In this document: positions 1-64,000 of the stretch, piece after piece | Layout of the letters: the number at the start of each line of letters is the position of its first letter | How positions within the stretch are numbered: position 1 is the stretch's first letter | NCBI RefSeq assembly: GCF_041381155.1 | Contig: NC_091142.1 | Coordinates: 35,637,604-35,701,603 of the forward strand | Length of the DNA: 64,000 nt | Origin: Argopecten irradians | Taxonomy: Eukaryota > Mollusca > Bivalvia > Pectinida > Pectinidae | Reading direction: 5' to 3' | Program-made: the position numbers and the translations under genes | Notes under the pieces: generated by a model | Databases searched by the model: none | What the model was told of the DNA's origin: nothing | The model's input: only the letters and a program-made list of their open reading frames with translations

Positions 1-564
1 GGCTTTATCACATTTCAATGCGTGATTTGTCTTTTGAACAAGTGGTCCATTGAGATTGGGCGTAAAAATGAGAAAATGGAAAAAGAAAAAACATTAATTG
101 AAATATATTGTAATACTAGATTGTTTTCAAGCAATTCTTGTTAGCAGCATAATATCATTAAAAAATACTATGGAAAAGTATACGAAGATTATTATGTTAA
201 AAGACCACATAGAAACGAAAACAGACCAGTTTGCGTTATTATAGTGAGAACCTTAATTATTCTCAAGAAAGAAATGAGCGGCTATGCTTTAGACGTACAT
301 TACAGTATTTTATTTAAAATAGAAGTATTTCCATTTTTGTTTACTTTTCTATCAATAAGACTTCTTCATCAAAGTATTTAAATTAGTCTTTTTTATTTTG
401 TTCATCAAATCGTTTTATTTTTTGTTTTGTTCAATTGGTAAAGTTAAATTGTACAATTGAATTTTTGAGATCACTTTGTTATCAGTTTCCTTTGACTATA
501 AACTCTGCACAAAAATGCTGACGATATTTTTTTAACTGTGCAGTTTTTTGTCAAAAAGATAATC

Positions 565-646
565 TGGCAGCGGTGGGATTCGAACCCACGCCTCCGAAGA
601 GACTGGTGCCTTAAACCAGCGCCTTAGACCGCTCGGCCACGCTACC
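565..646 (-). tRNA. tRNA-Leu (anticodon AAG), copy 1
   Basis: Reading the minus strand, an 82-nt cloverleaf starts GGTAGCGTGG and ends CGCTGCC plus discriminator A. The acceptor stem pairs 7/7 with one G-T. The anticodon stem CTGGT/ACCAG encloses loop TTAAGGC, so the anticodon is AAG. A long variable arm (gtctcttcggaggc) and T-loop TTCGAAT mark it as a class II leucine tRNA. No CCA is encoded and no intron is seen. A run of five T on the minus strand (553-557) just past the 3' end is the likely pol III terminator. It lies in the first unit of a tandem duplication. Confidence 0.97.
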
Positions 647-659
647 TATGCTTTTACAC

Positions 660-757
660 TAATTACATGGTGCAATATGATAAATGTGTACATATATCCT
701 CGAGGATGTTTTGATGTTATACTTATCTTTCACTGCCAGTGGGTCTGGCAATCGTAC
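660..757 (-). promoter_or_regulatory. Conserved block upstream of tRNA-Leu genes
   Basis: About 10-110 bp upstream of the 5' end of each tRNA-Leu gene lie 'tgcaatatgataaatgt', 'cctcgagg' and 'tctggcaatcg'. They occur at about 672-757, 2230-2315 and 4623-4717. The third cluster member keeps these words although most of its other flanking sequence has diverged. An upstream pol III element is a reasonable guess, but shared descent alone could explain it. Confidence 0.4.
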
Positions 758-1557
758 ACACATTTAAAATAAAAAAAGTATATATTTAAGAATTATTTAC
801 GTATATATTTAAGAATTATTTACACTTAAATATTCACTTTCTGTAAGATACTTTATATTGATACTCACCAATCAAGAAGAGTTTTTTTTAGATGTAATTC
901 ACCACCAAAAGTTATCAACATTTTGAGAATTACAAAGCATAGGTTTTAATTTTACAAAGTCAAATAAAAATTTTGTATTTCTGTGCACACATGCTCTCGG
1001 GGGTGATACATACTCAATGGTTATAATTATCTGGGAGCGGTCTGGCGATCGTACCAGTTTGGATGCGATCTGCAATACGTAACACACTTTTGGAAATCAA
1101 AAAGTACATGAAAAATATTTATCTTTGGTGTTTTATTTCGTTTTGTTTGAATAACCTGTACGATTTTTATCCGAATATCAGTTGAAATTTCTGCAACTTG
1201 AAAAAAAAAAAGAATTTTAACGAAAACAAAAAAATATCCACTTACTGTAAAAGATTAATAAGTTCAACTTTTATAATGATTCGAAGAATACAATCGTTTG
1301 TTTAGTGGTTCATGTCTATAGAAATATCAGTACACTGTCAAGTTCAACGTAGCCTACGTATATAAAATATAACATTTCATTTATTAATGCGAATAAAGAT
1401 CTTCCCTTGACAATATTCATTTATACAATTAAACATATAATATGACCCTTATCGTGGTGTTGATAATATATTTGTTTTAATGGTCTGTTCCCATAATTAT
1501 CTTTCTGGAATAAAAAAAACATGGCTTTGGCAATTACTTTAGTTGGTTTTTTTATTC

Positions 1558-2528
1558 GGCTTTATCACATTTCAATGCGTGATTTGTCTTTTGAACAAGT
1601 GGTCCATTGAGATTGGGCGTAAAAATGAGAAAATGGAAAAAGAAAAAACATTAATTGAAATATATTGTAATACTAGATTGTTTTCAAGTAATTCTTGTTA
1701 GCAGCATAATATCATTAAAAAAATACTATGGAAAAGTATACGAAGATTATTATGTTAAAAGACCACATAGAAACGAAAACAGACCAGTTTGCGTTATTAT
1801 AGTGAGAACCTTAATTATTCTCAAGAAAGAAATGAGCGGCTATGCTTTAGACGTACATTACAGTATTTTATTTAAAATAGAAGTATTTCCATTTTTGTTT
1901 ACTTTTCTATCAATAAGACTTCTTCATCAAAGTATTTAAATTAGTCTTTTTTATTTTGTTCATCAAATCGTTTTATTTTTTGTTTTGTTCAATTGGTAAA
2001 GTTAAATTGTACAATTGAATTTTTGAGATCACTTTGTTATCAGTTTCCTTTGACTATAAACTCTGCACAAAAATGCTGACGATATTTTTTTAACTGTGCA
2101 GTTTTTTGTCAAAAAGATAATCTGGCAGCGGTGGGATTCGAACCCACGCCTCCGAAGAGACTGGTGCCTTAAACCAGCGCCTTAGACCGCTCGGCCACGC
2201 TACCTATGCTTTTACACTAATTACATGGTGCAATATGATAAATGTGTACATATATCCTCGAGGATGTTTTGATGTTATACTTATCTTTCACTGCCAGTGG
2301 GTCTGGCAATCGTACCCATTGTGAAATTAAAAAAAAGTATATATTTAAGAATTATTTACGTATATATTTAAGAATTATTTACACTTAAATATTCACTTTC
2401 TGTAAGATACTTTATATTGATACTCACCAATCAAGAAGAGTTTTTTTAGATGTAATTCACCACCAAAAGTTATCAACATTTTGAGAATTACAAAGCATAG
2501 GTTTTAATTTTACAAAGTCAAATAAAAG
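1558..2528. repeat. Tandem duplication, unit 2 (tRNA-Leu region)
   Basis: Second copy of the block at 1-969, about 1557 bp away. The non-duplicated spacer (970-1557) has a weak relative at about 3030-3150: both carry 'atggtctgttcccataatta' and a following 'agctttatc/ggctttatc'. This suggests an older, decayed round of the same duplication. Confidence 0.93.
2123..2204 (-). tRNA. tRNA-Leu (anticodon AAG), copy 2
   Basis: Identical over all 82 nt to the copy at 565-646, with the same flanks because it lies in the second unit of the ~1.56 kb-period duplication. The T5 terminator is at 2111-2115 (minus strand). The A-box and B-box promoters are internal and intact, so it should be transcribed. 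Confidence 0.97.
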
Positions 2529-2900
2529 CTCAAAAGGAATATTAGCTGTACAGCCAAACAATTCTGATATTTACGTCTACAGTGCAGTAAAACCAAAGCC
2601 AAGTCAAACCACGAAGCCAAGTTGTGGTCTACAATCTTATTTAACATTTTCACAGTGGTATTAATAATTGTAATATGACTTATGTAGACTTATGTTTTCA
2701 TGTAAACATACATTAAGCATAAAAACAGGAACTTTGACAGTGCAAAAAATATTGTGTTGAAACTATTATTTATAAGGCATTATACATTTTTGTCTGTGCT
2801 ATTGAATTGTTATCAAAGCTTATTCATAATACTTTATATTTTTAATAGATTACCCAAGAAAAAATAGCAGTAACGGCACTTAAACATTTTAAACACAATA
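2440..2900. repeat. Dispersed repeat, copy at the tRNA cluster
   Basis: Shares word order with 42139-42600 and partly 59785-59910: 'attcaccac', 'aaaag..at..tttgagaat', 'aaataaaagctcaaaa', 'gtctac', 'gccaagttgtggt/gacaagttgtggta', and 'aatagat..c..aagaaaaa'. Identity is moderate, so it is an old dispersed repeat of unknown class. No coding potential seen. Confidence 0.5.
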
Positions 2901-3158
2901 ATAAATATTTTCGTTATATCAATATGCTAGTGAAAGCATCAGCGTGAACTTATGGGAATTACATCTCCAAAATATAACACTACGTTAATAATATGAAAAA
3001 AAATCCCGACAATATTAATCAATACCATTGAGCATATAATGTGACCATTAACGTGTTATTAATCTGCTTGTTTCGAATGGTCTGTTCCCATAATTATCCT
3101 TATCAAAAACTAGGTTTTGATCTTTAGTTGGCGTTTATTTACACAGCTTTATCGCTTT

Positions 3159-3527
3159 TAAAGGCCCATTACCTTTCCGGAGCAAAATATAAAGGTTTCT
3201 TAAAAACATTAATAACATCAGAAAATGCATTTCGATGATCTAAAATAAGGTTACGACACCAAACATATGCAAGATTTCCTGCGTAATGTATGAAAACAGT
3301 GATAGTCAACTACCGCGCGGTATTTAGGACGACGGCGGGAAACATAATACGACCCGCGTTATGAAAATAAACATTTTATTTATTTTAATCAAATCGTTCA
3401 GAAGGTGATGATAAGTGTAGTATTAACGGTAAGTTAATAATATTTAGGACTCTACAAAATTATCGATCTTGTTTTACATTCCCATTTTAAAAATCAAAAG
3501 CCGTTTCGGAAAGGTAGTGGGCCTTTA
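3159..3527. mobile_element. MITE-like TIR element A, copy 1
   Basis: Ends are inverted copies: 'aaaggcccattacctttccg' at the left and 'cggaaaggtagtgggcct' at the right, about 369 bp apart, with no ORF. A second member lies at 23822-24174 in the opposite orientation and shares interior words (cataa..gggtaatatta tgtttctc on one strand). This is a short nonautonomous DNA transposon; superfamily not determined. Confidence 0.75.
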
Positions 3528-4516
3528 ATGTATGATTCAATTTTCAACACAATATTACCTGGACCTGCAAATGATCAAATGAAAGAATATAGCAAGCAAA
3601 ACCATATGATTGAGCGAGTGTGTTTTGAACAGTATGCAATATTTTGTAACGTGTTCAAGTAGTTTTTATTTTGACCCCAATCCAATATTATATTACAAAA
3701 CTGCTTCAGCTATAAGTGTATCTCCTACTATTTACATCATTGTCTCTCTGATCATGAACGTCACTATTAACCTAGTGACGCGGTGGTCATTGTTTGACTA
3801 GTCCTCGATGGTCAGATAGTCAGTAATTCTCCCTTACCACTACAACTAGTGATACACTTAAGTCCTTATCTGTTGACTAGATTATGTATACCATGCTACT
3901 GACATAACAAACGAATCCTTTCAATTTAAGGAACACAGAACAGATAAAAGAGGAAATGTTCATACAGACAGCCTGACTTTCCGCTCTCATTGTTCAAATT
4001 ACAACATACGAGGATGCTAAAAACGAGCAGAAGCAAAACACGAAACTTAAGTATAGGCTATAGACAATGTTCGAGCAAATACGTAAACGAAAAATTTCAA
4101 CAATTCGATTGCAAAATCTATGAAGGTTTAAAGGTTAATTCCTAAAGACCTAGACACAAAAACAGAACATTTTGCTTGTTTATATTGGGAACATTATATT
4201 GATTTATTTAGTCATTGTCTGAGTAGAACATTGCCTATCAAAATCTGAAATGAACAAATATACTAAATAAGGACATTATGTTTCTATGAAATATTAACCT
4301 TTTTTGTTTACTTGCATTACGAAGCCTGATTCCTTTCCTTTTTTAATTAGATTTACCCTTATGTTTCATTTTGTTCCATTTGTAAAGTATAAGAAAATAA
4401 GTTGGTTCTTTAATATCACATGTTTATCACAGTATTATTTTATTCCAATGAATAAACATAAATACAAATAAACATGTGTCTTTATTGTGCCGCATTTTCC
4501 AAAAGTATATATAACC

Positions 4517-4598
4517 TGGCAGCGGTGGAATTCGAACCCACGCCTCCGAAGAGACCGGTGCCTTAAACCAGCGCCTTAGACCGCTCGGCCACGCTACC
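4517..4598 (-). tRNA. tRNA-Leu (anticodon AAG), copy 3, diverged
   Basis: Same 82-nt tRNA-Leu(AAG) with two base differences from copies 1 and 2. One turns a T-stem G-C pair into a G-T wobble, the other puts a wobble in the anticodon stem. Both leave the fold intact. A short T4 terminator lies at 4501-4504 (minus strand). Flanks have mostly diverged except for blocks just upstream of the gene (about 4615-4715), so this is an older member of the cluster. Confidence 0.94.
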
Positions 4599-4749
4599 TA
4601 CTTCTTGTCACTTTTCACATGATGCAATATGATAAATGTCTACCTATGTCCTCGAGGGCAGTGCATTTACATACGCATGGTTTATATTTATCTTATTGGG
4701 CGATCTGGCAATCGCACTTGTTTCGATATAATCAGAATTACGTAAACGT

Positions 4750-7700
4750 TTGTAAATTTTATAATACATGAATTACCGGTTTTTACATTTCTGCTTTTAT
4801 ATATATATACTCTCTCAATCGTTATATTTCTTTTGCCCTCTAGACATTTGTTAATAAGTGAAAAGATAATTTTCCTAATTTTCCATGATCAATTTTGTCA
4901 GTTTTGATTTAATATGATTTAGTCTCAACTTGTTTCATATTGTTTTCTTTAGACTGACATATAATAACATATAAAACTGCATAGCATGAACTATTATTTT
5001 GAAATAAGTTTGTTTTAAATCCGATAAAAGTAAGATCTTGTCAATGACGATACAAAAAGAGGATATGATATTATAATAATACTTAAATATCATAATTATT
5101 TTTGTATTGGCGTAGTTTGAGTTATACATGACAAATAAGAACATCAACAAATACCATGACTGTTACGAATACTATGGCTGTTACCAAGACCTCGATCATA
5201 GTATTAACGAAACTAGCAAAACATTAACAAAGACCGTGGCGGTTACACAACAGAATCAATCCAAACTGACGAAAACAAGCTTAATCAATTTGTATTTTAT
5301 ATATCTAAATGTCAAGTGTGTTTTATAAAACATGGTTGATTAACATTCATATATTATACCAATAACTTTTTTAAGCGATCGTTTTTGGGTTTTTGACCAA
5401 CTTAACCATATTTTTATAATAAATGCATATTTGTTCTTTTGTTTCCAATATTTGGTTGAATTTATATATGTTGAAATTTAAACTTTGTCTATGCTTAAGG
5501 TTTTATCCCCGTTTTAGCTAGTATTACTTTATATTTCTGAACTTTTTCTTTATGTTAAAAAGTATGGTTTAAGTAATGATATTGCTACACAATCAGTGAA
5601 AACTTCCCACTGGGTATGTAACTATATTAATGTATCAATGATAGTTTTCATGTCTATACCTACTCTCTGATGAGCACTGGGACAAAACTAAGTTGATCAA
5701 AAGTGGGGAAACCTGCATCATGACTAACTTTAGGTATTACAGTTGACTCGTGAATTGTTATGTACACGTAGTTTGTAAATTTGAAAAAAAATATGCTAAG
5801 GTTTTTTATTTTGATGATTGAAATGATTACCTTCATTTTTGTTTCATATTTAGGCTGTAATTTACAACCGCAATGTATTAGGTGCCGACCTAGTTCTGTT
5901 AACTTGCGCCACAAGAAGTGATATTTAGGATGTGTAATAAAAAACTATTAGCTTAAAAGGGGATATTACTTCAAAAACAATTCCCACTTTACCGCATGGT
6001 GATTATTTAAATATGGATGTTATTCAACTCTCCAATTTGGTGGATATTTTTGTATTTTGTATGATTTTTTAAGAAATTATCATTTAATGATGATCAACAT
6101 TACCAGATAGTTATTTGAATGAGCAGTATAAGTTTATATAGTAATTAAAGCAATAAATAGTGTATTGTATGACAGGGTGTGTATAAGATTTGAGAGGATG
6201 TGTATGTTTGTTCGTGTATGTCTTGTAAACATCGTATTGTGCAGTGTAAGATTTTTTACAACTGAGCGGAAGGGCATCTGAATTTGTAAACAGGAACTGA
6301 TTTGGAATGCACATTTATACATTTTGTAGTACCATTTGTACGAAAGATCTTTTAAGAAGTATGAATCTCTACATAACCATGACAAAACCCCATCCATTGG
6401 CTGCTGTTGATAGGTTTCCATCTGTATCATATCTTTCTTTATGTACGGTGACCACACAATCCTTGTGAAGACGTAGTGAGCCTTACATTGTTTCAGATCA
6501 AAATAAAAAATAATGTCTGTCCTATATAGAACCAAAGGAAATGTATTCTTAAAGTAAAGATGACTTTATTACTGTGTCCCTTAGGTTACCTTCAAAGTTA
6601 ACATATAATCGAACATTTTTCTGATATCATTTTTGTTATTTATACCAAATTCTTATTGAGTATTGATGGGATTGCCATCCTCTATATTAATAGCCCTATT
6701 CCTTTATAATTTTTACAGTAACTTTATATGACCTGCATGGCCTTTGCTTATTTATAATTACGACATGGTAGAAAAGTGGACCACGGGACGGGAATTCCTA
6801 CACGGTCCATGTGACAACGGCCATAAACCAACTTTATCCATGGGATCTCACAGAAAGTGACCATCATATGTTAAAAGTGCAAACTCCTCATCTGAAGCTT
6901 GACGAAAGTGACCATTTCCTTCGCTGACCACTAACTGACCTTCAAACAACACAAAGGTCAACACTCAACAGACCTAGAAGATATGCCTTGTTGTTCATGG
7001 TGACGGTTAGTGTGCATTTCATTAATCATTTAAACCCGACTTAGACCTTCTGTCAAACTGAAGCTTATGATACATACTTCAAGTTAAATGTCTGCACGTT
7101 GTATTTTTAACTTTCATTATATACAAGGTTTTGACACGTAAAGACCATAATCATTTTTTCAAATCAAATAAAGGAACATTGTATGGCTTTGAAGCTGCAC
7201 ATATCTCTCTGTCATCTTTAAATGAAATCTGTGTAGCCTTTGATTGGTCAGCTTTTTATCTCCTGAAGTGTCTTCTGTTTAATTTGCTATGCATAATCCA
7301 GATATACATGTAACGACACTGATAGTAACCCCTGGAATATTGAGAATGAACCGAAGACTATACACAACACGTCAATAGAAATTTTTTAATAATTTATTTT
7401 TCCTGTGAGCTACAAAGATATATACCATAACATTGATATATGGTAAAAACAGATAATATATATAATATAAACATAATGTAGACAAAAACACATAACATCA
7501 TATAACCATTACATAAAGCACACAGCTTTCCTACATTAGTCTCCGTATCCTTTCCCAATGTAATTCACATGTAAAAGTCTCAATTTCACAAAATATACAG
7601 ATGTATGAACTTGATGAAACATGTGCATATGGACCTTAGCTATTCAGTACAGATATAATAAATAATCATAATAGGCAATAACCGTGCATGGAAATCAAAT

Positions 7701-8830
7701 GTATATCATTATCAAATGGTGTTGAAAACAAAAACATAATTGTCAATTTTGCTAAGGATTTATTGTTTAATTTTCACATCATTATAAGATAGTTTCAAAC
7801 AAAGAATGTCCCGTTGAGATACAATGTCAGATTTGTATTGTTTATTATAAGTGATCTGTATACAGACTATTGTGTGATGATGACCCTGTTTAGGCTGGAC
7901 TGACCTCCTATCTACATTTCACTTTATCATCCCTTTCACATGTACATGTCCCACTTACAACACTCAAGTACCTCCATTCAACAATCATAACACACTAAGT
8001 CCCCCCTCCACTACTCCGGCTAAAATATCTGTCCCTTCCTTTTTCCTGGTACCTTTAGCTCAGCCTAAATACTTTTAGCTAAAATAAACAATGTCCTTTT
8101 TTAAAACATATACACCACACTCATACATTGTGAAGCTACAGGTGAACTTGTTACAAAATATAACATTCAGACCAGAATATAACTCTTTCCATGGAGACAA
8201 CTTCTAGATGTATTCCTCAAAATTGGGTCATTATTGTATAGAATATTGTAGGTTTTAAGACGTATATTAATAATAAACAGACAATGATGATTAATAAATG
8301 GCTATTCTGTGTCAAGAAATGAAATGGGTCTATAGTCTCCAAAATTAGGCTATAATAGCAATTTATATTGGAAAGACAAATAGGAAGAATACATACAAGT
8401 TATCTACTATCCTCAGAGAGAATACATACATGCAATCTATTATCCTAAGTCATCTCTGGCTCTCATCCATTGTTAGTTCTAAGGGGAACCTATAGCTTTA
8501 ACGCACACATCTCTCTAAATATAGGGATTATACAAGGTTTACTACGATTGGAACAATCCTTTAACCAGTTAACAATAATGTACCTATAAAACTTGTTTCT
8601 GAATCCTATTTCTTCCTTATTCGTACTTGATGCTACTTTTGTAATCATGATATAGAAAAATAAAAATGAATGAATTAAACGTCTATATTAAATGCAAAGT
8701 GTGGTCTGTTTGGTGCATGGTCCCAGTCTGACAGAAATAGTCCACAAAACTAAGAAATAAAATTAGTATAAACAACAAGGGAGGATTACCGGTAAAACCT
8801 TGCTAAACCACACTCCTGATATCAATATCC
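4750..8830. other. Intergenic, no gene seen
   Basis: AT-rich sequence with only short chance ORFs lacking codon bias, domains or splice context. No tRNA or clear repeat was recognised. An AATAAA hexamer on the minus strand at 7393-7398 could be a 3' end of a minus-strand transcript, but nothing else supports it. Confidence 0.4.
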
Positions 8831-8833
8831 GAT

Positions 8834-8966
8834 TGTATATAACAGTGGTATACTGTATTACACGTGTTGGCTATCCGGCTGTATATAAGTAGTGGTATAC
8901 TGTATTACACGTGTTGGCTATCCGGCTGTATATAAGTAGTGGTATAGTGTATTACACGTGTTGGTC
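8834..8966. repeat. 47-bp tandem repeat, three copies
   Basis: Units at 8834-8880, 8881-8927 and 8928-8966 (partial) share 'gtatataagtagtggtatac', then 'tgtattacacgtgttggct' and 'atccggct'. Copies 1 and 2 are nearly identical; the third diverges at its end. Confidence 0.9.
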
Positions 8967-9266
8967 GAGTTATGTAACCGATCACTTATCTTGTTTAACG
9001 GTACCAGGGAAGACTTCCTGGTTATATAGCCAACATGTATAACTCAAGTAGAATTACATAACTGTAGCATTAGGTATAAAAATATTCTACCAAGTCATTT
9101 GACATTCGATATTTTGATGTTTTTACATCAAGAATTTTAATGACAAGTAAGATCGATGCTTGAGATAGGTAAAAATGATATGTTTAATTTACTTTCAGAC
9201 TTTAAAGAAACTTTTACCATTAATGAAACCAATAGAGTCTGTATTCATTTATAATTAATGAATCTT

Positions 9267-9506
9267 TTTGTACTTTGCCTGCTAGTATAACATTATTTTG
9301 TACTTTGCCTATTACTACAACATTATTTTGTACTTTGCCTACTACTACAACATTATTCTGTACTTTGTCTGATAGTACAACTTTATTTTGTACTTTGCCT
9401 GCTAGTACAACTTTATTTTGTACTTTGTCTGCTAGTACAACTTTATTTTGTACTTTGCCTGCTAGTACAACATTATTTTGTACATTGCCTGCTATTATAA
9501 AAAGTT
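9267..9506. repeat. 30-bp tandem repeat, about eight copies
   Basis: Eight successive 30-bp units built on 'tttgtactttgcctgctagt' followed by 'acaacattat' or 'acaactttat'. The unit length is a multiple of three, which leaves both strands open across the array. The peptides would be simple repeats and are not believed to be genes. Confidence 0.93.
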
Positions 9507-9633
9507 TCTGAATCAATAGTGACTGATAAGAAGCATCCTTCAACATCAATCATTTTTCGTACATTGCCTGCTATCATAAAAAGTTTCTGAATCAATAGTG
9601 ACTGATAAGAAGCATCCTTCAACATCAATCATT
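9484..9633. repeat. 79-bp direct duplication
   Basis: The stretch starting 'attgcctgctattataaaaa' is repeated at an offset of 79 bp (9484 and 9563) and continues through 'catccttcaacatcaatcat'. It includes the last unit of the 30-bp array, so it probably arose by slippage from that array's edge. Confidence 0.85.
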
Positions 9634-9953
9634 ATGTGTAAAACAAACTTTAACCAGATGTTAATTATGACACAGGGTATTAATGACGCTAAACTTCAAG
9701 TAAACTGATCTAAGCCCATGTCATTTTGATTCTCTCTTCATATCATTAAACAATTCCTACACAGGTCTATTACCAGGCTTGAAATTCAAAGTTTATAATA
9801 TTACTGAAAAGACAAAATAATTTCAAAATATAATTGTGAATTTACATAATTAATTTTAATTGATATTTGAACTGAGCTCAACCATTATAGTGTAAATTTA
9901 TTCTTGATTAAACCACTTGTTATGGAAAAAATTAGAAGACTAAACTAACAATG

Positions 9954-11564
9954 TCTGACAATGGAAAGAGGGATCTTTTCCCTGCTTTTCAAACTTTTTC
10001 AAACACATGACATATAAAATTTGAGACAGATCGCTATAGTACTTTCTAAGAAATAGTGGTAACAAACTTCAACAATGAAATCTAAGATGGCGGCCGGTTG
10101 GCCATCTTGTTTACCGATCAGTCCCGAAAGGCATTATGCATCAGTCCTAAAAGGTACTATGCACAACTAGGGTACAAGGGGAACCTACACATAAAATTTG
10201 AAAAAGATCCCTTCAGTACTTTCTGAGAAATAGCGGTAACAAACTTTAACAATCAAAATCCAATATGGCCGTCGGTCGGCCATCTTGTTTACCGATCGGT
10301 CCCAATTAACAATATGCACAACTAGGGTCCTTGGGGAACCTTCATATGAAATTTGTAAACGATACCTTCAGTACTTTTTGAGAAATAGCGGTAACAAACT
10401 TTAACTATCAAAATCCAAGCCATCTTGTTGACCGATCGGTTCCAAAATGCAATATGCACAACTAGGGCCCTAGGGAAACCTATATATGAAATTTGAGAAA
10501 GATCCCTTCAGTACTTTTTGAGTAATAGCGGTAACAAACTTTAACTGTCAAAATCCAAGATGGCCACCTGTCGGCCATCTTGTTCACCGATCGGTCCCAA
10601 AATGTAACATGCACAACTAGGGTCCTAGAGGAACCTGTATATGAAATTTGAGAAAGATCCCTTCAGCACTTTTTGAGAAATAGCATAACAAACTTTTAAC
10701 TATCAAAATCCAAGATGGCCACCTGTCGGCCATCTTGTTGACCGATCGGTCCCAAAATGCAATATGCACAACTAGGGTCCTAGGGGAACCTACATATGAA
10801 ATTTGAGAAAGATCCCTTCAGTACTTTCTGAGAAATAGCGGTAACAAACTTTAACTATCAAAATCCAAGATGGCCGCCTGTCGGCCATCTTGTTGACCGA
10901 TCGGTCCCAAAATGCAATATGCACAACAAGGGTCCTAGGGGAACCTATATATATGAAATTTGAGAAAGATCCCTTCAGTACTTTCTGAGAAATAGCGGTA
11001 ACAAACTTTAACTATCAAAATCCAAGATGGCCGCCTGTCGGCCATCTTGTTGACCGATCGGTCCCAAAATGCAATATGCACAACTAGGGCCCTAGGGGAA
11101 CCTATATATGAAATTTGAGAAAGATCCCTGCAGTACTTTTTGAGAAATAGCGGTAACAAACTTTAACTATCAAAATCCAAGATGGCTGCCTGTCGGCCAT
11201 CTTGTTGACCGATCAGTCCCAAAATGCAATATGCACAACTGGAGTCCTATGGAAACCTGTACATTAAATTTGAGAAAGATCCCTTCAGCACTTTCTGAGA
11301 AATAGCGGTAACAAACTTTAACTATCAAAATCCAAGATGGCCGCCTGTCGGCCATCTTGTTGACCGATCGGTCCCAAAATGCAATATGCACAACTAGAGT
11401 CCTAGGGGAAGCTACATATGAAATTTGAGAAAGATCCCTTCAGCACTTTCTGAGAATTAGCGGTAACAAGAATTGTTAACGGACGGACGGACGGAAGGAC
11501 GGACGGACGACGGACTGAGGACGAAAGGCGATTTGAAAAGCCCACCATCTGATGATGGTGGGCT
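9954..11564. mobile_element. Tandem-repeat-bearing mobile element (about nine 155-bp units)
   Basis: A unique head beginning 'tctgacaatggaaagagg' leads into about nine units of ~155 bp plus a partial one (about 10016-11475). Each unit has 'agaaatagcggtaacaaact' and a palindromic core of the type 'agatggccgcctgtcggcc'. The tail is a GGAC-rich run (11480-11520), then 'acgaaaggcgatttgaa', then a perfect hairpin at 11539-11564 (11-bp arms, loop tgat). A shorter relative with the same head and tail lies at 27604-28060. Head, variable-number core and 3' hairpin resemble bivalve 'pearl' elements and nonautonomous Helitron/Helentron relatives. No transposase is present. Confidence 0.75.
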
Positions 11565-11579
11565 AAAAATCTGCTTACA

Positions 11580-13442
11580 TATTTTATCCATTATCAGTAA
11601 ATTCTTCTGATTGTAGATCTAACTAGTTATTGAGCCATCCTCAAAATGTCTATTAAAGGGAGATAAGCCAAATAAAATCACAATCAATCCTTATACTTCA
11701 AATTGCTTACACAAATAAAAAAAACTCTGCTGTTACAGCATTAACGGTCCTTAAATGCTGCCAGCAGGATTTTAGTATATAAGCATATACGATACTATAT
11801 TTGACACGGACAGCTAACAATGCTGAAATGTTGTTTGCCAAAAAAAGGCAATCAAAATATAGGATGGGGGTAAAATAAAGTGATAATCATAAAAACTAAT
11901 TATGCAATTCACTTATCTTCTAGGTTTATGGCAAGGTTTTATAAAAGTTTTTATGTATTATAATAATACATCATCATAGTTAGGTAAAACTAAATTTAAA
12001 TAGTAATAATAAAAATTGATGTTTAAATAAAATACTTAGACCAGTCATAAAGTTCTTAACAATCATTCAACCATTATGGCTACTAGTCTCTTCCTCCTAG
12101 CTATCCTCAAGCACATGGATTCTAAAGCCAGCGATCTAAATTTTAAAATACATCTTGAAATTCAAATCATGTTGAAATGCACACTACTTTAACATGTGTC
12201 TTTGAAAAGTAAATATGGGTGTTTGGAAAGACAAAAGTAAAACATGCTGTATAACCGGCTATTTCTGCGGGACAAAATTCCATGATTCTAAGTAAAAACA
12301 TGCACATTAAATTTTAGCTGTTTTAAATGTACGCGATCTGACTACTATGGGTATTTATGAGTTTTCTCAAGATTTGAGGATCAAATTTTCAAGCTCATAG
12401 CAATGTGATGCGAAATTGCAAATATATCACCCCCCTCCCATCCCCCACACACATAAAAAAACAAAGAATAACGTGTTTACAGTAAATGTAACAATGCAAG
12501 ATGACTACAGATAATTATAAACTTCACATGGATTATAATACAACAATGCGATATGCAATCTGAAATCCAGGAAAATTTCATGAAGCAAGTTATCTCCCTT
12601 TCTCCATATCAAAATAGCTGCAGACCAAGGCACAGTAAATATATGACCCATACATCGTGCTAACAAGAAAGCAAAAAGCTCGTTGCATGTGAAATTATAA
12701 ACAAAGAATCCAATAAATGGGATGAAATACATGTAAAAGTGATAAAAAACTGTCCAATTATATATTGCATGTATAATGTACAGTATATTATTGAGACTCA
12801 TTAAAACAGGAATTGTAATTAATGAAAGGTTTCACTATGGCCTTTACATTATGCGGAAAGAACAAAATAATCACAGTCAGCTTCATTGGTCTATCATATA
12901 TACATCCTACTCTCAAACAAAATACCTGATACATATACATTTGTATTTTCTTTTATTTTACACGAACAAGTACGCCCATCCATTTCTCTAGGGTATCCTC
13001 CTTCATCCCTATGTTTAAGCATCTACAATTATATAGTAACAATGCTGAATACTTTTCCTTATCTTCTTACTAATATTATGCCTACATCTAGTTTCTTGAT
13101 ATATTTACATATTATACAGTTTCAAAATCAGGAAATTTTATTAAGTCAATTAATCACTTGAAATCCACAGGCATTTGTGATTTAGTTCAACATTTCCTTA
13201 AATATATTAATTGATTAAAGGTAGAACTCTGTAAAATTTTCAAGTATAATATATATTTCATCCAGCTATATCATGATTGTGTTAAATCTCAAGCAAAAGT
13301 GTCATTTCAGCATTGACTTCTCATTGCACTAATGATAATAGTTCTTAAAGGTTTAATTTGCCAAATAAGTGCCTACATAAACACAAGTTATCTATTTTTT
13401 TTTAAACAACATCTACAAGGAATGTTATCAAAGTGACAATAA
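11580..13442 (-). other. Region downstream of LIMK, possible 3' UTR
   Basis: AT-rich sequence just past the LIMK stop codon in the direction of transcription. AATAAA hexamers on the minus strand at 13137-13142 and 12952-12957 could serve as poly(A) signals, but such hexamers are frequent at this base composition. No independent gene is seen. Confidence 0.3.
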
Positions 13443-33915
<20,473 letters not shown>

Positions 33916-33925
33916 TTCCCGACTT

Positions 33926-33937
33926 TCAATCGAACAT
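33926..33937 (-). promoter_or_regulatory. Minimal upstream ORF in LIMK leader
   Basis: On the minus strand ATG TTC GAT TGA lies 10 nt before the main start codon, in another frame. If the transcript begins upstream of it, this three-codon uORF could lower translation of LIMK. The transcription start is not known. Confidence 0.35.
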
Positions 33938-34007
33938 TTCTACCTCTTATCAGAAGAGAGCTCTCTTTTCATCAAGACTGGATGAGTTACGTCCCTTATA
34001 AACAGCG

Positions 34008-34221
34008 GGGCCGTTTTCGATTTTCGGTTTGACTGGTTGGACCTAGTTGTTCGTTTATGAATTAAAGACGGACTTGGTGATTTTATATTGTTTTCAGACG
34101 AGCTTTGACAAAGCCATCACAGGCTTGTATCATAAACTGCAGGTCCGTCAGGATTTAAACTTGAAATAATGATTTTTACAAACGGTCGAACCGGTTGTTC
34201 CGAATAAACGAAAACGGCCTT
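34008..34221. mobile_element. TIR element just upstream of LIMK
   Basis: Ends 'gggccgttttcga' (34008) and 'cgaaaacggcctt' (to 34221) are inverted copies; inside, 'gacggacttg' and 'caggtccgtc' pair too. It begins about 90 bp upstream of the LIMK start codon, so it lies in or beside the 5' UTR or core promoter. Confidence 0.55.
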
Positions 34222-34318
34222 GGTCCATATACATTTCTGAAGTCCATCACTTTGCGACACCTAATTCTAACATTTTCAAAATAGATTGTTTTAGAATATT
34301 CATTTGTTGACATTACTG

Positions 34319-34753
34319 TTTAGGGTTGCATTCGCAAAATAATTTTTAAAAAATAGGGTCGGTAGGTCGGGAGGTTTGTGTGTGTGTGTGTGTGTGTCTT
34401 TCACTCTAAAATAATGGCCGTAACCGGAGTCTGAGATCGAAATCCCGACTTTTAAGTTTGTTTTCGTAGAGTGGGAAAAAATATGGTCGGGGTTTAATTT
34501 GCTTAATTAGTTTAACGTCCTATTAACAGCCAGGGTCATTTAAGGACGTGCCAGGTTTGTTGGTGGAGGAAATCCGGAGTACCCGGAGAAAAACCACCGA
34601 CCAGCGGCCGGTACCTGGCAACTGCCCCACATGGGATTCGAACTCGCGACCCAGAGGTGGAGGGCATGTGATAATATGTCGGTACATCTTAACCACTCGG
34701 CCACCGCGGCCCCTACGGGGGTAAAAAATTTGGGTCGGTCGGGTAACCCTAAA
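34319..34753. mobile_element. TIR element interrupted by a SINE
   Basis: The outer sequences 'tttagggtt' ... 'gggtcggtaggtcggg' and 'gggtcggtcgggtaaccct' are arranged as inverted and partly direct repeats around the SINE at about 34497-34713. A (TG)n microsatellite lies at 34377-34398. Confidence 0.45.
34497..34713 (-). mobile_element. tRNA-derived SINE, copy 1
   Basis: On the minus strand it starts with a tRNA-like head (gccgcggtggccgagtgg, then 'cgagttcgaatcccatg' as B-box), followed by 'ggtacctggcagttgcc'-type middle words and the tail 'ccctggctgttaataggacg'. Same family as 40692-40906. Typical of bivalve tRNA SINEs mobilised by a LINE. Confidence 0.85.
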
Positions 34754-34759
34754 AAGACA

Positions 34760-37195
34760 TATTATTTTATTGGCCTAATATTAGGCAAACAACAAAAAAT
34801 AATAATAATAAAAGCCTAACACTATGTATAAAAAGGCAGGTTTCGCGGACTAGGTTCTTGATTGAGTTTTTATCATAATCAGTAGACTGTATACCCCTAA
34901 CTAGGCTAGTAAAAAATAAGCTACAAGTGCAAGTTAAATGTACTTTTAACGAATGTGGCAGGCCTGTACAGTAGTGATACCAAATTTTATTTATTAGGGT
35001 AAAGGTAGGGAAGTTCGGACACTCTCGTAGTAAAATCCCATATAACGTCATTGGCCATAAAAATATTCAGTAATGAGATGTATATCATACATCAAATTAA
35101 ACTGCCAATCAAATCCAACATTTTGATAGGGTTCTCCAAAAAATATTTCGATTAAGACTTGAAATACAGCCAGCTGAAGTTACCCACAGATTTTCCCGAT
35201 AATGCAAAATCCTGATATTCAGTATTAACTAGCCAAGACAGTGTTTAAAATATTATGTAGAAGAACTTGTTTATTATGTAAAAAATACTTTTACCAAGGA
35301 TCGATAAGCAAGACTTCTCTGATTTTACTAATATTTTCTGAACCCTATGTAATGCATATAGATCTATATATTATGAAAACAACGTACGGTTTATCAGACG
35401 TAAAATCATGTATTGAGAGATCATTCATTTTTTATGTAGAATCCACCAGGTAAGTTTTGTATCGTTGATAGGTAATTGTTTGATATATAAATAATGCAAT
35501 GTTATTATACATTTGTTTTAATCTGCTAGGCCTACATGTTATAGGGTTGCTAGAGTTATTGCCCTTTGAGTATACCCTTTTAACTATACTAGTATTAGAT
35601 GTAGTAACTAGCGACTAAATATATAGTACATGAAAAAGTAAACATTGACAGAAATACAATCGATAGCTTTGACTATTACAAAAGTTTTGGAAAAGGAAAG
35701 TAATTATAATATCAAGTGTAGACATACACAATTTTAGTAACTTTAGGCAGGCCTACCTTTTTGAACTTAGATAGTACATTTGTATTTTGTCCATACAAAG
35801 AAATATACAAGTTTGGTTTGACTTGGTTTTGTCTTTTATTCGTTTACCTGTCATCAACTGCCGAAAGACCTCTGTCGTGTGTGCAGTGCGTCATTGACGT
35901 ACAGTGTATGTTAATATTTCCCTTTATGTCACCTCACTGGAATATCCTACCGACGGTACATGTATATATCCTACCGAAAACTTTCCTAACGACGGTGAGT
36001 GCTGTTTGCACAAAAGAAAACTATTTTTACTCCTCAACATTATTTCACAAAGACATTTTAAAGTGCTTACCAGAGGTCTATTTTTGACATATTCAAAAAT
36101 AAAATACGAGGGAAGCTGATTTAATATTATTCCAGGAGATTTTGCATAGAAGATGGATTCTGTTGCATCTGTGCTCTGTCTTGTTTATAATTTACAATTC
36201 ACATATAATGTATATGAGATGTTAAATAATAATTGTTGCTAGAACCTTTTATTACTACCTCATTTGTTATTGATTTAAATGAAATAAACAAAAGACCCAT
36301 AGGACCTTATCGCACACCTGACTTATTATGCCAAGAAATACTGTATTTTGAGGACAGGATAATTGTAAAAATGTTTCTAAAACTTGATTTAGATTACGTT
36401 CCGAAGATTTTATATATATAGTTAACGTTATATTTAAACAAAGTGACATTATTCTTCGAGTTTTACAAGTATTCTTGATGGATATACTTTGTACATGTAT
36501 CAATTAGATGTGCCAGTTCTAGCAGATATCGATCAGAGCAATATGCTCTGTACGTCTTAACAAATAATATATTTTGCAGACGATATTATGATTTTAATCA
36601 GTCTTAGCACTATTATAATCAATTGTTATCAGTGCGTGATATGTGCGTCGTAGCATTGATTTAATAAATAAAGGAGCTGTAAGGTAATACACTTTGATCA
36701 TCTGTAATACTATACAGTAGCTGACAATAGCAATACTTTATTCTTTTAAATAAAAAACGGAGAATTACTGTACAGTACACATTTCTATATATTTCCTTGG
36801 TTGAACACGATGAACATTGCTTAGAAGTTGATATTTAATGTATATCTAAAGCATATTATATTGTTGTAATTCACCAATCAACAGTAAAATGGGTCATTAA
36901 AAGTGTTACAGATATTGGTGTGTTTCAGAATGCAAGGTCAAATTTTCACAATTTTGCAAGCTTGAAGTTTGTAACCCATAACCCTACCCCAATTTCAGTA
37001 AGTGCTAAGATGGGTCATATTTGACTATAAAAAAAATCCGCAATACATGCACACCCCTCCACATGGACAATGTTTTGAAAGGCTGTTGTATGCATGTTTA
37101 TGTATCGTATAACATTAACGATATTGACCTATTTATTATACTGTGATATAACCGAGGACATCCTTTACATACCCGATCACGCTAAACATGGGTGA
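34760..37195. other. Intergenic, no gene seen
   Basis: AT-rich sequence with several ORFs of 60-108 codons but none with a recognisable domain, convincing codon use or splice context. No strong repeat noted. Confidence 0.4.
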
Positions 37196-37199
37196 TTAG

Positions 37200-37610
37200 T
37201 TTGTTTGTTTAATTAACGTCCTATTAACAGCCATGTAAGGACGACTTCGCATGTATGCAGCGTGTAGCATGTATGTAGTGTGTGGTGCGTGTTTTGGGAG
37301 ACTGCGGTATGTTCGTGATGTGTCTTCTTGTATAGTGAAACTCTTGCCCTTTTTATAGTCCGGTCAGCATACCTGTACTGTAATGTTGTCCAACCCCACA
37401 ACTGATAAGGACTACACACAGTTTATTATTGGTGACTCTATGACAGAGGAAGGAAGTGAACACTATAAAAAGGCCAAGTGTTTCACTATACAAGAGGACA
37501 CAACAAGAATATACCGTAGTCTCCCAAAACACGCACCATACACTTCATTTACACAACTTACATGACCCTGGCTGTTAAAAGGATGTTAGTTATATCAAAC
37601 AAACAAACAA
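37200..37610. mobile_element. Foldback element, about 410 bp
   Basis: Both halves are inverted copies: 'gtttgtttgtttaattaacg' ... 'ttttgggagactgcgg' ... 'ctttttatag' on the left, and 'ctataaaaagg' ... 'gtctcccaaaacacgc' ... 'tcaaacaaacaaaca' on the right. The terminal words resemble the SINE tail. Related to the fragments at 23308 and 38352. Confidence 0.75.
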
Positions 37611-38351
37611 TATCATTTTTTACCCCAACATGATTCGTTATTAAACATGCTGTCACATGATTAAATCGTTGCATATGTACAAAAAATGTGAATAAAAGTC
37701 AGTTCACCAAGTTTTCCACCTATTTATCATAGTACACGTCGTTAATCAAACCTTTTCATCTTGATATGTATCTATATAATTATATAGTGTCTACATGATA
37801 TCAGTACATTTGTATATCTAAGTTTGTTCGAGATAACGATTTACCGTTGTTTCTAACAAACGACTTCTTTTTCTTTCACAAATGTTCACTAATTTGATTG
37901 TTACCAATGCATTAAACGCTGTAATAATGGACAACTAATATTACCATTGAATCGGGGATGTTATGGGTATTTCGATGATAAAAAGTAAAATGCCAAACAA
38001 TTATTGTATGAAATGTGATAATTGGACGGATTTGGATACCCAAAACGGTCCAAATGGCAAGTATTCTTTAAATAATGCCAGACACAGACAGACCATTGGC
38101 CTGACCTTGTGTCTTATCTCGTTATATAATAACTCTATGTCATTGAACTGACCATAGGTGTCACAAAGACAAATGGCCGACCAATTATACTCGTAAGCCG
38201 AGCAACACGTGATAGTGGACAGGCGATGTACAAAATACAGGCGGTTACTTTATCACGTGGACGCATCATTGCCGATATAAACATTGACATACCAATCAAC
38301 TTGTGTTGTAGTTGTACTTGCTGATTTGACCTTGTGTTGTTTGATTAAACT

Positions 38352-38700
38352 GTAGTTGGTCTCCCATGTATGCGGCGTGCTGCGTGAATGAAGTGCATGT
38401 TGCGTGTTTTGGGAGACTGCAGTATATATTCACGTTGTGTCTTTTTGTATGGTGGAGCCATTGTTCTTCTTAGTGCTATATCATTGAAGCATGCCGCCGA
38501 AGACACCAAGCAACACACCCCACCCAGTCGTATTATACTGACAACGGGCGAACCAGTCGTCCTTTAATGCTGAACACTAAGCAGGAGCAGAAACTATCGC
38601 TTTTATAGACCTTGGTGTGTCTCGGCCAGGGGACAGAACCCAGAGCATACCTCATAGTGGCGAGCGCTCAACCGAAGGCCAAACTTGAGGCGGTGTCAAG
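38352..38700. repeat. Dispersed repeat fragment, same family
   Basis: Carries 'gtgttttgggagactgcag', 'tgtctttttgtatggtgga', 'catgccgccgaagacacca', 'gggcgaaccagtcgtcctt' and 'ggccaggggacagaaccc'. It is longer than the other copies and shows more of the family body. No ORF. Confidence 0.65.
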
Positions 38701-40691
38701 GGAGACGTTAGGACGTAAGTTAGGAAAAAAAGAAAATATAAAATACTAAATTTAGTCGCGTTATATGATGCAATAGCGGCAGCAGGTACAAATCTGTCGT
38801 CCCACCTGTAATTCCTCGCCAATGCGACAATATGACCTAATCAGCCATCATACTTCTCCTGATGGCCTTCTATCATTAGGTGACTAAATTTGGGAACATG
38901 TCTTTTCTAGGCTTCCTAAACGACCCTTCGTTTTGTCAAAAACTCCCCTGACAAGAAATGTTTTTGACATTGATGTTAAGCATCAGTTGGCCATGTGAGG
39001 AAGACTCTGGGTTCTGTACCATACCTTGACATCGCCATATATACTGGATGTGCTGTTTGTTATCCTTGACGGTATACTTCACAGCGGTAAAGTAATGAAA
39101 CGGTTGGACATTTTCAGGCCGAGTCTGCAAAGACACACAAGCACGTGTATAGCTGTCAATAATGGCGTTGTCCGTAATTAACCAACCGACAGTGAATAGT
39201 GAGGAACTACTGTCTAGTTACAGATATGAACGCTACCATCTCAGTGGAGCATTCTGACAAAGAGAAACAGGAAATACATTATCTGTTCAATTTATATTGT
39301 TGATCTATTTTACAGACTAAATCCAAACTGATGAAGTTCAGAGAATAGATATCAACAGATATTTGTATGAGCTATGGTCGTCATAGTGGTGAATTCATGT
39401 GTGTGTTTTGGGAGGCTGCGGTGAGGCAAGGATATGAAAATTGACGAATCAACAGCCAATTCAAATGTCTCTCTATTGAAGGAAAACGTGGTTGGAAAGG
39501 GTTTTCTGAAAGAACGGATAGAAATAATGAGGGACCTTGTAACAGCTGATTTAATGAAAATTATCTTGAAGTTGTTGCCATATTTCGACCTTACGGATAA
39601 AAATCAAGGTGATTTTATTTTATTTGATTTAATGGAAATACTTGTGATGTTGCCAGATTTTGTCTGAGATATTGCGGAACTGGTTTCGAGAACAGTTTTT
39701 CACAAGCAAACTTCAGACAATTCTCATAAGATCACTATTGCAATGAATACGGATTTCAGTAGTTCGAGTTGTTCTGCCTTTTATCGTTGGTCTTGTCTGA
39801 TGAACATTAAATATGCTCACCCTTGCATATAACACCTCTCTAATGAGAAACTCTCAGAGCAGAATTGAGTTCACGTGCACTAAGGACTATTTCCCGTGTG
39901 TCTGCATAGCAACAAAAAGAAAGTCTAGACAGATCGTTGTGAGACTGCATAGTTTGGACTCGGTCCTACCAGCAATCATTACTTTGATGTCGTCCTTGAC
40001 ACTCGAGCTTCTGTCTACCTGAACACATTACACTACATAGTCACACACGAGCCACGCCCTACCCCTAGTAGACAGCTTAATGTGATACATCCTGTAAAAC
40101 AACCAATTATATTTACAACACTAACTGCAATCGAAACAAAAATAAATACGTTGAAGCTTTAACATAATTTTGTTTCGTGGTATTGTCTTATAACACATAA
40201 CAACATTGACGACAAATTTAATAACGCGTGTTAGAGCAATATGATTATTTGTCTGCACTACTGTTTTGTGGCATAGTGCCATGACAAGGAAAAAAGTAAA
40301 GATTAATGTTTCTATACATATCTAAAATATATTAATTTCAAGATAGCCACTATCCACTTTGATAGTATCCCGCTTATAATAAAATTTCATAGCATAAAAC
40401 AGTTGGAAAGTTTTATTGCTGAGCAATGTAAAATAACTAACTAAATACGAAAAAAAATCAAGGATAATTATTAAAGAATATTCAAAACTTTAATTTGAAT
40501 CAAAATGTTCCTGGACCATGAAACAGTTTTAAACAAACGTGTAACAGGTAAAATGAAGTGATGTTTTTAGAATATGATTGTAGTTTATTTAGTCTATGAC
40601 ACTTTTTCTTCTATAGATTACTTAAACGTTAAGTTTCTCAGATAGGGTGTTTGAAATTTACATGCTGGCCCTATTAGCATGCTCGTAAAAG

Positions 40692-40906
40692 ATGGAGCCG
40701 CGGTGGACGAGTGGTTAAGATGTCACGACATAATACCACAAGCCCTTCAAGCCAGTTCGAATCCCATGTGGAACAGTTGCCAGGTACTGACCATAGGTCG
40801 GTGGGTTTTCTTCGGGTACTCCAGCTTTTCTTCGTCAATAAACCTGGCACGTCCTTACATGACCCTGGTTGTTAATAGGACGTTAAACTAATAAAAACCA
40901 AAGACC
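40692..40906 (+). mobile_element. tRNA-derived SINE, copy 2, with target-site duplication
   Basis: tRNA-like head with A-box 'ggacgagtggttaag' and B-box 'agttcgaatccc', middle 'tgccaggtactgacc', tail 'ccctggttgttaataggacg' ending in an A-rich stretch. Flanked by a perfect 11-bp duplication 'gctcgtaaaag' at 40681-40691 and 40907-40917, as left by LINE-type retrotransposition. Confidence 0.95.
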
Positions 40907-40974
40907 GCTCGTAAAAGGCGACTTTATTTGCGATTTTTCTTTTTCCTTTTTTTTCTATCTGGCTTCTTCTCATG

Positions 40975-41222
40975 ACAATGCCTCAGTTTCGTCTTGGAGT
41001 TTGAGTGCTCACCATTGCACTACTCCCTGTATCCGCTCCTTCGTGGCGTTTATGGTGACCGGTTGTGCCGTTGTAAGTATAATGTGACCAGATGGAACCG
41101 GCTGTTCAGTGTCTTTGGCGGCATGCAACAGTGAAACAGTACATAAAATGGGCAAAAGCTCCACTATCACAAGAAGACACAGTGCTAGTGTACGGCAGCC
41201 TCCTAAAACATCCATTCACCCA
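40975..41222. repeat. Dispersed repeat fragment, inverted copy
   Basis: Reverse-strand member of the 'ttttgggagactgc' family: it contains 'ggcggcatgcaacagtga', 'cacaagaagacaca' and 'gcctcctaaaacat', which reverse-complement to words in the copy at 38352-38700. Confidence 0.55.
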
Positions 41223-41251
41223 CCACATCTCATAGGCAGAGACCATCCTTA

Positions 41252-41570
41252 AAAATGCTCCGCCGCCGACAGAATATGAATTATACTCATCATTTGAACA
41301 ATAATTGATGTTTAATCATGGATATATATGTCTAATTATCACAAAAATGATTTTAAATAATTCATTTTGCTTTTAGTGCATGATCGATTAGTACTTCATT
41401 CCATATAGGATATAGTGCAACGGAATGTTTTCGGGATGCAATAAATTGCTTTCGATATTTTTCTCTTGAAATAAAATTTGAAGCTCAATGGTGGTAATGG
41501 AAGAAATGTACTGATTCGTTTGCTCATGTTTTTGATAGAGAAAAATACCATTCGTCGGCGGTGGAGCATC
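41252..41570. mobile_element. MITE-like TIR element C, copy 1
   Basis: Starts 'atgctccgccgccgac' and ends 'gtcggcggtggagcat', inverted repeats about 318 bp apart. Interior shares 'cattccatata', 'ttttcgggat' and 'gaagctcaa' with copy 2 immediately downstream. Confidence 0.8.
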
Positions 41571-41712
41571 ATTAACTTATGCTTTTAATCTCTTTAATAA
41601 TATTTTTGCAGCTATATTCAGTATTCGGTAAATATTAAGTTTTGTCAAGACTGCTGCTTACAGAAGCAAAATACAAATAATTGTCCAAAACTGAAGTTAT
41701 TTGTAATATTTT

Positions 41713-42057
41713 AAAATGCTCCACCACCGACAGAGCATATGTTATATGTATCATTTGGACAACCAATGGTAATTAATCGTGTATATATGTAAGTCTAACT
41801 AACACACGAATACAAATAAAACAATTTGATTTAATATTGTTGTCTGCACAATTAGAAACTCATTCCATATAAGACAAAGAGCCATGGATTTTCGGGATAC
41901 AATTAATTATCTTAATTTTTTTATTCTGAATTAACAATAGGAAGCTCAAACTTTTCAATGTTGGTGATAGTGTAAAGAAAGGGAATTTTGCTACTGAAGA
42001 AAATTTCTAATTTGTCTGCTCTTGTTTTTAAAACTTCGTTCGTCGGTGTAGCAATTT
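41713..42057. mobile_element. MITE-like TIR element C, copy 2
   Basis: Same orientation as copy 1. Starts 'atgctccaccaccgac' and ends with a decayed 'gtcggtgtagcaa'. About 145 bp of unrelated sequence separates the two, so they are neighbouring insertions or a local duplication. Confidence 0.75.
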
Positions 42058-42138
42058 TCAGGGGATGTTAAACATGCACTTAATTCAACGTCGTTGATCA
42101 TCTTTCCATTCACATATGTAGGTGGACGTTAAAGTTTT

Positions 42139-42600
42139 ATGTGTTGTAATTTGCAGACTGCTGGAATAGGACGAACTCTTCATACGTTATTCACCACAAA
42201 ACTTACCAAAAGTTTGAGAATAACAATACTTAAAATGCATATCTTTTACTTTTACACAGAAAAAATAAAAGCTCAAAATGCATTTCGGCAATATTGCCAA
42301 CAATTATTATATTTAGTCTACAATGCAGTGAAATGAGTATATATGGTCAGATCATGAAGACAAGTTGTGGTATATTATTTTCAGATTTTACAGTTTTACT
42401 AGTAATCGCCTTCTGCAAATATTTTTTTTCATCTGGATATACGTAAAGGAAAACATGAACAACAACTTATACAGTGCAAACCTGCTGTGTTGTAAATAAT
42501 CTTAAAACGACATCATACATTATTGTCTCTACCGCTGACTGAAATTTCTGATTTAATTCATCATTCCTTACGATTTTCAATAGATCACTGAAGAAAAATA
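42139..42600. repeat. Dispersed repeat, second copy
   Basis: Old relative of 2440-2900: shared words are 'aaaataaaagctcaaaa', 'gtctacaatgcagtgaaa' versus 'gtctacagtgcagtaaaa', and 'gacaagttgtggt' versus 'gccaagttgtggt'. Confidence 0.5.
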
Positions 42601-42997
42601 GTATGTCAAAATGTCGCTAAGTTACGACACTTATAACCTTAATATTGAGTTACTTTGGTATATTATTAACCACGCCGTGATTATATGTACATTGTATATT
42701 GCATAATATCCTATAATCTCATTTAATTCGTGGATAAATGACATTCGAAAAACAAAAGAATGTTGGTTTTGAATATTCATATCCATGAAGAAAAGAAAAA
42801 AAACATTCAAAAGAATGTATAAAGTCACTTCAATCACATGATTTGAAATTGTTGCATGCTCAACTTCAACATAATTAAGTTAAATACCATTAGTGTGAAA
42901 TTCAAACATATCATTGACATCATTTTAGTATCAATATGTGCTCTCTTCAATCAGGATTTTTATCAACATGTAAAATATAATGATTATAGACAAACCC

Positions 42998-45900
42998 GTA
43001 TTAAACATTACATCCTGTCCAAGGAATGTCCTTATACATGTAATACAGTATTAAATATTACATCCTGTCCAAGGAATGTCCTTATACATGTAATACTGTA
43101 TTAAACATTACATCCTGTCCAAGGAATGTCCTTATACATGTAATACTGTATTAAACATTACATCCTGTCCAAGGAATGTCCTTATACATGTAATACTGTA
43201 TTAAACATTACATCCTGTCCAAGGAATGTCCTTATACATGTAATACTGTATTAAACATTACATCCTGTCCAAGGAATGTCCTTATACATGTAATACTGTA
43301 TTAAACATTACATCCTGTCCAAGGATGTCCTTTACATGGAATGTCCAGAATGTCTCTATACATGTAATACTGTATTAAACATTACATCCTGTCCAAGGAA
43401 TGTCCTTATACATGTAATACTGTATTAAACATTACATCCTGTCCAAGGAATGTCCTTATACATGTAATACTGTATTAAACATTACATCCTGTCCAAGGAA
43501 TGTCCTTATACATGTAATACTGTATTAAACATTACATCCTGTCCAAGGAATGTCCTTATACATGTAATACTGTATTAAACATTACATCCTGTCCAAGGAA
43601 TGTCCTTATACATGTAATACGTATTAAACATTACATCCTGTCCAAGGAATGTCCTTATACATGTAATACTGTATTAAACATTACATCCTGTCCAAGGAAT
43701 GTCCTTATACATGTAATACTGTATTAAACATTACATCCTGTCCAAGGAATGTCCTTATACATGTAATACTGTATTAAACATTACATCCTGTCCAAGGAAT
43801 GTCCTTATACATGTAATACTGTATTAAACATTACATCCTGTCCAAGGAATGTCCTTATACATGTAATACTGTATTAAACATTACATCCTGTCCAAGGAAT
43901 GTCCTTATACATGTAATACTGTATTAAACATTACATCCTGTCCAAGGAATGTCCTTATTCATGTAATACTGTATTAAACATTACATCCTGTCCAAGGAAT
44001 GTCCTTATACATGTAATACTGTATTAAACATTACATCCTGTCCAAGGAATGTCCTTATACATGTAATACTGTATTAAACATTACATCCTGTCCAAGGAAT
44101 GTCCTTATACATGTAATACTGTATTAAACATTACATCCTGTCCAAGGAATGTCCTTTACATGTAATACTGTATTAAACATTACATCCTGTCCAAGGAATG
44201 TCCTTTACATGTAATACTGTATTAAACATTACATCCTGTCCAAGGAATGTCCTTATACATGTAATACTGTATTAAACATTACATCCTGTCCAAGGAATGT
44301 CCTTTATACATGTAATACTGTATTAAACATTACATCCTGTCCAAGGAATGTCCTTATACATGTAATACTGTATTAAACATTACATCCTGTCCAAGGAATG
44401 TCCTTATACATGTAATACTGTATTAAACATTACATCCTGTCCAAGGAATGTCCTTATACATGTAATACTGTATTAAACATTACATCCTGTCCAAGGAATG
44501 TCCTTATACATGTAATACTGTATTAAACATTACATCCTGTCCAAGGAATGTCCTTATACATGTAATACTGTATTAAACATTACATCCTGTCCAAGGAATG
44601 TCCTTATACATGTAATACTGTATTAAACATTACATCCTGTCCAAGGAATGTCCTTATACATGTAATACTGTATTATAAACATTACATCCTGTCCAAGGAA
44701 TGTCCTTATACATGTAATACTGTATTAAACATTACATCCTGTCCAAGGAATGTCCTTATACATGTAATACTGTATTAAACATTACATCCTGTCCAAGGAA
44801 TGTCCTTATACATGTAATACTGTATTAAACATTACATCCTGTCCAAGGAATGTCCTTATACATGTAATACTGTATTAAACATTACATCCTGTCCAAGGAA
44901 TGTCCTTATACATGTAATACTGTATTAAACATTACATCCTGTCCAAGGAATGTCCTTGTACATGTAATACTGTATTAAACATTACATCCTGTACAAGGAA
45001 TGTCCTTATACATGTAATACTGTATTAAACATTACATCCTGTCCAAGGAATGTCCTTGTACATGTAATACGTGTAACATTACATCCTGTCCAAGGAATGT
45101 CCTTATACATGTAATACTGTATTAAACATTACATCCTGTCCAAGGAATGTCCTTATACATGTAATACTGTATTAAACATTACATCCTGTCCAAGGAAATG
45201 TCCTGTCAAGGAATTCTTTACATGTAATACTGTATTAAACATTACATCCTGTCCAAGGAATGTCCTTTACATGTAATACTGTATTAAACATTACATCCTG
45301 TCCAAGGAATGTCCTTATACATGTAATACTGTATTAAACATTACATCCTGTCCAAGGAATGTCCTTATACATGTAATACTGTATTAAACATTACATCCTG
45401 TCCAAGGAATGTCCTTATACATGTAATACTGTATTAAACATTACATCCTGTCCAAGGATGTCCTTATACATGTCTGTTAACAAGCAAAATGTCCTTAACA
45501 TGTAATACTGTATTAAACATTACATCCTGTCCAAGGAATGTCCTTATACATGTAATACTGTATTAAACATTACATCCTGTCCAAGGAATGTCCTTATACA
45601 TGTAATACTGTATTAAACATTACATCCTGTCCAAGGAATGTCCTTATACATGTAATACTGTATTAAACATTACATCCTGTCCAAGGAATGTCCTTATACA
45701 TGATACTGTATTAAAATACATCTGTCCAGATGTCCTTATACATGTATACTGTATTAAACATTACATCCTGTCCAAGGAATGTCCTTATACATGTAATACT
45801 GTATTAAACATTACATCCTGTCCAAGGAATGTCCTTGTACATGTAATACTGTATTAAACATTACATCCTGTCCAAGGAATGTCCTTGTACATGTAATACT

Positions 45901-46648
45901 GTATTAAACATTAATCCTGTCCAAGGAATGTCCTTGTACATGTAATACTGTATTAAACATTACATCCTGTCCAAGGAATGTCCTTTACATGTAATACTGT
46001 ATTAAACATTACATCCTGTCCAAGGAATGTCCTTATACATGTAATACTGTATTAAACATACATCCTGTCCAGAATGTCCTTTACATGTAAACTGTATTAA
46101 ACACATACATCCTGTCCAAGGAATGTCCTTATTCATGTAATACTGTATTAAACATTACATCCTGTCCAAGGAATGTCCTTATACATGTAATACTGTATTA
46201 AACATTATATCCTGTCCAAGGAATGTCCTTATACATGTAATACTGTATTAAACATTACATCCTGTCCAAGGAATGTCCTTGTACATGTAATACTGTATTA
46301 AACATTACATCCTGTCCAAGGAATGTCCTTATACATGTAATACTGTATTAAACATTACATCCTGTCCAAGGAATGTCCTTATACATGTAATACTGTATTA
46401 AACATTACATCCTGTCCAAGGAATGTCCTTGTACATGTAATACTGTATTAAACATTACATCCTGTCCAAGGAATGTCCTTATACATGTAATACTGTATTA
46501 AACATTACATCCTGTCCAAGGAATGTCCTTATACATGTAATACTGTATTAAACATTACATCCTGTCCAAGGAATGTCCTTATACATGTAATACTGTATTA
46601 AACATTACATCCTGTCCAAGGAATGTCCTTATACATGTAATACTGTTC
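42998..46648. repeat. 50-bp satellite-like array, about 73 copies
   Basis: 3.65 kb of a 50-bp unit: 'ttaaacattacatcctgtcc', then 'aaggaatgtccttatacatg', then 'taatactgta'. Most units are identical over long runs. Short or broken units occur near 43320-43360, 45190-45215, 45465-45500 and 45700-45730. Each unit holds two dyads: AAGGA-atg-TCCTT and ATGTAAT...ATTACAT. It begins and ends abruptly in unique sequence. No coding meaning. Confidence 0.98.
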
Positions 46649-46649
46649 A

Positions 46650-48076
46650 ACATCATACTTATAAACTTATTTAAAACTTGCCTTAGACTGTCCAATACTT
46701 CACATAATAGACAGGTTTAGGCTTGCATCCATAACATATGGTCCAATACTTGATGCTCTAAGTACTAACAGCAACATTTGTGTTCTCATAAACGGTATCA
46801 AACTCAGTATGAACCATTCCACTTGCACAAACAGACTTACAACACAAGCACCAATGTTTTTGCATGTTTGGTTTGTCAAATACCAAATATGATCGGGTGC
46901 GGAGATCAGCAGTTTTCTTCATGTAATAAAGTAAGTTGTCATTTTTATGGTACATTGTATAAGACGAAAACGAAGTATAAATCATTGTTTCTTCATTGAT
47001 CACATGGTGATAGGGATCATTTGATGCAAAAGGTTCTGAAATTCCAACTTAAAGTGAATTTGAAAATATTTCTCCAGAAAATAATATGTTTACACTCTTG
47101 CACACAAGCTGCACTTTTGTTTCACACGAGTAAATATCCAATGAATACAGACATAGTTTGCTCCAATAAACACATCCAATGCTACCCTTGTTCCTGTTGT
47201 AAATACATATATCTACATTCGAGTCCCGAACGTCTGCACGTGTACACACGTGTATATTGTTGCTATGCACCCATTGAATGGCGGTGTGTTCTCTCGGTAT
47301 TACACATCCTGGCATGATCCTGGAATGGTGTGTCATTGGCGGCGATATGGAACATCATAGTGTCATGTCGTTATGGTTCATTTCCTGATAATGACAAAAG
47401 ACAACACTGTAGTAATTATAGTAGACACTCAGTTCGATACTATTACTTACTGCAGACAGACGTCTACGTGGTTTGTAGAAACGTTTCGGGTCGACATAGC
47501 GATTCAGTTAATGTTTGAAGGGGAATTTTGAACATTTCTTTCTTAACGGTACGTAACCAGAAAAAACCCATTAGAATGTGTTTCAATATTATTATATTTG
47601 GTGGATATTTATAAATAGATATAATTTCTGGAAACGTTTTTATTAGTGACAACTGTATGTATAAATCCATACAGGTTACATAGAAGTGTGTATGTAATTC
47701 TTGATTTCTGCCATCTTAAATCATATTTACTAATATATACAATGAAACTAATATATGTATACGATTTAATTAAAATACCTTTATCTCCTCACACTTTCTT
47801 TTTTTCAACATTTTATTTTGTATTTAAACCTTTGTTTAATTATAATGTGGTCCACAATTAAGTACAATTGCAACTGTACATTGATTATTGTCTTAAACGA
47901 TATTGAGCCACAAAATTCGAATTAGAATTACATTTTTTTATTAGAGGAATCATACCTCATGAAATGTATTGCCCTGTATACTTTTCATGAGCAAAATTTG
48001 ATGTGACAAAAAAGAAAAACGTGACTTTAAAAACAAACCTTTCATTTGCTGAAAGTATATCCAAATCGAAAAATAT
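46650..48076. other. Intergenic, no gene seen
   Basis: Unique AT-rich sequence between the satellite and the small ORF at 48077. Overlapping short ORFs on both strands look like chance. Confidence 0.4.
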
Positions 48077-48400
48077 TTAATAATTATACAAAGTAGCAAT
48101 TAAAAGCCTGATTATCTGTATATAACGACCCGTTTGCCCCTCCCCGCTTACTGTCAGTGTATGTAGAGTGATATGTTCATGCCGTTCCTTGCATACTTGT
48201 TCTGCGTTGCACCCTGTTGACCTGTACAAGTGCCAGATTATGGCCAATGCTCTGACCATTGTCCAACATATCCGTCCAGCACTGTCCACATGGTATTCTC
48301 GCGGTGCCCTTCTCCTCCAGTACATTAACTCCATCTGGTCCCCTATCATTCTACAACATCTTCCAACCAGTTTTGCGTCATTTAATTCGGCGTCGTCCAT
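48077..48400 (-). CDS. Small ORF with BH3-like motif (candidate BH3-only protein)
   Basis: A 107-codon ORF in a patch richer in G+C than its surroundings, with a strong start context (aaaacaATGG). Residues 12-23 read VGRCCRMIGDQM, then ELMYWRRR. This fits the BH3 pattern (hydrophobic, x3, hydrophobic, x2, I-G-D-x-hydrophobic) and recalls BIM and BAK, except that the usual Leu is Cys16. Residues 44-59 (ICWTMVRALAIIWHLY) form a hydrophobic, probably amphipathic segment. BH3-only proteins trigger apoptosis by binding BCL-2 relatives. A 'tgttcag' acceptor upstream and 'gtatgc'/'gtaagc' downstream suggest it may be one exon of a spliced gene, so the C-terminus is uncertain. Chance ORF remains possible. 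Confidence 0.45.
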   Translation of the reverse strand: MDDAELNDAKLVGRCCRMIGDQMELMYWRRRAPREYHVDSAGRICWTMVRALAIIWHLYRSTGCNAEQVCKERHEHITLHTLTVSGEGQTGRYIQIIRLLIATLYNY

Positions 48401-50610
48401 TGTTTTTCACGGAGTTATGATTTCCGATCAAACTGAACACTTTAACAAAGCATATTTACATAATTAGAATAATTCCTTTTGGTGGCGATTCGTCATTTTC
48501 TCCTTTTTAATCCAATATTGAAATGAAATCCTGCGAAATTTTCACGTGTAGAAAGTATCTAGAATGCGGTCGATATGCGTTGTTGTTTATTTTTCTGAGC
48601 TATTTATACCATTCAGTCACACGGACAAATCATACCAATAAAATACCAGACCCCGAAATCTTTTGCGATTTTCATTTTGGAATAGATAATTATTTAACAT
48701 TGATCATTATTAAACCTTATACAAGAAAAAATGTCGCATTTACTTCTCTCTTTGATATTTTAACCATTTTTTAAAAGAAATTTACAGAATCGACTAGCCA
48801 TATAGGTCATGTGAGATAATATGCAAATATATTGGTAGCCACTCAATAAGGAAGCGCTCGTTCCTATGGCGTGTATCATAATTAATATATCATAATCATT
48901 ACAAAATCATGTCATTTTTATTCAAGCTATATTATCAAAATTTAAAAACACGTTAAGTTGTTTCATTTCATTAACGGATAAAATAAATAATGACTTCAGT
49001 AAATAGAAAGTATAGTACGATAAGAGAGTGCATGACGTTTAAGATTTGGTGAGGGGTTACTTCCCCTACTTTGGCACACTCGCATCATAGACAGTGAGGT
49101 ATGCCTGGTGTGGTGTTTAAGTACTACTAGTATGTTTTGTCGGTCTTCGTTACACTTGTACATTGAAATCAGGTGTGTACATCAGTACAGCGCTCTAGTT
49201 CTCACACTCGTGTTTTCATTATTATTATTATAGGAGCAAATCATTACATATGCCATTTAATTCATCTTGTATCCAGATAAATTTGTTGGGTTATCCTCTT
49301 CGCATGTACATTAAACTACGACATTCTATCATAACAGCCCACGCTTTCTTCAATCTAACGAGTCATGAGTAAAGTATCTCAAAAGTCGTCTGGAAGCTCT
49401 CGATAGTAGTATAAATCCCACACAGATTTTAGTTTTACTATAAACCTGGTGCATGTTTTAAAGCAGCACTGCCAGTGTCGACTAGGGCCATTCCCCACAC
49501 AAGTCGCTAGTCTAACTCACAATAGACATGTTTGAAAGCAACAGTTATATTCCAAAGTTGGGATAAAGTATTATTAAAAATGAAGAAAATATAGTTGACT
49601 CTTCCGCTTAATTATTCAATTTTTCTTATTACACAAAGCATATTTTATCATTCTCTGTGAATTATGATAGCATATCTGCTGTCACTTTATCTACAAGTGG
49701 AATTTATGCCTTAATTTTTGATCTGGGACACATTTTCACGTTTTTATATCCTGTTACATTATACTTGTTAAATACGTTTATCTGTGTGTTTGTGCTACCA
49801 ACCTACTTTGGAATTAGTTAATATACTGCATTGATGTTACATTGTATTTTTTCACATAACGAGTGCAGAGATTTACACATGTATACAAAAGGTAGAAAAA
49901 ACCATTGATGTCTAACCAAACATTGTCCTAATTACATGCTTTAACTTCAATATAATAAATTAACATAAACATCCTACACATGTTATATGTTTAAGATGGT
50001 AATCTTATAAAATAGTGTTAATACCACGACGAAGATTTAACTCGTGTTATAAGCAATATTTCTCATTTATCACATAATTCGCATGCTAATCAGTAATTTC
50101 GTCCGTGAAATATATTTGCATATGTCACTTGGGTAATATGACCTGGAAAGATTTTCAATGGATGGAAATCCATTGTGGCGTCATAACAGAAACGATGAAA
50201 TGACGTCCGTATTTCGTGACGGCGGTACAAAATGACAGTCTCTGCTGGATTTTATCAATACATTTTTAGTTCACTTTTTAATAATATCCTATATATACTA
50301 TTACATTTACATTATGAAGGTATGCACTGCACTAACACTAGGATAAATGCACGTGATTCCAGCGAGTACTTGGAACACTACCACCGTACACCAGGCTAAA
50401 TTCTCTTTGTATGTCAACATTTCAAATAAATTCGTTAAAAAGTAACAAAACATAAACGTATTAGCAACATTTATTACGCCATCCCAAAATGCATGAAGAT
50501 TTCATATATCAGTTACAGTATATTAGAAATTACAAATCTATTATATAATGCATCATTGTTCACGACCTTTTCAAAAAGACCTTAATTTTACTAGATATTG
50601 GAACTAGGGT
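48401..50610. other. Intergenic, no gene seen
   Basis: AT-rich unique sequence. One 83-codon plus-strand ORF near 48523 shows no recognisable feature. Confidence 0.4.
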
Positions 50611-50718
50611 GATACTATTGGCTGATACCATTGGCTGATACTATTGGCTGATACCATTGGCTGATACTATTGGCTGATACCATTGGCTGATACTATTGGC
50701 TGATACCATTGGCTGATC
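50611..50718. repeat. 13-bp tandem repeat, alternating two variants
   Basis: About eight units of 'attggctgatac' plus one base, which alternate strictly between 'ctattggctgata' and 'ccattggctgata'. The real period is therefore 26 bp. Confidence 0.95.
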
Positions 50719-51404
50719 CTATTACGTATATCCCTCTGTTGTCACGTTTACGTTGGTTTTAAATCGATTGTTGTTAATTTTAGAGGCGTCCTTGATTGTA
50801 ATTCTGTAAACATTCATAATTATCCTTAATTTGTCTTATTTCGTTCTAGCAACACAACTTATTGATGAAAATACTGGTACCTTTAATACCTTCGTCAATA
50901 AAAACGTTGTGAAAGGGTCTGCTAACTTTACCTTCCAGACATCTTTTTTTTTCTATAAAAAGGACTACGAGTACGTTTGATTCGTATGCTAAAACAGAGG
51001 ACAACAGCAAGATTTCCTTTTGTGAAATATTCCCCTATGCTTTCATTTTTAGTCGATAAATTGTGTAGATCTAACCCTCGATTAATGTACATGTATATCA
51101 CAACATATTCATAGAAATTATTCTTGTAAGTTGTTATATCTATATATGTATCGTTTCCTATGTCAGTCTGTAGGTTTATTCAATGAAAAAAATACATAAT
51201 TGATACAAATTAAATAATTAATAATAGGATTGTTGAGCGTTAACTGCAAAAGATATGGAATTGTTTAATAATATATACTAAATATATAAAACTGTATAAT
51301 ACAATAGTTTATTATAAAAGATGTCATGATACAATCTTGACCATCGGCACTTTATCGTTCTTAAAACCATTTATGGCGTCCCAATAATTAATAATCCTGC
51401 TACG

Positions 51405-52655
51405 TTATACTATAGGCAAAATGTCCGTTTTATATTTGATTTTGATTGGTAGACTATGTATATTGTTTGCATTTCGCCCACAATTCTGCCATATAAAATT
51501 TGCACAGATCCGCTGTAATGGTTTGACAGACTTGGAGAACTCCTGCAGTTTTGTTTTTATCCGTGCGACCTGTGACTTCAGTCTATCTGCATTATTTCTA
51601 CCATGTTCTTTCATGAAGATCTGTAGAGTTTCGTATACGGCTTTTGCAGACATGTGCCGAGATAGATCCAACATGCTATCAATATCCGCCGTCTTGTCGG
51701 GTTGGGGCTTGTGTGAGGGCACCGCTAAGAGACTGACAAAAAGACTGTCGATGAAGACATTGATACAATATTTGCCTTTCACCTTGACGTTTGGATTTGC
51801 GCCTTGTCTGAGAAAGACTTTCAGTACGTCAGCGTCTACTCCGAGCTTGACACTGGATTTTGCGTACTGATGAAGAACAGATCCACTCAAAATGCTTTTC
51901 TGGTCTCCGAGACGACCGATTTGGTGAATATCGGCATCAAAGCGGAAGAGTACGTCAGAACATTCCGTGATGAATTTCACTGCTAATGCTTTAGAATCTA
52001 GGTAGGAAACGTATATTTCTACTGTGTCCAACAAACAATGGAGAGCGCTAGAGAATGCTGGCCTACCCACAAGTGTCTTGTTGCCTTTCTTCTGCATTAC
52101 ATGCTCATGTCGCACCTCGTCAAAGTTGGGATTGGCGTTCGCCTTGAGGAGAAGCTTAAGGCAGGCCAAATAGTACTGTGTGTTGATATAGTCATGGGCA
52201 CACAAGGAATTACGTAGTAACGTATATAGTGGATAAGTGTTGCATGGAGATTTAGTGTTTACGTCATGGCGATATTTAATCAGAACTGACGTCACATCCG
52301 GTAGGCGTCTATAGCCCTCGCGACCAAATCCTTTCAAAGCACTGTTCGTATATAAACAATGGTACAGATTTGTGCCCTTCATAATGTCTTTTGTACTGAC
52401 ACCGGTAGCAAGCAGAGAATCTAGGATTTCAGCTCTAGCCCCACAGATAGCCAATTCGACAGCTTTGGTAATGTCCGATTTGTCGTACTTTTGTGACAAT
52501 AAGAAGTTTACAGCCTTTAACGATCCATCTAAAGTAGCCAGAGAGAGGTATCCACTCTTGGCGTGTTCTGGATGTTCTTTGATAACACACTGGTTTAAAA
52601 TCAGATGGATACATTGCACATGACCTGCAGAGGCAGCGACATCCAAAGGCGTAAC
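51405..52655 (-). CDS. Ankyrin/SOCS gene, coding exon 2
   Basis: 1251 bp from acceptor 'gatgtag' to TAA at 51407-51405. Continues VTPLDVAASAGH, which completes an ankyrin repeat with the exon 1 reading frame, confirming the junction. Holds the remaining repeats and the SOCS-like end. Confidence 0.9.
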   Translation of the reverse strand, partial: VTPLDVAASAGHVQCIHLILNQCVIKEHPEHAKSGYLSLATLDGSLKAVNFLLSQKYDKSDITKAVELAICGARAEILDSLLATGVSTKDIMKGTNLYHCLYTNSALKGFGREGYRRLPDVTSVLIKYRHDVNTKSPCNTYPLYTLLRNSLCAHDYINTQYYLACLKLLLKANANPNFDEVRHEHVMQKKGNKTLVGRPAFSSALHCLLDTVEIYVSYLDSKALAVKFITECSDVLFRFDADIHQIGRLGDQKSILSGSVLHQYAKSSVKLGVDADVLKVFLRQGANPNVKVKGKYCINVFIDSLFVSLLAVPSHKPQPDKTADIDSMLDLSRHMSAKAVYETLQIFMKEHGRNNADRLKSQVARIKTKLQEFSKSVKPLQRICANFIWQNCGRNANNIHSLPIKIKYKTDILPIV

Positions 52656-53596
52656 CTACATCAAACAAAAAAGTATGGGATGATTATCAAGCAGATAAGG
52701 ACAAAATGAATCCTAAATTCTATTTAAAGATTAACATCTACTCGTTATGATTTATTCTTTTATCTATAATTCCACTTTTATTGGTGGACTATTTTCTCTT
52801 ACAAATTATTATACTGCAGTATCAACCACTCATATGCGACGTTGTAAACGGTGACATCATCTCTGTTACATTATGGTCATTTTTAGGCAAATGACAATGC
52901 TTTTTACATAGCCATTGTAAACCAGTGCTGAAAAACTACCCAGCGATCGATAAATCACAATGTTTTACATCTGTGACAATCATCCTACAAACCAAGATCA
53001 AACCCAGGTTGAACATAAACATTATATAGTACTTGTTTTTAAGAAAATGGGTGAAAGAGAAGACTATTGAAGACAAAATTACCAAGTAAAACATTTCTTT
53101 TTTTAATTTGTTTTTGACTTCCTACGCTTTGTCAGAAGTGTTGTATCAGTTATATTTTCTGCATCATAAACAAACTTGATCAAAAGCTTATGTCAAATTA
53201 GTGATAGCCAGTAGACCTTACCTCACTAATGTGTTTGGTTGAACTGAGATCGTCCGGATAAGCCAGTTTTTTAGTCGGTCTGTTGTCGCCAGGACGATGG
53301 GTTAGGAGGAGGTTGATAATAGTTCTGAATCCTAACTGCGCTGCCAGATGAAGATACGGATTCACTTCCGGTTCAAAGGGGCGGACAAAATACCCATGCG
53401 TCAAGAAAAATTCCACCACCTCTGGGTTGTTGGTGAGAATGGCGTGATGTAAGACATCCATTTGTTTGGCGTCCTTCCATTGTATAAACTGATCGCGGTT
53501 ACACATACCCAGCAACACTTTGAGTTTCCCTGCTCCTTCATTCTTCTTCAAGGTGTCCAGGCAGTCTTTTACCACAGAGGTAACGTTGTCTGCCAT
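51405..53596 (-). CDS. Ankyrin-repeat protein with SOCS-box-like end
   Basis: Two coding exons give a 541-aa protein. Ankyrin-like repeats occur at ~46-71 (MDVLHHAILTNNPEVVEFFL), ~79-100 (PYLHLAAQLGFRTIINLLL), ~126-148 (TPLDVAASAGHVQCIHLIL), ~157-178 and further weaker ones, with LLLKANANPN and FLRQGANPNV typical of repeat ends. The last ~40 residues (VKPLQRICANFIWQNCG, then LPIKIKYKTDIL) resemble a SOCS box: PL..lC...I at the elongin-binding part and LPI/LP at the cullin part. The likely role is substrate adaptor of an elongin B/C-cullin-5 ubiquitin ligase, as in ASB proteins. The match is by eye and orthology to a given ASB is not claimed. Confidence 0.85.
53222..53596 (-). CDS. Ankyrin/SOCS gene, coding exon 1
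   Basis: 375 bp from ATG (53596-53594) to donor 'gtaagg' after KHISE, phase 0. Starts MADNVTSVVKDCLDTL. The 5' UTR runs to an acceptor 'tttacag' at 53659, so at least one noncoding exon lies further upstream and was not located. Confidence 0.88.
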
Positions 53597-53658
53597 TATT
53601 CCTGTCGGAGTTCTGTACTACCGACTTCCACTGTGCCGTTTGGAGTTGAGGCCTAGCC
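53597..53658 (-). other. 5' UTR part of ankyrin/SOCS gene
   Basis: 62 bp between a good acceptor (ctcttttacag) and the start codon, with no other ATG in it on the minus strand. This implies an intron in the 5' UTR. Confidence 0.6.
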
Positions 53659-53659
53659 C

Positions 53660-56600
53660 TGTAAAAGAGTTCAGATAATAATGATGTATCGCATTTTTGT
53701 TCTTTTAAATATTGGCGTTGGTATGTCAGCAATAAGCAGATGAATTGTGAATTGAATGAAGGTTAGCTATATTTATAACCCCCTTTATCAACAATGTAAG
53801 CCCACAGACAATGCCTTGTATTTACCCTTTAATCGGTGAATGGCACCGCGGATCTGTTTTAAAACTAGATACATTCTCCATACCCGGGGCATTTAATTAA
53901 AAGTCCTTGGTGTTGTTGAACCCTTACATTTACGACAAAGTCAAACATATTTGTGGTGTACCATTTTGGTGTGTTTCTAGGTAAATGAATGGGATAATTT
54001 CACTTCGCCGATAAGCATAATTGCTAGATGATTTCATGAAAAACAGTGCGTGTTTAAAAGTTAAAAGATGTTTCTTGTGTGTTCTTTGTAGAATCCCGTG
54101 AGATTACATACAATCGGGTTACAATGTTTGTTGATCATTTTATCCCCAACATTGGTTATTTTACAAACCGAATGTGTGTGTGATGGTGTGGGTGGTGTTG
54201 TTGATTTTTGTTATCTGTAAATAACTAATAAGGACTAAACACTTGAACGGTAGCCTTTGTTTAAAGGTACCTGTTTCTATACATAATACAAATACTGAAA
54301 TACTGTCACAGCAAAATTTGCACTTGTGTTACAACATTTCAGGTGAAAGTATATCAAAATTGCAAAATCAGCAAATGACCACAACTTAATAAGAAGAAAA
54401 CGCAGTATGTTGCTGGGAATAATATTGACCATGGATATGTCTATAAAAGCGATACTGTGATAAGTAGACATATATTGCAATTATTAATCTATTACATCTA
54501 TGTTTACCAAATACACAAGATACATTTTTTTTTCTATTGGTTCAATTCAAATGAATCGGATCATCCCACGAAACGACACGGGGGTCATGCTAAGTTCTCT
54601 CCTGTAAGTTCCAGCGATGGAATATAATACTTGGCCATTGACCATACCAGGTGCCACTGTCATTTTCATTTATGATTAAAATAAATTCGCCTATTGAACT
54701 GGACGTAATGTAATGGTAAGCGGATTAGAATTACACGGGCTGTTCTTTAACCTCCGTTAACCTGTCGACCCTGTGTGTATGTATGTATCCTGGACAAGCC
54801 ATATCCAACATATATAGAATTCTTGTTATCTTATTTCAGTTTGGAAGGAAAGACAGAACATATGGTGATGCTCTAAATGTTTAAACATGTTTATCTTCCA
54901 TGGCTGTTGCCGGAATATGAAATACGACATTCCACTTTTGTCTTTCGTAACCATCGTCAAAATATTTTACATTGAAATGTATTGATCATTGGTTAAACGT
55001 TTATCATTTTAGATACAAGGGCGATGTTGTCTTAGTACCGAGTAAACTCGCCCATATTTTATTTATAATCAAGATTGCAAATGAACAAGGTTCTGTAACA
55101 CTTAGGATCATCGGATTGCTTGAAATCTCTGGTCATATGTCTCCACATTTACTTGGTGATAATTATATATGAATTATGAACTAAATCATGCACATCAGTT
55201 AGCTACATATTTCAATTATAAAACATTTTCTATATTTTATGATGTGAACGTTACAATGTTAACAAGATTTTGGAAATGGCTAAAATTTCAAGTCAATATA
55301 TAACGAAATTGAAGGAAAATGTTGTCCATATTTTGTAAAAAAAAAAAAAAAAAAAAAAACATCTTGAGAAATCGATTTGATGCTATGCGTAACAAACGCA
55401 GGAGTTCAAATGCACGGAAGCGGAAGTCACGTGTGATTTACATGCCATAAAATCATGAGCACGGTTGATCAAAGAAAAATGTTTCTTGATAAATCGCTTT
55501 TCGATAAGATAGGACTTCAATGTACGGTGGAAAAATTTCATTGTCTGTAATTATGTCACCTGGCGCGCCTACCCTTATTGGTCTGTGCTATATTGACCAG
55601 TTCTGTGCCATCTATTGACAGATTCGCCGTGTACCAATTGTTCGCTCATTACTTAAAAGGAAATACCCCGACCAGACTAACGAGGAGTACACGTGTCTAT
55701 TATAGTTCGTTAATGAGGAGTGGGTAGTATTCCTATTATTGACAGAGAGGAATCAGATACAGGCTTCAATCGGCGAACAGATTCATGATCAATGGAATGG
55801 AACCCAGAAACTTCAGTTCTTGCATTAAAAAAAGTTAAACGTTCAATTGTTTCGTATGAAACGTAATACATTTGCTTTGATTCGATTAGTATATATATAT
55901 ATATATAATGTGATATAATGCATTACATGTTTCCCAGTTGGCCAACTTATTTACTCACGTATGTTTATTTCATACACTGACCAAAACTATTGTTAATATT
56001 GTTATTACTATGTAGATATAACTGTGTAGTGCATTCAGTTCTATAATATTCCATTACAGTTTTATTATATTTAAGCGTTAAGACTTCAAAAGTAGGTTTA
56101 CTTCTGCTATTGTTGTTTTCAATGATTCCAGCGGAATCTCTGGTGCCGTAAAAAGCGAGCTTCGTGGCAGGAAATGCTGACGTCTTTTGTCATGTGTGGT
56201 CTTTAGAAGCTGACCAAAGTATTTCTTATTACTTTTTGCTTTGGTTAAATAATGATAGTTATGTATTCCTGAGATAACTGTAATACACATGAACTTGAAA
56301 TACACACTCAAGTAAAACTCTGAAAATATGACTGTGAGAATTAGCTAAGTACGTTATTGTGTATAGACATTTTTATACGAAAAGTGAACCTAATACACAC
56401 TGGAATACAGCGTACTACATGAAAAGAAGTAAACATTTTTGAAAACAGTAAGATCAAAGTAATATGACCACGGTTTATAAAGGACTATGAAAGGCGAATT
56501 ATCAGTAATGCAGACGTACCTTACATAAGAAAGATTAGAGACCAATGGTATACCACCCTGGCCACAATCTGTTGGTGTAGGTGATTAACACACTACCTCA

Positions 56601-58058
56601 GGGGCCAACCTGGTCTATACCTCGTATACACTTTAAAATCGAAAGTATATGGCGAGAAAAGCGAGTATGGTTACGTCTCATATCTACATATGAAAAATAA
56701 TATAAAAGCATGTAATGAATTGTGAGCGCGACACCGACTTGGTGCTAATCTAAGGTTGACACAAAGAAATACATTCATAAGGCAATTGTTTTCGCATCCA
56801 CTCGAGACTAAAGGAATGTCCATTCTGATAGTAGACAGGATTTGTATTTGATGATAGTCATGTTAAACTGGCAATAACTATATCTGGAAACAGCAAGTTC
56901 TAATCGTGTTGTATCTGATAGTTTCCAAACAACATACTTCATTTCATGTGAAAGAGCGGTATAGCGTAAAGTTCAGTCTTAGTAGCACACTACAATGAAT
57001 ATCCAAAGTTCGCTTCCTACGCCTATTTCCTTTATCCTAGCTACCTATGATTCAAAGTACCTACCTGGATAGTCCTATGTCACCTGTCTACTCTAGTATC
57101 ATCTACCTGGATCTGATTTATGAGAACAAAAGTGGATGTAATGAACTCACTATATTGAGAAGAAATGTTTAAGTATGTCGACCTTAGTGCACACTTTACT
57201 AGTGGAAAAAAACCTTACCTGAATAGTGTTATATAGGCTCTCTATTCTGGGTGTCATCAGCGATTTCTTCTGCGTGACTGTCCTTCATGTGAACAACTGT
57301 GTATTCAAACCTGATGTGTATACCACTGCTCTCTCTCGTTAAAGCACTACAATAATATAGGACTCAAGGCTCCGCCGATTTGGATTAGACAATATGGATC
57401 AATAGTAGATTTGACCCAGCACTGGTTGGAATATGGAAACCTAAGTTCTTTGTTTATTTAAATGTCTTTTCTGATTTTGAATATGTAGTTTAAACTGACC
57501 CTTCATATGTGCTTGCTAGATTTGGTCACATTATACAACAAACAATATACACAATACTGGTAATTTCGCATGTTCCAAATTAATACGACCAATAATACAA
57601 ACCAGCCAAGGCCTTTTAATCAGGATGAATTATCAAAGTTCCTGTATTTTGTAATCCAAGACTCATTTAACCAGTGTAAATAGCTTGACAATTTTCAATA
57701 AAGTTTATTAAAACTAGGTGTTTTTTTCTGAATGGCTCGTAATGTATGACCCATTTATCAAATTCTTTCATAAAGGAATGTACATTTAAAACATCGACAA
57801 ACATCGGTGTAGAAGTATAATTATTATACCGGTAATTGCGGATATATCTGTCCAGGGTAAGAGAACAAACTATGCATCTCATCGTTATTTTCATAATCAT
57901 GTAATAACAAAAAAAGGTAAATCATCAAAATTTCGATTTTCACTGACATTGTCTAGTTCATTGCTAAGGAATACAAATATTTCCCTTCACCACTTAAAAC
58001 ATGATAAACTTACAAATCTACAGTGCAGAGAACTATTGTTTCAATCAGGAAACAACCC
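53660..58058. other. Intergenic, no gene seen
   Basis: AT-rich sequence with a 23-nt poly-A run (55337-55359) and a short (TA)n near 55891. A donor-like 'cttacctgaatag' at about 57218 (minus strand) might mark an upstream noncoding exon of the ankyrin gene; unsupported otherwise. Confidence 0.35.
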
Positions 58059-59430
58059 TTTTAGGCCATGGACTAGGATGGACCCACATGCACCCCCCCC
58101 CCCCCCCAAAAAAAAAAAAAAAAAAAAAAAAAACAATCTCGGAATCAATATTTTTCTAAACCCTTATGACCCACTGATCACAAATCCAAATGTAAATTGC
58201 ATAAGTTTGGGTGAACTTCCGGTTATGACGTCATCAAGATGGCCGCCACCTCCAAATTCACTGAAGAAGTGAAAAATAGTCATAACATGGACATTTTTCA
58301 ACCGAAGTAGACTAATGAGGTATCAAAATTACCACAATTGAACAAAAATTACATATCAGAGCCAAATAACCCTTTATATGTAGTAATTTGTACGCAGCTT
58401 CCAGACATGGCGAGTCACTTCAGTGGATAGAGCAATGAGGCGAGAAAGCACGGACAATGATAATGGTTATCATTGAGAACCAGTGAAAGAAATATGTGAC
58501 ACTGTAGTAACCATCTAACATTTTGCCTATGCTATGCATAGGATATAAACAATGAATGTGCTCATTTTCACAGACACAAACGTTTTGGAAACTGTTAATG
58601 CTGTTAACGGAAACAGAGGGCTAGCTTAGGTTACATTTGTTACGCTATCAGTAGGTGTTGTGTTGTAATAATTATTTTTTAAACACTGCTAGTCTACAAA
58701 ATTTCAAACATGAAAATGGATTTTATTAGGAAATTTTAAAGTTAGGAAACTGTGACTTGTCCCATCTAGATATTTTGTCAACTTGACATTCATTTTTTTC
58801 TACTTATAAATTGTCAATAGTCAATGTTCTATTCCAGGAAATTAAAAAACACCAGGAAACTGTAGTGTCAGCGGTTTGGAGTTATATGCCCAGTATACGC
58901 ACTCGATGATGTTTTGTAAACCTAATGCTGGTATAACAATAATTCTCTTTTACATCTCTATATATTTTAATGTTTTCCTGATTGATAACAGCTCAAATAA
59001 CTGATATCGAATAATACATGTAGTTTGTTGTTGGGAAACATTTTTTGCTGCGTAAAATATGAAAAATTTGCTTAAAGTTATCATTTGTGAGCTTAAAATC
59101 TTATTTTTTTCGTTTCGTGCGTACATATCACTGCATGTATAGGACTATTTGATTTTGATATGTATTTGTTGTTCAATTGTGGTCATTTTGATACCTCATT
59201 TGTCTACTTCGGTTGAAAAATGTCCATGTTATGAATAGTTTTCAATAAATTGGTGAAATTCGCGATGGTGGCCAACTTGATGACGTCATAACCGGAAGTT
59301 CATTCCAACTTATGCAATGTTAACATTTTGAATTGTGATCAGTGGGTCATAAGGGTTCAGAAAAATGTTGGTTCGGAGGTTTGGGGGAGGGGGGGGTCAT
59401 GTGCGACCCACCTAGCCCATGGCCTATTTT
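58059..59430. mobile_element. Long-TIR foldback element, about 1.37 kb
   Basis: Terminal inverted repeats of ~350 bp: left 'taggccatggactaggatgg', homopolymer C and A runs, 'cttatgacccactgatcac', 'cttccggttatgacgtcat' and 'tttttcaaccgaagtaga'. The right arm holds the same words inverted, ending 'cctagcccatggccta'. The centre (about 58410-59110) has no ORF of note. This is a nonautonomous DNA element. Confidence 0.88.
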
Positions 59431-62340
59431 GAGATGACAATAATGTTTAATACTAAAGTCTGAAATATGCATTACATAATAAACGTTGGTAAAAACCTTT
59501 ATTTCATGCATTCTGAATGGAAAATGAGACAAAGTGTATGAACCTATACAGCAAAATTCTCGATTTCGTTATTCACTTCTATTTTATGAATGAAATAAAA
59601 CTCCATAAATATATATGTATACCATTGATAGTGAAACATGAATCGCCTCTATTCTAGACGGCAACGAGAATGTTCCATTCGTATCAAAAGGTATTGACCG
59701 CAACATTACTTATATCATAAAGTCAGTGTAAAAGGTTATATGTGCCGTAATTTTCCTACTCATGGGTGAGGAAGGGCTTTTAATGTGTTCCTCACCACCA
59801 AAAGTTAGCAATATTTCGAGAATTACAATTATGCTTGTTAGTCTATTTGAATGATTTTTTACAGCTTAATTCATCATTTTTCAATAGATTACCGAAAAAC
59901 ATTTTCGGAAGTGATGGTAAATATAATTTTAATTGGGGTCAAATTACACTACCAAACTTCGATAATTTCCCATACATATCCTGAACATAATGTCAGTCCT
60001 TTATGACGTAATAATCTACACCGATAACGTGGTAAAGTCGCATTATGTTTTTGACAACAAAAGTGGAAGTTCAAATGGATTTAATAAATATTAACTCACC
60101 TAATGAATTTATCTTCTTTTGGTTTTGGTCAAATTTGCACAGTTTCGAAGAAACAAATGAAAAAAAGAACACGTAAATAAGCTTGACTGTGTCTAAATAT
60201 TTCATGGAAAGTTCGATAAACTACTGTATTTTCCATTAACTGATACTGGGTTTTGTCACAAGGATACCAAATATATTACTTCTAGGTAGAATTTAGACAA
60301 CAATATGGCAAATATTTGAAAACATAATGAAGCATAAATTATTGCACCTAATTCGGACCATTAGGCAATTTGAACCCGCTGAACAATGCCAACCCCAGTT
60401 GTTGTTATACTTTTCCCCGTTGAAAAACATTTCAATACGATTGGGGTAAACTCATCGTAACTCTCAATATTGAGCTAGTACCCCTTATTTCTATATCATG
60501 GCAGTTCGAAAGAGGAGAGGGAATGCTTTATTTCGTGGACAATCAGTCAATTCGGATGGCAATCGAAAGGGATGATATTGACTACTACATTGCTATGTTA
60601 AAATGTTTACATCTATGCCTCCCTGGAGTATCAACGTTTTACGCTAATTATTTCATGATTACAGAGGACTTAAAATCTTGCATGACGTGTTCAAAGCGCC
60701 TGTTTAATTCTAGGTATGATGTAGGGTTATATGAGTTACCTCCCTTTAATAATTTCCCACACGAAGTTTTAGACTGACAGATATTTATAAGTGTCGTGCA
60801 TATTTTTATACAACGCATGGTCTTAGTGACATATTTCAGACACTGAAAGTGAATGATGTAATGATATCAAACCTAATCATGGGTTTACTGCTAGTTTGAC
60901 CAATGAATCACGATTGAGATCATAGTCTATATTTTATCATTTTGGAGGAAAATCTTATCTAACGCAACTTATGTACTAAAGGTTTTGCATCTATCCTGAG
61001 TACCTAAAATTAGACCACACTGTTAAATAAGGAGATAAAGTAGATATCTATTTTTATAAACTCTTTGCTGTATTTCCAACTATTGATTCATATCAGTATC
61101 TATTACAAGTTCTGTACTAAATTTGGTCCATTTGAAATATTGCCAGTTTATTTTTGCTCCAGTTGAGTCAAACTGGACAATAGACCGACTACCAAGGATC
61201 TATTATGATGGTAAACGTTACATAAGCCAACCACAACCAAAACTAGCCAAATTATTCATCGTATTATTGTGGGGATTGAAAACGACCATTTAATGTTTTC
61301 GGTGTGATAAGATGATTTGAGGGATAGTGTATAACCCCTACACGTTATTGGTAGTGTGCCAGCACGCGTTCTGCGTCTTCCGTGACATGTATTATGATGA
61401 TAATTATTTGATAGGTATATGACAGATTAACATGATAACATTAAAATTAAATTCACCGAAAAGTATAGAGTACACGCGTATGTTTAGTAAGTAATGGTAT
61501 AAAGAATAACACTGAAGAAAAATTCAGTTTCATCTTGGGGTTGGATATCGTGAATGGTTGTTAAGTGGCGAATTAAATCTTCAGTGATATGGAAATGAAT
61601 GTTTTATTGAATCTAACAGACAACGTTCTGTTTATCTGTCACACAAATCGCCGTTCATACCAACTATGTTCTATAATTTGGTAACAGTTCATTGCCTAAT
61701 TAGCACAAGTAATCAACTTCCTGTGTTCAAAGATTGAATAATAAATTATTCGAATACTACCTGACCAATTTTGTTTATATGCAAATAAAACTTTTACTGT
61801 GTTTGTCTTTCTACTTCTGAAAATGAAAAGATGTCACCGTGATTGCTTTCGTCGTTTCATTTTCAATACAATCATTATATTATATAAGTATAATATAATG
61901 TTAGTATTGAAAATGAATCACTTTCACAGATACATTTGTCCCGAATACATTGTAATAGCTATTTTTGGCAGAAAATTGAAAACTTAATGCTAAATCAAAT
62001 CTATTGCAGATTTTTATGTAAGCTTATCAACAGATTATAAAATCAATATTGATCATTGATCCTATGGCCAATAGTCACTTCATAGACATGCAGATCTTCA
62101 CTCACTGAGACTCTATTGTACCGTTTCTAATGTAAACAATGCATGTCGAACATGCTACCGTCAAAACAAACTCTGCCCGTATTCTAAAATTATGATAACG
62201 AAATAGGATTTACAGATATACTATGAGCAAGCAGGATATTTAAAAATAATATCTAGGTCATGTTGATATACAAAAGTCACGTGGTTTTGTTTTGAAAATC
62301 CCAGTAGATTAGTATATATCTAATGCGTCGTCAAACGCTG
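59431..62340. other. Intergenic, mostly featureless
   Basis: Holds a remnant of the dispersed repeat (59785-59910: 'ttcctcaccaccaaaag', 'cgagaattaca', 'caatagattaccgaa'). An 84-codon plus-strand ORF at 60523-60777 has no recognisable domain. Otherwise nothing seen. Confidence 0.4.
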
Positions 62341-62375
62341 GTTATATACTAAATATTTTGTGAGAAGACTGTTCG

Positions 62376-62615
62376 ATGAAATACTCATTGAAGTTCACAA
62401 TGGCTAAAGGATACATGGCACGCTGTGATTCCACTGAAACCTACAAAGTCGGAATATTTCTACGGGAGGTTGGGGACGATTTGTACTTTGATACTTTGAA
62501 GAAACAACTACAAAGGCAGGAGGATCAAAAACTATTAAAAAGACAGACACTTGCCGTGTTAGGGTTCACTGTCATCCACGTCCTGACACAAGTATTGAAA
62601 TACGCCGGGGGATAA
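62376..62615 (+). CDS. Candidate BH3-only apoptosis protein (79 aa)
   Basis: Residues 25-36 read VGIFLREVGDDL, an exact fit to the BH3 consensus (hydrophobic-x3-L-x2-hydrophobic-G-D-x-hydrophobic), followed by a charged helix-like stretch (KKQLQRQEDQKLLKRQ). A hydrophobic tail at 58-74 (TLAVLGFTVIHVLTQVL) ends in KYAGG. Small size, BH3 and C-terminal hydrophobic segment match the plan of BH3-only proteins such as BIK or HRK, which insert in the mitochondrial outer membrane and bind BCL-2 relatives. Met9 (62400) has the better start context (acaATGG) and may be the true start. A donor 'gtaggt' lies four bases after the stop and an acceptor 'ccttgcag' at 63147, so the 3' UTR is probably spliced. 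No close homologue is recalled; function is inferred from the motif. Confidence 0.6.
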   Translation: MKYSLKFTMAKGYMARCDSTETYKVGIFLREVGDDLYFDTLKKQLQRQEDQKLLKRQTLAVLGFTVIHVLTQVLKYAGG

Positions 62616-63147
62616 TGAGGTAGGTTTCTCCTTGTGTTTACACTTAATTTACACTTAGTATTGATAATATATATATTCATGTTTATTATTTTAGTGTTGA
62701 ATAGCACATTAGGATTCCTCTTGCATGATTCGTCGGCATGAACATCGTGACACTTGTGGTTTTAACATGGAGTTTTCCATTACGCTATATTACAGTGGTT
62801 TATCCTACCCCTATATTAATCAATTAAACGATTTAAATTCTTTATAAAATACTTATCATTATAAGTGATAGAACTGTTCTACACTTTCATATTATTTTAT
62901 TTATCTGGCATTAACGTGATGAGTTTATCTTTGCTTGTCAACTTGCTTGCTTCCAAATATAGTATACATATATAGTCGTTATCTTTGGTAAATATATATA
63001 ATGAATTGGGGTTCATTGTGTAGTACATATATTAAAAATTCTTTAAATTACGGGTAATGTTTGAATCGTTACTTCTATTACTTTTACATACAGTATAATT
63101 ATTATCATCGTAAATATAATAAACTTATTTGTAATGTGTCCTTGCAG

Positions 63148-63448
63148 ACTCCCACCAGGCCTGACACACTGACGGAAACAACTCGTACCCAGTCGAGCTG
63201 GAGTCCCTATACAAATCATGTTTGTCTGAAAGGACTTCGTAACCAACCCTAGCTGATCCAGGATCTCGACACATCAGAAAATAATCGAACGTGAAATCGT
63301 GCTTAAAAACATTTAATCAATCTATTGATGAATATGATCTTCTGTCCGTAAATATGCACTGAACTGTAGCACTGTTATACAGCGATGCCCAACATATTTT
63401 TCATGTATGCCTTACATACAAATGGCAATGCTACGGTACGTGAATAAA
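63148..63448 (+). other. Probable 3' UTR exon of the BH3 candidate
   Basis: Starts after 'gtccttgcag' and runs to an AATAAA at 63443-63448. The local base composition is higher in G+C at its start. A second AATAAA lies at 63684-63689. The exon would be noncoding because the stop codon precedes the splice donor at 62619/62620. Confidence 0.4.
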
Positions 63449-63449
63449 G

Positions 63450-64000
63450 GGCAACGATTCCAACAGAATTGAATCAACAAACGATTGACTTTGTGTTCTT
63501 CACATACTTTATCTGACCGAGTACATGGACTTATTAATCAAGGATTTCAGCGTCTATACGTGCATATCGACACTAATGGATGACATTGAATTTTTGCTCA
63601 TATGAGATGAACATTACTGATGTATCATTTATACTATTATTAACGATTTATTGTTAATAGTGTCTTAATTGTTTATTTTTGTGAATAAAAATGATAAAGT
63701 GAACACAAATGTCTTTATATTAATTCATTAAACGTTGATCTATGTTTTTCGATCATTTAGTTAATGAGATGACATGCACTGGTATTGTTACCACATTGAT
63801 TGGAATATGAATGTGAGTTTTATAGAAATCATGACCTTCTGATATTTATTTCCCTTTTCAAATTTCGGTTTTAGTCGTCTTCAGTTATGAACATATGTGC
63901 ATTTACTGTATAGTTGTTTTTATCCGCGGGAGATTCATTTTAATAAATATCTGTGAATAAAATGCGCGATCATGTCTCATCGTGAATCAGTATCAAATAG
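63450..64000. other. Window end, no gene seen
   Basis: AT-rich sequence with another AATAAA (63684-63689) and no ORF of interest. Confidence 0.4.

What the first reader, a model, noticed from the sequence alone, without database searches (positions are those of the whole stretch)
62376..62615. Undescribed BH3-only-like microprotein
A 79-codon ORF has a full BH3 motif (VGIFLREVGDDL) and a hydrophobic C-terminal tail, the two hallmarks of BH3-only death inducers, together with a plausible spliced 3' UTR. BH3-only genes are poorly catalogued in molluscs because they are short and diverge fast.
Basis: partly seen in the sequence, partly recalled or inferred. Interest (0 to 1): 0.75.

Follow-up and report, generated by a model that had tools for sequence, protein, structure and literature searches.

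The report
Three tandem BH3-only-like death genes
A tiny gene spotted in what looks like a mollusc genome is real and is the first of three neighbouring sister genes that all keep the short BH3 switch animals use to trigger cell suicide, a kind of gene that several papers report as not found in molluscs.

Summary
The ORF is real and protein-coding. Searches of the whole genome (846 Mb) find two relatives, both tandem on the same strand 5.6 and 9.8 kb downstream, just outside the window. Copies 1 and 2: 42% protein identity, dN/dS about 0.3, with DNA conservation concentrated in the coding part. All three keep the full BH3 pattern (VGIFLREVGDDL / MGQFLQRAGDEI / VGLVFRQAGDKM): 7 of 7 motif columns retained, P about 0.0025. 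The family profile's best PDB match is a BH3 peptide (Mule/HUWE1), E 0.18 whole and 0.016 for the BH3 segment; shuffled and reversed controls give unrelated hits at 0.21 and 0.23. The copies also align to this genome's own BAK BH3 exon, but not to its BCL-2 BH3. The conserved start is 62400, not 62376: 71 aa. The tail is conserved but only moderately hydrophobic. A side search found a second, separate BID-type BH3 gene. Most likely: a tandem family of BH3-only proteins that antagonise the animal's BCL-2 proteins. Transcription, binding and killing are untested.

The parts
62313..62319 (+). TATA-box-like element (TATATAT) 87 bases before the ATG at 62400
   Evidence: Copy 2 has TATATAA at -88; proximal promoter of copies 1-2 is similar (z 4.3); the DNA is AT-rich and there are no transcript data
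62376..62399 (+).
   Evidence: No counterpart in copy 2, weaker start context
62400..62615 (+). Copy 1 coding sequence, 71 aa plus stop (BH3-only-like protein)
   Evidence: Paralogues at G000:C9:35705605-35705820 and 35709793-35709981; dN/dS about 0.3 with copy 2
62448..62483 (+). BH3 motif VGIFLREVGDDL
   Evidence: All 7 pattern positions kept in 3 of 3 copies; PDB profile top hit is a BH3 peptide
62550..62603 (+). C-terminal hydrophobic/amphipathic helix LAVLGFTVIHVLTQVLKY, candidate membrane tail
   Evidence: Hydropathy; G55, V58, V61 invariant in three copies
62620..63147 (+). Putative intron in the 3' UTR (GTAGGT...TTGCAG)
63148..63448 (+). Putative last, non-coding exon up to the first AATAAA inside it (63443-63448)
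   Evidence: Sequence, AATAAA offsets; no transcript data

Best explanation
The ORF is the first of three tandem, diverging genes for small (62-71 aa) BH3-only-like proteins. Shown: the three are homologous, the coding sequence is under purifying selection (copies 1-2), the BH3 pattern is kept in all three, and the genome has BCL-2-like exons with the groove motif (NWGR) and a BAK-like BH3 exon. Inferred: when the gene is switched on, the BH3 helix inserts into the hydrophobic groove of the animal's pro-survival BCL-2/MCL-1-like proteins, its Asp pairing with the groove Arg, while the C-terminal helix brings the protein to the mitochondrial or ER membrane; this frees or activates BAK/BAX and starts outer-membrane permeabilisation and apoptosis. 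Three diverged copies would allow different triggers or different BCL-2 targets.
For: Tandem paralogues, no further family member found genome-wide. Copies 1-2: dN 0.49/dS 1.71 (NG86), 0.56/1.62 (ML); DNA similarity z 13.7 in the coding part, 4.3 in the 213 bases upstream, below 2 in the five other flanking blocks tested. BH3 columns 7 of 7 retained, P 0.0025. PDB profile search (177,635 distinct sequences): top hit a BH3 peptide, 5c6h, E 0.18 (whole) and 0.016 (segment); controls 0.21 and 0.23 to non-BH3 proteins. Against the genome's own BAK BH3 the three BH3s rank 9, 3 and 20 of 116,303 windows; copies 1, 2, 3 align to that BAK exon with shuffle P 0.008, 0.001, 0.023. Receptors present: PF00452 14 matches, 6 over cut-off; L009 and L010 with NWGR. 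No Pfam domain in any copy. BH3 on one exon with a donor just after the stop, so it would be the second-to-last exon, as PMC7022251 says of BH3-only genes apart from Bid (passage).
Against: No transcript, orthologue or binding data. PDB E-values are weak taken singly, and the single-sequence PDB search finds only chance hits. The copies do not resemble the genome's BCL-2 BH3 (shuffle P 0.12, 0.51, 0.27 against L009), and rank poorly against its other BH3s: 161, 314 and a non-BH3 window (BCL2a); 29, 167, 20 (BCL2b); no BH3 window in register (MCL-like). Copy 3 has F at the key Leu position and K after GD. Tail only moderately hydrophobic. AlphaFold gives one long helix, pLDDT 71.8, pTM 0.30, the four other models 50-56: uninformative on binding. 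No p53-type site within -3000 to +1500 of any copy, and no kB site upstream (kB scan on the + strand only).
Confidence: 0.72

Rival explanations
1. A family of small amphipathic or membrane micropeptides of another function (for instance at the mitochondrial or ER membrane) whose conserved first helix resembles BH3 by coincidence.
For: Conservation is not confined to BH3: the C-terminal windows retain slightly more (9 of 12 columns against 8 of 12 for the BH3 window) and MAKGYM is identical in copies 1-2; short helices match loose BH3 patterns easily (3.6 expected per 188 kb).
Against: All four hydrophobic positions, both small residues and the Asp are kept in all three copies; an unbiased PDB profile search returns a BH3 peptide first; similarity to the genome's own BAK BH3.
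Confidence: 0.18
2. A BH3 protein that binds BCL-2 proteins but serves autophagy or mitochondrial/ER physiology, or restrains rather than promotes death.
For: BH3-like motifs occur in proteins that are not small killers, such as HUWE1/Mule, the best PDB match, and Beclin-1 (PMC7022251 passages).
Against: No other recognised domain to carry such a function; size and layout are those of small killers (recalled).
Confidence: 0.08
3. Chance ORF or decaying pseudogene.
For: No transcript evidence available; 25 ATG ORFs of 79 aa or more lie in the window, repeat-derived ones included.
Against: Three intact homologous ORFs; dN/dS about 0.3 and codon positions 1/2/3 identical at 43, 48 and 31 of 71 sites in copies 1-2.
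Confidence: 0.02

Closest known systems
Vertebrate NOXA/PMAIP1, BIK, HRK-type small BH3-only proteins (layout recalled)
   Same: Small protein, one BH3, short C-terminal hydrophobic or amphipathic segment, no Bcl-2 fold
   Different: No Pfam match; the PMAIP1 profile finds in the genome only a weak hit elsewhere without a BH3 (E 1.9); three tandem copies
HUWE1/Mule BH3 peptide (PDB 5c6h)
   Same: Best BH3 match: EVGQLLQDMGDDVYQ against KVGIFLREVGDDLYF
   Different: HUWE1 is a very large ubiquitin ligase (recalled); here the BH3 is in a 71-aa protein
BAK BH3 of the same genome (L015, QVGRQLARIGDDINRRY)
   Same: VG..L...GD core, shuffle P 0.008, 0.001 and 0.023 for copies 1-3
   Different: No Bcl-2 domain in the family
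Invertebrate BH3-only proteins: C. elegans EGL-1, schistosome and Hydra BH3-only proteins, Drosophila sayonara
   Same: Short motif as the only shared feature; found late by motif search or screen (sayonara: PMC10107002, search listing)
   Different: Not compared here sequence by sequence; PMC8998228 could not link schistosome and nematode ones to other branches (section 8)

Membership tests
BH3-only proteins (BCL-2 family) | BH3 pattern: hydrophobic-small-xx-hydrophobic-xx-hydrophobic-G-D-x-hydrophobic (pattern recalled) | tested here: met
   3 of 3 copies; 7 of 7 columns retained, P 0.0025; PDB profile
BH3-only proteins (BCL-2 family) | No BH1, BH2 or Bcl-2 fold | tested here: met
   No Pfam match for any of the three copies; none of the 14 PF00452 matches in the genome lies here
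BH3-only proteins (BCL-2 family) | Multi-motif BCL-2 partners in the same genome | tested here: met
   PF00452: 14 matches, 6 over cut-off; NWGR in L009, L010
BH3-only proteins (BCL-2 family) | C-terminal membrane-targeting segment (many members, not all) | tested here: inconclusive
   Best 15-aa hydropathy mean 1.92, 1.52, 2.01 in copies 1-3, interrupted by charged or polar residues
BH3-only proteins (BCL-2 family) | BH3 on a single exon, mostly the second to last | tested here: inconclusive
   BH3 in one open frame in each copy; donor 4, 4 and 23 nt after the stop; no RNA to prove the splice
BH3-only proteins (BCL-2 family) | Binds the groove of pro-survival BCL-2 proteins | not testable with these tools
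   No complex prediction or assay available
BH3-only proteins (BCL-2 family) | Induces BAX/BAK-dependent apoptosis | not testable with these tools
   Needs an experiment
BID (Pfam PF06393) | Matches the BID profile | tested here: not met
   Window ORF has no Pfam match at E up to 10. The separate gene at C9:40424621 does match, 23.7 bits, just under the cut-off of 25, BH3 part only

The most novel reading that the evidence does not exclude
A mollusc-lineage BH3-only family made of a tandem array of three rapidly diverging killers, present beside an independent BID-type BH3 gene, so that this animal has the complete three-part BCL-2 system (pro-survival, BAX/BAK-like, BH3-only) whose BH3-only layer papers on oysters and mussels report as not found; the array arose by local duplication and may derive from a BAK-type BH3.
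Probability: 0.55. Interest if true: 0.8.

Novelty: new member of a known kind. Interest (0 to 1): 0.68.

Why it matters
Papers on Pacific oyster, mussel and oysters generally state that no BH3-only protein has been identified in molluscs or bivalves, and the first discusses a simpler death network on that ground (PMC5550854, PMC3634015, PMC8917759; passages). Two unrelated candidates in one genome would turn the absence into a detection problem and give named genes to test, much as sayonara did for Drosophila (PMC10107002, search listing only). One study lists oyster, scallop, limpet and octopus species in the legend of a figure of potential BH3-only proteins (PMC8998228, passages; figure not seen), so mollusc candidates may already have been shown there.

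Tried and rejected
Single-motif significance: the loose BH3 pattern alone is not beyond chance, so I did not rest on it. Pfam gives nothing for the three copies. Single-sequence PDB search gives only chance hits. A fourth copy: none within 188 kb; genome-wide one search lists five matches at E up to 10, three of them the family, the other two (E 3.9 and 8.4) with stops inside. Relatives in viral and prokaryote collections: none confirmed. blastn of 5-kb stretches around the copies finds neither flanks nor coding parts of copies 1-2 beyond pieces of 30 bases or less, so it does not separate coding from flank; one search was run for that. Homology of the family to the BID-type gene: not supported for copies 1 and 2 (P 0.12, 0.16); copy 3 P 0.013 but out of BH3 register. 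p53 sites: 13 in 188 kb, none within -3000 to +1500 of a copy; kB sites (+ strand only): the two in the cluster lie downstream of coding parts. NOXA profile: only a chance hit without BH3. The bacterial promoter scan has no bearing.

Full report
Observation. The ORF at 62376-62615 + is as described. The window lies in an 846-Mb, 1508-contig genome at C9:35637604-35701603. Searching that genome with the ORF gives itself and one relative 5.6 kb downstream on the same strand (E 1.6e-9, 41% identity). Searching with the relative brings a third copy a further 4.2 kb on (E 1.43 genome-wide, not significant alone). A profile built from copies 1 and 2 only finds copy 3 with E 1.6e-7 among 4445 six-frame ORFs of the surrounding 188 kb, the next hit being E 1.2; shuffle z-scores are 26.4 (copies 1-2), 5.4 (1-3) and 10.1 (2-3). 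No fourth copy was found within 188 kb, and a consensus query finds only these three below E 3.9 in the whole genome (the tool scores only its best candidates). All three ORFs are intact.

Start and structure. The protein is therefore probably 71 aa from 62400. Copy 3 starts at the equivalent of the M of 'YM' and is 62 aa. A TATA-like box lies at -87 in copy 1 and -88 in copy 2.

Selection. Copies 1 and 2 align without gaps over 71 codons: 30 identical residues, 15 of them with different codons; codon positions 1, 2, 3 agree at 43, 48, 31 of 71. dN/dS is 0.49/1.71 (NG86), 0.45/1.71 (LWL85), 0.56/1.62 (ML); YN00 returned nothing; for the two pairs with copy 3 dS is undefined or above 15, that is, saturated. 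Global DNA alignment of copies 1-2 against shuffles gives z 13.7 for the coding part, 4.3 for the 213 bases upstream and -1.8 to 1.8 for five further flanking blocks; with copy 3 the coding part gives z 2.7 (copy 1) and 5.8 (copy 2), no flanking block above 1.5. So similarity sits in the coding part, with some in the proximal promoter of copies 1-2: an old duplication held together by protein constraint.

BH3. The three segments are VGIFLREVGDDL, MGQFLQRAGDEI and VGLVFRQAGDKM. All seven pattern positions keep their class in all three; drawn from the alignment's 59 ungapped columns (27 class-retained) this has P 0.0026, or 0.0025 with matched composition. The BH3 is not the only conserved part: windows in the C-terminal helix retain 9 of 12 columns against 8 of 12 for BH3. 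An hmmsearch of the three-sequence profile against 177,635 distinct PDB sequences returns, of 10 hits at E up to 10, a BH3 peptide first (5c6h, Mule BH3, E 0.18); with the 25-residue segment it is first of 2, E 0.016. Column-shuffled and reversed profiles (one each) give best hits of E 0.21 (flavodoxin) and 0.23 (a sensor protein). Scored with this genome's own BAK BH3, the three BH3s rank 9, 3 and 20 of 116,303 windows; with its BCL-2-like and MCL-1-like BH3s they do worse (BCL2a 161, 314 and a non-BH3 window; BCL2b 29, 167, 20; MCL-like no BH3 window in register), so the likeness is to the BAK/Mule type. Copies 1, 2 and 3 align to the BAK exon with shuffle P 0.008, 0.001, 0.023, but not to the BCL-2 exon (P 0.12, 0.51, 0.27).

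Partners. PF00452 gives 14 exon matches in the genome at E up to 10, 6 over the cut-off; L009 and L010 are tandem BCL-2/BCL-xL-like exons with BH3, NWGR and GGW, L011 is MCL-1-like by my reading, L015 (30.3 bits, just under the cut-off) holds a BAK-type BH3. A BNIP3 exon fragment is present (26.5 bits, cut-off 26; sequence). So a groove to bind and a pore-former to release are both likely there.

Tail and fold. The best C-terminal 15 to 18 residues have mean hydropathy 1.4-2.0, broken by K, R, H or Q, with moderate amphipathicity: a possible membrane anchor or membrane-lying helix, not a clear transmembrane segment. AlphaFold from three sequences gives one helix 11-69, pLDDT 71.8, pTM 0.30, the other four models 49.9-56.0: helical, nothing more.

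Second BH3 gene. Searching the genome with Pfam BID gave a sub-threshold hit at C9:40424621-40424776, 4.7 Mb away (22.3 bits, E 0.034): a 73-aa ORF with VADRLRSIGDEM, no paralogue found at E up to 5, Pfam BID E 4.1e-5 at 23.7 bits against a cut-off of 25 over the BH3 part only, and 23 of 24 PDB hits at E up to 10 being BID or BCL-xL chains, the best E 0.11. It too has a GTAAGC donor shortly after its stop. It acts as a positive control and is a candidate BH3-only gene in its own right. It is not evidently homologous to the window family.

Known or new. Passages of PMC5550854, PMC3634015 and PMC8917759 say no BH3-only homologue has been identified in molluscs or bivalves. PMC8998228 (passages and section 8) says such proteins are potentially present in Lophotrochozoa, and its Figure 5 legend lists oyster, scallop, limpet and octopus abbreviations (figure not seen). 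PMC9389742 calls squid Bnip3 BH3-only and reports Bid absent (passages). Ten paper searches were made; among the papers they listed (not all that held the terms: 20 of 40, 15 of 20, 10 of 15) I saw no title or abstract describing such a mollusc gene, and only open-licence full texts are searched.

Verdict. Gene reality is near certain; BH3-only identity is likely (0.72); killing function is inferred. It is a new member of a known kind in a group where the kind was reported as not found.

Noticed in passing
L049:1504-1725 (G000:C9:40424624-40424845 +), outside the window: A second, unrelated BH3-only-like gene: 73-aa ORF with VADRLRSIGDEM, Pfam BID 23.7 bits (cut-off 25), 23 of 24 PDB hits BID or BCL-xL, splice donor just after the stop.
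   Followed up: partly
L009, L010 (G000:C2:22792908-22796112 -): Two tandem BCL-2/BCL-xL-like genes 2.9 kb apart, each with BH3, NWGR and GGW in one open frame.
   Followed up: partly
window 565-646, 2123-2204, 4517-4598 (-): Three tRNA-Leu(AAG) genes; the first two have the same tandem repeat beside them (778-823 and 2337-2382), so probably a duplicated segment.
   Followed up: no
window 16847-19577: About 100 copies of a 27-base repeat with strong GC skew; it reads as open frames of SLSNLIFTD / LDSESVKIK repeats.
   Followed up: no
window 51405-53617 (-): Ankyrin-repeat exons (Pfam Ank, Ank_2); of the four open frames I scanned with Pfam, the nearest to the BH3 cluster.
   Followed up: no
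window 13443-16371 (-): Protein-kinase exon and a 533-aa open, Ser/Asp-rich frame without Pfam match at E 0.001.
   Followed up: no
G000:C1:50391446-50391664 and 50443306-50443524 (-): Two divergent Bcl-2-like exons (L019, L020) 52 kb apart, identical in translation, under the PF00452 cut-off; recent duplication or assembly duplicate.
   Followed up: no
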